Shown here piece by piece: positions 1 through 64,000 of a stretch of 64,000 nt of DNA. The translations under genes and the position numbers were made by a program. The notes under the pieces were generated by a model that ran no database searches, was not told where the DNA came from, and saw only the letters and a program-made list of their open reading frames with translations. Origin of the DNA: a virus; IMG/VR virus record IMGVR_UViG_3300020608_000013, positions 124,001 through 188,000 of that record. One strand, written 5' to 3'. Position 1 is the first letter of the stretch; each line of letters opens with the position of its first letter.

Positions 1-2605
1 GTTCTACACAAGGGTCTTGCATTATCGTCAACCATGTTGCGTTAGGCTTCATTTCTGGTTTTTGACGACGTTTAGCTTTCCTATTCTTGTAATCCTCGAC
101 CGATTTAAACAATTCTTTATAAGCGATGCTCGGTAGACGTTCATAACCTCTAACGCGTGACATTAACTCACTGTTAGGGTCTTCATGGTAATCGAAAGTT
201 AATAGTTCTACAGCACGTACAAGTAACGGAATGAACTCGTGGGGTTCGCCCATAGTAATTAACAAGTCTCTTGAGATCGGGTCTATGAATAGTTCGTTAT
301 AAGTCTCTATTTTCACCAGACCTCGCGCTTCTACGTTTAAGGTGTTTAGTATACCTAATAACCCTTCAGGGGTGTCGTAGTGAGCGACATTGTAATTTAA
401 GTTGGTTTTGTTGTAGGCGGCTAACCCGCTAAATAATAACTCCTCTTGAAAGTTTATTCGGTTAAATATTAGGTGGTAGTCTTTAAAGGTTATTGCATAT
501 TGATCAGGTTTTAATACATATTCCTCACCAACAGGTTTTACCGTTACATCTCGTGCAAAATGTTCAATACAGTAAGATAGCCCTTTTAAAGTCGCTAAGA
601 TTATAATGACAGGGATATTTCTCCCCATAAGTTTAACGGTTGCGTACTCTGTGAGCGAGTGTGTATCGAAGCGTAAAACATCCGTTAAATGTTTTTTATC
701 AACGTTGTTGTTTTCGTTTAAATAAGTGACTACCCCATCGTTGTTTAAGAAAAGTAATTGCCCTCCGTTATTAGTAACACCTATGAAAGTACCGTACTTT
801 TTTTCAGGCTTGGTGATGTCTTTTGTAGTCAACGTTTGACGTGTTTTATGGTTAAATGTTAAACGTGTGTCGTCACTAGTCTCGATCCAGTCAAATGATT
901 TTGCTAATGCGCTATAGTGTCGACCCTGTTGTTTAAAGTTGTTGTCGAAAACAGGTGTTGGGTTAAGTGAATAGTTTTCATATTTTAAACTAGTTTGGTT
1001 CACCGTTTTCTTTAACCATACCGCATAGTTATTTGCCTTACGAATACCTCGTTGTACAAATATTTTACTGACTGCGCTAGAGATAACGACATTTTCAGGA
1101 CCAATTTTTCTAAGCGGCATATCGACGGTTTGCTTACGCATCCGTGATAGATTACCGTTATTCATGAAAACACCGTCTTCATCTACCACAGGTAGCTGTA
1201 TAGTGAGTGTCGTTGCCTCGCCTTGTATGGGTTTATACCTTACTTTATACAACATGTAATTATCCTTAACAGATTTGACATGTTGTTTACTATACCCTTC
1301 TAAAACCCAACCACCTCGTTGAATGTGTGAAATGGTGTTAACCATATCCTTTTCCAACAGTTCTTCGATGTACTGTGTATTATCGTTAAATAACGATGAC
1401 TTTAACATCGACGCTTTAGTCACGCCTTTTATTTTAGGGAGTTTATCCCCTTTTAGTATAAGTTCGTCAGGCTTGATAGCAGTCAAATCATCTAGTCGGA
1501 TGGTAGGATCATCAGGGCTTTTAATATCGCGCCATTTACCAAGTTTACTTACAGTGTCGCGATGCGTCTTTTCATCAATAAGACCCACTTTAAGTAAATA
1601 ATTTAGTTTATTTTCGTTGAACGTTTCTATTTTCGGGATCGGTTCATTGTAAGTTTTATTTACATAAGTAGGTTTAGTGGTCGGGATTAACGTGTCGTTT
1701 AACTCCTCTTCTAAAATATCTAACTTTTCGACATCTTGATCATCATACTCTTTTGTAACAGTCGCCTCACTAATCCCATTTAAGAAAGACATGAGTTGTT
1801 TATTAAGTACTTTTGAATCTTTTCTAGAACGGGGTGGTATGTTTTTCCCTATAGTGGGTGAATATGTTTTATCTTTATTAAGATTGTGCAACCAACCTAA
1901 ATTTAAAATAACATAGTGTGTATTAAATTTCAAAATAAAGTTTAACCGACTTGCTTGTTCGGGTGTTAGCTTCCCAAGTCGTGTGGCGGTGTCATTTACA
2001 TTGGTGGAGCGATACAGGTCAAGTAAAACTAATTTACTGTAAGATAAACCTTTACTAAATAGTTGTTTATCGTCGATATGTTTTAAATAGTTTTGAGTCT
2101 TCTCATCGTATTTCACATTATCTAATTCGATTATATAGTAGGAAGGTACGTTTAATTTACTCGATTGTACCAAGCGCTCTAGAAAAAGGTCTAAAATACG
2201 TGCCTTCTTTTGTTGTGCAATACGATCGCGATCGCGTTCATTTAATGTGTGTTTTAATGAATCGTAGTTTAGAATGTAACGACCTTTTAAATCACTAATC
2301 GCTAACGGGTTTGTCGAGACGTGTTTAAACGTGCAATCACTATGTGTTTTCGTAAAATGATCGACAGTTTCTCGAACAGGGCGGTGAGGCATACCCTTAA
2401 GCCCTTTCTCATTATAGATAAGGTAAGGGGTTGTCGTTCTATAGGAGGTTAATTTAGTTAAGGGTTTAAATGGGGTGTCGCCGTCGGTCAGGTAATGTAC
2501 GATACAATTAGTAGGTAATTGTAGTAAATCGTAGTCTTTAACAAGGGGGTTCTTTAATCGTTTAGGTTCTCTAATTTCGTTATAGTGGACTACTAGATTA
2601 CTCAT
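1..2605 (-). CDS. RNA polymerase beta-like subunit, virion type (partial)
   Basis: The frame is open from an ATG at 2605 to the window edge, giving at least 868 residues without a stop. I read it as the N-terminal beta-type subunit of a split multisubunit phage RNA polymerase. Around residues 430-500 a segment with LPVVDEDGVFMNNG followed by a basic stretch resembles the bacterial beta region where GTFIINGTERV occurs. The gene begins 5 nt after the stop of the beta'-like gene, so the two are probably co-translated. In phiKZ the virion polymerase subunits gp178 and gp180 are near neighbours next to gp181, the same arrangement as here. The C-terminal end and beta active-site lysines lie outside the window. 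The assignment rests on context and one motif. Confidence 0.68.
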   Translation of the reverse strand, partial: MSNLVVHYNEIREPKRLKNPLVKDYDLLQLPTNCIVHYLTDGDTPFKPLTKLTSYRTTTPYLIYNEKGLKGMPHRPVRETVDHFTKTHSDCTFKHVSTNPLAISDLKGRYILNYDSLKHTLNERDRDRIAQQKKARILDLFLERLVQSSKLNVPSYYIIELDNVKYDEKTQNYLKHIDDKQLFSKGLSYSKLVLLDLYRSTNVNDTATRLGKLTPEQASRLNFILKFNTHYVILNLGWLHNLNKDKTYSPTIGKNIPPRSRKDSKVLNKQLMSFLNGISEATVTKEYDDQDVEKLDILEEELNDTLIPTTKPTYVNKTYNEPIPKIETFNENKLNYLLKVGLIDEKTHRDTVSKLGKWRDIKSPDDPTIRLDDLTAIKPDELILKGDKLPKIKGVTKASMLKSSLFNDNTQYIEELLEKDMVNTISHIQRGGWVLEGYSKQHVKSVKDNYMLYKVRYKPIQGEATTLTIQLPVVDEDGVFMNNGNLSRMRKQTVDMPLRKIGPENVVISSAVSKIFVQRGIRKANNYAVWLKKTVNQTSLKYENYSLNPTPVFDNNFKQQGRHYSALAKSFDWIETSDDTRLTFNHKTRQTLTTKDITKPEKKYGTFIGVTNNGGQLLFLNNDGVVTYLNENNNVDKKHLTDVLRFDTHSLTEYATVKLMGRNIPVIIILATLKGLSYCIEHFARDVTVKPVGEEYVLKPDQYAITFKDYHLIFNRINFQEELLFSGLAAYNKTNLNYNVAHYDTPEGLLGILNTLNVEARGLVKIETYNELFIDPISRDLLITMGEPHEFIPLLVRAVELLTFDYHEDPNSELMSRVRGYERLPSIAYKELFKSVEDYKNRKAKRRQKPEMKPNATWLTIMQDPCVE

Positions 2606-2610
2606 AGGTT

Positions 2611-4218
2611 TTACTCAAATTCAGTTAGATGGGCGTAAACTAATTCGTTCACGTTGTTACTTGGGCTATACATTAATTTATTTTTACGGTCAAGGTAGTA
2701 ATGGGCTTTATCGAATAAATTATGGACTTCTTGTATAGCGTCTTCAGTCCATAACGTATGAGCAGAAGTCATGTCACCATCATTATCGGCTGCTAATGGA
2801 CCGTAGTGGTTGACGTGGGGCGACATTCCGTCATAGTAGAATGTACTACCTCTGAGTGGGAAGTTAACGATTTTCTCACCAATAATAGTACCACTACTAT
2901 CAACTTGATCCAAATGAGTCGCATCGTTAGTTGTTTGTAAGTAGATTAATGAGGGATAGGTACTACCTTCATTAGCCGCAGGGTAACGGGTTACTATAGT
3001 AGGAGAGTCTCCTGCATAACTTTGCACCGATAGGTAGAGTAACTCAGTTAAATCTAAAGGTCTCAAATCTTGTTTATTGAAAACAGGCGCAAGGTCATTT
3101 TTATCGAAAAGTAACTGAACATATTTGTCATTCGATGCGATTAAGAATAAGGGCTTGCCTTTCACTTTAATAATCTCACGACGAAGTGAGTGGTTGGCGA
3201 ACCGATCAATAAGTTTACGGAGACCCTTTTCAGTATTTAATTCAGTATCGTTCTCATCAAACTTTATTACCGTTGGTTTAAAATTTGGACCTTCAAGTAC
3301 ACGAACAGTTTGGTTTGTAGGGTCGAATACTTGATCGAAAAATATAGATTTTAAATTAAATAACGCTTTAGGTAATAGGTTACTGACCGTTTGGTATAAG
3401 CCTAGAACTGTATGGTTTTCAGTGGGTAGTGTTTCATCATCGAGGTCGTGGTAACGCACGTTCATTGCGGTGAGAACGTTACGTGTTGTGTTATAAACTC
3501 CACGGTTTGCAAATTTATCCTGTGCGAACTTTTTGCGCCCGAACATAATAGACCTTATATGATGATAAACTGCATATACACCAAGTTGTATTTTAAATCG
3601 TGTAGCGTCTGCACTATACCTCGCTTCCTTATCTAATTTTGAAGGAATCAATGTGGTGAGTTGTAGCACTTTACGATACATAGGGGTTAACTCGTTTTCC
3701 TCTGGTTGACCATCGCTATTTTCTTCGACATCGCGCAGTCCCGCAGGGTAAACAAGAAATTTACTTAACAGTAAGTTATTCCTATTCATGCGGTTAAAGT
3801 CGACATCATAATTATGTCGATTGGATTGGTTGTACTCTAATCCATCGGGGTCGAAATTGCGTATAAAAAAGTCGAAACCTGTTTCACCATCAATAGCCTT
3901 CTCAAACCGCTTACTTTTCGAGTTAAAAACGGCACGTTCTTTACCTGCCATAATGTCAATGTAAAAAGCTTTCAAACGCGTTAATGTGAAAAAGATCGCA
4001 GGTTGTAAGACGGGTAATTTTAAATCAATATATCCGAAAGTAGTGTCCCGCGCTTCATCACCCTTCAGTCCAAAAATAGATTCAGAATAGAAACCTTTGT
4101 GATGATAGGCCTTCTCTCCGCTTTCGTAGATGTCGGGTACTTCAACAGGTTTTATACTGTTCACTTGCTGTGGCGTGAGTTCTAAAAGACCGAACTTTAG
4201 TGGCTGTACTTCACCCAT
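2611..4218 (-). CDS. RNA polymerase beta'-like subunit, N-terminal part with catalytic aspartates (virion type)
   Basis: This 535-residue protein carries AADNDGD (catalytic D478, D480, D482), the counterpart of NADFDGD in bacterial beta', which holds the active-site magnesium. Near the N-terminus, GFYSESIFG and FGYIDLKLPV resemble the beta' zipper region (GL.C.RIFGP and FGHIELA.PV). The protein stops shortly after the active site, as expected for the split beta' of phiKZ-like phages, whose C-terminal half is encoded elsewhere. Proximity to a gp181-like protein suggests the virion polymerase (gp180 type) more than the non-virion enzyme. The start has an AGGAG site 7 nt upstream. It forms an operon with the beta-like gene. 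Confidence 0.82.
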   Translation of the reverse strand: MGEVQPLKFGLLELTPQQVNSIKPVEVPDIYESGEKAYHHKGFYSESIFGLKGDEARDTTFGYIDLKLPVLQPAIFFTLTRLKAFYIDIMAGKERAVFNSKSKRFEKAIDGETGFDFFIRNFDPDGLEYNQSNRHNYDVDFNRMNRNNLLLSKFLVYPAGLRDVEENSDGQPEENELTPMYRKVLQLTTLIPSKLDKEARYSADATRFKIQLGVYAVYHHIRSIMFGRKKFAQDKFANRGVYNTTRNVLTAMNVRYHDLDDETLPTENHTVLGLYQTVSNLLPKALFNLKSIFFDQVFDPTNQTVRVLEGPNFKPTVIKFDENDTELNTEKGLRKLIDRFANHSLRREIIKVKGKPLFLIASNDKYVQLLFDKNDLAPVFNKQDLRPLDLTELLYLSVQSYAGDSPTIVTRYPAANEGSTYPSLIYLQTTNDATHLDQVDSSGTIIGEKIVNFPLRGSTFYYDGMSPHVNHYGPLAADNDGDMTSAHTLWTEDAIQEVHNLFDKAHYYLDRKNKLMYSPSNNVNELVYAHLTEFE

Positions 4219-4255
4219 AATCGCTCCTCTTGATAAAAAAAATAAACATTTTCTA

Positions 4256-4289
4256 GTACACTAACGAGCGAGAACGCTCGTTAGTGTAC
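4256..4289 (-). terminator. Long hairpin upstream of the polymerase genes
   Basis: A perfect 15-bp inverted repeat (4256-4270 / 4275-4289) with a 4-nt loop lies between the 168-residue gene and the beta'-like gene. On the minus strand an eight-T run follows only after a spacer, ending close to the ribosome-binding site of the polymerase gene. It may terminate or attenuate transcription into the polymerase genes. Confidence 0.6.
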
Positions 4290-4310
4290 CGTACTCAATT
4301 TATCAAGCCA

Positions 4311-4817
4311 TTAACCTTTAACGCTATAAGTCGTTTTAACCTCCCCACCACTTAAAGTGATGCATTCATCTTGCTTTTCTAGGTATACTTCATTACATTC
4401 AATCATGGAGAGGAATGTCCTAAAGTAATTAGCAACTACATTCAACCCGCTACTACACCCATTGATAAAATCAATTTTCCTACGAGTAGAAGTGTCTAGA
4501 CCATTCTGATCATGTATGAATTCACTAGGCTCTGTTAAGAAGATTTTATTTTCTGTCCAGTCAGTAGGGTAGCAAACATCGTTTTCATTAAAAAGTAGCA
4601 CGCGGGTCTCGCATCCTTTATGGTGTGATACACAAAAGACCATACTACCACAACCCACAAGCGGTGTAAAAAAGCACAGCTCGTAAGGACTTTTAAAACA
4701 ACTCGTTGTTAGAACTCTGTTGTTCAGAAGGTTTCTTGCATTGATGTAATACTTCACATTTAGTAATGTGGTTTGTGTTAGGAGTATGGTGTTATTGAAG
4801 TAATCGCTATTTCTCAT
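4311..4817 (-). CDS. Hypothetical protein, 168 aa
   Basis: I do not recognise this gene. The product is cysteine-rich for this phage (several Cys across 168 residues) and has no clear signal peptide or membrane segment. I chose the ATG at 4817 because a GGGGG ribosome-binding sequence lies about 8 nt upstream. A GTG at 4832 would add five residues but overlaps the stop codon of the upstream gene. It is the last gene before a strong hairpin and is probably transcribed with the three genes upstream of it. Confidence 0.7.
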   Translation of the reverse strand: MRNSDYFNNTILLTQTTLLNVKYYINARNLLNNRVLTTSCFKSPYELCFFTPLVGCGSMVFCVSHHKGCETRVLLFNENDVCYPTDWTENKIFLTEPSEFIHDQNGLDTSTRRKIDFINGCSSGLNVVANYFRTFLSMIECNEVYLEKQDECITLSGGEVKTTYSVKG

Positions 4818-4831
4818 ACATATCGCCCCCA

Positions 4832-5326
4832 CTAATTAGATAGGGTTAATACGTTAGTTTCTGTTAGTAGAACGGATTTATTTTTAATTATCCGTACGAA
4901 GGCTTGTTCATTCATTTGACTGAACACCCAGTTTATGTGGTCAGGGGATTGATTTACACTATTTGGTATTAGGGTCTTCAGGACGCTTGCGTATCGCAAG
5001 ATGGGGGGTATTGCAGCATATGCTTGTTGTATAACAGGTACTAATGGAGGAAGCGTGCTGTCTAACGTGTTAGCGATATTAGACGTTAACAACCGTTCGT
5101 TAAAAACAACTCTTTTCATTTTAGGCGTGTATATGATAATATCTGTACTATCGCCCGCACTATCGGTAGTGTAATAGAAACGCTCACCATGTAACGTACT
5201 GGATAGAATAGTCTTTTTTCTTAGGTTAGGCATCACACCTTTCTCAAAAACTTCCTTTACTAACACAGGCGTTACCCGTAATGGTCTTAGCGGCTCTACA
5301 TTTATGCTAGATTGTTTTGTTTCCAT
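4832..5326 (-). CDS. Hypothetical protein, 164 aa
   Basis: Unrecognised protein. The frame is open to 5383, but the ATG at 5326 (METKQSS) has GAGGAA 8 nt upstream, and the upstream extension would run through the hairpin at 5358-5384, so 5326 is the likely start. No motifs are visible. The ending TAG directly abuts the next gene, implying coupled translation. Confidence 0.7.
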   Translation of the reverse strand: METKQSSINVEPLRPLRVTPVLVKEVFEKGVMPNLRKKTILSSTLHGERFYYTTDSAGDSTDIIIYTPKMKRVVFNERLLTSNIANTLDSTLPPLVPVIQQAYAAIPPILRYASVLKTLIPNSVNQSPDHINWVFSQMNEQAFVRIIKNKSVLLTETNVLTLSN

Positions 5327-5357
5327 GTTTGTTTTCCTCGAGTTAAAATTGGGAAGA

Positions 5358-5384
5358 AATGTGCTATTTACAAAATAGCACATT
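5358..5384 (-). terminator. Intergenic hairpin
   Basis: A 12-bp perfect stem with a 3-nt loop lies 17 nt after the stop of the 200-residue gene. Only a short T4 tract follows about 13 nt later, so it is a weak or spaced terminator, or an RNA-processing hairpin. Confidence 0.5.
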
Positions 5385-5401
5385 ATTTAAAGAAAGTTGT
5401 T

Positions 5402-6004
5402 TTAAAATTGACCTGGTGTTATCAGACCCACATCGCCCCTTTTTAAAAAAGAGCGGCTTCGGCTTGACGCTCTTATGTAGAGGTAGCACCTTTTATCCAG
5501 CGCAGGATGTTGTTTAATACTTTTTACCGTATAAACTGTTTTCTCACCTTTCTCAACAAAGACCTTTTCTTCATCAGTGGTTGTGATCTCACTACATAAA
5601 GTTGCTGTGTGGTAAATACACCATTTTGCCAATAAGGTGTGTTTTGTCGATAAGATGGTTTCTTCATGGTCTATGTGGTTTTCACCACGTTCCCTTACTA
5701 AGCCTCCGTCGACAAACCGTCTATAGTCACGAGCAAATAAGATTGGTCCATATTGTGCAATCTCTTTAAGATTTTTGTCAAAAAGGTAGATTGCTAGTTT
5801 ATTACCTAAATGGTGCGTCACCCCAAAGTAATCCTTGTTAAAGGTATGGACAATGACTTTCTCCCCCGTGTGTAGGTCCTTTGGCGGAGGTATGTCGTAA
5901 TAATGGTCGAGTAACCTTATGTTGTGCAAGGACCTAGCATCGTGTATTATTAATTCATCATAAGACCTGAATAATTTTTCAATCAAGATTTGGAAAATTG
6001 TCAT
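5402..6004 (-). CDS. Hypothetical protein, 200 aa
   Basis: Unrecognised. The N-terminal half contains a beta-rich stretch (EKVIVHTFNKDYFGVTHHLG) and the rest is mixed, with Arg/Ser-rich residues near the C-terminus. The start codon overlaps the stop of the preceding LRR gene (TAATG), so translation is coupled; no strong independent ribosome-binding site is seen. Confidence 0.7.
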   Translation of the reverse strand: MTIFQILIEKLFRSYDELIIHDARSLHNIRLLDHYYDIPPPKDLHTGEKVIVHTFNKDYFGVTHHLGNKLAIYLFDKNLKEIAQYGPILFARDYRRFVDGGLVRERGENHIDHEETILSTKHTLLAKWCIYHTATLCSEITTTDEEKVFVEKGEKTVYTVKSIKQHPALDKRCYLYIRASSRSRSFLKRGDVGLITPGQF

Positions 6005-6615
6005 TATATCGTCGCATAGGTGAATTGCCCGTGCTTAATACGAGCAGGGACATTGTTTATGAACTCATTGACACTCGACCCAACAACCCGAGTGTCGTCG
6101 TTTAACTGTATAGTTAGTTTAGGACTAACATCATAAAGAGCCTCTATATTAACAAGCTCTCTACCACGTAGGTCTAGGAGTCTTAGGTTTTTGTAGGCGG
6201 TCAGTGTTCGACAGTCTATTTGCGCGTCAGGGTACGCGCTATTTAAGTAGAGCTGTTTTAGGCGGGGTGCGCCACCTATAATCGATAACCCTTGTACGTT
6301 AGAAGCATATAAAACCTCTAAATAAGGTAGTCTATATAAGACCACGACATCATCGTGGATGGGCCTTGAAATATCGAGTATGACTAGTTCTCTAAAGTCG
6401 CTTAAAAAGCTATAGTCTTTTATAAACGCACCTTCAAGGGTAATACCTTTAACGGTGTCATACCACTCTTGTGTTAGTTTATCGACGAAAACTTCTACAT
6501 TCACGGCATTTGTTAAATTGACAAATGGGGTTGGTTTTGGTAGGCGAGATTTTTGGTTTAAGGTCTGTACGTATGTTGTATTTCTATGTTTGAAAACATC
6601 GGGGGTGTTGAACAT
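6004..6615 (-). CDS. Leucine-rich-repeat-like protein, 203 aa
   Basis: Residues about 55-180 contain irregular LRR-type units with strand motifs such as LVILDIS, LEVLYASN, LKQLYLNS and LRLLDLRG, spaced roughly 20-25 residues. Such solenoids usually bind proteins. No catalytic domain or signal peptide is visible, so a cytoplasmic partner in the host or phage is likely (inference). The gene directly follows a second LRR gene at 6639-7343 and has GGAG upstream of ATG 6615. Further LRR-like proteins occur at 51482-52282 and 61240-64000. Confidence 0.72.
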   Translation of the reverse strand: MFNTPDVFKHRNTTYVQTLNQKSRLPKPTPFVNLTNAVNVEVFVDKLTQEWYDTVKGITLEGAFIKDYSFLSDFRELVILDISRPIHDDVVVLYRLPYLEVLYASNVQGLSIIGGAPRLKQLYLNSAYPDAQIDCRTLTAYKNLRLLDLRGRELVNIEALYDVSPKLTIQLNDDTRVVGSSVNEFINNVPARIKHGQFTYATI

Positions 6616-6638
6616 TACATATCTCCGTTTTTGAGTTT

Positions 6639-7343
6639 TTAAAATTCATAATCTTCCACGTCAAGAGGTCTTCTAATAACCCCTAGCTCATCTTCGTCTA
6701 GATCGTCCTCGAACTCATCGTGGTCCTGTTCATCTGTATATACAGTTTTGATGGTCGTACTTTGTTGGAGGTACTGACTCAGTTCCTCCTTGTCGTAGTT
6801 ACTACCTAGTAGCGTTAGGCGTTCTATATCGGTATCGATTAAAGCGTCTAAATTCTCTAGGGTGAGACCTGATAGGTCTAGAGACGTTAACGACCTAAAT
6901 CCCGTTAAGAGGTTACAGTCTAGCACATCAGTGTCACACCATGTCGTCTCTGTTAAATCCAGGTGTACTAGAAGTGGTAACTTATGCAACCGCTCTAGCT
7001 CATGTGGGGGGAGGGTCGCTCCCTCCATTATTAGAACCTTGATGAACAGACCCTCAACGCCCTGAATCTGTTCTATATCATTATAGCTTATATCGCAATA
7101 ATGGATACTACGAAATAACGACATGCCGAAAAAATCCTCTAGAGCGTTTTCTCGACAGCGGATGGCGGTACAACCATTCATGAAAGATCGTGGTAATTCA
7201 AGGAGGACGGCGCTTTCTTCTAATACAACGTTATCTAGACTTAGGCTGAACCCTTCATCGTCCTTAAGTCGATCAGCTAGTTTAAACAACTCGATTAAGT
7301 CATTAGGTTCGTGCCATTGAACAGGCGTTTTAATCTCGGACAT
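6639..7343 (-). CDS. Leucine-rich-repeat-like protein, 234 aa, acidic tail
   Basis: LRR-like strands (IHYCDISYNDIEQI, LVHLDLTETTW, LTSLDLSGLTLENL, IERLTLLGSN) occupy about residues 75-185. The last 35 residues are strongly acidic (EDDLDEDELG). This is the first gene of a minus-strand block, with GAGGAA before ATG 7343 and a TATATTAT promoter-like site at 7378-7386, so it is probably made early. The pairing of two LRR genes suggests duplication and divergence. Confidence 0.73.
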   Translation of the reverse strand: MSEIKTPVQWHEPNDLIELFKLADRLKDDEGFSLSLDNVVLEESAVLLELPRSFMNGCTAIRCRENALEDFFGMSLFRSIHYCDISYNDIEQIQGVEGLFIKVLIMEGATLPPHELERLHKLPLLVHLDLTETTWCDTDVLDCNLLTGFRSLTSLDLSGLTLENLDALIDTDIERLTLLGSNYDKEELSQYLQQSTTIKTVYTDEQDHDEFEDDLDEDELGVIRRPLDVEDYEF

Positions 7344-7377
7344 TTAAATTCCTCTTTCCATATTTTGATGCCAATAT

Positions 7378-7386
7378 AATAATATA
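7378..7386 (-). promoter_or_regulatory. TATATTATT early-type promoter element
   Basis: The minus strand reads ACATATATTATT about 35 nt before the start of the first LRR gene. It matches the YR-TATATTATA element found at seven other intergenic sites in this window except at the last base. phiKZ-like early promoters carry a comparable TATATTAC element. Confidence 0.55.
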
Positions 7387-7423
7387 TGTTCGTAAATATT
7401 TACATTTAAAAGGAGTGTCGTTA

Positions 7424-10400
7424 ATGAGTGACAATGAACTACACCAACTCGATAGTAATGAAGAAGATCGTATGTTGGACGATCTGTTCAATGACGACTA
7501 CGATCCACAAGGTTTTGACAAAGGGTCGAGAGACCCAATACAAAGTTTTTATAAAGGGACACGTAAAGAACTAAAAGAGACATTTACAGACTCTTCAAAA
7601 ATTGAAGATTTATTAGAAAAAACCCTACCCGACGAATACGCAGAAGCGTTGAGCGTTTTTAACTCAACAACAAGTGCGATAGAAGATGTCGTTGACGCTT
7701 CTAAAAACGATTTCCGCTATAAAGCGAAAGAGATATTAACCTCAACCGAAAAGATATTGCCCAATAAAGCTACCTCACTTAAAGAGAGAATTAGTAAACT
7801 CAACGAGTCCATCACTATCGATGATGAAGATGATGGACCAATAGGGATCAGTGAGGAAGAGGAGTTAAAACAGCGCCGTAAAGAAGAGTTAAGTAGTGCT
7901 TTGGCGAAACTGGCGCGTAAGGAAGAAAATCGTGATATAGTTACGAGCGCTGCTACTTCAGCATCTGTCGATAACCTAACCTTATCGACGGTTAAAGGTA
8001 ATCAAGCGATACTAACCGCACTGTCTGCGTTAAGTCGTAGTACTGAACGCACGGCTAGTTTTCACGAACAGATTACAAATAGCTACTACCGCAAATCACT
8101 AGAACTCCAATACCGCCAATTATTTACCCAGATCGATACCTATAAACTGTCAAGAAGCCACTTTAAAGAAATTGAACTTATTATGAATAAAGTTCAACAT
8201 AATACTGGCTTACCAGAGTTTAAGAAAATTACTCAATCAGAGCGGTTTGCTGAATTGTCTCAAACGAAGTTCATGATGGCTGCACAAGATTCCTTGTTCG
8301 GTAATGCAGAGTTTATAAAGAAGGGGATAGAGAATCTTAAAGATAAACTAGGTAGTAAGATAGATACTATCAAGAATACGGCTTCCTTAGTTGCTCAAGG
8401 TAAAGAAGCTATTGGTGACGAAGACCCTTATGAAGAAGCGGGTAAATCGTTCTCTAAATCATTAGGTGTTGTGCTCGGCAAGCTCTTTAAAGGACCTACA
8501 GAAGAAGAACGTCTCGAAGCTTTGCGCGATAGAGCTGAGCGTGAAGACCCTACTTCTATATGGGGTAAACTTTATCGGAAAGTGACGGATGAGTACCATA
8601 AGCGTAATGATGTGTTTGAAGAGAACACGAGTGAGCTTAGAGCAAGGGTTCGCGAGATCGGTCAGGAACTTGGTCGCAATACTGCTAGTTTAGAAGACGT
8701 ATTAAACCGCACAGCCTCCTCGGAAAGATTAGAGGATAGTATGGGTGATGGGTTTGCCAAACGTTTTGGTAAGGCGGCTGCTCGTAATATACTTAGCGCT
8801 TTCGGGGAAGCGACGGATGTCAATTTTGAAGATCGTGATATTGAAGATGAGTTTGGTGCATTCGCTAAACGAGATAAAACGACATTAAACCAAGTAATCC
8901 CCACTTTACTTTCTAAAATATACGATGTAACTCGCGCTATACATGAGGGTAGCGATCAAGTTACTGAAACAGTTTACGATCGAAGAGATGGTAAAATTAA
9001 GTCAAGGGAGGCGCGTGGCGCTGAAGTACGTGAGCGGTTTACAGGTGAGGCGGTAGCAAGTTCTTACCGTGGTGCGCTAGAAGAACTCCATAAGAAAATA
9101 GATGATCTTGGTGATTTTGATGAGGTAACAAGTAAGGAAGTAAAACGTAAGTTAAGCGAGATTGGGTTTAACGATGTACTGTCTAACGGTCTAAGTGCGG
9201 TTAATATCGATACGTTACTTAATGAAAAGTTTTATACACCTGAAGAAGAAGACCTGTCAAATAAAATACGTGAGGTTTTAAAAGATCGGTTAGATGATGA
9301 TAAAAAGTTAAAAGGGGAACTTAATGATGAGTTAATACGGTTAAGGAAGAACATCCGTGACGTTAGGGGGGAGATGGATGAGTATAGGCTTGAGTACGGT
9401 AGCGATGGTCTGGTTGACTCTGGGTTAATTACTGTCGATAGTAACGGCTCGCAAAGTTTAAACTTAGACGCTTATCGGCGCTACCTACTGGGTGAGTCAG
9501 TACTACAATCAACAGAAAGTGAGCGTAGTGAGGACACATCTACAAGAGAGGAAACACGCGAACACGATCCAGAGCGTAGTCAACGATCTGTTGTGGACTA
9601 CACTACACTACTAACATCTATCGACCAGTCTTTAACTGTCTTGACAGGGCGATCTGTTACAGACTATAGTAGTCCGTTAACTACCCTGAACGACACTGTT
9701 AAGACGATAGCTGAAAAACCTACGCCTGACTATACTGATGCGTTTACACGGATTACAGAATTACTCGAAGAGGTTAGTCGTAAACAACCGATCGATTATT
9801 CAGATAAATTAGATTCAACAAACGCGTTATTGACACGCCTCTACGAACGCCCTACACCATCATTAACCGAAAGTTTAAGCGAAACCAACGCGTTACTTGA
9901 GTCGCAAGTGAGTCGTCCCGACTACGACTACAGTTACCATAAACAAACGAATAAGTTACTTAGTGGGATAAAAGAACAACTTAGTAATAATGGGACAGAT
10001 TTACAACCAATACTAGATGGTATGGCTAGCCACCGTGATAGCCTCATAGAGACGCATACGTTACTACACGACAAGCAACTTGAGGTTCAAGGTAGTTTAC
10101 AGTCGGTTGTTAGGGAAATGGGCGAGACGTTACTAGACTGTTGTCAAGAACAGTTGAATCGTCTGGGTACATCGAAGTCACAACCTACCGTGGAAGAGAC
10201 TTATGATACTACTTCAGTTGAAACAGGTGATTACAAACCTATCGATCTTGTAGAGCTGCTTTCAAAACGACCTGAAGAAATAGACCCCGAATTATTGAAA
10301 CGTATTGACGAACAGCGTTATGAGTTAGTAGAGGAAACTTATACAGACGGGAATGAGAAAGTCAAGGGGAGTTTAATTGAGAGTAAACTCCCTGCTGGGT

Positions 10401-13400
10401 ATGACCTTATTTATAAAGCAGGTTCGTTTACCGTAGGTAAGGTTGCAGGTAAAACGGTTAGTGCGATATATCGTCCCCGTGATGTCTATAAGAAGGGTTC
10501 TCCCTACCCAGCGATGACTGCGGTAGATATGCGAAACGGTCTTTATAGAGACCGTGAAAGTGGTGAGGTCATTAACACTTTACGGGACATTAAAGGCGAT
10601 GTAGTAAATACAGATGGTGATCTAGTATTAACGGATACCGATATTCGTAACGGACTTTACGATAAGAACGCTCGCCGTATAACACTACCTTTCTCAACAC
10701 TAATGCGGATTAGTCGTCGACTAGCTGGGTTTGTTGGTAAAGGAGTTGGGCGCTCTACTTCTTTATTATGGAATGTCGCAACCTTTAGTCCGTTAAGACG
10801 TAGACGCGATAGAACACGACCTAATGTGGAAGGCGTTGAGGGCGATAATGGTAGTCTTCGTAGAGGGCAAGTAAACGCGCCAAGAGTTGTTGAGGTCAAT
10901 GACCCAACAATCGATAAAATCCCTACAAAATTGGATAAGCTCATCAATGTCATTAAAGAACGTATACCTGATCCAAGACGAGCGTTTAATGACCATGATG
11001 GTGATGGTGTGCGTGAGGGGTCATGGCGTAACCTATTTAAGAGGAAAGAACGTCGTGAAGAAAGTGGTCGCGGCGACGTGACGAATATCACCACGACTGA
11101 AGAGAAGAAGGGTAAGGGTTGGTTGCTTTCCCTGTTAGGTGGTGCAGGGGTTGCTACACTAATTGGTCTTAAAAAGATCAAAGAGTTCTTCTCTGGTAGT
11201 TTAATGGATATGCTTAAAGGCGTGACTGAAGTTGCTACTAAGAGTGTCACTACTGTCGGAGGCGGTATATTAAAATTACTCGTGCCCGCAGGTGCAACGG
11301 CAGCAGCCGTAGGTTTAGGTCAACGCCTCATTAACTCAATACGAGGGCTGGGTAATCGCACAAGTAATACTTATGACCAAGTTGCCAATAACGCACCGAG
11401 ACTACTTAACGCGCAAGGGATCGCAGGGAGCCTTAGTCGATTAGGCGCTAGTGTCATGGGTACTATCGGGGGTTGGTTAGGTCTTACAGGGGATAGTAAT
11501 GGTAATCGTTCAAATACACCAGCAGGTCAAAACCAAACGACACAAACGCAACCAAGTCAAACACCACAAAACCAAACAACTCAAGCGCTGAATGATGCGA
11601 GAGACACATTATCTAATGTCGAAAGACCATCGCAAGATGGGCGAAGAGGTGACGGACGAGATACTCGTGACAACCGCAATCCGTTGACGGAGGAGGATCA
11701 AGATCGTCGTGGGCGTGGTAGAGGTCGGGGTGGTTTACTACGAAGAGCGGGTCGTGGTCTTCTCAATTTCGGTAAATCCATGTTCGGGCTTAATGGTGGT
11801 ACAGGGATGGCTGCCAGCGCAGGTCGAGCGGCAGGTTTAGCACGCGCTGGGTTAATCGCTGGTAGTGTTATGTCGGGTGCAGGTGGGTTAGGTGCTGTTG
11901 TTGCGACAGCTAGTACTGTACTGGCCTCGCCTGTTGTACTAGGCGCTGCAACGTTAGCGGCTGTAGGTTATGGAGGGTATAAACTATACAAACATTTAAA
12001 CCGCAATAATGTGACAGGTTTTGATAAACTACGTTTACTACAATACGGTTATAGCGATGGGATGGAGGATCATTACTATACCGTATTACGTCTTGAAGAA
12101 GCCATGCAAGATAACTGCATTTCTTATAAAGATGGTGTGGCGACTATTGATGAGAAAACAGTACCTGTTGAAGAGATATTTGAAATTTTCGATATTCGGG
12201 CTTCAGATAGTACGTTAGTAGCACCTTTCTTGACATGGTTTGATAAACGGTTTAAACCTGTGTTCATCAGACACCTAACAGTGTTATATGGGTTAAATTC
12301 ATCGCTTAAGTTAAAAGAGATTGATAAACTTGGCGGTGATCAGAAATTGACTTATTTGAAGCGAGCGTTATTTGAGACTGGTCCTTACCACATTAATGTC
12401 TCACCGTTGCATTACTATAAAGAGCTTAGTGTTAAATGGGAACATGTTAAAGCACATGGCGAGTCATTGAAAACGCAGTTGAGTAATGAGGATGAGAAAC
12501 AGAGTCCTGGAACGGGACCTGGTAGCGCTTCTACAACCATCAAGGAAGGAGAGAAAGAACAAGTTGCTGATGTCTATAGTAAGGAGAAAGATGAAGGTGG
12601 GCAGAATGTGCCAAAAGGTGTTGATAAACTCATTGCTATGCCGCCCGCACCAGAAGGTTTGTTTAAAGGTATTGATGCGTCTAACGCACAACCACGTATG
12701 CCTGATAAACCTGTTGGAGTACCTTACATCGACCAATCCTTCCAAGGGAAGAGTGAAGCCTATGTACCCGCATCTAGCGGACATGAAAACTACTTAACTT
12801 ATCGTGTACACAGCCCACAGCAAACAGCGAGTAGTCAGCCATTACCCGAAGCTCCAGCGACTAAAGGGTATACAGTAGTAGAAGCAAAGGCTGAGGATGT
12901 ACCGCAAGAGAACTACACGCTTAATACAAATGTCGCACCGACTAAAAAGAACATGCTTGAGATTATTCGTAAAGCTGCGCTTAAAGTTGGTGGTGTTGAC
13001 CCAACCTTCGCTCAAACAGTCGCGGCTATTGAGTCATCATTAAACCCTAAAGCGAAGGCTAAAACAACTTCAGCCTCTGGACTATTCCAGTTTGTTAAAG
13101 ATACATGGTTCGAGCAAGTCAAGAAACACGGGAAGAAGTACGGGATAACTAATCGTACCAATCGCTTTGATCCAATGGCTAACTCGCTATTAGGTGTTGA
13201 GTACATCAAGTCTAACTTAGCTGCCCTTAAAAAGGTTAAAAGTAGCCCTAATGCGACCGACGCTTATCTAGCGCATTTCTTAGGTGCTGGTGGTGCGCGT
13301 ACTTTACTACGACACTTAGCGAAGAACCCGAACACTAAAGGTAATGCGATCTTATCCAGAGCTGCTAAATCGAACAAGTCTATTTTCTACAAGAAGGGTA

Positions 13401-15115
13401 GAGCGAGAACAGTTCAGGAAATCTACGACTTAATGACAAATAAGGTTAAGAAGAGAGCGGCTGAGTATGGTATACCTTTTAACGCTTCGGGTGGTATAAC
13501 TAGAAGTGGTTCTAGTGATGGAGAGTCTACTAAAGGGGAAGTTGTTAAGTCCTCACCTGTAATGGACGTGACGTTCAATAAAGATGGTGTATCGCCGCCT
13601 ACCCCATTACCTGCAAATGGTGGGTTGACAGGCGCTGGTGGTAGTGCTAATACGCAAGGGGGTGTTCCTACAACACCTGCTAGTTTTATGGGAACGAGTC
13701 AGCAAACGTTCGGTACAAATAGCGCGACTACGCCAAATGTAGAAGGTAGTGGCTCAGCAGATAAACTATTTGGCGGCGGCGCAGACTCTCCTGAAATAAC
13801 GGGTAAGGGTGACGGTGGTGGTACACAAGGTAGCAGTGTTGTTGGTCACGGCGGGGCGTTGAAAGACGGCTCTGGTGGTATGAAATACATCAAGAAGCAA
13901 CGTTCTAGTATACGTTTCAAAGGACTCAACCCTCAGCTCTGGAAACAATTTCTTGGGATGGCTGAAGAGTATGGTGAGAAGACGGGTAAATCGATTCAAG
14001 TTAACGATGGTTTCCGTACTCGCGCAATGCAAGAGGCGTTGTTTAAGAAATATGGTCCAGGACGAGCTGCTAAGCCAGGACATTCTCGACACGAGACAGG
14101 GTTAGCTATAGACATCCAAAGTGCTACTGCGGCTAAACTTGAAAAGCTTGGTCTTATGAAGAAGTATGGGTTCACCAGACCTGTAGGTCAAGAACCTTGG
14201 CATTTAGAACCCGCAGGTATACAGCTTGACCCTAAAAGGTCTAAAAGTGACCCTGAATATGCAAGTAAGATGATTGCAGCCTCCGCAGGGCGTGGCGGTG
14301 GTGGTTATGGGATGAAGAAAAATGCTCGTAAATACGGTCGTGATGTAAGTTTGGCAAAATCCCTATTCGAGGCAGGCACGCCGATTAAACCTTCAAAACC
14401 AGCGTCACCGACTAACCTCGACAAGACAGAGAAGACTGCACTGAACAAGGCAGGTATTACACCACCCAAACCTGCTATAGGGGGTGGAGGCGAAGCGCCC
14501 TCTAAAGATCAGACGATGGCTAAACTCGCGGAAGCGAACAAAGTTGTTACAGGAGGGACAACAACAAGTGGTGTTGAATATGGTAGAGACGGTAAACCCT
14601 TACCACCACTACCACCTGGCACGGTTAAAACAAACAACCCTTGGCCAATGCCATCAGCAACTAAAGCTGCGCCGACACCAGCGCCTATAGTTGCCACCCC
14701 ACCTGTTATTGATAACCTTTCTAATAGTGACGCGGTAGCAAGTGTGGATAGTGAGCCTAAACCTAAGTCTACGCCTACAACAGTGCCAAAACAAAACAGT
14801 AATGTACAATCTGTACTTAGTGGGTTGAACCCTTATCAATCAAAAGAGTTTTCACCAACGGCTGAAATTGGTACGAATACAGCAAACATGGCCAAGACGC
14901 TTAGTTCGTCAGATGTCACGCTTAGAGAGATAAAGAGTCTGTTGAATCAATACCTTAAACAAAACAAACCTTTGAATACGGGGGATAAAGTTGAAGAACT
15001 TAAGCAAGAGGAGAGTATTGTTAAACCATTACAATCTAAAAACCCTACTAGTGTACCGTTACCTACCATAACGGAATCAAAACCTTTGCCAGTAAATATG
15101 GAAAGATCGATATAA
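7424..15115 (+). CDS. Giant virion peptidoglycan hydrolase, phiKZ gp181-like, with transglycosylase and M15 peptidase domains
   Basis: This 2563-residue protein is probably a tail-associated cell-wall-penetrating protein. The long N-terminal half is charged and helical. Residues about 720-855 hold six copies of a ~22-residue repeat (DYS..L...N.LL..L..RP). A DHDGDG calcium-loop-like motif lies at 1190-1195. A glycine/alanine-rich hydrophobic stretch spans about 1470-1530. A lysozyme-like transglycosylase domain (about 1845-1970) has E1870 in AAIESS followed by SASGLFQF. An M15/VanY-type zinc peptidase domain (about 2165-2265) has H2223 and D2230 in SRHETGLAID, and H2260 in PWHLEP. The C-terminal 300 residues are Pro/Thr/Gly-rich. 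I chose ATG 7424, 8 nt after AGGAG; a GTG at 7415 overlaps that site. Confidence 0.88.
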   Translation: MSDNELHQLDSNEEDRMLDDLFNDDYDPQGFDKGSRDPIQSFYKGTRKELKETFTDSSKIEDLLEKTLPDEYAEALSVFNSTTSAIEDVVDASKNDFRYKAKEILTSTEKILPNKATSLKERISKLNESITIDDEDDGPIGISEEEELKQRRKEELSSALAKLARKEENRDIVTSAATSASVDNLTLSTVKGNQAILTALSALSRSTERTASFHEQITNSYYRKSLELQYRQLFTQIDTYKLSRSHFKEIELIMNKVQHNTGLPEFKKITQSERFAELSQTKFMMAAQDSLFGNAEFIKKGIENLKDKLGSKIDTIKNTASLVAQGKEAIGDEDPYEEAGKSFSKSLGVVLGKLFKGPTEEERLEALRDRAEREDPTSIWGKLYRKVTDEYHKRNDVFEENTSELRARVREIGQELGRNTASLEDVLNRTASSERLEDSMGDGFAKRFGKAAARNILSAFGEATDVNFEDRDIEDEFGAFAKRDKTTLNQVIPTLLSKIYDVTRAIHEGSDQVTETVYDRRDGKIKSREARGAEVRERFTGEAVASSYRGALEELHKKIDDLGDFDEVTSKEVKRKLSEIGFNDVLSNGLSAVNIDTLLNEKFYTPEEEDLSNKIREVLKDRLDDDKKLKGELNDELIRLRKNIRDVRGEMDEYRLEYGSDGLVDSGLITVDSNGSQSLNLDAYRRYLLGESVLQSTESERSEDTSTREETREHDPERSQRSVVDYTTLLTSIDQSLTVLTGRSVTDYSSPLTTLNDTVKTIAEKPTPDYTDAFTRITELLEEVSRKQPIDYSDKLDSTNALLTRLYERPTPSLTESLSETNALLESQVSRPDYDYSYHKQTNKLLSGIKEQLSNNGTDLQPILDGMASHRDSLIETHTLLHDKQLEVQGSLQSVVREMGETLLDCCQEQLNRLGTSKSQPTVEETYDTTSVETGDYKPIDLVELLSKRPEEIDPELLKRIDEQRYELVEETYTDGNEKVKGSLIESKLPAGYDLIYKAGSFTVGKVAGKTVSAIYRPRDVYKKGSPYPAMTAVDMRNGLYRDRESGEVINTLRDIKGDVVNTDGDLVLTDTDIRNGLYDKNARRITLPFSTLMRISRRLAGFVGKGVGRSTSLLWNVATFSPLRRRRDRTRPNVEGVEGDNGSLRRGQVNAPRVVEVNDPTIDKIPTKLDKLINVIKERIPDPRRAFNDHDGDGVREGSWRNLFKRKERREESGRGDVTNITTTEEKKGKGWLLSLLGGAGVATLIGLKKIKEFFSGSLMDMLKGVTEVATKSVTTVGGGILKLLVPAGATAAAVGLGQRLINSIRGLGNRTSNTYDQVANNAPRLLNAQGIAGSLSRLGASVMGTIGGWLGLTGDSNGNRSNTPAGQNQTTQTQPSQTPQNQTTQALNDARDTLSNVERPSQDGRRGDGRDTRDNRNPLTEEDQDRRGRGRGRGGLLRRAGRGLLNFGKSMFGLNGGTGMAASAGRAAGLARAGLIAGSVMSGAGGLGAVVATASTVLASPVVLGAATLAAVGYGGYKLYKHLNRNNVTGFDKLRLLQYGYSDGMEDHYYTVLRLEEAMQDNCISYKDGVATIDEKTVPVEEIFEIFDIRASDSTLVAPFLTWFDKRFKPVFIRHLTVLYGLNSSLKLKEIDKLGGDQKLTYLKRALFETGPYHINVSPLHYYKELSVKWEHVKAHGESLKTQLSNEDEKQSPGTGPGSASTTIKEGEKEQVADVYSKEKDEGGQNVPKGVDKLIAMPPAPEGLFKGIDASNAQPRMPDKPVGVPYIDQSFQGKSEAYVPASSGHENYLTYRVHSPQQTASSQPLPEAPATKGYTVVEAKAEDVPQENYTLNTNVAPTKKNMLEIIRKAALKVGGVDPTFAQTVAAIESSLNPKAKAKTTSASGLFQFVKDTWFEQVKKHGKKYGITNRTNRFDPMANSLLGVEYIKSNLAALKKVKSSPNATDAYLAHFLGAGGARTLLRHLAKNPNTKGNAILSRAAKSNKSIFYKKGRARTVQEIYDLMTNKVKKRAAEYGIPFNASGGITRSGSSDGESTKGEVVKSSPVMDVTFNKDGVSPPTPLPANGGLTGAGGSANTQGGVPTTPASFMGTSQQTFGTNSATTPNVEGSGSADKLFGGGADSPEITGKGDGGGTQGSSVVGHGGALKDGSGGMKYIKKQRSSIRFKGLNPQLWKQFLGMAEEYGEKTGKSIQVNDGFRTRAMQEALFKKYGPGRAAKPGHSRHETGLAIDIQSATAAKLEKLGLMKKYGFTRPVGQEPWHLEPAGIQLDPKRSKSDPEYASKMIAASAGRGGGGYGMKKNARKYGRDVSLAKSLFEAGTPIKPSKPASPTNLDKTEKTALNKAGITPPKPAIGGGGEAPSKDQTMAKLAEANKVVTGGTTTSGVEYGRDGKPLPPLPPGTVKTNNPWPMPSATKAAPTPAPIVATPPVIDNLSNSDAVASVDSEPKPKSTPTTVPKQNSNVQSVLSGLNPYQSKEFSPTAEIGTNTANMAKTLSSSDVTLREIKSLLNQYLKQNKPLNTGDKVEELKQEESIVKPLQSKNPTSVPLPTITESKPLPVNMERSI

Positions 15116-15127
15116 AGCTATAATACG

Positions 15128-15151
15128 GACGCTGGTTGAACACCCGGCGTC
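15128..15151 (+). other. Intergenic hairpin between virion genes
   Basis: An 8-bp stem with one G-T pair (gacgctgg / ccggcgtc) sits in the 51-nt gap between the giant hydrolase and the next virion gene. No T-run follows, so it is more likely a processing or stability element than a terminator. Confidence 0.4.
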
Positions 15152-15166
15152 TAAAAGGAGTAAAGT

Positions 15167-17230
15167 ATGGGGATAACCTATATTAAAGAAAAGATCACTG
15201 ACCCAGTTAGTACGTTGACTATAGAAAAATGTGATACTGTTCTTGACGACCATTGGGCGAGAAATTCGTTCTTAGTAGGTACAAGAGAGTTCAACGAGGC
15301 TATTGATAAACGTAATCGCTTTTGGTCACTAGCAGACAATGACTACACCGATACTAGAATGGGTGCGAGTATTGGTGTGAACGCCAGACCGCAATTTACA
15401 CGCTACTCTGATATACGGCATAAAGGTCGGTTAAAGGGGCGTAACGATGTAACACTGTCAGACGTAGGAGGGAGTTACGGTAAAGGTCGCTTCTATAAAG
15501 AAGCGATCGATGAACCTAGTGAGACAGTCTATTTTAGAATGGGTGTGCCGCAATTCAGTTCACTTTTCCATTTCTTTTCTAACGCGTTCGACGCAAATTT
15601 AAGTTCGTTAGCAAGGACTGGTCGAACACGATCGATTCTCTATGATGCGTCTAAAGCCTTATCTACCGTCGCTTTTGTACTAGCGTTTCCTGTACTAAGT
15701 GCAGGTGTTTTTGCAGGTAAATTACTGGGCATGTATTTCGGTAGAAACACCTCGAAGTTCTACACATTAAAACCTACAATGCACCTATACTGGGGGGCGG
15801 TTAATACAATTCTTAACACTTTAGCGATTAACTCAGGTATATTACCTCGGTTTATGCATGGTGAGTACAACGACCAGCAAATCGGTGAGAACTATGAAGT
15901 TGATAAATCGATGTTAGATAATCTGCATTCGATTATGCCTGACATATTCGATAGTACCTATGGGTTATGTGCTTACGCGATCGCTAATAAAGCACAACGT
16001 AGGGCTATTAAAGCGAAACAAGATGAGTTTGATCGTTATGATAAAGCGTCAGCGCAAGAGTGGGTGGGAAAAGTAAAGAAACATCACCAAATGTATGTTG
16101 AAGATGTTCCTGGAGACCGTACGCTTATAAATTACGTAAGGAACTACATACAGCCAAGTTATTGGCTTTCAAAAGGTGATGAGGATGAAGAGAAACTGGC
16201 GAACGACCCGAAAACAGACCCAAAGACAGGTGATCGGTTACGAGAGCCTGATGATAAAGCAAAGTTCTTTGAGTCGTTAGATGCGAATTATTCTGACGGG
16301 AGTATGTTCGCCGCTTTTAAAGTTGATCATATCGCATCAGTTCAAGAATCGTTTTCTAATTCCGTAGGGGAGTCGGATATTGCTAGTAAATTTAACAGTA
16401 TTTCCGCAACAGGTAGAAATATACGATTTAATCTCGCAGGGGGTAACATCGGCGATGATGTGATTTCTGAAGGTATTGAGATGATCGGTATGGCAATCAA
16501 CGATACTGTTACTGGGTTAGCTGAAGGCGGGTCGTTAGGGTTATCTAATATCTTACTCGGGCTATCTGGCGCTGGGTTTATTGATGTACCAAAACAATGG
16601 CAAAACTCAACCGTCACCTTACCTGAAATAACGTATACGACTACACTAGTCGTGCCCTATAATAATGTGTTCTCAAGACTCCATAATTTATTTTTACCTA
16701 TTAGTATGCTCCTCGCTACAGTACTACCGTTGTCGACAGGTAAGGCTTCATACACTTCACCCTTTTTAGTGCAAGGCTTCCATCAAGGAAAACTTCAAGT
16801 ACAGACAGGTATTATGAAAAGCATGTCGTTTAAACGAGGCGCTACTAATTTACCTTTTTCGCCTGACGGTAATGCGTTGAGTATCGAAGTGTCTTTTGCA
16901 TTATACGATGTGTCGAGTATTATGCACATGCCCCTATCCACAGGGTCGTTATTTGGTACAGACATGACAGCCGACGAGGATAATATACTAATGGATTATC
17001 TTGCTGTTTTAGCGGGCCAGGGGTTGTATGATCAACTATATACACTCCCTCGCGCTAAGTTGAAGTTAGCAAAGACTATTCGTAAAATCACTACGCTAAC
17101 TTCCCCAAGCGCAATGGCTTCGTTTGCACACCACCAAACAACTTCTACTATCTTAGGCAGTATTTTCAGTTTAGGGTCTGGGCATATAGCACAGGCTGTT
17201 AGTTCAGGGTCAGACATTATACCCAAGTAA
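15167..17230 (+). CDS. Probable virion structural protein, 687 aa, with hydrophobic segments
   Basis: I do not recognise the family. The start follows AGGAG by 7 nt. A long hydrophobic segment lies at residues 164-190 (STVAFVLAFPVLSAGVFAG), with weaker ones near 440-475 and 505-525. It lies directly downstream of the giant hydrolase on the same strand, as late virion genes do around phiKZ gp181, so a virion role is inferred from position only. Its 3' end overlaps the convergent gene at 17210 by 21 nt. Confidence 0.7.
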   Translation: MGITYIKEKITDPVSTLTIEKCDTVLDDHWARNSFLVGTREFNEAIDKRNRFWSLADNDYTDTRMGASIGVNARPQFTRYSDIRHKGRLKGRNDVTLSDVGGSYGKGRFYKEAIDEPSETVYFRMGVPQFSSLFHFFSNAFDANLSSLARTGRTRSILYDASKALSTVAFVLAFPVLSAGVFAGKLLGMYFGRNTSKFYTLKPTMHLYWGAVNTILNTLAINSGILPRFMHGEYNDQQIGENYEVDKSMLDNLHSIMPDIFDSTYGLCAYAIANKAQRRAIKAKQDEFDRYDKASAQEWVGKVKKHHQMYVEDVPGDRTLINYVRNYIQPSYWLSKGDEDEEKLANDPKTDPKTGDRLREPDDKAKFFESLDANYSDGSMFAAFKVDHIASVQESFSNSVGESDIASKFNSISATGRNIRFNLAGGNIGDDVISEGIEMIGMAINDTVTGLAEGGSLGLSNILLGLSGAGFIDVPKQWQNSTVTLPEITYTTTLVVPYNNVFSRLHNLFLPISMLLATVLPLSTGKASYTSPFLVQGFHQGKLQVQTGIMKSMSFKRGATNLPFSPDGNALSIEVSFALYDVSSIMHMPLSTGSLFGTDMTADEDNILMDYLAVLAGQGLYDQLYTLPRAKLKLAKTIRKITTLTSPSAMASFAHHQTTSTILGSIFSLGSGHIAQAVSSGSDIIPK

Positions 17231-18325
17231 CTCATTATCGATTAACTTACCGATAGGTTGGGTTTTGTGAACCATACCTGAAGCAACAAGTTGTTCATTA
17301 GTAACACTGTCGTTGAAAGCAGGTGTCGCTTTAACCACATTATCGTTCATTGCCAGCGCACCTGTGTTATTTCTAAACGGTGCTGTTGTAACGTAATCGT
17401 AGTTTTTCCAATTACTACCTTCTACATGATAGCCACGGTTGCGTACACTAGCGAAGTCGAAATAAGTGGGTTCTCCGTTAAAATAATCGATAAACGAAAT
17501 GCTTGTTTTGTCCCAATTTTCATCATAACGAGGTAAATTAGTACGTAAACGATCATTCATCGCTATCGCTTTTATTGGGTCACGCATATCGTTTTCAGGT
17601 AGCGCACTAAGTAGCGTGTAAGCTAAGTCTTTAGCACCTCGACCGTTAAGTAGTAGTCTAGTGAAATCGTTATCGAGTATGTCGAGAAGAGGTAGTAGAA
17701 GACCTTTACGGTTGGCGATGTTGAAGAGTTTATTAATGAAGTCAGACACCATGCCTTCTGGGAGTAGATTCGCTAAAAAGGTCGCATCACCAGGTTTGTA
17801 GTCGCAAAGTGCAGCAGAGGCTAGAAGCGACGTAGCTGCCCCTTTTTGGGCGTTTGAGGCGCTACCCCCACCATTACCCTTATCAGGACACAAACCTTCT
17901 TGATGGCCCGTGTGAGCCGCTATAAAGTCACCTAGTGATTCCAACATCGCTTCTAAGAACATACCTAGAAAATCAATGTCTTTTAATCGCTTTAAACTAT
18001 CTCGTATTCCTTTAAGATTATCCCAAATCCCCATAAGAGACTCAGCAAACTGTTTGAGTCCTCTTATGTCGATACCTAGATTCTTTAAGAAATCGCCTAG
18101 CCCGTCAATCGACAATCGACTTAGTAAATCATCTAGTAAACTTTTAATTTTGCCCTGTAACCCGTCAACGAAGTTATTGAGTAAAGCGTTTAATTGAGCA
18201 GTCATCTCTAGAACTTCAGCGGCTGTTCGGTTGAGTACGTTGTTGTCAGCAAGACCCCTGAAATTAGTGACCGCTACGTTGGTCTCTTCGTCCAACATTT
18301 TAAAACGTTGTGCGGCGATAGCCAT
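17210..18325 (-). CDS. Probable virion-associated protein, 371 aa
   Basis: Unrecognised protein. I chose ATG 18325 (MAIAAQRF) because AGGAG lies 6 nt upstream; an in-frame start at 18361 would run into a terminator hairpin. Residues 35-125 are amphipathic helices rich in Leu/Asp/Lys (LLDDLLSRLSIDGLGDFLKN), suggesting a helical bundle. The 3' end overlaps that of the convergent 687-residue gene. The location between virion genes suggests a structural role. Confidence 0.68.
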   Translation of the reverse strand: MAIAAQRFKMLDEETNVAVTNFRGLADNNVLNRTAAEVLEMTAQLNALLNNFVDGLQGKIKSLLDDLLSRLSIDGLGDFLKNLGIDIRGLKQFAESLMGIWDNLKGIRDSLKRLKDIDFLGMFLEAMLESLGDFIAAHTGHQEGLCPDKGNGGGSASNAQKGAATSLLASAALCDYKPGDATFLANLLPEGMVSDFINKLFNIANRKGLLLPLLDILDNDFTRLLLNGRGAKDLAYTLLSALPENDMRDPIKAIAMNDRLRTNLPRYDENWDKTSISFIDYFNGEPTYFDFASVRNRGYHVEGSNWKNYDYVTTAPFRNNTGALAMNDNVVKATPAFNDSVTNEQLVASGMVHKTQPIGKLIDNELLGYNV

Positions 18326-18356
18326 AAAAACTCCTAAAAAATAAATGAATAGAAAG

Positions 18357-18393
18357 TACACTCACTTAATGCACGTAGCATTAAGTGAGTGTA
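18357..18393 (-). terminator. Long perfect hairpin
   Basis: A 16-bp perfect stem with a 5-nt loop lies between the stop of the 140-residue gene (18401) and the next minus-strand start. The following strand is T-rich but the T6 tract is about 20 nt away, the spaced layout seen elsewhere in the window. Confidence 0.6.
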
Positions 18394-18400
18394 TGAATAG

Positions 18401-18823
18401 TTAATCGATCTGTGCGTGACCTACTACAAATAGGTTATAGAGGATGGTCAGTGCGCCTAAATAGACTGTACCTTTACCAAATTTGGCTAATGCGGTATTG
18501 AAGGGAGGTATCACGGTCTCCTCAAAATAACTACTGTAGTTTTCTCGAATCGTTTCGTCCCGTGGGGGTGGGTAACTACTAGTCACTGATTTCGTGATTC
18601 GTTTTAGGCTATTCAAACATTCTATATCTGTAGCGATATAGATAATTGCCTCAACATCGGAACGTATTTCAGTTATGTTAAGTATGTTGTCGAGAATTGT
18701 TTTACCGTATGCATCATCTACTAAGGTATATATGTTTATACTACGAAGTAAGTCTACAGTTTCGGGGCTGATTTTTTCAATATGGTTAGCTGTTAGGGGG
18801 TTGCTTGCTGTCTCGTTTTTCAT
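18401..18823 (-). CDS. Hypothetical protein, 140 aa
   Basis: Unrecognised, mostly helical; the C-terminal 25 residues (GTVYLGALTILYNLFVVGHA) form a possible single membrane segment. It overlaps the upstream gene by 38 nt, so translation is probably coupled. It is the last of three overlapping genes (19576 to 18401) behind a TATATTATA promoter element. Confidence 0.66.
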   Translation of the reverse strand: MKNETASNPLTANHIEKISPETVDLLRSINIYTLVDDAYGKTILDNILNITEIRSDVEAIIYIATDIECLNSLKRITKSVTSSYPPPRDETIRENYSSYFEETVIPPFNTALAKFGKGTVYLGALTILYNLFVVGHAQID

Positions 18824-19289
18824 CTTCGTCAGTCTCTTCTATTTCAGGAATGGTTATTGCGCTAAAAGTCTCTTCTATCGAGGCTAGGCGTGTGGTCATT
18901 GCGTCAAAATCATCGTATGCGCCTTCCTCTTCATTTTCATAAATAACAACTCTATTCGAGACTACTAGCGCTTCGCTAAAGGTCTCGTTACTTGTGGCAT
19001 TAACTTCAACTTTTATAGTAAAATCAGGTACACCTAAATAGTTGACTAATAAGTCTATAAAGGTCTTCATAGTGAGGGAATCACCGATTAAGGTTTTGCG
19101 TATGTTACCCTTTAAGTTCGACACGTTCCGATTGTTTTTACCCGCTATTAAAAGATAGCGTGTCATGCAACGTGCCTTCATCTCTGGGTCATCTGCACCT
19201 AGACTAGTGGTGATTTGATCAAATATTGATTTTAACAGTTTATTGGAGTCTTGCCTTATGTCGGTACTGTTATCTGTACTTTCATCCAT
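18786..19289 (-). CDS. Hypothetical protein, 167 aa
   Basis: Unrecognised. The protein is acidic at the C-terminus (IEETDEDEKRDSKQ). ATG 19289 lies inside the 3' end of the preceding gene and has no strong ribosome-binding site, consistent with translational coupling. Confidence 0.66.
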   Translation of the reverse strand: MDESTDNSTDIRQDSNKLLKSIFDQITTSLGADDPEMKARCMTRYLLIAGKNNRNVSNLKGNIRKTLIGDSLTMKTFIDLLVNYLGVPDFTIKVEVNATSNETFSEALVVSNRVVIYENEEEGAYDDFDAMTTRLASIEETFSAITIPEIEETDEDEKRDSKQPPNS

Positions 19290-19576
19290 AATTGTTCAAT
19301 TATTAATAATTTTAAATAATCATCGTCCCTAATAGGGGTATTTAGTAACTGGACTAGTTTCATCACCTCCTTCTCTTGATAAATTTTCTTTATAATGAAA
19401 AAATCTTTAAAGTTGATTTCGTGATGGTTGTTAAATGCTAGATTACCATCTCTTTGCTCAAGTACTATATTTAAGTCAACCACTGTATTGATATTTTGAG
19501 GGATTTGTAGCGTCATTGGTTGTGAGTTAGTACTATATACACATTTAAAAATAACAGGTTCACTAATTTCTTCCAT
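19256..19576 (-). CDS. Hypothetical protein, about 106 aa (start uncertain)
   Basis: Unrecognised. The frame is open to ATG 19663, but a TATATTATA promoter element ends only 4 nt before that codon, leaving almost no leader. I therefore prefer ATG 19576 (MEEISEPVIF), although its ribosome-binding site is weak; the longer form would be 135 residues. Visible content is mixed beta and helix with no known motif. It is the first gene of a three-gene overlapping unit. Confidence 0.6.
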   Translation of the reverse strand: MEEISEPVIFKCVYSTNSQPMTLQIPQNINTVVDLNIVLEQRDGNLAFNNHHEINFKDFFIIKKIYQEKEVMKLVQLLNTPIRDDDYLKLLIIEQLWMKVQITVPT

Positions 19577-19666
19577 CAGGTACTTCAACTGGTGTTTGTT
19601 AGGTGTGTGTAGACGTTTATTCTTTTCTTTTCTCAAGGAAAAAATATTGGTTAAGTACATCATGTT

Positions 19667-19675
19667 TATAATATA
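19667..19675 (-). promoter_or_regulatory. TATATTATA early-type promoter element
   Basis: The minus strand reads AACATATATTATA just upstream of the 19576-18401 gene unit. It is an exact match to the shared intergenic element. Confidence 0.6.
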
Positions 19676-19707
19676 TGTTTAATAGTGTTTAAAAAATAGG
19701 AGTATTT

Positions 19708-20094
19708 ATGGCTAACACTGAAGAACGACTAGATAAGAACGCTCAACTAAGAGACCTTTTAATCGACGAACTTTCTGCAACGGAAGATCAGCGTAAGGAG
19801 TTTGTTAATGAACTAGCACGACTACTTAAAGATTCGGACTCGCAGGCCATTAACATGAAAAGGTTGTTAATTGAGGAGCGCCAGAGTGATAACATTGCTG
19901 AAATTGCCGCAGAGTTAATGAAGAACATCAATCCTGATCGCTATAGAGCGAAGAAAGCGGTATGTGATAACCCAAGTAAAGACACTGTTATTGAGGACGA
20001 GGGTTTTGTTTCCGTGGATGGTGAGTTTGAACAAGGGTGTCAGTTACTAACAATGGATATTCTTAAAGAAGGTGATGAGGACAAACCTTCATAA
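19708..20094 (+). CDS. Hypothetical protein, 128 aa
   Basis: Unrecognised, highly charged, predicted helical in its first 90 residues. ATG 19708 follows AGGAG. It is an isolated plus-strand gene, divergent from the 19576 unit and followed by a hairpin at 20141. The charged helical character would fit a small virion or scaffold component, but nothing proves it. Confidence 0.68.
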   Translation: MANTEERLDKNAQLRDLLIDELSATEDQRKEFVNELARLLKDSDSQAINMKRLLIEERQSDNIAEIAAELMKNINPDRYRAKKAVCDNPSKDTVIEDEGFVSVDGEFEQGCQLLTMDILKEGDEDKPS

Positions 20095-20140
20095 CAACAT
20101 CTATCCACTTACCCAATTTAAAAAATAGATAGTGACGAGA

Positions 20141-20174
20141 CAGCTACCTATGCTTTTATTAGCATAGGTAGCTG
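20141..20174. terminator. Perfect hairpin between convergent genes
   Basis: A perfect 14-bp stem with a 6-nt loop lies in the 187-nt gap between the convergent genes ending at 20094 and 20282, so it could stop transcription from either side. No long T-run follows on either strand. I see nothing else in this gap. Confidence 0.55.
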
Positions 20175-20281
20175 TCAACTACGCCTAGTCTTTTAACCCA
20201 GCCGATCGGTCGACTATACTACACTTATTTCTAAAGGGCTTACAAAACCCCTTGTCAAGATAGGTGTTGTTACGCGACACA

Positions 20282-21037
20282 CTATCTTAAAAGATCGTCA
20301 TGTATAGAGAACAATTCAATAGGTAGAAAAGTTAAATTAATACTCATCTCATAGTCTAATTCAATATGTCGATAGATGCTTAATTTTACTTTCAATCCAG
20401 TGTTAAGTTCTTCTTCCACTTCTTTTACTCTTTCAGGTGGGTTGATATGTGGTTTCACGTTGATGGCGGGTGCGAACAGTGTAACGCTAGGGCATGAGGA
20501 TTTATCGAAATTTTTTAGCCGAGCCTGTGCATCGAGTAGTTTATAGTACTCATACATAATAACAACAGCGTAGTTATCATTCATCAGTTTTGGCGTTAAT
20601 TGCTCAGGTGTGTATGAGACTGTTTTAACAACCGTTGTACGAGGCATACCCTCAGCCATAAGTTTAGCGCTAGTTCCCCGAACAATAGCGGTTAACTCGT
20701 TATCATTTAACGTACTATATGGGTGTGTGTTAATATGCACTTCAAGTTCGTCAATATCAGGCACACTACGATCCCTGGCCTCTTCAATTTTAGTGACATA
20801 CTCAGCTATAAAAGAAATCATCTTAGTCGCTACAGCGTTGACTAAAAGACCTTTATTACGTCGCTCATAATGGTCCATAAAGGCTTCGTAATCAATCCCT
20901 TCAAAAAGGTTACTATCTCGTTTGAAATAACGGTCATCGGCTAGTAGTTTACCAACGTGATCTTTATCCATCATAAAGACCAGTGCCAATCGTGTGTCCA
21001 GTATACTATCTAGGTCAACGATGATTGATGAGGGCAT
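20282..21037 (-). CDS. Hypothetical protein, 251 aa
   Basis: Unrecognised. ATG 21037 (MPSSIIVDLDSIL) is 9 nt after AGGAG; the longer frame to 21088 overlaps the upstream gene and lacks a site. The N-terminal hydrophobic strand followed by DLDS is unremarkable. The gene ends with TAG followed by a non-coding gap with a hairpin, which supports TAG being used as a real stop in this phage. It follows the 222-residue gene closely and is probably in the same operon. Confidence 0.68.
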   Translation of the reverse strand: MPSSIIVDLDSILDTRLALVFMMDKDHVGKLLADDRYFKRDSNLFEGIDYEAFMDHYERRNKGLLVNAVATKMISFIAEYVTKIEEARDRSVPDIDELEVHINTHPYSTLNDNELTAIVRGTSAKLMAEGMPRTTVVKTVSYTPEQLTPKLMNDNYAVVIMYEYYKLLDAQARLKNFDKSSCPSVTLFAPAINVKPHINPPERVKEVEEELNTGLKVKLSIYRHIELDYEMSINLTFLPIELFSIHDDLLR

Positions 21038-21050
21038 GTACTGAACTCCT

Positions 21051-21719
21051 TTATAAATTATTATCAATGTGCATCGCTTTAAGCGCAATGGATAAGACTA
21101 ACTTAGACTTCACTTCACCGCTATAAGGGGCGATAGTATCGAGTGTCGTATTACCGTGTCTTGCGAGTAAGGTAGTCATAGCATTATACCCCTTCAGATC
21201 GCCACCACGGTATTTATCTAGTTCAAGGTTAGTTTTGGTTAGCCCAAGCCCTGCGAGTATCGATACTTCGATTTTAGAAAGTCTAGCACCTTTAGAATCT
21301 CTCGTCGGTTGGTTTGTCATTTTATCAACCATCATCGAACTTGCTTTTGGTATCTTTACTTTCTTACTCCAGAGTTGAGAGACTAAACGTACGGATATTT
21401 CTAACAACATGAATTTGTTAGGCGTTTTAAATCGCATTCCATCTTCTTTAAACCAAAGGTGTTGGTAAAATTCAACGCCGTATTTTTTACCCACTTTCAG
21501 TAGATGTGCTTTCGTTATGGTCTCTTCTTCTAAATTTGGGAGGGTTACATGAACAACTTCTTTACCTGTAGATAAGTTAATCATGTATTGATCGAATTCT
21601 TCATCACTTAGTGTTTTGAAGTGGTCTTCATAATAAGCACGGTTAACACCTTTGTCGTTTGTACACAAAGTGTCACAAAATTCTAAGATAGCTTGTTCAG
21701 CTTGCTCTCTTCTAGTCAT
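21051..21719 (-). CDS. Hypothetical protein, 222 aa
   Basis: Unrecognised, basic and mostly helical. AAGGT precedes ATG 21719. It lies downstream of the DUF488 gene; the DUF488 reading frame beyond its amber codon ends 15 nt before this start. Confidence 0.68.
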   Translation of the reverse strand: MTRREQAEQAILEFCDTLCTNDKGVNRAYYEDHFKTLSDEEFDQYMINLSTGKEVVHVTLPNLEEETITKAHLLKVGKKYGVEFYQHLWFKEDGMRFKTPNKFMLLEISVRLVSQLWSKKVKIPKASSMMVDKMTNQPTRDSKGARLSKIEVSILAGLGLTKTNLELDKYRGGDLKGYNAMTTLLARHGNTTLDTIAPYSGEVKSKLVLSIALKAMHIDNNL

Positions 21720-21734
21720 ATTTTACCTTTTAGT

Positions 21735-21905
21735 TTACAAAATGTCTTGAACACCTAAGTATCGCTTAGCAATTGGGTGGTCTTCCATGTTTTTGAAATC
21801 CTCTACTCCTAACTGCCTGTTTAATCTTTTATCTAGACCATTATGATGAAGTAGTCTAGTGGGTGTGTCGTTATTTTTATGGTGCGTGAGGTAGCGACCT
21901 ATTTG
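21735..21905 (-). pseudogene. In-frame continuation of the DUF488 gene beyond an amber codon
   Basis: After the TAG at 21906-21908 the same frame continues for 56 codons to TAA at 21735-21737. It begins QIGRYLTHH, which fits where DUF488 proteins continue after their CHR motif. With this part the protein would be about 166 residues, a normal DUF488 length. No independent start codon or ribosome-binding site is seen, so it is either dead sequence or expressed by readthrough. Confidence 0.6.
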
Positions 21906-22235
21906 CTAAAACCGATGGCACTTTTCGGGATCGCCTTCACTACACATGAACGCCGCGTTGATAATGGCGTGTTTATTGTGGTACGTTATAATGGAATCTA
22001 GTTTCTCACGCATAAGAGGGACATCGGTTTTTAACCCACCTAACGTATTCCCGCGATGTAGATAGGATACACCATACTCTTCCAAGTGTTGTGAGAAGCT
22101 TTCTCTATTGTAACTTGGCGCGTATTTAGAGTAAGGTATTGACCTAACATCTATTAACACCTTAATATTTTCTTCACACAACCGCTCCATAAAAACAGGT
22201 AAAGGTGTATTTGAATGACCTACTAAATAGAACAT
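21906..22235 (-). CDS. DUF488-family protein, stopped early by an in-frame amber codon
   Basis: The 109 residues before TAG match DUF488 well: an N-terminal VGHSNTPLPVF segment, then LIDVRSIPYSKY, then the C-terminal CSEGDPEKCHR signature that contains the conserved cysteines. The function of the family is not established. ATG 22235 follows AGGAG. The frame is cut at CHRF-TAG and continues as plausible DUF488 sequence (21735-21905). Either this is a recent nonsense mutation, or readthrough or suppression yields the full protein. At least ten other genes in the window end naturally in TAG, so general recoding is unlikely. Confidence 0.72.
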   Translation of the reverse strand: MFYLVGHSNTPLPVFMERLCEENIKVLIDVRSIPYSKYAPSYNRESFSQHLEEYGVSYLHRGNTLGGLKTDVPLMREKLDSIITYHNKHAIINAAFMCSEGDPEKCHRF

Positions 22236-22253
22236 TATTTCTCCTAAAAAGAA

Positions 22254-22277
22254 GCCCTGTGCTATCGACGACAGGGC
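22254..22277 (-). terminator. Short hairpin before the DUF488 gene
   Basis: A 7-bp GC-rich stem (gccctgt / acagggc) with a 10-nt loop lies between the 94-residue gene and DUF488. It has no clear T-run; weak terminator or processing site. Confidence 0.4.
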
Positions 22278-22285
22278 AGTATCTG

Positions 22286-22570
22286 TTAACGGTAATTAGC
22301 AACCAGTGTAGGTAATATTTTAGTTTTTAAACTGTTGAACCAATCTAAGGTATTAATATCACTCATTAAGGTTTCTCTAATTGATTTTGTGTTAATAAAT
22401 GCCATTGTTGCTAGTGAGAAAAAGAACGCATTAGCTAACTTAATTTTTTCTATTAAATCAGTAGACTTTCTCAGTTTTTTAATGCGCCAATCGTTTTTAT
22501 AAAAAAACAAAATCTCATTGTTACTGTGTTGCTTAATTAAGCTATCAAGTGTTTTGTCGAAATCATCCAT
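22286..22570 (-). CDS. Hypothetical protein, 94 aa
   Basis: Unrecognised small basic protein. Its ATG at 22570 overlaps the region just after the stop of the upstream ATPase gene (TAGTGATG), with GGAAAA upstream, implying coupled translation. An in-frame TTG at 22585 is less likely. A hydrophobic stretch (LANAFFFSLATMAFI) lies mid-protein. Confidence 0.65.
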   Translation of the reverse strand: MDDFDKTLDSLIKQHSNNEILFFYKNDWRIKKLRKSTDLIEKIKLANAFFFSLATMAFINTKSIRETLMSDINTLDWFNSLKTKILPTLVANYR

Positions 22571-22572
22571 CA

Positions 22573-24027
22573 CTATTTTTTCCAAAATGGAGTATATAAC
22601 TCGTGGGACATTTTAATCATGTCCATTGTAGATAAAAATGGGGGGTCTAGGTTGTCGTTATCATACATCCACCACCCACGAGTTTTAAGTAACTCGTTCC
22701 AATCCCACTTACCTTTCAATTTCTCAAGTAACTCTGAAGGACTGACATGTAAGTGTAAGTTGTTAGTAGCAGAAGGTCGCCACATGTTCTTCATTTGCGC
22801 TAACTCGTTAGTGATTTCTACGGCGCGGCAGAATAAGGGGTCGTCCTCAATGAGTTGACGTAGACTATTGTTTTGAAATTTTTTCTCAGGATAAAGTTCG
22901 AGCGTATACCATGCACCACCACGCTTAATACCATAACCCTTACACATCTCGTTCAAGTAATACCATTCACTCAACGTGTTTTGAACACCCTCGGTTTGTG
23001 AATAAACGACAGGTACGACAACACCAGATATATTCGATTTACCACGATGTTGTGTTATTGTTACGATTTTTAAATCAGGGTCATATAGGTGTTTGTCATC
23101 GGTACTTCTAGGGTATTTTGTAAAACCCGTGTCTTTATTTAGTAAAAGTTTAGGTTCACTTAATAGCCAGAAGTTGTTAATTAAGTAGAAAAACTTTCTA
23201 GACACGCCTCGTATATTGAGTTTACCCCCTAGTGTCGGTAAGAGGTAATCTTCGAGTGGTTTCTTAAATGATTTGCGACCTGAACTAATTTCTAGAACAG
23301 GTTCTACGTGTGCTGTAAGACAAATACGTGCGTTAGCTTGCTGACACGAGGTAGAGAGGTGTGAGAGTATCTGAGAGCGTGCCCTACCGACATGAGCGGG
23401 CGCAGTATTTCGTAGTGCGTCGTCTACATCAGTCGTGTCTTTAATTTTTTGATCCGCCGAAGTACCGAATTCAGATAGGCTGTCGCAAGTACCAAAACTA
23501 TCAACACGTTGCTGAAACAAACTCTCACCATCACGATCGATGAAAGGAGTGTCTATTTTCTTCATGAGTGCTTCTTTATCACGGTTAAATTTAAACCAAC
23601 TTGAAAAAAATTTTTCACCCGCCATAGTTGCTCGGTTACATGGAGTGATATGACCATCTAAGATAAAGTCAGTGATGTCTCCTAAAGTCGTATTATTAGC
23701 ATAAGTTTGTAAACGTGCGTCATTACTCGTTTGTTCGGTATCGTAAGGGTCTATTTTAATCATATCCGTGGCTGCAAAAACCCGTGCTGCCGCAGTGAAT
23801 AGATCGTGGTACATTACCGTAGACTTACCTGCTTGTGCTATACCTGCATAGCCTGTAATAGGGGCAAAACCGCCATTTAGTAAAGATTCACCATGTTTCC
23901 CTTCGACGTAATAACCCGTAGAAATATCACGCCCTCCGCCAATATTGATATTGGTAAACATTGAAGGCGCTTTTTCTATATTAGATTCGGGAAAACCGCC
24001 CATCATCGCTTTGTCTTTTTTTGCCAT
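22573..24027 (-). CDS. RecA-fold P-loop ATPase (UvsX/RecA-like)
   Basis: A Walker A motif, GIAQAGKST (residues 62-70, K68 S69), follows a strand-rich N-terminus, and a hydrophobic strand ARICLTAHV near residue 230 is in the position of a Walker B or sensor strand. The arrangement resembles RecA/UvsX-type ATPases of large phages, used in recombination-dependent replication and repair, but a DnaB-like RecA fold cannot be excluded. The 484-residue length is long for UvsX. It starts a minus-strand operon running through the 94-residue gene toward DUF488. The start ATG has only a weak AGAGA site. Confidence 0.6.
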   Translation of the reverse strand: MAKKDKAMMGGFPESNIEKAPSMFTNINIGGGRDISTGYYVEGKHGESLLNGGFAPITGYAGIAQAGKSTVMYHDLFTAAARVFAATDMIKIDPYDTEQTSNDARLQTYANNTTLGDITDFILDGHITPCNRATMAGEKFFSSWFKFNRDKEALMKKIDTPFIDRDGESLFQQRVDSFGTCDSLSEFGTSADQKIKDTTDVDDALRNTAPAHVGRARSQILSHLSTSCQQANARICLTAHVEPVLEISSGRKSFKKPLEDYLLPTLGGKLNIRGVSRKFFYLINNFWLLSEPKLLLNKDTGFTKYPRSTDDKHLYDPDLKIVTITQHRGKSNISGVVVPVVYSQTEGVQNTLSEWYYLNEMCKGYGIKRGGAWYTLELYPEKKFQNNSLRQLIEDDPLFCRAVEITNELAQMKNMWRPSATNNLHLHVSPSELLEKLKGKWDWNELLKTRGWWMYDNDNLDPPFLSTMDMIKMSHELYTPFWKK

Positions 24028-24174
24028 AAGTAGGTCTCTTGTGTTAATTTAATCCATAGCTATTTGCTAATAGAAGTGTTTAGTAAGTCGTAGTGTCCAC
24101 TACTTCCACTAAATCAATTAATGAGGATTTCGTATATTTTTATACATTGATTAAATTTAAATAAAGGTGTACTT

Positions 24175-24963
24175 ATGAAAGTAAGTGATTTTACAGACGA
24201 TGATTACCGTATTCTAGACGTAAGGGTAGGTAACGAGTCTTTGTTTAGCGTTTACGATGCTGTTGCCGATAAAATAGGTAACTATCTATTAGGGGCGATA
24301 CAAGATTTTGGCGAGTTCATCCATAAGCCACAAGCGGAGATTTATACAATACCTCATCGTGATTTTAAAAAGTTGAGAGATAAAATACTAGCATCTTCTT
24401 ACCACGAGTTATCAGAATTGACTATAGATGTACCCGCAGGGTTTGAAGGGAATATCTACCAATACGGCCATTACTTAAGAACATCGCTCACAACGAACCG
24501 TAGCGCTATTGAAGAGGTTTTAGGGTATACTAGACCTTATCTGGCTAAAAGCCTCAATGAGACTAATACAGGGTCAACTAGACCCATTATAAAATACTTA
24601 CTCGATTACAAAGAAACGCGAACCTCTCATAAAGAGACGATTGAGACCTACTTCAATCGTTCACATGAGTTAACCCGTCGTAAATTTGGCGATGTGTTCA
24701 ATACTAAGCAAGAAATGGTCGATTTCTTTGAGGCGTTTAAATCAACTGAAGTCGATGTTAAAGAATTGGCAAAAGTGCAAACTTCAGTGCGAGAGCTTAG
24801 TCTGTATCTGAACAAAGTGGTGGAGCGCTCAACGGATATTGATCGTAAAACACTAGCCACACTAGGTCAAGCAGTCTATCAGATCGCGAAGGGGGTTGAA
24901 GAGTATAGTGTCTTAAACTACCGCGCAGGCGAGTTGTTCAATACGGTAAAAAAATTAACTTAA
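24175..24963 (+). CDS. Hypothetical protein, 262 aa (possibly virion)
   Basis: Unrecognised. It is helical throughout its second half (about residues 150-250). A 147-nt gap separates it from the divergent ATPase gene. Upstream, CGTATATTTTTATAC on the plus strand vaguely resembles the TATATTATA element but differs in the core. The gene ends at a strong bidirectional terminator. Confidence 0.68.
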   Translation: MKVSDFTDDDYRILDVRVGNESLFSVYDAVADKIGNYLLGAIQDFGEFIHKPQAEIYTIPHRDFKKLRDKILASSYHELSELTIDVPAGFEGNIYQYGHYLRTSLTTNRSAIEEVLGYTRPYLAKSLNETNTGSTRPIIKYLLDYKETRTSHKETIETYFNRSHELTRRKFGDVFNTKQEMVDFFEAFKSTEVDVKELAKVQTSVRELSLYLNKVVERSTDIDRKTLATLGQAVYQIAKGVEEYSVLNYRAGELFNTVKKLT

Positions 24964-24968
24964 CAAGT

Positions 24969-25007
24969 AACACAACACTACCAGTTTTCTTCTGGTAGTG
25001 TTGTGTT
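24969..25007. terminator. Bidirectional terminator hairpin
   Basis: A 16-bp perfect stem with a 7-nt loop containing TTTT lies between the convergent genes ending at 24963 and 25013. Confidence 0.7.
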
Positions 25008-25012
25008 ATTCA

Positions 25013-25465
25013 TTACTTTAGGTGTACCTTAGCAATATCTCGCTTGAAGATTTTTGTGAAGTTCTCTACGAAGACTAAACCCATTGCTTTCAAGAAGAAG
25101 AAACAATTTATGTCACAAGTGTTTAAGACGTTGCCTAATTTTACCATCCCTTCTAAATGTCGCCTATCATAAATAACTAAAACATCATCTTCTATAATAG
25201 AAGGCTCTATGATGTAGTTTAGTAATTTACGATTATTGTGAATGAAGGTCTCGTCTAGTGGTTTTAGATAGGGTGTGTCAATGACCTGTATGCGGCGGTA
25301 TGATCGACTAAACGATTTAGTAAACATCATTGCCGCGTCTTGATCAGGTTTAGTGACAGTAGCGTCTATGAAGTTAGACGGTATTAATATTTCCTCTAAT
25401 ACATGTTTGTCATAGAGAACGTCTAAACCATTGGCTATTGTGAAAATCACAACACGGTTACTCAT
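25013..25465 (-). CDS. Hypothetical protein, 150 aa
   Basis: Unrecognised, beta-alpha in appearance with a basic C-terminus. GGGAG precedes ATG 25465, which overlaps the stop of the upstream gene by 8 nt. It is third in an overlapping set with 25458-25967 and the NlpC/P60-like gene. Confidence 0.68.
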   Translation of the reverse strand: MSNRVVIFTIANGLDVLYDKHVLEEILIPSNFIDATVTKPDQDAAMMFTKSFSRSYRRIQVIDTPYLKPLDETFIHNNRKLLNYIIEPSIIEDDVLVIYDRRHLEGMVKLGNVLNTCDINCFFFLKAMGLVFVENFTKIFKRDIAKVHLK

Positions 25466-25967
25466 GATCTGCTCCCATTATAATATCAACGTATTCGCAA
25501 GACGAAGATTCTAGCCAACAACACCGATCGGTTAGTACATCACTATAAGGTATTAAATCACCAATAGCGTCACTGAAAAATACACGGAAATAACGTTGAG
25601 TGATAAAACCTATTTTCAAGTAAAGGTTACTCACGATAGACGTATGTGGTTTTAGTATCACTACATCACCACCACTCAACTCATGGAATAATTTTACAAA
25701 TCCCTTCTTGTTCCCCTTATAAAAACCCACCTCTTCAATATCTCTTTTTTCATCACCATCACTAGCAATTAAATCGACATTTCTAAAGGGTACGTAGTTA
25801 ACTTTTCTATAGTTAATTAGTGATTTTTTATCTGACGCATCTTTTAAAGTTGTCAAGTCTGTAATAAATATAACATTCTGTAAAGATGGGTCGTAAGTGG
25901 TCGCTACTATAGATAGGTCATCATAGGGTACTATTAATAGTTTTCTCGACATAAGATTTTTCGACAT
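25458..25967 (-). CDS. Hypothetical protein, 169 aa
   Basis: Unrecognised, alternating strands and helices. Two candidate starts (25967 and 25952) lie inside the 3' end of the NlpC/P60-like gene; neither has a strong site, so coupling is likely. I list the longer form. Confidence 0.63.
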   Translation of the reverse strand: MSKNLMSRKLLIVPYDDLSIVATTYDPSLQNVIFITDLTTLKDASDKKSLINYRKVNYVPFRNVDLIASDGDEKRDIEEVGFYKGNKKGFVKLFHELSGGDVVILKPHTSIVSNLYLKIGFITQRYFRVFFSDAIGDLIPYSDVLTDRCCWLESSSCEYVDIIMGADHE

Positions 25968-26436
25968 ATTTACTATTTATACCGTTATACGATTTCAATA
26001 CTAAATAAAGTAGACCAGGACTATAACGCCAAGGTTCGTCAAGTCGTAGTAGACTACCCACCCACTCTGAACAAAAATATTGGTTTTCGTTATGGGTACG
26101 TACCTTCAATAACTGACCTACCAGAACACCTAGTAGATCGTAGTTAGCGTTTTTCGTACTCTTGTAGTAAGCCTCAACATCCTCTTGGTCTACCCAATCA
26201 ATCGGTACAAAGTCCCAGTTTTCGGGTTTAATACAAAGTTCTCGTTTAACAACACCACCGTCTCTAAATGAAGAGGTGTATGCTAAAACCTTTGTACCTG
26301 CATCAAAATCATTAGGGTTAAAATCATTATCACAAACTACGAACTCTACATGTGAGTAGATACTAAATGTTCGTAGGCGAATGGATTTATCGGTAATATT
26401 ACCCTTACCTTTATAAAACATTGCGTAGTATTTCAT
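25921..26436 (-). CDS. Permuted NlpC/P60-like (papain-fold) cysteine hydrolase, 171 aa
   Basis: The sequence has the circularly permuted NlpC/P60 pattern: a conserved His after the first strands (YSHVEFVV, H29), the YDLLGVLVGQ helix start, and a late catalytic Cys in YFCSEWVGSLL (C122). Relatives cleave peptide or amide bonds, including cell-wall peptides or lipid-linked substrates; the substrate here is unknown. There is no signal peptide. AGGAG precedes ATG 26436. It heads an overlapping three-gene set, which suggests the following two products act with it or are made in fixed ratio (inference). Confidence 0.7.
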   Translation of the reverse strand: MKYYAMFYKGKGNITDKSIRLRTFSIYSHVEFVVCDNDFNPNDFDAGTKVLAYTSSFRDGGVVKRELCIKPENWDFVPIDWVDQEDVEAYYKSTKNANYDLLGVLVGQLLKVRTHNENQYFCSEWVGSLLRLDEPWRYSPGLLYLVLKSYNGINSKYVEKSYVEKTINSTL

Positions 26437-26501
26437 TTGTTACTCCTAACGGTTGACTACTATCAATGAATTATGAGTAGGGTAAACGCTATCGTGTTCG
26501 T

Positions 26502-26921
26502 TTAGTACCAACCTCGACCACGACCAATATGGTCACTTGAGACCCCGTATACCATACTCCTTTCGTTAGTTAACTTGTAAGTATTACTCAACGCATGGTG
26601 TTCACAAAAAAGCCAATCTAAATGTACCTTGTATTGGTTCGCTAAACCCTTACACATTTTTCTGTTCTTTTCATTAAGCGTTATTAAATAACGCACGATT
26701 TCCTCAATCGACTCGTTTATAAACGAATTGGCTATCGCGCTAGTTTGAGTACGATGTAGCGCATTCATGTGGATTATCGCATTGAATATTTTTTCATCAT
26801 TAGCCATTGCAACAATCGTTGGGTAATCCGTTCTACCAAAACGTTTATCCAGAACGGGCGTGCTTTGTATCGTCTTAACCAGGGTTGTTAAGCGGTCTTT
26901 TATAGGAAGGTATTCAAACAT
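26502..26921 (-). CDS. Hypothetical protein, 139 aa
   Basis: Unrecognised helical protein, with a short glycine/arginine-rich end (HIGRGRGWY). AGAG precedes ATG 26921. It follows a terminator, so it probably has its own promoter. Confidence 0.66.
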   Translation of the reverse strand: MFEYLPIKDRLTTLVKTIQSTPVLDKRFGRTDYPTIVAMANDEKIFNAIIHMNALHRTQTSAIANSFINESIEEIVRYLITLNEKNRKMCKGLANQYKVHLDWLFCEHHALSNTYKLTNERSMVYGVSSDHIGRGRGWY

Positions 26922-26951
26922 AACTAATCTCTATTTATGACGGTGAAAAAA

Positions 26952-26983
26952 AAAATAGGTTAGCCCGAAGACTAACCTATTTT
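26952..26983 (-). terminator. Rho-independent terminator
   Basis: A 12-bp stem with an 8-nt loop is followed on the minus strand by an uninterrupted T-run, directly after the TAG stop of the 62-residue gene. This is the clearest canonical terminator in the window. Confidence 0.85.
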
Positions 26984-26986
26984 GAA

Positions 26987-27175
26987 CTACTTATAAACTA
27001 GTTCCCATGTGTAAGACACCCAGTTATTCTCAAGGTTATCCAACCATTTTCCCTTCAACGCATGATAATGTTCGTTGCTAGGAATAGGGTGGTCATCTAC
27101 GTGATTTTTTAACTTTGAGTAATCTAAGTGTTTTGATACTGGTGTGTCTATCGGTCTCTTTGGGGTTTCTACCAT
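26987..27175 (-). CDS. Hypothetical small protein, 62 aa
   Basis: Unrecognised. It contains a proline/histidine-rich N-terminal half and three tryptophans near the C-terminus. Its ATG overlaps the stop of the 44-residue gene (ATGGTAG), giving coupled translation, and it ends at a terminator. Confidence 0.65.
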   Translation of the reverse strand: MVETPKRPIDTPVSKHLDYSKLKNHVDDHPIPSNEHYHALKGKWLDNLENNWVSYTWELVYK

Positions 27176-27303
27176 AAACTCTCCTCCACCTCTTCTAAGA
27201 TTGCATCGGCCTCCTCTACAAGGTCGGAATAGTCATCAAATGGAATTTCGGGTAAAGTTTGCCCTTGATCTTGGTCTTGTGTTTCATTGGGGTCGTTACA
27301 CAT
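27169..27303 (-). CDS. Very small acidic protein, 44 aa
   Basis: A short frame with GAGGAA upstream of ATG 27303 and TAG at 27169, overlapping the next gene by 7 nt. About a third of residues are Asp or Glu. Position and ribosome-binding site support it as real. Function unknown; tiny acidic phage proteins often act as inhibitors or DNA mimics, but nothing specific is seen here. Confidence 0.6.
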   Translation of the reverse strand: MCNDPNETQDQDQGQTLPEIPFDDYSDLVEEADAILEEVEESLW

Positions 27304-27366
27304 AATATGTTCCTCTTGCGGTATAGTAAATAGAAACTTCAGTAGCCCGCAAATTACTACTGAAAC

Positions 27367-27528
27367 TCAATACTTTGTTTCGCCGACTTTATTCACTTTA
27401 AGACGTTTTCGATGTTTGGAGGTTGCCTCAACCATTATCTCATCGACCCGTTGTAGAAACTTTTCTTGTTTACGCTTGTCCTCTTCAGGCGAAATCTTAA
27501 CGTAAGAGGGTACATAGATTTGATACAT
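27367..27528 (-). CDS. Very small basic protein, 53 aa
   Basis: ATG 27528 (MYQIYVPSYVK) to TGA 27367, AAGGT upstream. Rich in Lys, Glu and Arg, predicted helical. It sits in a compact row of small minus-strand genes, 11 nt after the 125-residue gene. Confidence 0.58.
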   Translation of the reverse strand: MYQIYVPSYVKISPEEDKRKQEKFLQRVDEIMVEATSKHRKRLKVNKVGETKY

Positions 27529-27539
27529 ATTAAGATACC

Positions 27540-27917
27540 TTATTTAATTTTGATTAGTTTTTTCTTCAGTGGCTTTTTGAAGCCTAATAGTACTGCTAAG
27601 GTGAAGCTAAACCAATTAGTCTTTACAAACTTTTTAAGTGTTTGTAAATCCCCTATTTCATATAAGGTGAGACTATCATCTCTAAGGGTAATAGAGGGGT
27701 AGCGAGTACCCTCTAATTTGAGAAGGTTTATTAGCGTGTATAAGGTGCAATTTGTCAGGTTAGTTGTTCTTGACGCAGACCTTGGTAGCTTATAATCACC
27801 TTCGATAAATGAGTCTTGCTCAACGCCGTTGGTTTTGGTCTCATAACCAATTATTTTAACCATGTCGTTGTTATAGATGCCGAACGCATAGGTTCGGTTT
27901 TTTGTCGTTGTGTTCAT
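27540..27917 (-). CDS. Hypothetical protein, 125 aa
   Basis: Unrecognised. ATG 27917 (MNTTTKNRTY) is chosen because AGAGGA lies upstream and it starts 4 nt after the stop of the preceding gene; a longer frame to 27989 overlaps that gene. Ends with a short hydrophobic stretch and a lysine-rich tail (FTLAVLLGFKKPLKKKLIK), possibly membrane-associating. Confidence 0.66.
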   Translation of the reverse strand: MNTTTKNRTYAFGIYNNDMVKIIGYETKTNGVEQDSFIEGDYKLPRSASRTTNLTNCTLYTLINLLKLEGTRYPSITLRDDSLTLYEIGDLQTLKKFVKTNWFSFTLAVLLGFKKPLKKKLIKIK

Positions 27918-27921
27918 TTTA

Positions 27922-28773
27922 TCATTCCTCTGTATTAGTTGCGGTAAAACAACCTTCAAGTACGTCACACGTTCGGCGTGTGAATTCATTCACTAACTTT
28001 GCATTTAGGGAACGTTTGTCAGTCTCCTGAAAGTTATAGTGTTTGACAAAGGCCTCATTAAACACCCCGTTTGTAGAAATGAGGTGTTTAGATAACCCAA
28101 TACTATCTAGGTGTCTTAAATTCACTTGGTTCTTCAGGAAATCTTGAGCGACAACCTCCCTATCTAGTTTTGACCACTTCCTTGTTTGTGATACTAGACC
28201 TTCTTTAAGCGTTTCGAGAATTTCATTTCTCTGAAACTCAACCATCTCATATATATCGTTCAGGAAATTAGAGGTATTGTACATATCGTTGCTATCGTAC
28301 TCACCATAGGGCATACCTTTGGTGTCGTACACATAAGACTTACCTTCATGAGAGAAGGTGTTCTTAATGATAAGCATGTAACGACTACCATTAAGTTTAA
28401 ACACAGGGTGTCTGAACCACACATCGTCTCGCAAGTAGAGGCTTAGCGTGGCGCTATGCTCGCCTAATAACTTCTCTCGGATAGAGGTAGTGTCATCACC
28501 GTCATTCATGTCGAGGAGAACAGGTAATAACGTATCGTCGTGCGGGTCTGTCGTCTCTAATTGACCCGAAAACGCTATTTCGTCAACCATGTTAGGCACA
28601 GCGTCTGCGAACGCTAACGTTGTGCGTAATTCCTTGTTATTGACATAGACAAAATTGTTTACGTCACTGCGCTTCTTAATACGATCTAAGAGGGCAGGTA
28701 GTAATCCTTTACCATACCCATACCACTTTACAGGGTCTTTGTTAGTTACGTATATCAGGGGTGATGTGTACAC
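27922..28773 (-). CDS. Hypothetical protein, 283 aa, GTG start
   Basis: Unrecognised. The start is a GTG one base after the stop of the 39-residue gene, with GGAGG positioned 8 nt upstream, so the start is well supported. The protein is mixed alpha/beta with no evident motif. It is cotranscribed with the tiny membrane protein upstream and the 125-residue gene downstream. Confidence 0.7.
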   Translation of the reverse strand: MYTSPLIYVTNKDPVKWYGYGKGLLPALLDRIKKRSDVNNFVYVNNKELRTTLAFADAVPNMVDEIAFSGQLETTDPHDDTLLPVLLDMNDGDDTTSIREKLLGEHSATLSLYLRDDVWFRHPVFKLNGSRYMLIIKNTFSHEGKSYVYDTKGMPYGEYDSNDMYNTSNFLNDIYEMVEFQRNEILETLKEGLVSQTRKWSKLDREVVAQDFLKNQVNLRHLDSIGLSKHLISTNGVFNEAFVKHYNFQETDKRSLNAKLVNEFTRRTCDVLEGCFTATNTEE

Positions 28774-28774
28774 G

Positions 28775-28894
28775 TTAACCTCCCAACATCGCGATTAAAT
28801 TCGGGGCGATTGAATAGACCGCCATTATTAGAAACAAGGTAAGAGGTGTACCCCATAATAGAGCGAGTAGTGTGTTAGTTAGTATGTTATTCAT
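28775..28894 (-). CDS. Tiny single-pass membrane protein, 39 aa
   Basis: ATG 28894 with GGAG upstream, ending at TAA 28775 inside the ribosome-binding region of the next gene. Residues 8-36 are hydrophobic (LLALLWGTPLTLFLIMAVYS), a single transmembrane helix. It is the first gene after a TATATTATA promoter element, so it may be made early. Role unknown; small early membrane proteins of phages can alter host membrane functions. Confidence 0.6.
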   Translation of the reverse strand: MNNILTNTLLALLWGTPLTLFLIMAVYSIAPNLIAMLGG

Positions 28895-28939
28895 AATTTT
28901 CTCCAGTTGTTTGAGGGTTTAAGTCATTTAACTCATTAC

Positions 28940-28948
28940 TATAATATA
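28940..28948 (-). promoter_or_regulatory. TATATTATA early-type promoter element
   Basis: The minus strand reads ACCGTATATTATAG about 46 nt before the tiny membrane protein gene. A second TATATTATA on the plus strand at about 28962 faces away from any gene. Confidence 0.6.
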
Positions 28949-29010
28949 CGGTTGTTACATTTTATATTATAGTCAAAATAATACTAGATCGGTGTAAAAA
29001 AATACAAACA

Positions 29011-29050
29011 ATAGTTCTGTATACGGGTCAATACCCGTATACAGAACTAT
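29011..29050 (-). terminator. Very long terminator hairpin after the fibre operon
   Basis: A perfect 18-bp stem with a 4-nt loop, followed on the minus strand by T7 after an 8-nt spacer. It ends the operon of tail-fibre-type genes (33196 to 29131). The remaining gap 28895-29130 otherwise holds only the promoter element. Confidence 0.75.
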
Positions 29051-29130
29051 TTACTTTACAAGATTTGGCTAGATTACTATCAGTATAGATTAAGTTTCAG
29101 ATAATAGAGTTTAGCCTACTAAAAATTTAC

Positions 29131-29904
29131 CTAGAATTTACTTACAAGTTGTAAAAATTGCTTATTGTTTAACGTATCTCCTTTATCAGTTTCAAGGGCA
29201 TCGTCAGCATTTTGTATTTTCTGCAACCAGTCGTCGTCAAACTTAATTGACTTGTAACGCACTGTACCGCGTCGCTTTATGCCAATCCATGCCGCTGAAT
29301 ATAATTTTAAAAGTTTAGCATTTTTATCCAGCACTTTACTAGACCAAATATCAGGTGTCTCGTCGCCCTTTAAACGAAGTTCGATGATAAACCGCTCATC
29401 TTCGCCCAACCCACCAATGCCCAACGACCGTATTTTTAACGCATCGTTTAGTTGAGACTCGTATGTGTCGATCTCTTTCTGGTTAGCGCGTTTTGTGAGT
29501 CGCGATAACGCTAAATCAAAATCTTGCTCAAGCTTATCTAAACGCGCCAAAACAATACGTTCAAATGCTTCCTCAGATGCTTTCACTACACCGTTTTCTA
29601 AATAAAAACCTTTGCCCAAATACTCGAATAAAGGGTAATTAACTAGTATCGCATTACTTGAATAACCTTTAGTGACAAATTCACCGTTCTTAGAATCAAA
29701 AACAGCATAATCAGCTTTTGTTTTTGCTGCTAACGTGTAGGTTAGGCTTTTAATATCAAGCGTGCCGTTTTCAACCGTTAAATATTGGTTTTTGGTTATT
29801 TTAGGTGAAATAACTGTTAGTGCTGGTTGTTCGGATGGGTCGATACCTGTTTTGATTAAATTAGCGTATGTTTTTACTTTATTGTCATGTAAATATAAAT
29901 GCAT
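29131..29904 (-). CDS. Hypothetical protein, 257 aa, probable fibre-associated or assembly protein
   Basis: Unrecognised. Beta-rich N-terminal half with a helical segment at about residues 120-170. It directly follows the 506-residue fibre-like gene (3 nt apart, GGAG upstream), the place where phages often encode fibre chaperones or distal components. The role is an inference from position. Confidence 0.6.
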   Translation of the reverse strand: MHLYLHDNKVKTYANLIKTGIDPSEQPALTVISPKITKNQYLTVENGTLDIKSLTYTLAAKTKADYAVFDSKNGEFVTKGYSSNAILVNYPLFEYLGKGFYLENGVVKASEEAFERIVLARLDKLEQDFDLALSRLTKRANQKEIDTYESQLNDALKIRSLGIGGLGEDERFIIELRLKGDETPDIWSSKVLDKNAKLLKLYSAAWIGIKRRGTVRYKSIKFDDDWLQKIQNADDALETDKGDTLNNKQFLQLVSKF

Positions 29905-29907
29905 TTC

Positions 29908-31428
29908 TTACCACTCCATTGTTAAGCTACCACCATTACTGGCGAGGTCAACAAAAACTATATGGTTAGTACCATCGGTTTTTGGTGTTAGGCTTAATAC
30001 AACTTCTTCAGTTGTAGGTAGTGTGGCTACACCATAAGCCGCACCTTGAAATGTATGGGATACTGCGCCCGATACTATTGTCGGTTGACCAGGCTGCGGA
30101 TTTATACCAGGTACTATAATTTGAGCAGGATTTTCAACCCCGTATACCATCGTGTATTGACCGAATCCCCAGCTTACACCAACCAAACTTCCTGCGCCGA
30201 CAGAACCTGTGCGTGTTTGTACTCCCGCATGTGTGGTCGCTGTTATTGAGTAATTTATAGTATTCCCACTAATTGATGTTACAGATGCAGAACCTGATAA
30301 GTTACCCCCATCGCCAGGTTTATTAATAGTTAAACTATAAGTGGGTTCGCCATATACGGGTGCCACGCTAGCGACGCCGCCGCCTCCGCGACCGCGCAAA
30401 ATAATGCTATCGACCAAACCATTAATTGCATAATCGGCGCTAGTAAATGCAGTTACACTACCGCTCGGATTACCACCCATCGTTGTATTATATGTTTCAA
30501 TTAGCGACTCTAAGCTACTTTCTACTGCATAGATACTAATTTCAACATTTTCACCCTCAACATGATCGCCAACATCAAAAACCAAATCATCATTATTCGG
30601 ATTTTGCATCACGCTAATACCATGATTACTACCATCAAACTTAACGTCTATAGTCGAGTTAGTGGGCTTGTTATTCACAGTCAATGTGAATGTGCTTCCG
30701 ATGTATAAATTCGCAGGTACATCACCAGTGATTGTTGTATTACTAACGTCAGGCGGCGATGCTTCAATTATCGTAGTCGAGGCATAAACGCGTGCGAAAA
30801 CATTACCCACCGCGTCTTCTAAAACAGCGTACACCTGAAAATTTTCGCCGCTAGTTAGCCCGTTGGGCAGCGTGAAAGTTAAATTTCCTGTAATACCTCG
30901 CGAAACAGTTATTGAAAATTCGCCAATTTCATCACCGTTAGCACGATATAGTTTAGCTTTGGAAATTAGTATACCGGTTAACACTGTAGAATTGGTAGTA
31001 ATAGTAACTTCAATCACCTGCCCAGATAAAGCGTTTGGCGGCATTGATATTACTGTGTTTGTTTTAATAGCACTTCCAGATGGAAAATCATAAGTATCTG
31101 CCCAATTAGCGATAGCAGTATTGAAGGAAGTAGTAAACTCGCTTTCAGTCATGCCACCTGTTGGGAAGTCGTACGTGCTCGCCCAGTTTGTAATAGCGGT
31201 GTTGAACGAAGACATGAACTCCGTTTCCGTCATACCGCCAGATGGGAAATCATAGTTGTTCGCCCAATCCGCAATCGAATTTGTAAAATAAGTAACAATT
31301 TGTGATTGGGTTAACAATACACCGTTGTTACCGTTGTCGTCGGTAACAAGTACTTGACCTTGAGCGGTATCTACTGTTAAGTCAATGTTTTCTTCAGGGT
31401 TTTCCTGTAGGTAGGAATAAATTCCCAT
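29908..31428 (-). CDS. Tail-fibre or adhesin-like protein, 506 aa, with 27-residue repeats
   Basis: Residues 51-119 contain almost three copies of a 27-residue unit (NWA.TYDFPSGGMTE.EF...FNTAI). The middle is Thr/Val-rich beta sequence resembling Ig-like domains (residues about 125-310). The C-terminal third is Gly/Ser/Pro-rich, including a GRGGGG stretch, as in receptor-binding tips. GGGGAG precedes ATG 31428. Lies in a four-gene fibre-type operon; likely a virion surface protein. Confidence 0.7.
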   Translation of the reverse strand: MGIYSYLQENPEENIDLTVDTAQGQVLVTDDNGNNGVLLTQSQIVTYFTNSIADWANNYDFPSGGMTETEFMSSFNTAITNWASTYDFPTGGMTESEFTTSFNTAIANWADTYDFPSGSAIKTNTVISMPPNALSGQVIEVTITTNSTVLTGILISKAKLYRANGDEIGEFSITVSRGITGNLTFTLPNGLTSGENFQVYAVLEDAVGNVFARVYASTTIIEASPPDVSNTTITGDVPANLYIGSTFTLTVNNKPTNSTIDVKFDGSNHGISVMQNPNNDDLVFDVGDHVEGENVEISIYAVESSLESLIETYNTTMGGNPSGSVTAFTSADYAINGLVDSIILRGRGGGGVASVAPVYGEPTYSLTINKPGDGGNLSGSASVTSISGNTINYSITATTHAGVQTRTGSVGAGSLVGVSWGFGQYTMVYGVENPAQIIVPGINPQPGQPTIVSGAVSHTFQGAAYGVATLPTTEEVVLSLTPKTDGTNHIVFVDLASNGGSLTMEW

Positions 31429-31456
31429 ATAAATACTCCCCTATAATTGAAGATTG

Positions 31457-31789
31457 TTAAGCGGCAGATTTAGAGAAACCACGCGCATTTACTTCAATGT
31501 GATCGGTATCTCCACTGATTGTGATATAACTACCTGGTTTCAAGACCCAGCAAGTACGTTCTTCGACCTGTTTAGGCTCAAATTCAAAATTATTGAAAAT
31601 GTGGGTAGTAGCGCCATCGCTATTAAGCAACTTAACGGTTACTTTACCTGTATTTGTCTCGCTAAGATTAGTCACATATAAATGAACAGATGCTGAAACT
31701 TCTGTACTTGGTAGGGCTGGGAATAAAGTAACAGCGGTGTTATTACCTACTGTAGTTTTAACTTCATTAATAGGTGTTGTGTTCACCAT
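31457..31789 (-). CDS. Hypothetical small virion-type protein, 110 aa
   Basis: Unrecognised, entirely beta-strand-like with Thr/Val/Asn-rich composition, consistent with a small decoration or connector protein. GAGGA precedes ATG 31789. It sits between two fibre-type genes with short gaps. Confidence 0.6.
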   Translation of the reverse strand: MVNTTPINEVKTTVGNNTAVTLFPALPSTEVSASVHLYVTNLSETNTGKVTVKLLNSDGATTHIFNNFEFEPKQVEERTCWVLKPGSYITISGDTDHIEVNARGFSKSAA

Positions 31790-31801
31790 TTGGGTAGTCC
31801 T

Positions 31802-33196
31802 CTAGTTATTAAAAAAGGGTGTGTTATTTATCAAACTATGTAGTTCGTAAACAGCTTTCTCAAGTTTGATTATTTTTTCATCTTTTTCTTCAATCGTTGT
31901 CTTTAACGCTACTACGCCATCTTTAAGCACTTTGAGGTCTTCTGACATTTTAGTATTTTTTACTACTTGTTCCTCAAGTGCGCGATTAACTAGCGTATTC
32001 ACTTCACTCTGTGTTTCAAAAGCTTCGTCAACTTTAGTATTTGTAGTCAGTTGGTCGTTGAGTGTAGACCGTATGCTATCAATACTATCTGTGTTCCTTT
32101 TAATTGATGTATTGTGGCCGTTTAGAGTTGATTGTATGGTTAATATACCACTTTCAATATCCTTAAGATTGTTTGCAACCACTACGTTCTCGACAGCTTG
32201 TTCCTGAAGTATTTTATCTACATTACCATTCCACTCTGTTTGTGTTGATTGTAATGTCTTAAGGTGTTGGTCAATGTTCTCGATGTCAGTAGTTATCGTA
32301 GCATCGAATGTTTTTTGATCTCTAAATGTGTCTTTTACTTCAGTATTAAAATTATTTTGTGTTAACAAAGCTTTCTCAATTAATGTCAATTGAGTATCGT
32401 TACTATCCACACGCAGGCTAAGGGCGTTATGTATCGCCATTGTGGGTAAGTCGTCAATAGCTTTTATTTTAATTTTGATGGGGTCGAGTGCAGATTTCAG
32501 ACTATATGGTGTAATTAATGTGTTGGTACTAAGACCTTCTTTCGTTTCTATCCTAGTAGCGAGGGCGCAATTTTCAACCTTTTCAAGCCCTAATTGTTGT
32601 TTAGTCACATTGTGCGGATTATCATCCATAGTAGTATGCGCGAGAAAAGTCTGGTAGCACTGTTTTGTTTCTGAAATAGCTGTTGCGACTCGACCAACCG
32701 CTTCAATTAATTCTGCATGACCGTTTACACGATTAAAATCTTGATCGTGAGGTTCAGGTGGGAAAATGTTCCACCGATCGGCCAGTTGGTCCCATGAAAC
32801 TGTTCGTGGGTTATAGGCACGATCAGCCAACAACTTATACACTTCAACATAATCTACTTTATTACCTACCCCAAGCGTCTGATATGTGACAGCGATAGTA
32901 CCTGCTAGTAGGGGGTTTAAAAAATGTATTCCTCCATATATCGGATATGTTCTAACGGTATTTGTTGCAGCAATGTAAGGTATTGTGAAACTATAGTCTT
33001 TACCTTCAACCAATTTTACATAATCACCATCATCGTTATAATGGAGTATAGTGAAGTTGTCGGTTATAAAAAAAGGCGATTGCTTTAAAATAACGTATTG
33101 GTAGGTTAAATCATTATTAGGTGTTAGCGTATGAAGTTCACTCTCTACCAAATTATCAACACTTTTACCCGTTTGATCTACCTTGTAAGTCTGCAT
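31802..33196 (-). CDS. Tail-fibre-type structural protein, 464 aa, with coiled coil
   Basis: The motif NPHNVTKQQLGLEKVENC (about residues 193-210) is typical of phage tail-fibre proteins. The N-terminal 190 residues are beta-rich, likely the virion-attachment part. Residues 260-455 are heptad-rich helical sequence, a long coiled coil. AGAGG precedes ATG 33196. It is the first gene of the fibre operon. Confidence 0.75.
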   Translation of the reverse strand: MQTYKVDQTGKSVDNLVESELHTLTPNNDLTYQYVILKQSPFFITDNFTILHYNDDGDYVKLVEGKDYSFTIPYIAATNTVRTYPIYGGIHFLNPLLAGTIAVTYQTLGVGNKVDYVEVYKLLADRAYNPRTVSWDQLADRWNIFPPEPHDQDFNRVNGHAELIEAVGRVATAISETKQCYQTFLAHTTMDDNPHNVTKQQLGLEKVENCALATRIETKEGLSTNTLITPYSLKSALDPIKIKIKAIDDLPTMAIHNALSLRVDSNDTQLTLIEKALLTQNNFNTEVKDTFRDQKTFDATITTDIENIDQHLKTLQSTQTEWNGNVDKILQEQAVENVVVANNLKDIESGILTIQSTLNGHNTSIKRNTDSIDSIRSTLNDQLTTNTKVDEAFETQSEVNTLVNRALEEQVVKNTKMSEDLKVLKDGVVALKTTIEEKDEKIIKLEKAVYELHSLINNTPFFNN

Positions 33197-33255
33197 AATT
33201 AGACCTCTTTAAATTATCTAGAAATTTAGTCAACCTATTACAAACGAGGAAAGTG

Positions 33256-34464
33256 ATGTTAATTTATATAGCTTATCATTATAAATGTCGTAAAAAAGGG
33301 CGTTATACACGTACCGAAGCAAATGACAGCCTGTCTGATATATTCAAAAACCCTTATGTGAAAGCAGAGGTGAGTGAAGATGGTGTTGTTAAATATTTAG
33401 ATTTAGAACCTTATCGCGCACAATATGATCAATCACCCATAACAATAAGTGAATTCATAAACGCTTTAACAGATTACGAGCGTTTCTTATCTTTAAAACT
33501 CTACACACAGATCGATCGTGTGGAATATGAGGAATTATATTCTTGTGGGTATACGGTCTTCCTGGGTAAAGAAGGTGAATACGTCCCTGAAGGCTATCCG
33601 CTAACAGCGATGGACGATCTCATTATTAAACGCCCTAATAGTAGTTTTGATAAGCAAGCTTTCTTTGAAGCTTGTGTCGTTACAGTCAATGGGTTCCTCT
33701 ACCCTATAAAATATACTAATGACGAACTCTATGTGAGTAAGGCAGGTCGATCGCGACATATTACCCCAGTGACAAAACAGAACACTATCGGTATTATAAA
33801 CTTTCAAAACATAGGGGTAATCCGAACAATTCCTTTAGAAGATGTAACAGTCAACCCCTACATTGATAACATCGATCTGTTCAAAGGGTTGGTCATTAAC
33901 TATCCACGTAAAGAGGGTAAAAGTTATTTAGTGTCTATTGGTGGTTATCTACACCACTTTCCTACAGACTATCTACTACTTAATGATAAACTAACTATAT
34001 TTTTAGATAAAACGCCTTATATGGAGAGATTGTTAGATACTATACGTATGTTAGACGTTAGTCAATTAGAACTCCCTAAAAGCGATGACGCTACATTAGA
34101 TAAATCTTTCGTTACGTCAGATAGTTTCATCCGAAGGTATTTAAATATGCCTCAAAGTTTCATTATTGAGATCGATACACCGTTCATTGAGACTGAAGTA
34201 CAGTCTATTAAAAACGGAAGAATCCCAAATCGATTTCGTTGGTATGATGAACCGAGAGACCTACTAATAACAAATTACGGTAATGTTAGTAATTACGATA
34301 AAACGTATTACGGCGATTGGTTAGTAAAAGTTCTAGACCCTTTATCGTACCGCTATCGTCATAATGAGAGAATGCCTGAAAGATACGGTAATAGCGCTAG
34401 AATACCTGGCGTATACACACCATCAACCTTCTCTCATTTCCTTTCCATTTTAAAATATAGTTGA
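33256..34464 (+). CDS. Hypothetical protein, 402 aa (possibly virion)
   Basis: Unrecognised. GAGGA lies upstream; ATG 33256 is preferred to the adjacent GTG 33253. Tyrosine-rich (YRYRHNERMPERYGNSARIPG at the C-terminal side), mixed alpha/beta. Divergent from the fibre operon and 7 nt upstream of the dihydrofolate reductase gene, with which it must be cotranscribed. Confidence 0.68.
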   Translation: MLIYIAYHYKCRKKGRYTRTEANDSLSDIFKNPYVKAEVSEDGVVKYLDLEPYRAQYDQSPITISEFINALTDYERFLSLKLYTQIDRVEYEELYSCGYTVFLGKEGEYVPEGYPLTAMDDLIIKRPNSSFDKQAFFEACVVTVNGFLYPIKYTNDELYVSKAGRSRHITPVTKQNTIGIINFQNIGVIRTIPLEDVTVNPYIDNIDLFKGLVINYPRKEGKSYLVSIGGYLHHFPTDYLLLNDKLTIFLDKTPYMERLLDTIRMLDVSQLELPKSDDATLDKSFVTSDSFIRRYLNMPQSFIIEIDTPFIETEVQSIKNGRIPNRFRWYDEPRDLLITNYGNVSNYDKTYYGDWLVKVLDPLSYRYRHNERMPERYGNSARIPGVYTPSTFSHFLSILKYS

Positions 34465-34471
34465 TAATAAA

Positions 34472-34918
34472 ATGATCGAAATGATTGTCGCCCATACCCC
34501 CAACCGAGTAATAGGTTCTAACGGACACCTCCCTTGGAAAAATAAAAACGATATGGTTTGGTTTAAAAAGCATACCGTTGGTAAAGCTATCGTAATGGGT
34601 CGTAATACATATGACTCGATAGGTAGACCTTTACCAAAACGACGTAATATTGTTGTTTCTCGTACTTTAGAGATAGGGAGAATAAACAATATTATGGTTG
34701 CTAGAACACCACCTTTGGAAGGTAATTACATGGTCATTGGCGGTGCTGCGATATATGAGCACTATTTACCCTATGCAGATATACTTTATCGCACAATACT
34801 CCATAAAGAGTATGGAGGTGACACTTACTTCCCAGTAATCGATGAAAAGTTGTTCAAAATCGTTTTTGCGTCTACTGATAGTGACGCAACTTACCAAATA
34901 CTTGAGAGAAAAAAATAA
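34472..34918 (+). CDS. folA: Dihydrofolate reductase
   Basis: Reduces dihydrofolate to tetrahydrofolate with NADPH, supporting thymidylate synthesis during phage replication. Diagnostic segments are all present: NRVIGSNGHLPW near the N-terminus, catalytic D27, MGRNTYDSIGRPLPKRRNIV in the cofactor region, and VIGGAAIYEHYLP. The 148-residue length is slightly below the usual 159. It follows the 402-residue gene after 7 nt and ends at a perfect palindromic terminator. No thymidylate synthase is seen in the window. Confidence 0.95.
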   Translation: MIEMIVAHTPNRVIGSNGHLPWKNKNDMVWFKKHTVGKAIVMGRNTYDSIGRPLPKRRNIVVSRTLEIGRINNIMVARTPPLEGNYMVIGGAAIYEHYLPYADILYRTILHKEYGGDTYFPVIDEKLFKIVFASTDSDATYQILERKK

Positions 34919-34932
34919 ACGACAAAGGTTAT

Positions 34933-34966
34933 ACACGTTACTATAGCTTAAGCTATAGTAACGTGT
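34933..34966. terminator. Perfect 34-nt palindrome between convergent genes
   Basis: A 17-bp inverted repeat without any loop (centre ctt/aag) lies between the folA gene and the convergent 55-residue gene. Probably a bidirectional terminator; no T-run follows. Confidence 0.6.
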
Positions 34967-34972
34967 AACGCC

Positions 34973-35140
34973 TTATTCTGTGATACACTCTAGGGCACAC
35001 AAGAAGATCGGGTCATACCCATGTTGATTTTCGCAAAGTACGGGTTTGTCTTCATCTTTATACTTATCTTCTAAGTAATCAATAAAAGATTTACGACCTT
35101 CATTCGTGTCGTCAGAGGTATCACGGCGATGTACCGTCAT
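34973..35140 (-). CDS. Very small protein, 55 aa
   Basis: ATG 35140 to TAA 34973, overlapping the 3' end of the 364-residue gene by 20 nt, so coupled translation is likely. Contains two cysteines in the C-terminal quarter and charged residues throughout. Unrecognised; supported by position up to the palindrome. Confidence 0.55.
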   Translation of the reverse strand: MTVHRRDTSDDTNEGRKSFIDYLEDKYKDEDKPVLCENQHGYDPIFLCALECITE

Positions 35141-36215
35141 CGTTAGTTACCTCATTCTTGCGAGCATAGCGAAGGATCGCGTTTTCGATTTCGCTAAGTT
35201 GTCCTAAATCAATAGATGAAGGGTGTTGTCGAAGGTAGTGTGTGTATGCCTCCTCTACGGTATCGTATTGAGGACACACTTGTTTCACTGCATAGGTGAG
35301 TAGTCTTGTGTCCGTATAATCACTAAAGCTCGACCAAGCCGTCTTAAACGAACACCCTCTTTTTGCTAAAAGGGCGAGTACTCTCATTAGAGCCATTGTA
35401 CCGCTATCAATGTTTACGGGTATGAAAGTTCTATCCATTGTCTGTGCTGCGAAAAGAACATACTCATACCAACCTGGAACATTTCCAGGGTAGTTTTTAA
35501 TAGCGATCTTTTTTAGCACATGTGTTAAGTCGTCACCTAACTCTAGTAAAACATCTGCAATACTTTGGTCAGTCTCTTCACAAATTAGGGGGTAGAGGGG
35601 TAGTACTGCCTCATAACCTCCTTTTAAAGCCACTAAATTATTATGCTTTAGTAATAGTCGCGCCAAAGGGATTGCGTCGCTAAAGTGGTAAGTGATGTCA
35701 TTAGCGAGGTCTTCGTATTTTTTTCGACGTTCAAAACCAACATCGTTAAGTCTCAAAGCCTTTTTACCCAACGCTATGTAAGTCTTTTCTAATAACGACC
35801 ACTCCAAGCCATTGTTGATGTATACATGGTCTTTAAAGATATTATCATAACAGGTTGGGCTTGAGTCCCGTTCCCGCATTGTTTCACGGATAGTCTTGAC
35901 CACAAAGCTATTATTATGGAATAGCGCTCTGTTTAGCCTAAGCGCTTGAGGTGTATCGACATTTAGTTTAGCTAAAATGTTAATACTAACCGTTTCAGCG
36001 ACTGTTGCGCTATTTTCTGAACTTATTCCCAGCGTGGCATGATAGGCGTAGAACATACACTCTAAAGGTGTTATATCTCGATTATTCGTTTTAGCTCTTG
36101 CAAGTTTTTTATTCGCTTCACGAACCATATTATCCATGTCCTTGGGTTCTACAGAAGAAACTAGTCCAAGGTCTTTTACAAAAACTTTAATTTCGTTTGG
36201 GGTAATTGTATCCAT
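35121..36215 (-). CDS. Hypothetical protein, 364 aa
   Basis: Unrecognised all-helical protein. It begins ITPNEIKVF, a short LTPxE-type segment that recurs across many proteins of this region. AAGGT precedes ATG 36215. It is the left end of the large minus-strand accessory block. Confidence 0.7.
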   Translation of the reverse strand: MDTITPNEIKVFVKDLGLVSSVEPKDMDNMVREANKKLARAKTNNRDITPLECMFYAYHATLGISSENSATVAETVSINILAKLNVDTPQALRLNRALFHNNSFVVKTIRETMRERDSSPTCYDNIFKDHVYINNGLEWSLLEKTYIALGKKALRLNDVGFERRKKYEDLANDITYHFSDAIPLARLLLKHNNLVALKGGYEAVLPLYPLICEETDQSIADVLLELGDDLTHVLKKIAIKNYPGNVPGWYEYVLFAAQTMDRTFIPVNIDSGTMALMRVLALLAKRGCSFKTAWSSFSDYTDTRLLTYAVKQVCPQYDTVEEAYTHYLRQHPSSIDLGQLSEIENAILRYARKNEVTNDDGTSP

Positions 36216-36268
36216 TTTCTTTTACCTTGTGTTGAAGGGCCTGATGTATTAACAGACCCTTGTTAAAT

Positions 36269-36907
36269 TTAAAGAGTGTTAAGATAACTGTGTTGGTGGA
36301 TGTCTACTTTACTGTAGACTTCCTTAAAAGTTTTTGCAGTACCCACATCACCCTTTGACTCGACATCATCAAGTATGTCAAGCGCAAGTTGTGACAATTC
36401 TATAGTAATTGCCTGAGTGAACACACCGTTACTTTCTAAGTAACGTATCGCGTTGCGGTATCCCATACCGTCATCCACCAAGTTTAGAACTTTAGTAATG
36501 AGTTCTCTCGATGCAACGTCTGGCCCTTCTTCGATCATGGCTTTCGCATAAGGAGTCTGATGGTTCCTTAATTTAAAGCGATAAAGCCATTTGTCAATGG
36601 CTGTAAATGCCTTAGCATCAACCACTCTCAAAGAGGGTCTAACAGCGAAAAATTCTGTTAACCTCTCTAACATTTTTTCAGTGGAGTAGAAACTTAACAA
36701 CCACGAAGGACTAAGTTTTACACTTAGACGTTTAGCCATAAATGTAAAAAGGGGTGCGTTATTCTCACCTTTACAGTGACGCACCGTTGCTAGATGTTTA
36801 TGCCGATGATAGCATAAATAGAGTGTGTAGAAATCAGCAATCTCTCTCGGGTTGAGGTTCTTCACCTTACTAATTACTTCTGACGGGTTTCTCGCATCAA
36901 ATGACAT
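36269..36907 (-). CDS. Hypothetical protein, 212 aa
   Basis: Unrecognised, helical and basic in the middle. Its ATG overlaps the stop of the upstream gene (TAATG) with GGGGG as ribosome-binding site, so it is coupled to the 108-residue gene. Confidence 0.7.
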   Translation of the reverse strand: MSFDARNPSEVISKVKNLNPREIADFYTLYLCYHRHKHLATVRHCKGENNAPLFTFMAKRLSVKLSPSWLLSFYSTEKMLERLTEFFAVRPSLRVVDAKAFTAIDKWLYRFKLRNHQTPYAKAMIEEGPDVASRELITKVLNLVDDGMGYRNAIRYLESNGVFTQAITIELSQLALDILDDVESKGDVGTAKTFKEVYSKVDIHQHSYLNTL

Positions 36908-37233
36908 TATTCACCCCCCAAGATTCTTGAATCGAGTCTAATCTGTGTTAAGATTAGGTTCACAAATTCTACTAGGACAGTAGGGTCTTTTTCACTAAAG
37001 TTTTTCAAGAAAGCTATAGTGTTAATATAACCTGCTATGTTAGACTTCATCATCCAGACATGGGTTTTTAAACAGGGTGATAAATCCTTATCACTAGTTA
37101 CGCTCATAATCTTATTCTCTATTTTCATTAAATAAGGTGTTATTTCTTCGTTAATGAATTCGAGAAAAGCCTTATGAGAGTATTTATCTTCCCGTGTATA
37201 TTTTTGATTTTTAGTAATTAATTTTAAAATCAT
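36907..37233 (-). CDS. Hypothetical protein, 108 aa
   Basis: Unrecognised helical protein. Its ATG 37233 overlaps the stop of the upstream gene (ATGA), with GGGAG upstream. Part of a chain of overlapping small genes from 37581 to 36269. Confidence 0.68.
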   Translation of the reverse strand: MILKLITKNQKYTREDKYSHKAFLEFINEEITPYLMKIENKIMSVTSDKDLSPCLKTHVWMMKSNIAGYINTIAFLKNFSEKDPTVLVEFVNLILTQIRLDSRILGGE

Positions 37234-37439
37234 AATAAGTTCTCCCTTTTTAATAAACGAATTACTTCACTCTTTGCCATAATAAACCCACATGAGCATA
37301 ATAGTTTATGGGTGTTCTCTATCGTCAACTCTTCGGGAGCCAACGAATGTAAGATGTTTTTTATCTCATCACCCTTACACACTTCACCAGCGTGCTCGGT
37401 TTTAGACGTTAAGTCAATGTCGGGTATTGGTGTTAGCAT
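37230..37439 (-). CDS. Hypothetical small protein, 69 aa
   Basis: ATG 37439 (MLTPIPDIDL) is placed 1 nt after the preceding stop with AGGG upstream; the frame is open to 37463 but that part overlaps the 46-residue gene. The C-terminal half (ENTHKLLCSCGFIMAKSEVIRLLKRE) looks like a small helical winged or helix-turn-helix-type segment, too short to name. Confidence 0.6.
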   Translation of the reverse strand: MLTPIPDIDLTSKTEHAGEVCKGDEIKNILHSLAPEELTIENTHKLLCSCGFIMAKSEVIRLLKRENLL

Positions 37440-37440
37440 T

Positions 37441-37581
37441 TTATCCCTCATCTGTATCAACAATGTTTATTTCTAAGAAATCGTCAAAAGGGTAGTCGAT
37501 TTCCTCTTCTTGTGAGTCGTTCACGGTATCTGTTTCATGCACTTCTTCATGCTTTTCAGTGTCAATGAGACTTTTTTTCAT
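37441..37581 (-). CDS. Very small acidic protein, 46 aa
   Basis: ATG 37581 to TAA 37441; about 40% Asp plus Glu. Adjacent to the 69-residue gene with no gap. Function unknown; small acidic early phage proteins can mimic DNA or inhibit host enzymes, which is only a possibility here. Confidence 0.55.
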   Translation of the reverse strand: MKKSLIDTEKHEEVHETDTVNDSQEEEIDYPFDDFLEINIVDTDEG

Positions 37582-37601
37582 GGGTAGTCCTATCTTTAAA
37601 G

Positions 37602-38351
37602 TTAATAGTGGTTTGTGTAGTGTTTAATACGCAACTCCTCATCTATCTTTTTGAAAAGAGCGCCTAAACTCCCTTGGGGTTCTTTTAAGTACATATCTCC
37701 CTCTAAGGCAGATAAGTAGGAGACTGCCCCAGGTAATTTAAAGAACATTTTAGTCAATAACGTGTGTTCTCCAAACACTTTCTCGAATTCCACGCTTTCT
37801 AGGAAGATATGGTCTAAGTCTTCATGATACACACGTACTGCTACAGCACATATCTGGTTTTGTATCATAAGGGGTAGTGGTTTCAACCACTTTTCAACCA
37901 TGTCTCTAATGAAGCCCTTACCACCAGGGTTATAATGGTAGTGAGCAAGTTCGGGAAACGTGAGTTTCTCCACATCAATATTTAGACGATCGACATCGAC
38001 ACTCTCCAAACTCGTTCTTTTTAGTAAAGATTCTCGGTAGCTCATCGCTAACAAATAGCGATGGGCTGGTACATTAGGGTCAGGTACTTTACTCTCTATA
38101 CAATGGTTGAGGAAAACCACATTTAGTATGTCCGTATAGTGGACATAATTAAAATCTTTCATTATATCCTCATACTCTTCTTTAGTACAGGGTGTTAAAT
38201 TATCGAGGTCTACGTGATCGCGGACTGAAACATCGCTTTTGATAGCATCTATCATTTTTGGCGTTAAACTCGTTACACCAAAATGGTATTTGTAGAACTT
38301 AATTTTGTCTAAATAACTTTTCCATTTAGTAAGTGGGTTTGTAGTGATCAT
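37602..38351 (-). CDS. Hypothetical protein, 249 aa
   Basis: Unrecognised helical protein. It contains two LTP-type segments (SLTPKMIDAI near residue 30 and NLTPCTKEEYEDI near 57) of the kind shared by region 5 proteins. AGGAG precedes ATG 38351. Confidence 0.7.
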   Translation of the reverse strand: MITTNPLTKWKSYLDKIKFYKYHFGVTSLTPKMIDAIKSDVSVRDHVDLDNLTPCTKEEYEDIMKDFNYVHYTDILNVVFLNHCIESKVPDPNVPAHRYLLAMSYRESLLKRTSLESVDVDRLNIDVEKLTFPELAHYHYNPGGKGFIRDMVEKWLKPLPLMIQNQICAVAVRVYHEDLDHIFLESVEFEKVFGEHTLLTKMFFKLPGAVSYLSALEGDMYLKEPQGSLGALFKKIDEELRIKHYTNHY

Positions 38352-38389
38352 CGAGTCTTCTCCTGTTTAACGGGTTTTCTTAAATCTAC

Positions 38390-38421
38390 CAAGGTACGAC
38401 GGCATTCACCATCGTACCTTG
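38390..38421 (-). terminator. Hairpin after the 266-residue gene
   Basis: A 13-bp stem with one G-T pair and a 6-nt loop, placed just after the stop at 38429. A T-run is not adjacent. Confidence 0.5.
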
Positions 38422-38428
38422 AGGTCGT

Positions 38429-39229
38429 TTAATTTGCAGTAGTTGTAAGATTCTTTAATAAATTTACTAAGTCTATTAATGGTCGAATCTCTGGATATAG
38501 TGACTTTTGTAAGTCAAGTTCTCCGCAACCATTAACTTCGTAATGTTTCACCATCTCTTCTAACGGTGCTTTGATCACACTATCCTTCTTCAAAAAATCT
38601 GCAATAACCTCACACTCTTCTTCAGAGTGGTATTTAGCCACTACACGAAGAACATAGCGTTTTACGTGAGTCATGTTAAAAAACTCCTCGTGAGTGCCCA
38701 TGTAAATTAATAGGCTAGTTAACGACAAGATTTGTTTTGTAGGTTTTAATTGCATTAAAAAGGAAAGGTCGTTGTTTTTATTGGGAGGTAGTCTACGTTC
38801 TATAGCACGCTTATAGTAAGCTATTTTGTCGAAATATTTACTAACCGCACTATCCTTCGTATCTTGTACATACCCTTTTGGATATTTCAATGGGTCGTTT
38901 CTCATTAGGGTGGCAAGGTCTACTGCTTGTTCCTTGGGTATCTCAAACGCTTCCGCATGTTCATAGTAGTCTGCACTACCCCAATAACTGCGTAGATAAG
39001 ACGGTGTAGCATTTAATAGAGCGTTATTCGCAAAATGCTCGATTGTTGCAACAAATCGGTAGTGTTTGGGTATATCGTCTAAAGGCGGTCTTTTCTTTTT
39101 CTTGCTTTGAGTTCCAAAAGCGCTCAAATCGTTCCAATTGATCAATGTTCTATCAAATTCTTCAAGCGCTTCCAACACTTGTTTCTCTGATGGTGTTCCC
39201 GCAAGGTCTGACGAGTCTTCTTTAGTCAT
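38429..39229 (-). CDS. Hypothetical protein, 266 aa, paralog of 39785-40924
   Basis: Unrecognised family, but clearly a paralog of the 379-residue gene upstream: LPK.YR....IE..A..AL, SYWG.A.Y.EHA.A and LTSLLI..G...EFF.M..VK align in order, as do LDL...LYPE at the C-terminal side. It lacks the coiled-coil N-terminal part of the larger copy. AAGGA precedes ATG 39229 and a TATATTATA element lies about 60 nt upstream, so it is probably made early on its own transcript. Confidence 0.73.
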   Translation of the reverse strand: MTKEDSSDLAGTPSEKQVLEALEEFDRTLINWNDLSAFGTQSKKKKRPPLDDIPKHYRFVATIEHFANNALLNATPSYLRSYWGSADYYEHAEAFEIPKEQAVDLATLMRNDPLKYPKGYVQDTKDSAVSKYFDKIAYYKRAIERRLPPNKNNDLSFLMQLKPTKQILSLTSLLIYMGTHEEFFNMTHVKRYVLRVVAKYHSEEECEVIADFLKKDSVIKAPLEEMVKHYEVNGCGELDLQKSLYPEIRPLIDLVNLLKNLTTTAN

Positions 39230-39256
39230 TTTCTTTTCCTTAATGATTTAGGTTAA

Positions 39257-39299
39257 AGTTACTGAGCTACGCACTATGGTAACTCAACATTATAATATA
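39257..39299 (-). promoter_or_regulatory. TATATTATA promoter element plus weak 5' stem-loop
   Basis: The core is at 39291-39299 (minus strand GGCGTATATTATA). The 13-nt segment from CAGG onward resembles the promoter at 41997. A weak 6-bp stem (39257-39262 / 39279-39284) follows in the leader of the 266-residue gene. Confidence 0.6.
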
Positions 39300-39354
39300 C
39301 GCCTGTATTAATTTATATTAAAACACTTTTTCAAAAAAAAATAAACTAGAGTAA

Positions 39355-39389
39355 TATAGACCAAGTTGGGCAACCCAACTTGGTCTATA
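39355..39389 (-). terminator. Long hairpin with spaced T-run
   Basis: A perfect 16-bp stem with a 3-nt loop; on the minus strand a T9 tract follows after about 14 nt. It separates the KilA-N remnant from the promoter of the 266-residue gene. Confidence 0.65.
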
Positions 39390-39520
39390 CCTTCTATCAA
39401 CCTGCGTAAATTCTAATTGTGTCGAATTCGACATAATTAAAACATCGTCATACATACTTTTTAAACAAATCGACGTTCTTAAAGTTAATTAATTCAACTA
39501 TCTTTCGTCAGGAGACGTAT

Positions 39521-39780
39521 TTACTGAATAGCTGTTTTGTTTAACAGTTCAAGACGTTCTTGCTGTGGCGTACATTAAGCGTTTCTAGATTAGCAAAACA
39601 AGCCAGTTGCGAAACGTCTGCATACCACCGTAACGACCTACTCTACTTTGTATACCTATAGCGTTGGTAGCCTGAACCCATTCTTTAACGCTAATTATAT
39701 AGCTATTCAAACCTACAACACTTCTAATTCTATCGAATTCGATAGAATTAGAATTAGGGTTATAAATGCGTTCCCAAACG
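39521..39780 (-). pseudogene. Decayed KilA-N-domain gene
   Basis: Three consecutive segments on the minus strand read as a KilA-N protein once frameshifts are allowed. Segment 1 (39779 to about 39625) has VWERIYNPNSNSIEFDRI and then VKEWVQATNAIGIQSR up to RYGG, the C-terminal half of the KilA-N domain. Segment 2, one frame shifted, reads YADVSQLACFANLETLN, as in the C-terminal region of these proteins. Segment 3, shifted again, reads TPQQERLELLNKTAIQ and ends at TAA 39521. The N-terminal half is missing, cut exactly where the neighbouring 379-residue gene ends, and the middle is deleted. KilA-N genes are often mobile between phages. Confidence 0.75.
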
Positions 39781-39784
39781 CCTT

Positions 39785-40924
39785 CTACATTTTTTGACTT
39801 CTAATAGCGCCGTCTAGTGATTTAGCGATATTTAAGAACGGTTTTACTTCTGGATAGAGTGTTTCATACAAATCCCAGTCGTTGCTACCGCCTCCACCAT
39901 AGTGACTAGCCATTGCTTGCGTGACCGTATTAAAAGTGTCTGTAAGTAGAAGCGTTTTAAGCATGTCGTGTTCTTGCTTACGGTGGTTCTTCATCACAAT
40001 ATCAACAACCGCCGTTTTTACGCGAGACATACTGAAAAACTCACTATATTCCCCGACTACAATTAACAGACTTGTGAGACGAATCGCCTCTAAAGAAGGT
40101 ATTAACTGACTTAATTGACTTTTACATACGTAGCAGTCAGGTGTTCTACTTTTAATAACACTTTCATAATACTGTACTGTACGGAAAAACTCGTCGATAA
40201 TTTTCCCCTCTTTTTCACAAACGTTACTTTCGTTGAATGTGTAATCTTTATTCTTAATTAAGGTGTAGAGCTTCCCAACTTCCGTATCGGTTAGACCAAG
40301 CGCTTTCGCATGTTCAGCATACGCTTCACCTCCCCAGTAACTAAGGAGATAGCTTGCCGCATCGTCGCCCAATGCCTTTTTTGCGTAATACTCTACAGTA
40401 CTGATAACACGATTATATTTAGGTAAGTCAAGTAGATTAATAGGCTCTCCCGAAAGACAGTCGGTCATTTCTTTAAGTGTTGACGTTTCGCCACCTAGCT
40501 TCTTTTTGAGGTAGTTTTCGTATCCATTGGAAATTTCAGTGCGAACTGCCGCTAACGCACGATCTACGGCTTCACTAACCTCCTGTCTTACACGACGCTT
40601 CGTCTCTTCTTCAACCTCCGAAGACGCTTCTTTGCCAGACACCTTACTTGCCCGTTCTTTAAACGTCGTTGTCTCTGCCTCCAACGCTTCTTGAAGTTTA
40701 GTAGTGCTAAAGTGACTTCCATGTGTGTCCATTGCTAGCTCCTCTTTTAAATCATTCACGAACATCATTGCACGGAGAAAGTGTATTGATTTATTTTCAA
40801 ATTCGCCACAATAGGTTATGAAATCACGTTGAGTTGGTGTCAAAACCTCTTCATTCTTACCTATCCCGTAAACATGTTTGTGGAAAAATTTATCAATAGG
40901 TGTCGTTAAAGGCGCTTTTTCCAA
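39785..40924 (-). CDS. Hypothetical protein, 379 aa, paralog of 38429-39229
   Basis: Unrecognised. Residues about 80-165 are charged helix, a likely coiled coil (SSEVEEETKRRVRQEVSEAV). The C-terminal 210 residues align with the whole 266-residue paralog. It starts with LTPTQRDFI, one of the recurrent LTP segments. The only early in-frame start is a TTG at 40924 inside the 3' end of the upstream gene, so reinitiation is assumed; a shorter ATG form cannot be excluded. The KilA-N remnant starts directly after its stop. Confidence 0.68.
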   Translation of the reverse strand: MEKAPLTTPIDKFFHKHVYGIGKNEEVLTPTQRDFITYCGEFENKSIHFLRAMMFVNDLKEELAMDTHGSHFSTTKLQEALEAETTTFKERASKVSGKEASSEVEEETKRRVRQEVSEAVDRALAAVRTEISNGYENYLKKKLGGETSTLKEMTDCLSGEPINLLDLPKYNRVISTVEYYAKKALGDDAASYLLSYWGGEAYAEHAKALGLTDTEVGKLYTLIKNKDYTFNESNVCEKEGKIIDEFFRTVQYYESVIKSRTPDCYVCKSQLSQLIPSLEAIRLTSLLIVVGEYSEFFSMSRVKTAVVDIVMKNHRKQEHDMLKTLLLTDTFNTVTQAMASHYGGGGSNDWDLYETLYPEVKPFLNIAKSLDGAIRSQKM

Positions 40925-41919
40925 CTAGGGACGAACAACCATTTGTCGACTAGACCCTCAGTACCCTTTAAGTCTGAAATTAAAGCTTTGACACCTACAT
41001 CACCTAATAACTCCCCTGTGTCTTTGATTCTCTTGCGATTGAGTAAATCTACCACATTTTTACCATAGTCTTGATAGACTGCGCTCATCAACCCAACATC
41101 AATGGTGTCGTAGTTATAGTGACGCATTAAAGCAACAACAGTGAAGTGGTCACGACCTAAAAAATCTGCTGGACGTGTAGTGTCGGGCTTTTCGTTTGTG
41201 GATTCATCTTGGTTGGGTTTACAATGGTGTTTAGCGACATATTTAGTAACATACTTGTTTATTAAACTTGTCTGTGAAGCGCTCAAGGTACATCCTCCGT
41301 AATTTTCCCACATACGAGGGTCGAGATACCGATCATCCTGTAAGATAAAATTTAAAACGAAACTAATGTCTAAACATTTTTCGTGTTTTGAAGTCAATTC
41401 TTCTAACACTTCCTCTTCTCCAAGGTAAGCCATGAAACGCTTGTCGTTACCAAGCCCGTTATCATTAGCTACTCGCCAAACACCATAAGCGTAAACTTTA
41501 ATAGAGTCTAGACTATCACTTAGATCAACCCCAACCCTAGTGACATAATAGCTCACTAAGACATCGTAAAGTTTTTTACTAAAACCCATTTTATAAAACT
41601 CGCGCTTATCCAGACTATTACGCAATAATCTTAGAAAATTGAGTAATTTACTATGTTCCCATGCATAAGTGATCGATTCACTTTCTGCTATAATCGCATT
41701 AAGAAGTACATTTACTTCAACATCATGACCAATAGTCTCATATATGTATATAAAATGGTCGTGAACATCCCGCCCATAGACTTTTCTAATGGCGTTTAGT
41801 AAATCAACACTATTTTCCTTTGTGAAATGCGCCCCTACATGATTTAACGCTATGGTGGTAGTTTTCAGTAGCGGTAACTCGATTGTAACGTCGATAGTAT
41901 CGTGGTTCTGATTAATCAT
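40906..41919 (-). CDS. Hypothetical protein, 337 aa, similar to part of 42967-45552
   Basis: Unrecognised. The segment DDRYLDPRMWENY followed by TLSASQTSLINKYV aligns with DNRFADPRVWKTY and SLPEEQMQAVRYLV in the 861-residue protein, and the following residues also match in spacing. All-helical. GAGAGA precedes ATG 41919. It is first on a transcript driven by the TATATTATA element at 41997. Confidence 0.7.
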   Translation of the reverse strand: MINQNHDTIDVTIELPLLKTTTIALNHVGAHFTKENSVDLLNAIRKVYGRDVHDHFIYIYETIGHDVEVNVLLNAIIAESESITYAWEHSKLLNFLRLLRNSLDKREFYKMGFSKKLYDVLVSYYVTRVGVDLSDSLDSIKVYAYGVWRVANDNGLGNDKRFMAYLGEEEVLEELTSKHEKCLDISFVLNFILQDDRYLDPRMWENYGGCTLSASQTSLINKYVTKYVAKHHCKPNQDESTNEKPDTTRPADFLGRDHFTVVALMRHYNYDTIDVGLMSAVYQDYGKNVVDLLNRKRIKDTGELLGDVGVKALISDLKGTEGLVDKWLFVPSWKKRL

Positions 41920-41971
41920 AATATTTCTCTCATGTATTTGTAGGTATTCAGGTAACTACTGTTGTGGATTA

Positions 41972-42005
41972 TTGAGCTAACGGTTTAGCTCAACACTATA
42001 ATATA
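41972..42005 (-). promoter_or_regulatory. TATATTATA promoter element with immediate 5' hairpin
   Basis: The core is at 41997-42005 (GGTGTATATTATA). Four nt downstream lies a 9-bp perfect stem with a 4-nt loop (41972-41980 / 41985-41993), in the leader of the 337-residue gene. Confidence 0.62.
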
Positions 42006-42058
42006 CACCTGTATAAATTTACTTTACTAGGTTAGTTTATAAAAAAAATACAGACACG

Positions 42059-42090
42059 TTGTACCCTAGAGAACACTCTCTAGGGTACAA
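42059..42090 (-). terminator. Long hairpin with spaced T-run
   Basis: A perfect 14-bp stem with a 4-nt loop right after the stop of the 265-residue gene; T8 follows on the minus strand about 10 nt later. Confidence 0.7.
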
Positions 42091-42095
42091 TATAG

Positions 42096-42893
42096 TTAGT
42101 CAGTTTTAAAAATTGTAAGTATCTCTGGATACGTGGGTAGTCGATTCCTAACGATCAGTTTCTTTAACTTATCTGGTTCATCGATTAAACAATCGTTAAT
42201 GTACGAAAGCACATACGGTAGGTTTTCGGAACGTAAGATGGTTTTCACTGACTCATTATCAGTTTTACAATACTCTAAAACAATATCGTTTATTTCACGA
42301 TAGGTATTTAGTGGGAAACATTTTGCTTTATAATGGTAGGCTAGGTATGCTAAATTATTCAAAAACCAAACTTTGTGTGTTCTCGACTTTATATCATGCC
42401 GAGCGGCGCGAACTAGTTCGTGGACTTCTCTTTGAGACATTGTAGCTTTTAAAGAGAATGTAGGTATCTCGCTAACATTTTTGAGATATTGGGTTAATAA
42501 AGTATCAATACCTAGATTAATAGGTCGATTACCGAACCCAACTTTCTCGAAAGCGCGTGACATTACTGCACCAATCCCTTGTTGTGAAAAACCCGTCATT
42601 ATGTCTACACACAAGTGTGGATCGAACCCTCTTGACGCTAATAGGAAGATGAATTCGTTTGTATGAATGATGGCTTTGTAAGCCATATCGTCGAGTACTA
42701 AATCATTCATCGTGAACGGGAGATTCAGAGTGCGTATAGTTTCTATGTCTTTTGACATTACATAGTCGACTAATGTAGTGATCTCACCGTCTGACCAATT
42801 TGCTAAACGCTCGTTATTGTTATAACACTCATAATACATCCCTGTTAAAGAAGTTTGATTTGAAATGTAATGTAAATTTATTTTAAGGACCAT
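42096..42893 (-). CDS. Hypothetical protein, 265 aa
   Basis: Unrecognised helical protein. It contains ATMSQREVHELV (about residue 160), another short LTP/S-type segment. ATG 42893 is chosen over a GTG three codons upstream. It lies between a 40-nt palindrome and a terminator, so it forms its own unit or the tail of the upstream one. Confidence 0.68.
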   Translation of the reverse strand: MVLKINLHYISNQTSLTGMYYECYNNNERLANWSDGEITTLVDYVMSKDIETIRTLNLPFTMNDLVLDDMAYKAIIHTNEFIFLLASRGFDPHLCVDIMTGFSQQGIGAVMSRAFEKVGFGNRPINLGIDTLLTQYLKNVSEIPTFSLKATMSQREVHELVRAARHDIKSRTHKVWFLNNLAYLAYHYKAKCFPLNTYREINDIVLEYCKTDNESVKTILRSENLPYVLSYINDCLIDEPDKLKKLIVRNRLPTYPEILTIFKTD

Positions 42894-42912
42894 AGTAAAC
42901 ACTCGTGTTTAA

Positions 42913-42952
42913 TTAGAGGGTCTAGTGTGCTATAGCACACTAGACCCTCTAA
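42913..42952. repeat. Perfect 40-nt palindrome
   Basis: Twenty bases (starting ttagagggtc) are followed immediately by their reverse complement, without a loop, in the 73-nt gap between the 861- and 265-residue genes. No T-run follows on either strand. It could be a terminator, an RNA-processing hairpin or a protein-binding site. Confidence 0.7.
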
Positions 42953-42966
42953 TAAGTTAATTAAGA

Positions 42967-45552
42967 TTAATAAATAAACTTTTTACGTAGGTTGTTCAAT
43001 TCCTCCAATTTCTCTGTGTAGTCTGTGATTTCATCAAAAGGTTTTTTACTAACCATATCTCGTTCGTCGACTTTAGCCAAAGTTCTTGCTATCGTTTTAG
43101 CATAATCTTTATAATGACCACTTGAGAATATTTCAAAAACCACTGGGTTTCGTCTACAGTTTTTAAACGCTACGCTTTTCAAAAACTGTAGGTTTTCTAA
43201 CACATTATAGTACTCTCTATGTTCGTACAAATGGAGTAAAGTGTTCGCTACTTTCACTCGATTCTCTGACTCAGGGATTCGGTTTAATAGCTGGTAGAGT
43301 TTACTATCTGTATCTAAACCTAATAGGTGTTTCAGATAGTAATTCTTGTCATGCACGCGCTCATAATCGGCGACAAGGTAACGAACCGCTTGCATTTGTT
43401 CTTCGGGTAATGAAGTCGTGTGGTAGGTTTTCCACACGCGTGGGTCAGCGAAACGATTGTCATTGAGAACATTCTCGATTAGACGTTGTACAACTTTTCC
43501 TCTCTCGTCACGAGGGATGAACTTACCTACTAGCCCTTCCCGTACTAGATATTTAAAAACAAAAGTGTTCCCGCCAAGATTGTATTGATCAACCACGCGC
43601 ATAGTAGATGATAAACATACTCTTATGTAGTCGTAATCATCTATTGTTGCAAGCCCCATTTCTAGCGCATGACGCTCGATAAGTGATTTTGGGATATGGT
43701 AGTCTGCCCCAATCGTGCCTAAATGTTTTAAGCACTTGTATGCTTCAACATACTCCCATACCTCAGTCAAGGGGAGGCTCTTTTCAACATGTCGATTAAG
43801 TACGTTGTCTACATGGGAGGCATCGCTAGAGCCTTTATACAGATTCAAGAGATGTTCGTAAACCCCAGCACCATAAGCAACTTTAGCGGCACGCATTATG
43901 ATTTCGCGCACATCTACTGCAAAACGTTCTTTAGCATACTTCAACGTTTTAAAAAGGCCGCTTAACAACACCACATCTACTTTTTTATTAGCATCTTCAA
44001 ACTCATCTACTGAGAGACTGTGGATAAAACTAACAACAAACTTGTTGACGCTGACGAAATTGATAGTATTCGTATCTAGTGACAGGTAATATAAATTACC
44101 CATTAATGCTACATCTGTTAAGACTCCCTTAAAGAAGTCTACAGTTATACTCAATGCGTTCAATTCGTGCGTAGTGACTGGCGAGTCTAACTTAAGCGCT
44201 CGTGTAACTAAAGTGTTAAGGTCACATTTTTTAACAAATGTTATGATGTTCTTTCTATTTAATTCACCATAGCTTTGAAGTATTATCAAAACACAAGTAA
44301 TTAGATTCTTAACACCGCTTAGGGTCGTAGGGTCAAGACTAAACGCATGTTTACTATGTTTCCAATCGACGAACACCTCTAACGACGTTTGGGTAATCCC
44401 CAACTCTTTATAAGCCTCCTCATCTAGTAATTGAGTTAGTAACTTATTAAACATATAGGCGCTATGGAAATCTGCTTGTGAGTGATTAGGTTCAACCACC
44501 CGCTCAAAATCCATTCCATGAGAACCTACTTTACGCGCCTCTTCCCCGAACACTTTACCTAATGCGGTAGCGACAGCTTGGGGAGCCGCGCCTTCGCGAT
44601 CATACCCGAGGTAAGTTAGCACACTACTAACGTTCTTATCGAAGGATAATGTTGATGTTTTAGAACTTGGTATAGTAACTGTACTCGTTTTTGAGTCAAC
44701 GACACTATCAATGCAAGCGTTGATATATTTGTCAACTAAATCGACATCAACCGTGTGTTTATACAAGGCGGCTAACCAACGGCTATCTTCGCCAGTCTCG
44801 CCACCTATATTCGAGAACATTAGTTGTCTCGTACCGTTATTAACTTTAAAGCCCATAGTGTGGTAAATGGTGAAGTATGGGTTTAGATAAGATGGGTACC
44901 AAGGTTGGTCTAACTTTGTAAACAACCCTGTTAGCACACCGCCAACTACGGCTACAACAATACTTCTTGTGAAGTCTATGGGGAACACGCATTCTTGATC
45001 GACACGCACTTCTTCTAAGCTTTTTGTTATGTCACTATAACAATTGATCTTCTTCGATAGTAGGTAACGTCTACAGTCTTTTGCGACCGTAGTTGTGAAA
45101 TGTTGTTCAACTAGGGCAATTATACAGTCTAATGAACCCTCATCTATCTCTACTCTAAAGAAACTTAAAACGCCAACTATTTGTTTGATAGTTTGACATT
45201 TGTTCCCATTACCTGACACATCACTGATTTTGCAATCAATGGTTCTTTTCCCCCACACGTTAGTAATGCCTTCGTACACATTCTCAGGAGACTCTTTTTC
45301 CAGTACGGTTTCAAACATCTTCGCTAGATTTTCATCATAACATGATGGGTCTTTACTAACAACCCATCCGCCCAATATGTCGGTTAAGACAGTCCCACTT
45401 CCTTTAATGAAGTTTTCAATATGTTTTTGAGAAGTCTTGTCTTCCTCTTTTAAGTTGGTAAGTAGTTTCTTAAAAACGGTAATGTCATCAACACCTTTTT
45501 CACGCATGATTGTGGAGGCGGTGTTTAATATTGTAAGCGTTCGAGTTTGCAT
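42967..45552 (-). CDS. Hypothetical protein, 861 aa
   Basis: The largest gene of the accessory block, unrecognised. Almost entirely helical, with no signal peptide. Residues about 700-740 match the 337-residue protein (DPRVWKTY, then SLPEEQ), suggesting it arose by duplication and fusion of such units. AAGGA precedes ATG 45552. Confidence 0.72.
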   Translation of the reverse strand: MQTRTLTILNTASTIMREKGVDDITVFKKLLTNLKEEDKTSQKHIENFIKGSGTVLTDILGGWVVSKDPSCYDENLAKMFETVLEKESPENVYEGITNVWGKRTIDCKISDVSGNGNKCQTIKQIVGVLSFFRVEIDEGSLDCIIALVEQHFTTTVAKDCRRYLLSKKINCYSDITKSLEEVRVDQECVFPIDFTRSIVVAVVGGVLTGLFTKLDQPWYPSYLNPYFTIYHTMGFKVNNGTRQLMFSNIGGETGEDSRWLAALYKHTVDVDLVDKYINACIDSVVDSKTSTVTIPSSKTSTLSFDKNVSSVLTYLGYDREGAAPQAVATALGKVFGEEARKVGSHGMDFERVVEPNHSQADFHSAYMFNKLLTQLLDEEAYKELGITQTSLEVFVDWKHSKHAFSLDPTTLSGVKNLITCVLIILQSYGELNRKNIITFVKKCDLNTLVTRALKLDSPVTTHELNALSITVDFFKGVLTDVALMGNLYYLSLDTNTINFVSVNKFVVSFIHSLSVDEFEDANKKVDVVLLSGLFKTLKYAKERFAVDVREIIMRAAKVAYGAGVYEHLLNLYKGSSDASHVDNVLNRHVEKSLPLTEVWEYVEAYKCLKHLGTIGADYHIPKSLIERHALEMGLATIDDYDYIRVCLSSTMRVVDQYNLGGNTFVFKYLVREGLVGKFIPRDERGKVVQRLIENVLNDNRFADPRVWKTYHTTSLPEEQMQAVRYLVADYERVHDKNYYLKHLLGLDTDSKLYQLLNRIPESENRVKVANTLLHLYEHREYYNVLENLQFLKSVAFKNCRRNPVVFEIFSSGHYKDYAKTIARTLAKVDERDMVSKKPFDEITDYTEKLEELNNLRKKFIY

Positions 45553-45638
45553 AATATGTTCCTTTTGTTAATGGAGTAAGTGAGAGTAGTTTACTCCCAC
45601 TTTATTGACATTGTTGATATTTAACTACGGTAACTACC

Positions 45639-46544
45639 CTATGCTTTCGGGTAGTATGCTTTAATATCTTCCATGAGTGCATTATACCGCACCATTTCCG
45701 CAGGTGTGGCAATACTTTTAAGGCGCTCTTCCATCATATTTAGGTTTTCGTGTAGGTGGGGTTTCAATACAATACCATGATCTTTTAACTCATGGTGCAT
45801 GTTATTAAAGTATAGTGGGTGACGCTTCTTAACTAATAGGTAGCATATATGACTAAAGAGGTCATGGTTATCGTTAAGACCCAGCGTACGCGTTTGACAC
45901 GGATATTCTCTATTACAGAACGTCTTGTCGAGTGCGATTGCTCCAGGCGTGTGAAGAGGAAGTTTGTGGTAATTAGAGGAAACCACGAACCATTTTACCG
46001 CACTATCTCCATCCATTCCCCAAGTGTTAAAAACAGTGTTAAACACGCCCATTGTTTCGGGCGAAAAATGCTCTTCGAGTAGGGTAGTGAGGTAGTCGTT
46101 CTCTAGGGTTAAGTTATGATAATGGTTTAGAATGTAAAATATTTCAAAAAAACCTCTACGCTCATAACTGCCCACGTCCTCTATAAAACCAAGAATATGA
46201 CCTTTAATACCCTTAAGTAATTCTGCCTCAGTCATGCCTGTATACTTCATCCAAAACAGGTTCCACGCCCTCAATTTAGGCGCGACTCTGTAATCCTCTA
46301 GACAAACCCCATCGTTTCGTAGCGAGTAGATGCAAGTGTCAAGCGCACCTTCAACATCTTCAAATGTCAAGAGTTGTTTGACAAAATTATTAATCGTTGG
46401 TTCGTGTCTATCTAATGGTCCTGTGGTGTAAATGTCTTTCCGTACTCTATCCAGGTATTTCTCAACCTGTACCAGTACAAATAACATTTCATGTTTATTG
46501 TTAATCTTACTAAGTTTGGTTAGTAATTCAGCGAAGTCGTCCAT
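45639..46544 (-). CDS. Hypothetical protein, 301 aa, paralog of 46620-47573 and 47660-48922
   Basis: Unrecognised family of three neighbouring genes. YERRGFFEIFYILNHY (about residues 126-141), then HFSPE and a later TPGAIALDK line up with FERRSVVELSIVLTHY, HLSP and TP.GLYLDK in the next gene upstream. Ends with TPAEMVRYNAL. Helical. First gene after a promoter with a 30-nt 5' palindrome. Confidence 0.72.
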   Translation of the reverse strand: MDDFAELLTKLSKINNKHEMLFVLVQVEKYLDRVRKDIYTTGPLDRHEPTINNFVKQLLTFEDVEGALDTCIYSLRNDGVCLEDYRVAPKLRAWNLFWMKYTGMTEAELLKGIKGHILGFIEDVGSYERRGFFEIFYILNHYHNLTLENDYLTTLLEEHFSPETMGVFNTVFNTWGMDGDSAVKWFVVSSNYHKLPLHTPGAIALDKTFCNREYPCQTRTLGLNDNHDLFSHICYLLVKKRHPLYFNNMHHELKDHGIVLKPHLHENLNMMEERLKSIATPAEMVRYNALMEDIKAYYPKA

Positions 46545-46566
46545 AGTTTTATTCCTATATTTAAGG

Positions 46567-46606
46567 TTATGGTTGTTAAATATTTAACAACCATAATTAT
46601 AATATA
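46567..46606 (-). promoter_or_regulatory. TATATTATA promoter element directly followed by a 30-nt perfect palindrome
   Basis: The core is at 46598-46606 (ACCATATATTATA), just after the stop of the upstream gene. The palindrome at 46567-46596 begins one base later and would form a 15-bp stem at the 5' end of the transcript for the 301-residue gene. No T-run follows it, so it is not a simple terminator. Confidence 0.65.
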
Positions 46607-46619
46607 TGGTTAAATTAAT

Positions 46620-47573
46620 TTAAACATATCCACCTTGTTTAAAAACTTCGATTATTGATAACGTTTTTTGAGAGAGTTTAGTTTTTGTGTAGTTTAGATT
46701 CCGTTTCTGGTAAAGATTGATTGAATTAAATAAACGTTTTACAATTTCTTTTTCATGAGGTGTTGTACCCGACATTACTTTAGTAACGATATTGGTAGTT
46801 GGTTTATAAGGTACTGGTAGAGGTTTATCCATGTAAGGTTTAAAGACATCATTTTGTTTTAAATAGTCTTCAAAATATGTTTCTAAAATAGTCCTAATAA
46901 AATATCTGAACTTATAATGTTGGTCAACCACACTTTTCTCGTCATAAGGGTTGTCTTCACTTAAACCTTTGTCTAAGTATAATCCTAATGGTGTAATAAT
47001 ATTAAAAGACCCATTTTCATGAACCACCGCCCTTTTAAAATCACTATTACCATAAAGATTATAGAATTGCGTGAGCCTTAGTAACGCACATGGTGACAAA
47101 TGTCGTTCACAGACTTTTAAATGTTCTTGAAATGGCGTAGGGTTGCTTTTATAGTGGGTTAAGACAATAGATAGCTCTACAACACTTCGTCGCTCGAACA
47201 AATCGAACTGAGGTAACATATTTGCTATACTATCAACTACAATATTATCCTGTAAAATATATTCAGTTGTATAACTAGACCACCCTTGTCGGAGTATCGC
47301 ATGTGTTTGGAAAGCCAGTCCATCCTTAACAGGAGCTTTAAACAGTTCTTTAAAAAGTATTTCATCTAATTCGTCATAAAGGTTGTTATTGTTTTTACTA
47401 ATTAATTCTATTAATAAACGAAAAATATTAGGAGGTAGATAACTAAGCGGAGAATGTTTAATGTAGTTAATATCTTCACACTTCTTTAAATACGGTAATG
47501 CGATACATATATCCTCCACACAACCCTCTACCACCACTTTTTCGCAAAAATCTTTAATTAGTGCGTCGCTCAT
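46620..47573 (-). CDS. Hypothetical protein, 317 aa, paralog
   Basis: Unrecognised. Shares FERRSVVELSIVLTHY, HLSPCALLRL and TPLGLYLDKG blocks with the 301-residue neighbour. Ends with TPHEKEIVKRLFN, a recurrent LTP segment. Lysine- and asparagine-rich; base composition looks more AT-rich than its neighbours. AAGGA precedes ATG 47573. Confidence 0.72.
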   Translation of the reverse strand: MSDALIKDFCEKVVVEGCVEDICIALPYLKKCEDINYIKHSPLSYLPPNIFRLLIELISKNNNNLYDELDEILFKELFKAPVKDGLAFQTHAILRQGWSSYTTEYILQDNIVVDSIANMLPQFDLFERRSVVELSIVLTHYKSNPTPFQEHLKVCERHLSPCALLRLTQFYNLYGNSDFKRAVVHENGSFNIITPLGLYLDKGLSEDNPYDEKSVVDQHYKFRYFIRTILETYFEDYLKQNDVFKPYMDKPLPVPYKPTTNIVTKVMSGTTPHEKEIVKRLFNSINLYQKRNLNYTKTKLSQKTLSIIEVFKQGGYV

Positions 47574-47608
47574 TTCTTAAATCCTTTAATAGAAAAAAAA
47601 ATAGTATT

Positions 47609-47646
47609 TATAATATACGCTACTAACTTAGTTAGTAGCGTATATT
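47609..47646 (-). promoter_or_regulatory. Combined terminator hairpin and TATATTATA promoter element
   Basis: A 16-bp perfect stem with a 3-nt loop (47612-47646) follows the 420-residue gene, and its 3' arm on the minus strand is part of a TATATTATA core (47609-47617). A T9 tract follows about 12 nt later. The same bases would serve to end one transcript and start the next. Confidence 0.58.
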
Positions 47647-47659
47647 TCCTTCATTTCAT

Positions 47660-48922
47660 TTATGTGTAAGGGTATTCTTTCACAAACCGCGAACCTTCCG
47701 TTTCAATATACTCAATTAGAAAGTCAAGTGTGACACCCTCTTCTTTAGTTGGGTCGACTAACTTTAAGGGGATATTAAACAAGGTCTTGTATCCGTGCTT
47801 CTCTACTAACCCTGCAAAGGTAGTGTAGTCGTCTTCAGATAGTGTAGTTTTAAGGTTGTCTAACACCCACGCCTCTTTTTGATCAATACCCTTACGGTTT
47901 TGACGATGAGTGTGTAATAACTGACCTACTACTGTTTTCAAGACCACATTATTTTCCAGATCATTAACCACTTGACTGATTTCTTCAGGTAAAGCGAGGT
48001 TTTCTGTCACGAACCCAGTATAATGGTCAACTAATTTAATTAAAAGCTTTTCTACGAAAGTTTGCTGACTAGGTGTAATATCCGCATAATCCACACCCTG
48101 TGTAGCCACACCATCTACAATACCTTTATCCACCGCCTCAATACAGCCTGGGGGTAGTTCATACCCCTTACAGAAGTCTGGGTAGTTTCTCGATAGTGCT
48201 GTACCGATACTCGCTAGTAAAGCAGTTTGTCTACTAACATAAACGTATTGAGGGAAAACTATTCCTTTATTAAAAAGTAGTTCATCTAGTTTATGGGCTA
48301 ACGTAGTCTCGATTTCCAATGGTGTGAGGTCTGTATCAAAAGTGTGTTGTATTGACTTCACACCACTAGTATTAAAACATGCGTTCATTGCGCGTGTCAG
48401 CTCATCCGACCCTTCCTCTTTAACAATCACCATGATCTCTTGCGCTGTAACCTCAACATCGCGGTAGATGTTAAGAATGTACATCAATTCAACAAAACGT
48501 TGCTGAACTCTTGGTTGTAGCTTACACAACAATGAAGCAGCTTGACCTCTACGTAAAGGCCGATCATAAACTTCTTCAGTCGATGGTAATGTGCCATATT
48601 CTTGACTATTTTTAATATATCTACCATCGATAATGATGTCCTTATGGAGGAAAGGTTTCCAGTGTGATGGTACATCTAACGGGGGGCGCGGGCAATGTTC
48701 TTTAACATAGTCTTCGTCAAGGGTGGGTAGTAATTCTACCATATAGTTTCGTAACGGAATGTCGTATGCGTTTAAAGGGTTGTTATATAGTACTAATGTA
48801 CTTAACAACGCTTCTTTATGTTTTAGCATGAGGGGTAGTACATCTTCAAGAGAGTGTTCACGAAATGTTCGTTCATCAGGATCAACATATGTCGTTTCCA
48901 TGAATTCTTTAATAGATAACAT
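47660..48922 (-). CDS. Hypothetical protein, 420 aa, paralog
   Basis: Unrecognised. QQRFVELMYILNIY (about residue 150) aligns with the FERR.VEL..IL.HY block of the two downstream genes. Contains LTPLEIETTL, ITPSQQTFVEKLL and TLSEDDYTTFAGL, three recurrent LTP segments. AGGA precedes ATG 48922. Confidence 0.72.
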   Translation of the reverse strand: MLSIKEFMETTYVDPDERTFREHSLEDVLPLMLKHKEALLSTLVLYNNPLNAYDIPLRNYMVELLPTLDEDYVKEHCPRPPLDVPSHWKPFLHKDIIIDGRYIKNSQEYGTLPSTEEVYDRPLRRGQAASLLCKLQPRVQQRFVELMYILNIYRDVEVTAQEIMVIVKEEGSDELTRAMNACFNTSGVKSIQHTFDTDLTPLEIETTLAHKLDELLFNKGIVFPQYVYVSRQTALLASIGTALSRNYPDFCKGYELPPGCIEAVDKGIVDGVATQGVDYADITPSQQTFVEKLLIKLVDHYTGFVTENLALPEEISQVVNDLENNVVLKTVVGQLLHTHRQNRKGIDQKEAWVLDNLKTTLSEDDYTTFAGLVEKHGYKTLFNIPLKLVDPTKEEGVTLDFLIEYIETEGSRFVKEYPYT

Positions 48923-48940
48923 TTTATATAGGTCCTACGG

Positions 48941-49744
48941 TTAATGGGTTTTAAGGTGGTTTATGATAGTGTCTTGTAACGCTTCGTTCAAGACAGATGT
49001 ATTGTTCACAACAAGATGATCGCACAGGTTGTTCACAAGATTTTGGGTATAGTTTCCTATACTACCAATACTATTCGGTCGTCTATGTATTTTTTTACCC
49101 CCCTTTTTAAATTCGATTAAGTTTTCTATTTGGGTGGTGTAGTTATATAATACATTTACTTCTGCGTTTGTAAGCACGGCATCTTTTATTGAGGTGATGT
49201 TGTAAAACACCCCCTTTTCTGCAATAATAAAACCAAGTCCACTTCCTATCCGCTGCACAAGCACCTCATCAACAATCTCAAAAGGCGGGCAGGCTTCTAA
49301 AAGATAGTTGGTAATCACCCCTCTATTGTAAGTATGTGTATTAGCGCAACTCGTGAGATCAGATAAATTAATACGTGGTTTCGGTAAGCTGCACAACCAA
49401 GTGTCGAGACCTTTTGATTGCACAGATTGTTTTAGCGCATTAGGTAACGTGGCAGGTGTATGCCAGATTACATCAGTAAACGCTCCGTAATCAAGTAACT
49501 TGACTAGGTAGTTATAATGCGGGACATTCTGGTCCTCCAACGCGGAGAGAATTTCGTGATTGGTTTGATTCATAAAACAAGCACTATAATGTCGTAACAA
49601 CCCAACCGTTTCTTTAAATTCAGCTTCCATTGGCGTGTCTCGTAAGATATTATACCAGAAACCACCAATTTGTTCTCGCAACAGTTTAATAACAGCGCGG
49701 TCTTGCGTTTGACCAACCTCGACATTCACATCAATAACACTCAT
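48941..49744 (-). CDS. Hypothetical protein, 267 aa
   Basis: Unrecognised, helical; carries VLTNAEVNVLYNY near residue 205. AGGAG precedes ATG 49744. Followed after 18 nt by the 420-residue gene, probably one transcript. Confidence 0.7.
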   Translation of the reverse strand: MSVIDVNVEVGQTQDRAVIKLLREQIGGFWYNILRDTPMEAEFKETVGLLRHYSACFMNQTNHEILSALEDQNVPHYNYLVKLLDYGAFTDVIWHTPATLPNALKQSVQSKGLDTWLCSLPKPRINLSDLTSCANTHTYNRGVITNYLLEACPPFEIVDEVLVQRIGSGLGFIIAEKGVFYNITSIKDAVLTNAEVNVLYNYTTQIENLIEFKKGGKKIHRRPNSIGSIGNYTQNLVNNLCDHLVVNNTSVLNEALQDTIINHLKTH

Positions 49745-49770
49745 ATTTATCTCCTAGTTTATGAAGGAAG

Positions 49771-49793
49771 AGAGGTATAGTTTCTATACCTCT
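49771..49793 (-). terminator. Short hairpin
   Basis: A 10-bp perfect stem with a TTT loop sits after the stop of the 557-residue gene. No T-run follows; possible processing or termination site. Confidence 0.45.
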
Positions 49794-49804
49794 ACACTAA
49801 CGTA

Positions 49805-51478
49805 TTACTTACTCAAATAATCTCTTACCAAAGCGATTAGACTATGTTCCGCTTCAACATCGTTATTAAGCGTGTCACGAAGGTACACATAAAATTGTTG
49901 TTTTAGGCCAGCTTCTTTACTATCTTTTAAAAAGTGATCCATATGTTCTAATAACGCACTACTTTTAAAACGATCAATGGTATAGCCATCACACCTTACA
50001 TTGTGTTCAAGGTCTTGTAGTACACCTAAATACAGTTTAAATACCTCGATTTCAGGTTGATTGCGATAATACCGTCTAAAGTAATGGTCGAACACGCCAT
50101 TATCGAATTTATCATCCACGCAAACTTTGTAGATGATATTAAATAGGCTATTTTTATCACAAACCCCTACACGCTCTTTTACATAATTGTAGATTCGACT
50201 GACGTTACGTTTAACAACGTCTTTGTATACCCAGGCTGTCGCAACTAAACCGAGTTCTATTTTAGCCTCACTTAGTTGATAGGTCGCTGTAAGCGGTTTA
50301 ATAAGTTTAAGTATCTTTCCTAACCCTACACGTTTTACCTTATTTTCGTAAAGCGATACTAAGGCATCTAAAGAGCCTTTCTCGTCAGGTGAAAGTTCCT
50401 CCGCTACATGTTTTCTAAGTATATTAATATTTAGTAATAGAGGGTCTAATGTGGTATAATCAACATCGTCGTTATTGACAAAAGATTTTAGCGCATTAAC
50501 GACGTACGCATAGCGAACATGAGTAGCGTTAGTTTTCTCAAAATCAAACGTTTTGTACATATCGTTAGTGCGTATCATTAACATAGCGTCTACACAAACG
50601 TCATAACAATCAACATCTGCGTAGTAGTTTAAGTCCACCTCATTAATTTCCGTATATTTCCCCAAATGTTGCGCGAGGTGGTGGGCATCATCAAACTTGT
50701 CATTACGCCCTACATCAATAGCGTCACGCATGTCTTTTAAAAGTTCTGGAGGTAGTGTTAACCCAGAACACATGATCGCTTCGTGGAGTAAGTTAGGTTT
50801 CTTTAAAATGTAAGCCCAGTAATGGTTTAGACAGCGGACGAGTTTAATAATCTCTTTAGATAGTGCAGGGCTTGGGCTTGGTTTTTTACCACCATATTTA
50901 TAAATATCCTGTAGTTCGATTTCTTTAAGTAGTGTGTCAGTCCCTACACTACCTGTCTTTTCCATTAACTCCGCACGACCTTTAAAGAAGTCTAAAGTCT
51001 GTTTCTCAATAGGTGTAAGACGCTTAACTAAGAAATGGTAGGGCGTGTAGGCAAGGTTGTTAAGTCCCATCCGACTACCAGCGATAAAGGCATTATCTAT
51101 AGTCTCTGCGTTGCTCACATAGTACAGTGAGTAATCTGTACGCAATAGTAATAAACATAACGTAGTATTTGTTATATGGTTTACCGTTTTATTAATTTCC
51201 TCAGCCGTTTTATCTTTAAGGATGTCTTTAGTAGTATAGTAAGTAAGATCACCATCATTATAGGGATTTTGTGCTCGCATTATAAAACTTAATTCTAATC
51301 GAGTACAATAATCGCCCTGTTGAACAACACCTTCAGAACCTTTATCACTACACACTTTTGTAATTCGTTTTTCGGTGAGCGTATCACACGCAGTTGGGAA
51401 GAACCCAATGCAATCGATGTAGTGTTTCTCCGTTTTTTCAATTTGACTGTCTGTACAAACGATGTTACTATTTTCCAT
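49805..51478 (-). CDS. Hypothetical protein, 557 aa
   Basis: Unrecognised helical protein with two recurrent segments, RLTPIEKQTLDFFKG (about residue 160) and ELSPDEKGSLDALVSLY (about residue 360), suggesting two repeated units in one chain. AGGA precedes ATG 51478. It follows the LRR-like gene by 3 nt and is cotranscribed with it. Confidence 0.7.
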   Translation of the reverse strand: MENSNIVCTDSQIEKTEKHYIDCIGFFPTACDTLTEKRITKVCSDKGSEGVVQQGDYCTRLELSFIMRAQNPYNDGDLTYYTTKDILKDKTAEEINKTVNHITNTTLCLLLLRTDYSLYYVSNAETIDNAFIAGSRMGLNNLAYTPYHFLVKRLTPIEKQTLDFFKGRAELMEKTGSVGTDTLLKEIELQDIYKYGGKKPSPSPALSKEIIKLVRCLNHYWAYILKKPNLLHEAIMCSGLTLPPELLKDMRDAIDVGRNDKFDDAHHLAQHLGKYTEINEVDLNYYADVDCYDVCVDAMLMIRTNDMYKTFDFEKTNATHVRYAYVVNALKSFVNNDDVDYTTLDPLLLNINILRKHVAEELSPDEKGSLDALVSLYENKVKRVGLGKILKLIKPLTATYQLSEAKIELGLVATAWVYKDVVKRNVSRIYNYVKERVGVCDKNSLFNIIYKVCVDDKFDNGVFDHYFRRYYRNQPEIEVFKLYLGVLQDLEHNVRCDGYTIDRFKSSALLEHMDHFLKDSKEAGLKQQFYVYLRDTLNNDVEAEHSLIALVRDYLSK

Positions 51479-51481
51479 GAT

Positions 51482-52282
51482 TTAATTTCCTGTTTTTACG
51501 TAAATGTTATGGTTTTGTAAATATTCAACACTATCATAATCAAAATAGTATTGCTTTTCAGTGATTGTCACGACCTTTAAAGAAGGGCACGCGACTAGTT
51601 CTCGCAAGTTTTTAATAGTGGTGTTAACACATATCAAAGACGCTAAGTTACTAGGAAAGCTCCCATTGAAACAAAAATTACGGCAGTTAGAAAGTACTAA
51701 ACGTTCTAACCGTACTAATGGTTTAAAAACCATTTGATGTTCAGTAAGATCGCAATCGAGTATAAATAACGATGAACAGCTTCGCCACTCATAAACCACA
51801 TTGCGGAGTTCTTTCCTAACATCTAAGAATTTGTCTTTCGTCTTATCTTGTATGACGACCTCTTGCCTCAAATCACTATGTGTGATGACAAATTCGGTAA
51901 ATTTAGCAATGTGACCGTCAGCCCAATGTTTAAGGTTAGGGTGGCTAACAGCACACCCATAATCTTTTAATTCGCTAACGATGGCGCGAATAGCTTTCGT
52001 ATTTGGCATAGTAAGTTCACTGAGTAACGTGACGTTATCCAAATACATGCGTTTAGGCACAACATAGTTAGTAAGAACATTGAAGTCTCCTGACACTTCA
52101 CAGTTCTCAAGCACAATAACACTGGCATTGTGTTTCGCAACGTCTTCTACAGGGAGTCGCGAATCGTTCTTAACGGTTATTTGTTGCACACTTCCATGAC
52201 AAGTATCTCGTAAACCTTCTACTATATCCACATAGTTGTATAAAGCGCCCTGATCATCGAGCAATGGGTAGTTTTCACTCAT
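51482..52282 (-). CDS. Leucine-rich-repeat-like protein, 266 aa
   Basis: Irregular LRR units with strands SLFILDCDL, LERLVLSNC, LASLICVNT and LKVVTITEK in the C-terminal half, and MYLDNVTLL near residue 70. Same general type as the proteins at 6004-7343 and 61240-64000. GGGGA precedes ATG 52282. Presumed protein-binding role. Confidence 0.68.
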   Translation of the reverse strand: MSENYPLLDDQGALYNYVDIVEGLRDTCHGSVQQITVKNDSRLPVEDVAKHNASVIVLENCEVSGDFNVLTNYVVPKRMYLDNVTLLSELTMPNTKAIRAIVSELKDYGCAVSHPNLKHWADGHIAKFTEFVITHSDLRQEVVIQDKTKDKFLDVRKELRNVVYEWRSCSSLFILDCDLTEHQMVFKPLVRLERLVLSNCRNFCFNGSFPSNLASLICVNTTIKNLRELVACPSLKVVTITEKQYYFDYDSVEYLQNHNIYVKTGN

Positions 52283-52371
52283 AAATTTCCCCTTTATTTA
52301 AAATAGGGTGTCGGTCAATGAGTTAAGAGATAATCCTTCATTTACCTAACACCCACAAAAATGTTAAATAA

Positions 52372-53130
52372 TTATACTAATTGTTTCTCCAGCGATTCTG
52401 TTTGACCGCTACATGCAAGGACTAGTAGTATAGTATTTAACTCGTTAAAGTTCCTATGGTTTAAGGACAGCATTTTACCCACAACATCATCTTTACCAGA
52501 TGAGTTCTGTTCGATACGTTTATAGGTATTCACCGCACGACTTAAAAGCTCTTCACTATGGCGAAAGAGTAATTTCTCGACAATCTTATCAGGTCGATCC
52601 CATGACCCTATAATAGTAGTAAGGTGTTGCGATAAGGCTTGCTCGACTTCCCAAGGTAGGTCTAACCATACGGGTGGTTTTTGCATATACTGGAGTAGTA
52701 ACCCTACATTAAGAATATCGCTATGAGCGCACCGAATACTCTTTAAGTATACTGCGGCGGCACTTAACGTCGCTAATGTCATATTATCGAGCGTTACACG
52801 GTTTTTAAAGTAATGTGGTATTATGTTACTAAACAGAAAGTGTAAGAACAGATCGTCGTCCAAAATAGAAACTTTACCATTAACATAAGCTGTACACATA
52901 TCGGTTAAAATACGCTGGAATTTCTTAATGACAAAACTATCTAGCCCACCCGACCGTTCGACAAGGGTGCGGGGTACGCTGATACGGTTACTATCAGCAC
53001 TATCAATAACCTCTTGACTGAAATATTGAAAAGGTGAGAATATATTATCTTCTACTGCACTACGGAAAACATTTTCAGCTCTTCTCAATACGAACACTTC
53101 TTGATATTGTACGCTTAATGTAGTTTTCAT
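52372..53130 (-). CDS. Hypothetical protein, 252 aa
   Basis: Unrecognised helical protein. Its ATG overlaps the stop of the preceding gene (TAATG), with AGGAG upstream, so translation is coupled. Confidence 0.7.
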   Translation of the reverse strand: MKTTLSVQYQEVFVLRRAENVFRSAVEDNIFSPFQYFSQEVIDSADSNRISVPRTLVERSGGLDSFVIKKFQRILTDMCTAYVNGKVSILDDDLFLHFLFSNIIPHYFKNRVTLDNMTLATLSAAAVYLKSIRCAHSDILNVGLLLQYMQKPPVWLDLPWEVEQALSQHLTTIIGSWDRPDKIVEKLLFRHSEELLSRAVNTYKRIEQNSSGKDDVVGKMLSLNHRNFNELNTILLVLACSGQTESLEKQLV

Positions 53131-53996
53131 TACTTTACTCCTAAAAAAGTTTTAGCTTGACTTACGAAACGTGGCATAACACTGTCTGTAGGGATCATTA
53201 CAGGCTTTTCATTTTCGTGTAAGGGTGTAAGTCTTAGTGTTGGTAAATTATCGAAAAAACGCTGTTTAAGCTCGGCTACGATTTTTGGGTGGCGTAACCA
53301 ACGGGCCAGCTCTTCGCCTTCATAGTTACCGAAACTTCCGCGTAATTTATCTAACTTGTTAGAGGTGAGGTGGAGATGTAATTGCTTAATTTGTCCCTCG
53401 CTCAACTTGTCAAATAAGTTATGGCTTAACCCTTTATATCGCACAGGATGACCAGCTAATAAAACATCTACAAATTCGTCGACGATGGGTGCAAAAGGCC
53501 GTTGTACCATGTTTTCTATATGCGATTCACAATGTGCGAGCACCTCATCAACATACCCTTGTAATTTCCAGCTATCTAAAGCGTGTATATCCATATACCG
53601 AATCATTTCTTCAATGATAGGTTGCTCTGGATCGTTGAAATCTAATTCATTTATCGGTGTTCGACTAACTTTCTCAATCGCACGTACAGTTAGGTAAAGG
53701 ATGAATGGGTCTTTATCAATCGAGAAATTAGAGCCAAAACTGTACAGTTGTAAAACATCTTTACAGAACGCATCGCGCTTTTCAACACTATCCTGCTCCC
53801 AGAAAATTGGTTCGTCGTTTACGTGAGTACAAGATGTATTTATTAACGTATTCCACTCTTCTTTGGTGAAATAATGATAGATTACGTTATTACATGCTAG
53901 ACTCTCCTTATTTAACTCATTAGTAATTGAACTAAAAAATGACACGACAGGTTTTAATAGGATCAGTTCTTTATTCACGGAGGTGTACATTAACAT
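53130..53996 (-). CDS. Hypothetical protein, 288 aa
   Basis: Unrecognised helical protein with YFTKEEWNTLI (about residue 45) and LSEGQIKQLHLHL (about residue 200) of the recurrent LTP type. AGAGA precedes ATG 53996. It starts a unit after a canonical terminator. Confidence 0.7.
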   Translation of the reverse strand: MLMYTSVNKELILLKPVVSFFSSITNELNKESLACNNVIYHYFTKEEWNTLINTSCTHVNDEPIFWEQDSVEKRDAFCKDVLQLYSFGSNFSIDKDPFILYLTVRAIEKVSRTPINELDFNDPEQPIIEEMIRYMDIHALDSWKLQGYVDEVLAHCESHIENMVQRPFAPIVDEFVDVLLAGHPVRYKGLSHNLFDKLSEGQIKQLHLHLTSNKLDKLRGSFGNYEGEELARWLRHPKIVAELKQRFFDNLPTLRLTPLHENEKPVMIPTDSVMPRFVSQAKTFLGVK

Positions 53997-54024
53997 AGTC
54001 TCTTATTTTATTTAAAAAAAAATA

Positions 54025-54047
54025 GGTGTTGGTCGCCAACCAACACC
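54025..54047 (-). terminator. Rho-independent terminator
   Basis: A 9-bp GC-containing stem (ggtgttggt / accaacacc) is followed on the minus strand by TA and T9. Classical form. Confidence 0.8.
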
Positions 54048-54066
54048 CCACGGTTTACTACAACTT

Positions 54067-55122
54067 TCAACGTTCGTTCAATTCTGTGACGAACCTAACC
54101 AGTTGTTCTTTAAAAGCTTCGAGATCGGGTTCATGTAATTTACATGGGCCAAGTTCTTCGAGACCTTTCAAGGGTCGAATTTCTCCCGCAATGTAAGCTT
54201 TCAATAACACTTTTTCAAACCCTAATAGTTGATCACTAACTCTAGGTATGAATTGATTAAGCGGGAAGGGATTTTGACTATCGTTGAACTGATCACCCAC
54301 TACCTCTTTCCAGATAGTGTATTTAGCGTAGGCTAAATATGAATTAATACGAACCACTTTGTTATCTACGACTGAGGCTTTCGTGCAGATCAAATCCACT
54401 CTTTTAACGAGTAGGTCGACTAAATTATTCACTCTATCAGTGAGACAAATTGGTAATTGTGTCCCTGTTGAAGGAGTGGTTCGAGAAGGTGGTGTTGTTC
54501 TCGCGTACTCATTAACTTGTATATGGAAACCTTCGTAAGTGACAGTGACAGGACAATACCCGTGCTGCGTAACAATATCGCCTACATAAGCGCGTAAGTT
54601 ATCAAGAATTGTATTAGCGATAACATCGTAAGTTACAGTGGTCTGTGTAGAGCCGTTATAGCAGTCGATAATACCTGTAGCTAACGACTCCACCCATTTA
54701 TCAATACCTGTGTCATCACTAAAAGTGATATTATTTAAACGCGACTTACGGTAATCATCGTCGTTCAACATGGCTAAAAATAGCCGCGTATCGCCGTTCA
54801 AATAGTTACTTAGCAGTTTATTAAAGTTGTTGGAAGTCGCGCATTTAGGACATAGCTCGATAGCTCTAAACATTATAAAAGCTTTGAGCGTATTATATTT
54901 TTCTGGCACGTATGCAACGGCGAATGGTTTAAAATCGCGGTCTAGTCTAAACCCAGCATCTAGTATTTTAGTAAAGTCGTCTCTAGTGACGGCTCTTGTA
55001 CTCTTAGCAATCGCATCCAAGACACTTTCACTAATATCATATTCTTTACAAAGAGCTTCTAAACCCCCGTCATGCAGGTAGTGTAAGGGCTTTACACTTA
55101 ACTTGGTGGGTGCTAATTTCAT
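54067..55122 (-). CDS. Hypothetical protein, 351 aa
   Basis: Unrecognised helical protein with a Ser/Thr/Pro-rich linker near residues 215-225. ATG 55122 overlaps the upstream stop (ATGTCATGA), with AGGAG, so it is coupled to the 110-residue gene. Confidence 0.7.
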   Translation of the reverse strand: MKLAPTKLSVKPLHYLHDGGLEALCKEYDISESVLDAIAKSTRAVTRDDFTKILDAGFRLDRDFKPFAVAYVPEKYNTLKAFIMFRAIELCPKCATSNNFNKLLSNYLNGDTRLFLAMLNDDDYRKSRLNNITFSDDTGIDKWVESLATGIIDCYNGSTQTTVTYDVIANTILDNLRAYVGDIVTQHGYCPVTVTYEGFHIQVNEYARTTPPSRTTPSTGTQLPICLTDRVNNLVDLLVKRVDLICTKASVVDNKVVRINSYLAYAKYTIWKEVVGDQFNDSQNPFPLNQFIPRVSDQLLGFEKVLLKAYIAGEIRPLKGLEELGPCKLHEPDLEAFKEQLVRFVTELNER

Positions 55123-55451
55123 GACATCTCCTTTTTATCGCCGTGTATGTGGTTTAGGTATTTAACTTCATCAATAAGTGCGTCGAGCGCTTTATTGACC
55201 AATGGGTATAGTGGTTGCCCTGTAAAATACACCTTTGTTTCTTCAGGTTCGTTAATAAACTCAGTTGTTGTACGGTTGAATAACATAGGCTCGACTTGTT
55301 TAAGTTCGCGTCTTGTGTAAAAAGATGCAAAAAGACTAAGAATGTCTTCTGGTGCCAGTTTAATTACTGTATTGTAATAGTAATGTACTAAACTTAGTTT
55401 TTCTTTTAAAGATTGTTCATCAATTTTAAAAATTGTATATTTTGACTCCAT
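55119..55451 (-). CDS. Hypothetical protein, 110 aa
   Basis: Unrecognised. AGGAG precedes ATG 55451. Helical, with a short EEFI/EPEET-type acidic stretch in the middle. Operon with the 351-residue gene. Confidence 0.68.
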   Translation of the reverse strand: MESKYTIFKIDEQSLKEKLSLVHYYYNTVIKLAPEDILSLFASFYTRRELKQVEPMLFNRTTTEFINEPEETKVYFTGQPLYPLVNKALDALIDEVKYLNHIHGDKKEMS

Positions 55452-55482
55452 TTGAGTTCTCCTTTATTTCTCACTATATTTA

Positions 55483-55510
55483 CTTACACGGTATTTTATT
55501 ACCGTGTAAG
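55483..55510 (-). terminator. Hairpin after the 192-residue gene
   Basis: An 11-bp perfect stem with a 6-nt loop, 20 nt after the stop at 55530. The T-rich sequence beyond it is not a clear run. Confidence 0.5.
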
Positions 55511-55529
55511 CTGTTACAAAATATGTTGT

Positions 55530-56108
55530 TTATTTAAATAAGTTTTTCAATCGACTTACAACATATTTTAAAGACCCCATTAACTGTTTTGTAATTAAGG
55601 TAGCGGCTAACGTAAAATTAAAACTAGTTTTCTCCATATTAGAAACTTTATCAATAGTGTGTGGTACATACCCATTTAGAAAAAGAAAGTAATGGTTTGT
55701 ATCACCACCATCGTCGACCGCATGAATAATATTAACGCCCCCACTCAAAGGTTTTGTAACACGATGCTTTAACCACTTAATGTGATAGATAATACTATAA
55801 CGCTCCTTTCCCACCCTAGTATTGACCCATTTCACAATAGGGTGGTAATAAGAATAACCTTTATCAATTACCTCTACTTCATTTAATAGATTAACGTCAA
55901 TAGATTCTAAAAACCGTTTATTGTTTAAGCAAATTAAATTAATTATAAATAACGGTTTATCAACGCGGACATAACTTACCACAGGGATAATTAATTTACT
56001 ATTTTTAAAGAACGTATATAGTGTATCATAGTTTATCCTACATTCGTAATAATCTACTACATAAGTCCAATTTTTAGCAAACATTTCTTCTTTACTAAAT
56101 ACATGCAT
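55530..56108 (-). CDS. Hypothetical protein, 192 aa, paralog of 56131-56643
   Basis: Unrecognised. LICLNNKRFLESIDVN aligns with LVCINDDYLLDNIDLN in the neighbouring 170-residue protein, followed by KWVN and HI..L..H blocks in both and a lysine/phenylalanine-rich C-terminus. Ends in a helix (LATLITKQLMGSLKYVV) that may contact membranes. GGGGA precedes ATG 56108. Confidence 0.7.
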   Translation of the reverse strand: MHVFSKEEMFAKNWTYVVDYYECRINYDTLYTFFKNSKLIIPVVSYVRVDKPLFIINLICLNNKRFLESIDVNLLNEVEVIDKGYSYYHPIVKWVNTRVGKERYSIIYHIKWLKHRVTKPLSGGVNIIHAVDDGGDTNHYFLFLNGYVPHTIDKVSNMEKTSFNFTLAATLITKQLMGSLKYVVSRLKNLFK

Positions 56109-56130
56109 AATAGCTTCCCCTACATTTTAC

Positions 56131-56643
56131 TTAAAAGTGGCGTTTAAACCAATTTAAACACTTTCTAAAAAACGACTCTACCTCTTCAAATGGCAGAGGG
56201 TTTACAGAAAGGTTATAATTTTCATTTAACCCGTAGCGGTGGTTTAACCATATAATCATACCAACATCGTCTTTTAGAACACTCATCTTTTCAAGTATGT
56301 TATCGGGGCAATCGGGTAGATTATGGTCTAGGAGTCGTTCTATGTGACCAACTGCTAGTTTACGATCGTTTTGGGGTAAACCATTTACCCATTTTGAAAA
56401 GTAAACATGGTCTTTAAAAAGCGCTGTGCTCGTAAGTACCCCACCATTTAAATCGATATTATCCAGTAAGTAGTCGTCATTTATACACACTAAGTCGATT
56501 ACATACCTAACATCTAAAGGGACAATGAGTTGCCTAGGCATAACCAACATTAAACCCATTGCTTTTTCGACATACGCTTCATACCTGTGGGGGTGCTCGT
56601 ATAGTTCAACAAAAAACAAGGGTACGTTTATACCTGATTCCAT
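56131..56643 (-). CDS. Hypothetical protein, 170 aa, paralog of 55530-56108
   Basis: Unrecognised; tandem paralog of the next gene. Its ATG lies 16 nt inside the 3' end of the SLOG gene, with GGGGG as site, so translation is coupled to it. This could link the pair functionally to the SLOG protein (inference). Confidence 0.7.
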   Translation of the reverse strand: MESGINVPLFFVELYEHPHRYEAYVEKAMGLMLVMPRQLIVPLDVRYVIDLVCINDDYLLDNIDLNGGVLTSTALFKDHVYFSKWVNGLPQNDRKLAVGHIERLLDHNLPDCPDNILEKMSVLKDDVGMIIWLNHRYGLNENYNLSVNPLPFEEVESFFRKCLNWFKRHF

Positions 56644-58325
56644 TTACGACCCCCATTGTGAGGTTGCGTAATAACGTTTACGCTTTTACCCATCTTCGTC
56701 AGTCGTTTAAAATTTTCCATACTACCAACTGACTTCCCATCCCATATTACAATACCTCTCGTACAATCCGTACTCATGTGAAAGTCTTTAGCCATGTGTA
56801 AGATACGTCCGTTACTACTCTTCGCTTCGATGTAGCGTAAATGGAATAGACCGCTTGCTAAATTACGCGGTTGTTTACCTGAGTAGTAGACCATCACATT
56901 CTTTTCATAGTGGTGCTTCTTCAAGTATTCTTGTACAAGCGTGTCTACACCGCTACAATCCCCCACAAACACGATTTCGTTATTAGTCATTAAAACATCA
57001 AGTCCTTTAATCACTTTAGGAGGTAATTCTCGTACAATAGACCGAGACCCACTTATGAAGACACTATCTCGACCACTAAATAAGTCAGCAAGAGGTTCTT
57101 TCAATAGCTGCTTAATAATGTTGTCAAACTCAACCACTAAAACGGAATCTACATTAGTGACATCTACACTATGCTCAAACACCTTGAGAATAATAGAAAA
57201 ATATTCATTATTATTCATTTTATTTTGAGCCACTTGTTCTTTAACACAAGCGATTATTTCATCACTATCTCTAAAGATAGTGTATTCTTGACATATTTTT
57301 TCCAGTATAGCGATCCCTGTCGCAACGCTAGTATTTAATATAGCATCAATATTACCTTCAATAGCTTGCTTAAAACTAGCTATTGTCTTTACAGGTGTTA
57401 TTGTAATACCCCCTGTTATTAACGTTTCAAAGAGTTTTTCAAAACTCTTCTCAGCTTCTAAAGTACTCCCAAGATTATCGAAATAATCACCCATGTCATC
57501 AATAGTCAACCCGTTAATAACCTCTACAGACTTGTTAAATAAGGTATTAAGTTCGTTCAATACGCGTTGATATTGCTCAGTGATATTATAAGACGCGATC
57601 TCTCCTTCAGATAGTGCGTAGGGTTCGAGAACCTTTCGTAAAAAGTAAATAAGCGTATTAGTGTCACCATTACCCAATACACCCGTTAACGCTACATCGC
57701 CCATAGCTTCTAAATCACGGGTCACACCATATGCACGCTCCACCTCTACTAGGAAGTTTAATATGGTGTAATTAGCTCGCTCTACTTTACTATTAATTAT
57801 GTTCAGTATATCGTATAGTGCGGTAACTACCACGACATCATTCACATAAAACAAGGTTTCTTCGCTACTTTCCCTAGCCTCTTCCAGTATTTCACCGACC
57901 AATCCGTCGTTTACTCTACCAGTTTCTTCAAGTTTAAAAGTTGCGTATTCTAATATCTCCTTTTTAAATTCTATTAATACTGAATTTATCATTTTAATAT
58001 CAATAGACATTAAGCATAGGTCGAGGTCATGAGTGGTCAACCCAGATTTAAACACTTTTAGTACATCAGGTTTTGACCGCCCGTCATTAATAATCTTTAC
58101 TATTTTATCATTGTCAAAGCCAAACTTTAGTCTATTATTTAACCATAATAACGTTTGCGTGAACCCTTTTGTATTGAGGGCACGTAGATCACTTTCGCTT
58201 AATTCAATAAGTATGAAGCCGTTAATATGCTTTTTACAAGCTTCTTTATCCTTTTCAGAGTACTCTGTGTTAGGTAGTGTTAGCGAATCTGCTATATCGT
58301 TTAATAATGTATTTTTTACTTTCAT
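56628..58325 (-). CDS. Helical protein fused to a C-terminal SLOG (YspA-like) nucleotide-binding domain, 565 aa
   Basis: The first 415 residues are helical and unrecognised, of the same style as other proteins in this block. Residues about 420-555 form a SLOG-type Rossmann domain: VFISGSRSI at the start, IVFVGDCSGVDTLVQEYL, VYYSGKQPRNL, and GIVIWDGKSVGSMENF near the end. SLOG domains bind nucleotide-derived ligands, some in defence signalling; the ligand here is unknown. AGGA precedes ATG 58325. It overlaps the 170-residue gene. Confidence 0.75.
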   Translation of the reverse strand: MKVKNTLLNDIADSLTLPNTEYSEKDKEACKKHINGFILIELSESDLRALNTKGFTQTLLWLNNRLKFGFDNDKIVKIINDGRSKPDVLKVFKSGLTTHDLDLCLMSIDIKMINSVLIEFKKEILEYATFKLEETGRVNDGLVGEILEEARESSEETLFYVNDVVVVTALYDILNIINSKVERANYTILNFLVEVERAYGVTRDLEAMGDVALTGVLGNGDTNTLIYFLRKVLEPYALSEGEIASYNITEQYQRVLNELNTLFNKSVEVINGLTIDDMGDYFDNLGSTLEAEKSFEKLFETLITGGITITPVKTIASFKQAIEGNIDAILNTSVATGIAILEKICQEYTIFRDSDEIIACVKEQVAQNKMNNNEYFSIILKVFEHSVDVTNVDSVLVVEFDNIIKQLLKEPLADLFSGRDSVFISGSRSIVRELPPKVIKGLDVLMTNNEIVFVGDCSGVDTLVQEYLKKHHYEKNVMVYYSGKQPRNLASGLFHLRYIEAKSSNGRILHMAKDFHMSTDCTRGIVIWDGKSVGSMENFKRLTKMGKSVNVITQPHNGGRKWNQV

Positions 58326-58453
58326 GTTGATTTCCTAATTGTTGAAAAAATTTACCAATAACCCATTTCTTAATTTTACATTAGAACCTCCTTCATTTCT
58401 ACACAAACTATTTTTTTAAAGTGGTAAAAAAATATTAAAACAGATTATGTATA

Positions 58454-58474
58454 GGAGGTAGTCTAACTACCTCC
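58454..58474 (-). terminator. Hairpin with spaced T-run
   Basis: A 9-bp perfect stem (ggaggtagt / actacctcc) with a 3-nt loop; T7 follows on the minus strand about 20 nt later. It closes the 59353-58487 set of small genes. Confidence 0.55.
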
Positions 58475-58486
58475 CATACATCCACG

Positions 58487-58639
58487 CTACTCTTCTAAAT
58501 CACGGTGCAGGTGTTCGCCTACATCGATTGGCTCACTATCATCGTCGTCATCATCAATGGAGTCTACCACGGCATCAAACGTCAGTGACTCATCTTCTGG
58601 CAAACATTTTACCAAAAGGTTTATTAATTGTTCGATCAT
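58487..58639 (-). CDS. Very small acidic protein, 50 aa
   Basis: ATG 58639 overlaps the stop of the 88-residue gene (ATGA) and the frame ends in TAG at 58487. Includes six consecutive Asp residues. Function unknown. Position and overlap support it as real. Confidence 0.58.
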   Translation of the reverse strand: MIEQLINLLVKCLPEDESLTFDAVVDSIDDDDDDSEPIDVGEHLHRDLEE

Positions 58640-58902
58640 GAATCGCCCTCCGTCTCAATACTACACTCTCTCAAATAGAGTTGTGTCACAGAACGATCTA
58701 ACAAAATACCAGCTTTGTTAGTTTTAGGGTAACTATACACTCTGTCTAGAAGCCTCCTCCGCACCTCTGCTAAAGTCGCGTTTGGTGTGAAAACCAGCCC
58801 ACAATCCCTCTCTAATAATTGACGGACTTTCACTACATCAAGTTGTCTTGAATGTCGCTCGATGACAACAGACACTGTGAAAAAATATGATACGTCGTTC
58901 AT
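58636..58902 (-). CDS. Hypothetical small protein, 88 aa
   Basis: Unrecognised. AGAGG precedes ATG 58902. Helical, Arg/Leu-rich middle (LAEVRRRLLDRV). Cotranscribed with the 50-residue gene. Confidence 0.66.
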   Translation of the reverse strand: MNDVSYFFTVSVVIERHSRQLDVVKVRQLLERDCGLVFTPNATLAEVRRRLLDRVYSYPKTNKAGILLDRSVTQLYLRECSIETEGDS

Positions 58903-58918
58903 AATAACCTCTTATTAC

Positions 58919-59353
58919 TTAAGTTAAATTGTATCCACTACCGCAAATTACGGCAATGTAAGCTTTTGTACACTCTCTTATCAATTCTTTCTTTATACGA
59001 GGGTTCTTAATCGTGTTAATTTTCGCTAATGATGATTTAATAACCATAAGTCTAACCTCCATATAATCGTCTTTTAACTCCCCCTCAGTGAGAGGGTTTT
59101 CTAATTTACTATAAAACGAACAATCCTCCATTAAACGATTGTAGATGTTTTGGTATAGGAGACCCCTCATTTGCCCCTCTAGTACCTCTTTTTCTTTACG
59201 TAATGTTGTTCTTAAAAGAGCATCGTCGACGCTATCCTCATCTACCACATTCCATCGTTTTTTCAACTTAGACAAGTTTACATCACTCAGCTCTAGCTCG
59301 CGCTCTAGAAGCAATTGGGTAGGCATATCACCTAAGAATTTTAAGTGGTTCAT
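58919..59353 (-). CDS. Hypothetical protein, 144 aa
   Basis: Unrecognised, fully helical and charged. AGGA precedes ATG 59353, which lies 5 nt after the stop of the macro-domain gene, so the two are cotranslated. Confidence 0.68.
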   Translation of the reverse strand: MNHLKFLGDMPTQLLLERELELSDVNLSKLKKRWNVVDEDSVDDALLRTTLRKEKEVLEGQMRGLLYQNIYNRLMEDCSFYSKLENPLTEGELKDDYMEVRLMVIKSSLAKINTIKNPRIKKELIRECTKAYIAVICGSGYNLT

Positions 59354-59358
59354 ATTAT

Positions 59359-59808
59359 CTATCCTATATCATATATTACGAAATGGGTGTCTGTCCCCAT
59401 GTATTTTTCAATCATCGACGGGTATACGTCAGACCTTTCCAGTTTACCTAAACCACAACCTAATGGTGGTAACGCGACTGAATGTAGATTCATGTCTACA
59501 CTACATTGATATATTACATCTATCGCGGCTTTCACATACTCTTTCGTAGACTCATCTTTCCAATGTTTTTTAGTCGGTACGTTTAGTATGTAGTATGGCG
59601 CATAAGCGCCGTTAATTGAGTGGATCAACGCGCTCCCTATACGAAGACGACCTTCGCTACAAGCCTCTTTATAAAGAGTGTAGTTTTCAGGGTAATGGTT
59701 CTTAAACGCCAGTGCGAGACCTGCGCCTGAAACACCGACAGTGTTAACAGGGTTGATAATCGCCATCTCTGTGGCGTTAAAGATATTCCCACGCTTAAAG
59801 GTTATCAT
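59359..59808 (-). CDS. DarG-like macro-domain protein (ADP-ribose binding or hydrolase), 149 aa
   Basis: A single macro domain. GNIFNATEMAIINPVNTVG (residues 7-25) holds the ADP-ribose-binding loop, GAGLALAF follows, and PPLGCGLGKL (114-123) is the second glycine loop. NVPTKKHWKDES (76-87) matches the FPTKRHW signature of DarG macro domains, which remove ADP-ribose from DNA modified by the DarT toxin; the Lys in that motif is implicated in catalysis. GGGGAG precedes ATG 59808, overlapping the upstream stop. The gene ends in TAG. A generic ADP-ribose-1''-phosphatase role is the alternative. Confidence 0.85.
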   Translation of the reverse strand: MITFKRGNIFNATEMAIINPVNTVGVSGAGLALAFKNHYPENYTLYKEACSEGRLRIGSALIHSINGAYAPYYILNVPTKKHWKDESTKEYVKAAIDVIYQCSVDMNLHSVALPPLGCGLGKLERSDVYPSMIEKYMGTDTHFVIYDIG

Positions 59809-60611
59809 ACACTCCCCAGACCCTTTAACTTTTTACGTAAGATGCGCTCTCTTACAAAACTATATGGTGCTGTATAGAAAAATTTAAGTTTAGGCACTAG
59901 TCTTTCCTCTTTTAAATGAGCAACTAGGCTCTCTACAAGCACTTTTAAAAGTTTAGGGTTCGTTGTTTGGTACATAATAAGAGACATTTGTACACTCCCT
60001 TTATCAAGTGTACTTATTACGTCTTTTATTTCGGTATAAAAATGTAAAGACCCCCACGTAATATTTTTCTCCTTACACACCATGTAAAGTCTCAATGCGA
60101 ACAGAACGTAAGTAGTACGTGACTTAACCCCAAACTTACCATCAATGACTAACCTTGCTAGACTAACCGTATTCTCTTCCGTCATTGAGTTATCATGGCT
60201 CAATTCTGGTAAAGGGTGTGCGGCGGTAACTATTCGCCATTTTAGTAGCCCGTCTAACCATAACTCTCTCACAAGCGTTAATGGGTGTGTATAAGGTAGA
60301 TATGTAAACCCTAACAATTCTCTTGCTGTAAAAAAAACATGTGCGCCTGCAATGATGTACTTGTGGTCCATTTCAACATAACGCTGTAACCGCTCTTTAA
60401 CAACCTTATCTTTAACGTGATCAATCTCTCGCACTATTATATCTCTTATACGGTCCTCATTTACAGGGACAGTCTCCTTCTCTGTCATATTACTTAACTT
60501 TAAGTAAAATATTGTTAATTCATTACGGGCGCTCGTCCCATGCTGGTAGAATAATGTAGTGGACACCCAGTCCACTAAGTCTACTAATATTTTCTTATCT
60601 AGCTTACTCAT
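59805..60611 (-). CDS. Hypothetical protein, 268 aa
   Basis: Unrecognised helical, basic protein. It overlaps the macro-domain gene by 4 nt, so the two products are made together and may act together. AAGGT precedes ATG 60611. I see no motif linking it to DarT. Confidence 0.7.
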   Translation of the reverse strand: MSKLDKKILVDLVDWVSTTLFYQHGTSARNELTIFYLKLSNMTEKETVPVNEDRIRDIIVREIDHVKDKVVKERLQRYVEMDHKYIIAGAHVFFTARELLGFTYLPYTHPLTLVRELWLDGLLKWRIVTAAHPLPELSHDNSMTEENTVSLARLVIDGKFGVKSRTTYVLFALRLYMVCKEKNITWGSLHFYTEIKDVISTLDKGSVQMSLIMYQTTNPKLLKVLVESLVAHLKEERLVPKLKFFYTAPYSFVRERILRKKLKGLGSV

Positions 60612-60633
60612 TTTAAAATACCTTTTAGTATGA

Positions 60634-60659
60634 GACCATGTTCATATATGAACATGGTC
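60634..60659. terminator. Perfect 26-nt palindrome
   Basis: A 13-bp inverted repeat with no loop (gaccatgttcat and its complement) in the gap between the 135- and 268-residue genes. No T-run; termination or processing. Confidence 0.5.
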
Positions 60660-60676
60660 GTGATTAAGCGCTTGTT

Positions 60677-61084
60677 TTAGAATTTAACCCCGTTAAATTC
60701 TCCATATAAAGCGAAGAAAGTAATATGTACTAGCATCTCTTTGATGCGAGATTTATACGCCTTTAGGAAATAGCGAATATCACTTCTTCTATTACGGACT
60801 GCATAGGCCTGCATATAAATACGACCCAATTCAACCATCGTGATCTGATCTTTCTTACACAAGATCAAAATCCTCGTGCGCTCGCAAGGGAGCGAGTTTA
60901 ACTTCTCTAATAGTTCGACGGCATCGTACGCCTCCCCCGTCACACTACATTCGTAATCTAGTACGAAAGCATGATTAAAAAAACCTGACAGGGTTTTCCG
61001 CGCTTCCACTCCTTTATTCCCATTTAGGATGTTTTTGAATTGAAGGAAGGTGTCATATTTTAATTGTTCACGACGTGTTGTCAT
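60677..61084 (-). CDS. Hypothetical protein, 135 aa
   Basis: Unrecognised. AGAGG precedes ATG 61084. Basic helices in the C-terminal half (RNRRSDIRYFLKAYKSRI). First gene after a TATATTATA promoter with a 5' hairpin, upstream of the macro-domain set. Confidence 0.68.
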   Translation of the reverse strand: MTTRREQLKYDTFLQFKNILNGNKGVEARKTLSGFFNHAFVLDYECSVTGEAYDAVELLEKLNSLPCERTRILILCKKDQITMVELGRIYMQAYAVRNRRSDIRYFLKAYKSRIKEMLVHITFFALYGEFNGVKF

Positions 61085-61107
61085 CTTAATAACCTCTTAT
61101 AAATTTA

Positions 61108-61146
61108 AAGTATGGTATTATCCCTTAATACCATACTTATAATATA
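61108..61146 (-). promoter_or_regulatory. TATATTATA promoter element with immediate 5' hairpin
   Basis: The core is at 61138-61146 (AACATATATTATA). A 13-bp perfect stem with a 5-nt loop (61108-61120 / 61126-61138) begins at the edge of the core. A separate terminator lies upstream at 61199, so this hairpin belongs to the new transcript's leader. Confidence 0.65.
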
Positions 61147-61198
61147 TGTTTATAATTAGCTATATTAACCCTTTTAAAAAAAAATATGATGCATTAGT

Positions 61199-61230
61199 TA
61201 GTATAAAGGTGGAAAACCACCTTTATACTA
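61199..61230 (-). terminator. Long hairpin with spaced T-run
   Basis: A perfect 14-bp stem with an AAAA loop after the stop at 61240; T10 follows on the minus strand after about 17 nt. Confidence 0.7.
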
Positions 61231-61239
61231 ATAGATATT

Positions 61240-61926
61240 TTACATAATATCTAGAACAGAGCCTTTAAAGAGTTCGGTGTTTAACACCTCACCTCCACTA
61301 ACGTGGAGGTAGCCCAACTTGTCTAACGGTAGGTCTTTTAAATCGACTTTAAACCCCATTCCTGTAACAGAAAGAAAGTCTAAATGTTTATACCCTTTCA
61401 ATAAACTGAAGTCTGGTTGACTATCGACAGTCAGCATTATATTCAGCGCATCGTCTCTTAACCTGAAGATATTGTTGACAACATTACTACTAACGACCTC
61501 GATAGGCGCAATAAGTCCACATGACACCCCTCTAAAAGCTTCATCTGGGATGATAGTAGAGCCTTTTATAATCTCTCCAATTTCACGACGCACACGTACC
61601 TCAATACCAGCATCAATGCAAGCTAGTAAAGGTGCTACGTGTTTCTTGGCAGTACTACCTTCATAGTACACCGTCTTTAAGCCTTTAATGGCTGACAAGT
61701 CTTGCGTCTTAATACTACAATTCTCAATAACAATACAATTTACGCTACCTGTGATTAGTACATCGTACACGAACCCGTCACCTGTGAATACAAGTGTATC
61801 AAGGTCTTGTTTAATAGCAATTGGGTTTCTAATGGTGGCATTATTAAAAAATAATACATTTACTTTTACAGAAGAAACCATATTCTGACCAACGACTATT
61901 TCTTCAAAATATTTCACATTTTCCAT
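61240..61926 (-). CDS. LRR or beta-solenoid-like protein, 228 aa
   Basis: Repeated strand motifs (VNVLFFNNATI, LDTLVFTGDGF, NCIVIENCSI, LKTVYYEGS, HLDFLSVTGM, LGYLHVSGG) spaced about 20-25 residues indicate an irregular repeat solenoid like the LRR-type proteins elsewhere in the window. AAGGT precedes ATG 61926. Confidence 0.62.
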   Translation of the reverse strand: MENVKYFEEIVVGQNMVSSVKVNVLFFNNATIRNPIAIKQDLDTLVFTGDGFVYDVLITGSVNCIVIENCSIKTQDLSAIKGLKTVYYEGSTAKKHVAPLLACIDAGIEVRVRREIGEIIKGSTIIPDEAFRGVSCGLIAPIEVVSSNVVNNIFRLRDDALNIMLTVDSQPDFSLLKGYKHLDFLSVTGMGFKVDLKDLPLDKLGYLHVSGGEVLNTELFKGSVLDIM

Positions 61927-61950
61927 TTCTATTACCTTATATTAAAATTA

Positions 61951-61982
61951 ATAGAAAGGTGGATAACTGACCACCTTTCTAT
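61951..61982 (-). terminator. Hairpin
   Basis: A 12-bp perfect stem with an 8-nt loop after the stop at 62005. No clear T-run. Confidence 0.5.
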
Positions 61983-62004
61983 ACTAAACAATTAGACTAT
62001 ACCA

Positions 62005-62529
62005 CTACTTACCTTTTTTAGCCTTGGTCTTTTTACCCACCGATTGTTTGTGCAATCGTGTTGGAATAAAAGCACCCACTGACTTAAAAGTGTACGTCAC
62101 TTTATTATGTGTTCTAGGGAGGTCGAGGTTTGACATAAGGCAATGTTGTATTACTGCTTTTCTAGCTTTAACTAACAATGGCTTCTTCGCTATTGAATGC
62201 ATGGCGGCTATGTTATCAACCTTGATCTCTCTATTAAAGACACCATAGTGTTTCAACTGGTAGTGTCTCCCCTCTACAAACTCCCACCCGAAAAAGGACG
62301 TAGTCTTGATATACTCGAAGAGTTGCTTACTCGTGGCGAATACGGGGACTGAACTCACTGATTTTGCACGTTTGTTCAATTTTTTCACAGACCCTTTCGA
62401 GGTCAAGTCTGTCAGTGGTGATGGTACATACGTGTCCGCTGGCTTCCATTCAAGCCCTACATCTGCCGAGGTATTTAAAGCAGTTACGATAGTTGCAGTG
62501 GCTAAGGTATATAGTATTACGTTTTTCAT
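62005..62529 (-). CDS. Probable exported basic protein, 174 aa
   Basis: The N-terminus (MKNVILYTLATATIVTALNT followed by SADV) is a classical signal peptide, probably cleaved near residue 21-24. The mature part is basic and ends in a lysine-rich tail (KKTKAKKGK). AGGGA precedes ATG 62529. It is one of very few proteins here with an export signal, so it may act in the periplasm, for example in superinfection exclusion (inference). Confidence 0.68.
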   Translation of the reverse strand: MKNVILYTLATATIVTALNTSADVGLEWKPADTYVPSPLTDLTSKGSVKKLNKRAKSVSSVPVFATSKQLFEYIKTTSFFGWEFVEGRHYQLKHYGVFNREIKVDNIAAMHSIAKKPLLVKARKAVIQHCLMSNLDLPRTHNKVTYTFKSVGAFIPTRLHKQSVGKKTKAKKGK

Positions 62530-62557
62530 AAAGTTCCCTTTTAAAAGTTTAGTTTAG

Positions 62558-62586
62558 TGTAATGGGTGTGTATTTCACCCATTACA
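62558..62586 (-). terminator. Hairpin
   Basis: An 11-bp perfect stem with a 7-nt loop, between the genes at 62627 and 62529. The downstream strand has a TTTT but no long run. Confidence 0.5.
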
Positions 62587-62626
62587 AATAGACTCATCTT
62601 GCAGTAGATGGTCGTCATGATACGCA

Positions 62627-63343
62627 CTATCTTGATCGCATAGTACGCACTTTCGTCATCCCAATATGGTTGATGGCGTTTTCAATACCCGTGGGTAGGT
62701 TGACAAGAATAATCTCGTCGATTTCTAACGGCTCAATTACATCTAGGAGCGTGGTATGTGAGCCACGCCAATCCTTTATGATTAGACGTTTAAGGGTGGG
62801 GAAGTCTTCTAGGTTTAATTCTAATGAACTTCTTCGGCGTAGTTCTAGTGATAATATACATGCGCGGTCGTCACCTAAATTGTCTAATGGTGCGTTACCA
62901 CTCATGCGCTCGAAAAAACAACAGGGTTCTTCTTCATAAACAACCACACCTTTCACCTTTAGTCTTTTCAGTACTTCCTTATCGTTACATGATAAGGGTT
63001 CTTCAAGCCTGTAGTAAGAGACTGTCTTCAACGGCAATTCTTCTAGGGAATCGAAATTGTATAGAATACAACCTTCAAAATGGAGGTGTTGTACCTTAGT
63101 ACCCCATAACCGTCTCAACTCGACTTCCACGCCTTTAAACTCAAGGTGTGTTACACCTCTCAAATCTACGCCATTCAAGTCGTGGGGTAGGTCTAGAATA
63201 CGATGGGCAGGATGCGTACCCATGTCAACCGTAGTCCCATAATATGTATATCCTTCACCATAAGATGTTATTTGAGTCACGCTATCGCCTGTTGCGATAG
63301 GTGAGTTTTTTAAATTGCCGTTTATGTTAATCACATTTGCCAT
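62627..63343 (-). CDS. Leucine-rich-repeat-like protein, 238 aa
   Basis: LRR-like strands (LNGVDLRGVTHLEFKG, VQHLHFEGC, ILSLELRRRSSLELN, LKRLIIKDW) recur through the chain. GAGGA precedes ATG 63343, 3 nt after the stop of the next LRR gene. Tandem with that gene and similar in layout to it. Confidence 0.7.
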   Translation of the reverse strand: MANVININGNLKNSPIATGDSVTQITSYGEGYTYYGTTVDMGTHPAHRILDLPHDLNGVDLRGVTHLEFKGVEVELRRLWGTKVQHLHFEGCILYNFDSLEELPLKTVSYYRLEEPLSCNDKEVLKRLKVKGVVVYEEEPCCFFERMSGNAPLDNLGDDRACILSLELRRRSSLELNLEDFPTLKRLIIKDWRGSHTTLLDVIEPLEIDEIILVNLPTGIENAINHIGMTKVRTMRSR

Positions 63344-63346
63344 TTT

Positions 63347-64000
63347 TTAGTCCTCAATCACTTCTAAGACCACACCTTTACTAGCAAGACGTTTAATCTC
63401 TGTTGGTAATGGTACACTTTGACCTTTAAGTGTAAGATGTCTCAACGTTGTTAGGTTATGTAATAATTCAGGGTGTGGTATATTCCCTTGAATTGTTAAG
63501 TGAAATACCTTTGTCTTGGCGATTTCGTTAATCAAGAAAGGCCAGCCTCCTTCGTAATCGTTGATTACGACCTCTTCCAGGTTTTTATGACGTAGTAAAA
63601 TCGACCGAACGCCAATGCCAGGACCTTTCTTTATAATAAACTTCGTTACAAAGCGATCCTCATCATCGCCTAAACCTGTCTTGGGTGAGAAGAACTCTAC
63701 CCACACACCTCTCTCACGTAACGTTGGGATTACGTCATCAATGCGACCGTCAAAGACGACCGAATTAGAGACAATGCCAACAAACCCTAATTTCTTTAGA
63801 TCGCAAAGTTTGTCAATACTACGGATCGTTGCGTTCTCTAGCAGTAATTCAGCTACACTACTATCGTTACATAAGTGACGTAAGTCAAAAGTGTCGTTTC
63901 GCAAATGTAATGATCGTACATATCGGTCATTTACTTTTTTGAGCACGCTATCATTACCGATAGTGGTTGCTTTACTCAGTAGCTCAACTCTGTCAAGCTT
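63347..64000 (-). CDS. Leucine-rich-repeat-like protein (partial, open at the window edge)
   Basis: A GTG at 63946 is a possible start, but the same frame is open for 18 more codons to the window edge without a stop and no good ribosome-binding site precedes the GTG, so the gene probably begins outside. LRR-like strands include VRSLHLRNDT, VAELLLENATI, LKKLGFVGIV, LEEVVINDY and LRHLTLKGQ. Confidence 0.66.
   Translation of the reverse strand, partial: KLDRVELLSKATTIGNDSVLKKVNDRYVRSLHLRNDTFDLRHLCNDSSVAELLLENATIRSIDKLCDLKKLGFVGIVSNSVVFDGRIDDVIPTLRERGVWVEFFSPKTGLGDDEDRFVTKFIIKKGPGIGVRSILLRHKNLEEVVINDYEGGWPFLINEIAKTKVFHLTIQGNIPHPELLHNLTTLRHLTLKGQSVPLPTEIKRLASKGVVLEVIED

Follow-up and report, generated by a model that had tools for sequence, protein, structure and literature searches.

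A single in-frame TAG in a DUF488 gene of a divergent phiKZ-like jumbo phage, probably a recent nonsense mutation

A gene of the DUF488 family (PF04343), interrupted once by an in-frame TAG, was found in the window analysed here, a whole stretch of 64,000 nucleotides corresponding to positions 124001-188000 of a 212,020-bp virus record. The interruption is probably a recent single nonsense change at codon 110, and the gene, apparently carried as cargo by a phiKZ-like jumbo phage, is probably dispensable. The gene lies on the minus strand (22235-21735), with a Shine-Dalgarno-like AGGAGA (22239-22244, minus strand) upstream of its ATG, and reads as 109 codons, TAG, 56 codons and TAA, that is, a frame of 166 codons broken only at codon 110 (21908-21906). 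Translation across the stop gives MFYLVGHSN...EKCHRF, stop, QIGRYL...GVQDIL, stop. The preliminary description had reported a DUF488 gene of normal total length with a lone in-frame UAG followed by CAA. Translation and Pfam bear out the gene and its stop, with the strand corrected to minus, and 166 codons is in keeping with phage DUF488 members, which are mostly 135 to 215 aa long.

PF04343 matches the 109-aa part with an E value of 1.6e-13 (51.8 bits) and the read-through frame with one of 5.6e-13 (50 bits), both well over the gathering cut-off of 22.2 bits, and the gene is thus a member of DUF488. In alignments, the conserved D-V-R, P-x-S and C-H-R residues of the family are all present. The open ORF before the stop (21906-22235, minus strand; 109 aa plus TAG) contains G6, D29/R31, P34, C98 and C106-H107-R108, and the frame through the helix that follows CHR, uninterrupted in the family, is broken in the phage gene by the TAG. 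No second DUF488 copy is present in the 212,020-bp record.

The stop is followed by 56 open codons and a TAA (21735-21905, minus strand). At this composition a run of this length is expected by chance after about 2.7% of stops, which is not rare, and homology is therefore needed as evidence for a continuation. The residues X-QIGRYL at and after the stop align with L-LVGRAL and similar sequences that follow the invariant CHR in homologues (e.g. CHRCLLVGRAL). A family profile built without the phage sequence gave 105.0 bits up to the stop and 111.9 bits with the tail included, a gain of 6.9 bits, while shuffled tails gave 105.6 +/- 1.6 bits (s.d.) and matched the real score in one of 300 cases. 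Scored alone, the tail falls below detection (-1.2 bits), so roughly its first ten residues provide the support; homology is clear only up to about residue 120, and past there the tail is divergent. Across 21735-21905 the continuing frame is the sole open frame of the six and also has the top codon score. The next gene's ATG is 15 bp from the end of the full frame and 186 bp from the TAG, the latter being towards the high end of the spacings between neighbouring genes. The column in which the stop falls is variable in the family, with L, I, R, S, Q, K, Y, H, E and F all seen there.

Homologues were drawn from 19 IMG/VR contigs (17 distinct, as two pairs look identical) and nine annotated genes, eight from plasmids and one from a phage (ValentiniPuff). 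None of these ends at the position of codon 110, which answers the earlier suggestion that homologues be checked for a natural end at this point. With the whole protein as query, no close relatives of the gene were found in IMG/VR; the N-terminal part retrieved one 37% match, and a four-sequence alignment retrieved 18 loci. A search for relatives with a DNA pattern spanning the stop gave no match while the stop codon was left free. When the TAG was fixed, one contig matched, but by chance, out of frame inside an unrelated 489-aa gene. No relative sharing the codon-110 stop was thus found in the homologue and DNA-pattern searches. The gene had no match in the PDB sequence search, PHROGs or NCBIfam, and among 50,697 phage records a single one has a detectable DUF488 match. 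The parts of the DUF488 literature consulted give no function for this family member. On the plasmids compared, the DUF488 genes form tandem pairs, preceded by an annotated hypothetical gene in three of the four cases. On a 40-kb viral contig (stretch 3001-4245), the DUF488 gene has a ParB-like gene immediately after it and, ahead of it, a gene that, judged by eye, resembles DNA polymerase sliding clamps; an archaeal DUF488-HTH protein fused to a ParB-CTPase fold binds CTP (PMC12704722).

The read-through frame was modelled with AlphaFold2 from 16 sequences (mean pLDDT 83). The model has a confident helix at residues 107-118, whose start slightly precedes the stop, and its last strand at 126-128; a stop at codon 110 leaves little of this helix and none of the strand. 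Deprived of these closing elements of the alpha/beta core, the 109-aa fragment would probably be inactive. The fold search gave matches below threshold only (best E 1.9e-3, TM at most about 0.5), and a likeness to dual-specificity phosphatases, to which many of these matches belong, was not accepted.

The 212,020-bp record carries a 141-bp terminal direct repeat and looks complete, the repeat being consistent with a circular assembly. Judged by its genes, the phage is a divergent phiKZ-like jumbo phage: it has multisubunit RNA polymerase genes (phrog_2986, phrog_3233), uvsX neighbours and conserved gene order, and identities between its RNA polymerase beta protein and those of named phages among the matches listed are about 32-34%. 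Upstream of the DUF488 gene is the core gene for a UvsX-like recombinase (22573-24027, minus strand; phrog_97), and downstream is the core gene of phiKZ gp149 type, an 'RNA polymerase beta subunit' (21051-21719, minus strand; phrog_3233), followed by the next conserved phage gene (20282-21088, minus strand; phrog_3328). The DUF488 gene shares the interval with a 99-aa ORF (22286-22585, minus strand) that has no Pfam or PHROG match. In PhiPA3 and Noxifer the uvsX-gp149 interval holds other small hypothetical genes, and DUF488 is undetectable in the matching stretches. The small genes of 21720-22572 thus differ between these two phages and the present one, and the interval is apparently a variable slot. 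As other small genes fill it elsewhere and DUF488 is rare among phage records, the DUF488 gene appears to be cargo. No close phage relatives were found through the RNA polymerase gene, and the gp149-type gene retrieved one 35% relative, whose fetched stretch is without DUF488; with the genes tried, neither IMG/VR nor the annotated phages yielded a close relative of the phage. The longest ORF in the window, of 2566 aa, is at 7415-15115 on the plus strand.

Phages often lose cargo genes through point mutation. Here, one nonsense change at codon 110 would halt translation at the TAG, costing the 109-aa product its final helix and strand, and loss of the gene would be tolerated because its slot, flanked by the core genes uvsX and gp149, is variable. 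As the tail is undamaged, the lesion is likely to be recent. The very recent mutation put forward in the preliminary description is supported by the presence of one lesion, by the homologous continuation and by the failure of any homologue to end there.

An error in the consensus, or a minority haplotype, would have left the same picture, a single lesion followed by an undamaged tail, in which case the base would be wrong, or belong to one strain, and the gene would be intact in most of the phages. The record is from a metagenome and its 141-bp end repeat is k-mer-sized, both of which fit such an origin. However, short-read consensus sequences rarely contain substitutions of this kind. Moreover, the record was scanned for ORFs with a coding-like continuation lacking a nearby start codon, and a few candidates reached comparable codon scores (e.g. 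a TAA at record positions 96275-97108, on codon score only), but no second clear interruption was found in the 212 kb, which argues against an assembly that is generally rich in errors. A wrong base or a one-strain variant is therefore considered unlikely, a base error in assembly being less likely than an ordinary loss-of-function mutation, and the base is probably real.

Decoding of the stop, by an amber suppressor tRNA of the host or through a leaky context, would yield some 166-aa protein, and is in accord with a tail that is still open and family-like and with a stop column that tolerates many residues. Suppression by a tRNA of the phage itself, as raised earlier, finds no counterpart in the record: ARAGORN, Rfam and a direct search with tRNA models detected no tRNA gene anywhere in the end-repeated 212 kb, piece borders included. 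Some recoding phages lack a suppressor tRNA of their own (PMC10607447), and absence of tRNA genes alone is thus not decisive. TAG closes 41 of 190 probable ORFs and is therefore an ordinary terminator in this genome, so that global recoding had rightly been judged unlikely. With TAG in use as a terminator, no second clear case and no suppressor tRNA (CUA), the phage does not have the features of a TAG-recoding genome.

The context of the stop was earlier said to resemble known leaky UAG contexts. It does share UAG CAA with the tobacco mosaic virus (TMV) motif, but the type I readthrough consensus, UAG CAR YYA (PMC3542737), is described for plant viruses, and the bacteriophage site, UAG CAA AUA, departs from CARYYA at the first Y; the resemblance is thus partial and weak. 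Exact UAG-CARYYA strings number six in the window, where 4.9 are expected. No stable RNA structure was found directly 3' of the stop. About 46 nt downstream lies a hairpin whose z is -3.2 in one chosen stretch but drops to -1.2 and -0.2 in others, so that the signal is not robust. Known readthrough stimulators begin about 8 nt from the stop, so the hairpin is too distant to act like them. The stop is moreover common to no relative, the single match to the DNA pattern being the chance one in an unrelated gene. Beyond the open tail, readthrough or host suppression finds no positive support, and we consider it very unlikely; nothing here indicates that the phage reads through the TAG. Its specific form, in which the host, through a natural amber suppressor or a leaky context, decodes UAG in one accessory gene of a jumbo phage that has no tRNA genes, and full DUF488 protein is made only in certain hosts, is likewise very unlikely. 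If decoding through UAG were demonstrated, expression of a single phage gene would here depend on the host.

It is also very improbable that the 109-aa product works as a shortened DUF488 protein while the tail decays: the strongly conserved residues, including all those invariant in the family, do precede codon 110, but no homologue is so short after CHR, the stop falls in the model at the start of a core helix, and the tail shows no further damage.

The finding is real and ordinary and, if the stop is the recent nonsense mutation that it seems to be, matters little in itself. It does warn against taking a TMV-like codon after a single in-frame stop as evidence for readthrough. As in the TAG-recoding phage phAss-1, an in-frame TAG lies within a phage gene; however, in phAss-1 41 ORFs contain TAG and three genes encode suppressor tRNAs (PMC10607447), whereas here there are one such gene and zero tRNA genes. 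As in type I readthrough of the TMV kind, CAA follows the UAG, but CAAATA lies outside CARYYA and the genome is that of a bacteriophage rather than a plant virus. With PhiPA3 and Noxifer, the phage has in common multisubunit RNA polymerase beta genes and the order uvsX, small genes and gp149-type gene; it differs from these two in that, at 212 kb, it carries a DUF488 gene in the slot.

What the first reader, a model, noticed from the sequence alone, without database searches (positions are those of the whole stretch)
39521..39780. Decayed KilA-N gene wedged between two paralogs
Three shifted segments of one KilA-N protein lie in order in a 555-nt gap (39230-39784). The first holds most of the second half of the domain (IEFDRI, VKEWVQATNAIGIQSR, RYGG); the others match its C-terminal tail and end in a stop. 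The N-terminal half ends exactly at the neighbouring gene's stop. The gap separates the two paralogs at 38429 and 39785. This looks like a gene captured during duplication, then deleted internally, and it marks a recombination hotspot.
Basis: partly seen in the sequence, partly recalled or inferred. Interest (0 to 1): 0.7.

Follow-up and report, generated by a model that had tools for sequence, protein, structure and literature searches.

The report
Broken defence gene keeping DNA password
A giant phage carries the wreck of a bacterial KilA-N (candidate anti-phage) gene, and inside the wreck survives a perfect 32-base DNA palindrome that intact copies of this gene carry in bacteria, archaea and phages and that many other phages carry without the gene, which suggests a DNA 'password' linked to this defence protein.

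Summary
Window 39524-39788 (minus strand) holds three ordered, frame-shifted pieces of one ~275-aa KilA-N protein. The subfamily is PADLOC's untested single-gene defence candidate PDC-S22 (fragment E 4.7e-20). The gene lost its first ~52 residues and ~110 internal residues. The record is a phiKZ-like phage. 'Captured during duplication' is not supported; 'hotspot' cannot be judged.

The more interesting feature is inside the remnant: a perfect 32-nt palindrome (39722-39753). In 142 relatives the same codons form a fixed-length palindrome (13.4/15 pairs; 8.9 in a synonymous-codon control) whose arms change together. In 497 bacterial genomes scanned for the DNA motif alone, almost every site lies in a gene or remnant of this family. 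In viral contigs most sites are orphans (80 against 12), and none of 30 orphan contigs tested carries the gene. Their arm hexamers, left free by the search, belong to the gene's repertoire (58%; 13% shuffled; 0/32 control core). Another phiKZ-like contig carries one, and the window has a second site at 39411-39442.

Best reading: a cognate self-recognition DNA site, analogous to the aba element of BstA, kept or acquired by phages as a decoy. The site is well supported; the decoy function is inferred.

The parts
39624..39788 (-). KilA-N remnant, piece 1 (residues 53-105 of a ~275-aa PDC-S22 protein; open frame, second part of the KilA-N domain)
   Evidence: tblastn 2e-13, HMM 5e-23, PADLOC PDC-S22 4.7e-20
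39568..39621 (-). KilA-N remnant, piece 2 (model positions ~214-236, shifted frame)
   Evidence: HMM E 0.023 in the whole-window six-frame search; order and adjacency
39524..39566 (-). KilA-N remnant, piece 3 (model positions ~242-256, shifted frame, ends in a stop)
   Evidence: HMM E 1.3; order and adjacency
39722..39753 (.). Perfect 32-nt palindrome TTCTAATTCTATCGAATTCGATAGAATTAGAA inside piece 1
   Evidence: equivalent palindrome in 142 relatives
39411..39442 (.). Second site of the same class, 14 of 16 pairs (TTTTAATTATGTCGAATTCGACACAATTAGAA), orphan type
   Evidence: flanks not KilA-N-like
39355..39389 (.). Ordinary hairpin (16-bp arms, 3-nt loop) followed on the minus strand by a T run: probable transcription terminator
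   Evidence: and sequence
39785..40924 (-). Upstream paralog (379 aa, family unknown); its stop codon abuts the remnant
38429..39229 (-). Downstream paralog (266 aa, family unknown)
   Evidence: 33.5% identity over 209 aa to the upstream one

Best explanation
SHOWN: (1) The locus is the recently broken remnant of a horizontally acquired KilA-N gene of the PDC-S22 type in a phiKZ-like jumbo phage. (2) Intact genes of this subfamily carry, inside the KilA-N coding region, a 32-bp palindrome of fixed length with conserved ends and core and diversifying, co-varying arms. (3) The remnant keeps this palindrome perfectly, and a second site of the class stands 311 nt away. (4) Many other viral contigs carry this class of palindrome without a detectable KilA-N gene, with arms drawn from the repertoire of the genes. 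INFERRED: the palindrome is the DNA site by which this protein family recognises its own locus; the protein acts as a single-gene phage defence; a replicon carrying a matching palindrome is spared, as the aba element spares BstA-encoding prophages; phages therefore gain by keeping or acquiring the palindrome alone. The window would be an intermediate stage: gene captured, protein lost, tag still there.
For: Fixed 32-nt palindrome in 142 relatives, 13.4/15 pairs against 8.9 in a synonymous-codon control, sharp edge at pair 16, 126 double-change cells against 44 in shuffles, 0 of 500, at least 52 arm changes on a tree. Motif-only scans of 497 bacterial genomes return almost only KilA-N genes or remnants. 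Viral orphans: 80 against 12 in-gene, 24 with at least 5/6 symmetric free pairs where 0.5 are expected; control core 16 hits with 1.8/6 symmetry; 0 of 30 contigs with the gene. Orphan arms come from the in-gene vocabulary: 58% against 13% shuffled and 0/32 control. Second phiKZ-like contig with a near-identical perfect orphan. Streptococcus phage sites share the half-site of Streptococcus satellite genes. PADLOC PDC-S22 at 1e-123 to 1e-131 for intact relatives. BstA/aba precedent with a KilA-N-like domain, DNA-based and cognate (PMC8585504). Predicted structure resembles the dimeric DNA-binding protein DdrC.
Against: No binding, defence or protection has been measured; PDC-S22 is only a computed candidate. 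The protein is not a BstA, and aba is a 63-bp element at the 5' end with direct repeats, not a palindrome. Orphans are less symmetric (3.9/6) than in-gene sites (5.3/6). In this one phage the gene broke recently, so survival of the palindrome alone does not show selection. Upstream palindromes near intact genes mostly have arms different from the in-gene one, which the model explains only by adding 'immunity to other alleles'.
Confidence: 0.45

Rival explanations
1. Ordinary junk: a KilA-N gene was picked up, broke recently and is being deleted. In this phage the palindrome is only a piece of the dead gene that has not been lost yet, whatever it does in intact genes.
For: The remnant core shows no stops and normal similarity to intact genes, so too little time has passed to test retention. 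Many bacterial copies are also broken: 14 of 79 measurable ORFs are clearly short.
Against: A second, orphan-type site lies 311 nt away without KilA-N flanks. A distant phiKZ-like contig carries a near-identical orphan with no remnant. In the remnant the otherwise invariant Phe codon changed in the direction that completes the palindrome.
Confidence: 0.27
2. The palindrome is an operator: the KilA-N protein is a transcription regulator that represses its own gene from inside the reading frame, and orphan sites are operators of other promoters.
For: PHROGs names the phage relatives 'transcriptional regulator' (phrog_2657). Extra palindromes lie upstream of the start codon in L038, L095, L105, L108, L115, L135 and L137. 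Dimer-like relatives bind DNA.
Against: Upstream sites mostly have arms different from the in-gene site. Orphans often lie between convergent genes and on contigs without the protein.
Confidence: 0.12
3. The palindrome works as a folded hairpin (RNA processing, DNA cruciform) or is a tiny mobile palindromic element. The orphans are its scattered copies, and one ancient copy became fixed in the KilA-N gene.
For: Arms co-vary as in a structure-constrained element. Orphans look like isolated 30-32-nt islands in DNA of 26-66% GC, some within reading frames.
Against: Motif-only scans of cellular genomes find almost no copies outside KilA-N genes. Orphan arms match the gene vocabulary. No T tract and no consistent target duplications by eye.
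Confidence: 0.13
4. One reading: the KilA-N gene was captured during the duplication of the two paralogs and marks a recombination hotspot.
For: The remnant lies exactly between two paralogs.
Against: Paralog divergence (33.5%) far exceeds the decay of the remnant. No comparative data for the locus exist.
Confidence: 0.03

Closest known systems
PDC-S22 (PADLOC single-gene phage defence candidate, PDLC04962)
   Same: The remnant and all intact relatives tested match this model (E 4.7e-20 for the fragment, 1e-123 to 1e-131 for full proteins).
   Different: The window copy is broken. I found no report of the in-gene palindrome and no functional test of PDC-S22 in the papers held.
BstA / aba (Owen et al. 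2021, PMC8585504)
   Same: A DNA-binding KilA-N(-like) domain, a DNA element that overlaps the gene, allele-specific variants of that element, and an element that works on a phage without the protein.
   Different: aba is 63 bp at the 5' end with CCCGCC direct repeats; here a 32-bp palindrome lies ~190 nt into the gene. The relatives give no BstA hit in PADLOC. Immunity is untested here.
DdrC of Deinococcus radiodurans
   Same: Closest solved fold by Foldseek (E 1.6e-4, probability 1.0); a dimeric DNA-binding protein.
   Different: Only 10-14% identity, TM-score ~0.3-0.4; DdrC is annotated as a DNA-damage response protein.
Palindromic elements inside genes, such as Rickettsia palindromic elements (from memory, not tested)
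   Same: Palindromes embedded in coding sequence.
   Different: Those are repeats spread over many genes of one genome; here it is one homologous position in one gene family across domains of life, plus scattered orphans in viruses.

Membership tests
KilA-N (PF04383) | KilA-N domain match over the curated cut-off | tested here: met
   Met by full-length relatives (75.6 and 82.9 bits, cut-off 23.8). The window fragment alone, less than half of the domain, gives no Pfam hit.
PDC-S22 (PADLOC) | Match to model PDLC04962 | tested here: met
   Fragment 4.7e-20, relatives 1e-123 to 1e-131.
PDC-S22 (PADLOC) | Intact single gene able to make the protein | tested here: not met
   The window copy lacks ~52 N-terminal and ~110 internal residues and is frame-shifted. 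It is a remnant of a member, not a working member.
PDC-S22 (PADLOC) | Anti-phage activity | not testable with these tools
   Candidate by computation only; the one paper found mentions its co-occurrence with other systems (PMC12813430).
BstA/aba | Homology to BstA | tested here: inconclusive
   No BstA family among PADLOC hits; no direct comparison with the BstA sequence was made. Not filed as a BstA.
BstA/aba | 63-bp element at the 5' end of the gene with CCCGCC direct repeats | tested here: not met
   Here the element is a 32-bp palindrome ~190 nt into the gene. The claim is 'works like aba', not 'is an aba'.
BstA/aba | DNA element gives cognate immunity, in DNA form | not testable with these tools
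   Needs plaque or transformation assays.
phiKZ-like jumbo phages | Multisubunit phage RNA polymerase genes and a large genome | tested here: met
   phrog_2986 E 7.5e-136 at 2611-4218, 31-34% identity to jumbo phages of Erwinia, Vibrio and Salmonella, 212-kb record.

The most novel reading that the evidence does not exclude
A single-gene KilA-N defence family, spread across bacteria, archaea, phages and satellites, encodes its own recognition site as a codon-embedded 32-bp palindrome, so site and protein must change together. Phages, including phiKZ-like jumbo phages, carry matching palindromes without the gene as stolen passwords. The window catches one such theft half finished.
Probability: 0.4. 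Interest if true: 0.92.

Novelty: new variant of a known kind. Interest (0 to 1): 0.78.

Why it matters
The cognate in-gene element of BstA has been an isolated case with an unknown mechanism. A large family with a short, defined and diversifying palindrome would make self/non-self recognition by KilA-N proteins directly testable (binding, arm swaps). It would also show that phages can defeat a defence by carrying a 32-bp DNA tag instead of a protein inhibitor. Independently of function, the motif is a DNA-only marker that finds such genes in cellular genomes and the orphan class in phages.

Tried and rejected
Close relatives of the phage or the paralogs, to see an intact or empty locus: none in IMG/VR or INPHARED. 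Other KilA-N genes in the 212-kb record: none. Second palindrome as a second KilA-N remnant: it encodes FNYVEFDTIR in one frame, but its flanks are no more similar to KilA-N DNA than random window pieces (112/600 and 301/600 reach the score), so I treat it as orphan-type. Conserved neighbour genes of bacterial KilA-N loci: none found; repressor and integrase neighbours only in viral contigs. Terminator role of the palindrome: no T tract after it. Palindrome forced by the protein sequence: the synonymous-codon control gives 8.9/15 against 13.4/15. Chance orphans: control core, 16 hits with inner symmetry 1.8/6. Phage records with the window's exact 32-mer: partial matches only. E. coli genomes with the L182 site: none. 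Target duplications around orphan sites: looked for by eye, no consistent pattern. Relation of the paralog's last codons (IRSQKM-stop) to KilA-N LRNRNTVE: suggestive by eye, not tested as significant. NCBIfam: no hit.

Full report
CHECK OF THE OBSERVATION. On the minus strand, 39782-39624 reads GVWERIYNPNSNSIEFDRIRSVVGLNSYIISVKEWVQATNAIGIQSRVGRYGG. This is 53% identical to KilA-N proteins of Streptococcus satellite phages (tblastn 2e-13) and up to 68% identical to genes in bacterial genomes. It aligns without gaps to residues 53-105 of proteins of ~276 aa. A profile of 132 full-length relatives, run over every six-frame piece of the window, gave its four best hits within 39400-39800: E 5e-23, 0.023, 0.48 and 1.3. 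Individually they are weak; the best joint alignment scores 48 against 25 +/- 4 for shuffles. The gene has lost ~52 N-terminal residues, ~110 internal residues and a few bases near its 3' end. The fragment alone does not reach Pfam KilA-N, but its relatives do, and PADLOC places it in PDC-S22 at 4.7e-20.

SETTING. The window is part of a 212-kb IMG/VR record with a phiKZ-type multisubunit RNA polymerase gene. The flanking genes are paralogs at 33.5% identity without significant family hits or known relatives. Nothing ties the KilA-N gene to their duplication. The core of the remnant is as similar to intact genes as they are to one another (43-70% to L095), so the break is recent and the duplication old.

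THE UNEXPECTED FEATURE. The best-kept piece contains a perfect 32-nt palindrome, TTCTAATTCTATCGAATTCGATAGAATTAGAA, at 39722-39753. In 142 relatives from IMG/VR and GTDB the same codons (FNxxEFxxIK) form a palindrome with 13.4 of 15 pairs on average; drawing synonymous codons gives 8.9, and other positions of the gene 4.0. In 129 distinct sequences, pairs 1-16 are 64-99% complementary and pair 17 falls to 8%. Ends (TTTAA/TTAAA) and core (CGAATTCG) are conserved; the six pairs between them vary with compensation, often changing the amino acids. On 64 sequences, 95.5% of cells pair, 126 cells carry changes on both sides (44 in shuffles, 0 of 500 reach it), and sliding the register drops pairing to 35-59%. 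On a tree built without these codons the arm hexamer changed at least 52 times. Phylogenetically independent comparisons for pair 6 went the same way in 8.5 of 10 cases on average with none opposed (median p 0.008). The palindrome is therefore maintained at the DNA (or RNA) level, beyond coding.

WHERE THE SITE OCCURS: CELLS. A scan of 297 Bacteroidota genomes with the motif alone, arms unspecified, hit 30 genomes, with no reversed-control hit. Nearly every site lies in a KilA-N gene or remnant; the one clear exception, L354, is only 3/6 symmetric. In 200 Pseudomonadota genomes every site is in such a gene or remnant.

WHERE THE SITE OCCURS: VIRUSES. After removing duplicates there are 80 orphan sites and 12 in KilA-N genes or remnants. 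Inner arms, which the pattern leaves free, are symmetric in 3.9 of 6 pairs; 24 orphans have at least 5/6, where chance predicts 0.5. A control core of the same design gave 16 hits with 1.8/6. None of 30 orphan-bearing contigs encodes the protein (that search had no positive control, though a related protein query finds the window remnant). Of 160 orphan half-sites, 93 (58%) use one of the 66 hexamers found in intact genes; column-shuffled hexamers reach 13%, the control core 0 of 32. Orphans lie mostly between genes, several between convergent ones, as islands in DNA of 26-66% GC, without a following T tract. In Streptococcus phages the site sits between a small gene and scaffold or terminase genes, and its left half in several of them is the arm found in the KilA-N genes of Streptococcus satellites, ACTGGT. 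A 154-kb phiKZ-like contig (L336; RNA polymerase genes) carries a perfect orphan that differs from the window site by one base in each arm, with no KilA-N remnant.

BACK TO THE WINDOW. The record has exactly two sites: the one in the remnant and TTTTAATTATGTCGAATTCGACACAATTAGAA at 39411-39442. The flanks of the second do not resemble KilA-N DNA, so it is of the orphan type. In the first, the codon for a Phe whose middle T is invariant in 129 relatives has become TCT, which completes the pairing with AGA. The same outer form occurs in non-coding sites near intact genes (L137, L105). This fits selection or template correction acting on the palindrome, but it is one case. The window's own arm hexamers (TTCTAT; TTATGT/TTGTGT) are not in the sampled in-gene vocabulary, so no cognate allele is identified.

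HOW IT MOST LIKELY WORKS. The subfamily is PDC-S22, a candidate single-gene defence. Its predicted structure is confident (pLDDT 90.7); the palindrome codons form a helix at residues 64-73, and the nearest solved fold is the dimeric DNA-binding protein DdrC (low TM-score). The best precedent is BstA: a KilA-N-like abortive-infection protein with a cognate, DNA-based element inside its locus which protects a phage carrying it, even without the protein (PMC8585504). By analogy I propose that the palindrome is the cognate self-recognition site, that defence spares replicons with a matching site, and that phages keep or acquire the site alone. The window would be such an acquisition at a middle stage. 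Shown: the remnant, the conserved palindrome, the orphan class and the shared arm repertoire. Inferred: binding, defence and protection. Not excluded: an operator role, a hairpin or mobile-element origin, and passive persistence in this one phage.

LIMITS. Collection scans were capped, so orphan counts are lower bounds and possibly order-biased, and densities per base in viruses and cells were not compared. The Bacteroidota scan used a 32-nt form and the Pseudomonadota scan a 30-nt form. Relatives were found with patterns that favour F[NK] next to the site, though not the arms. Contigs are incomplete. The papers held contain no test of PDC-S22 and no report of this palindrome, but subscription journals and preprints are largely absent.

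Noticed in passing
L105 (Saprospiraceae MAG), offsets -548 to -245 from the in-gene palindrome centre: An array of six palindromes with different arms upstream of an intact KilA-N gene. One (-245) has the same arms as the in-gene site, and another (-331) matches the window's perfect site in 30 of 32 bases.
   Followed up: partly
L038, L095, L108, L115, L135, L137, ~226-300 nt before the in-gene centre: Single extra palindromes just upstream of intact KilA-N genes, usually with arms different from the in-gene ones.
   Followed up: partly
L336 6031-6062: Another phiKZ-like contig (154 kb) carries a perfect orphan palindrome upstream of an RNA polymerase subunit gene.
   Followed up: yes
Streptococcus phages L345, L397, L400-L406: A half-symmetric site of this class lies between a conserved 88-aa gene and differing downstream genes (scaffold or terminase), i.e. 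at a mosaic junction; it is partly deleted in L401 and L403.
   Followed up: partly
GTDB loci L092-L171, L351-L380, L410-L418: PDC-S22 KilA-N genes are often broken or truncated in bacterial genomes, and many remnants keep the palindrome; those found by the motif are selected for keeping it.
   Followed up: partly
L238 and L253: Orphan palindromes whose flanking sequence reads like the end of a tRNA gene, perhaps near integration sites.
   Followed up: no
window 42912-42953 and 34932-34967: Longer perfect palindromes (42 and 36 nt) of unrelated sequence in gaps between genes.
   Followed up: no
window 40906-41919 and 42967-45552: A second pair of paralogous genes close by (22% identity over 223 aa), so this minus-strand gene block is rich in diverged duplications.
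   Followed up: no
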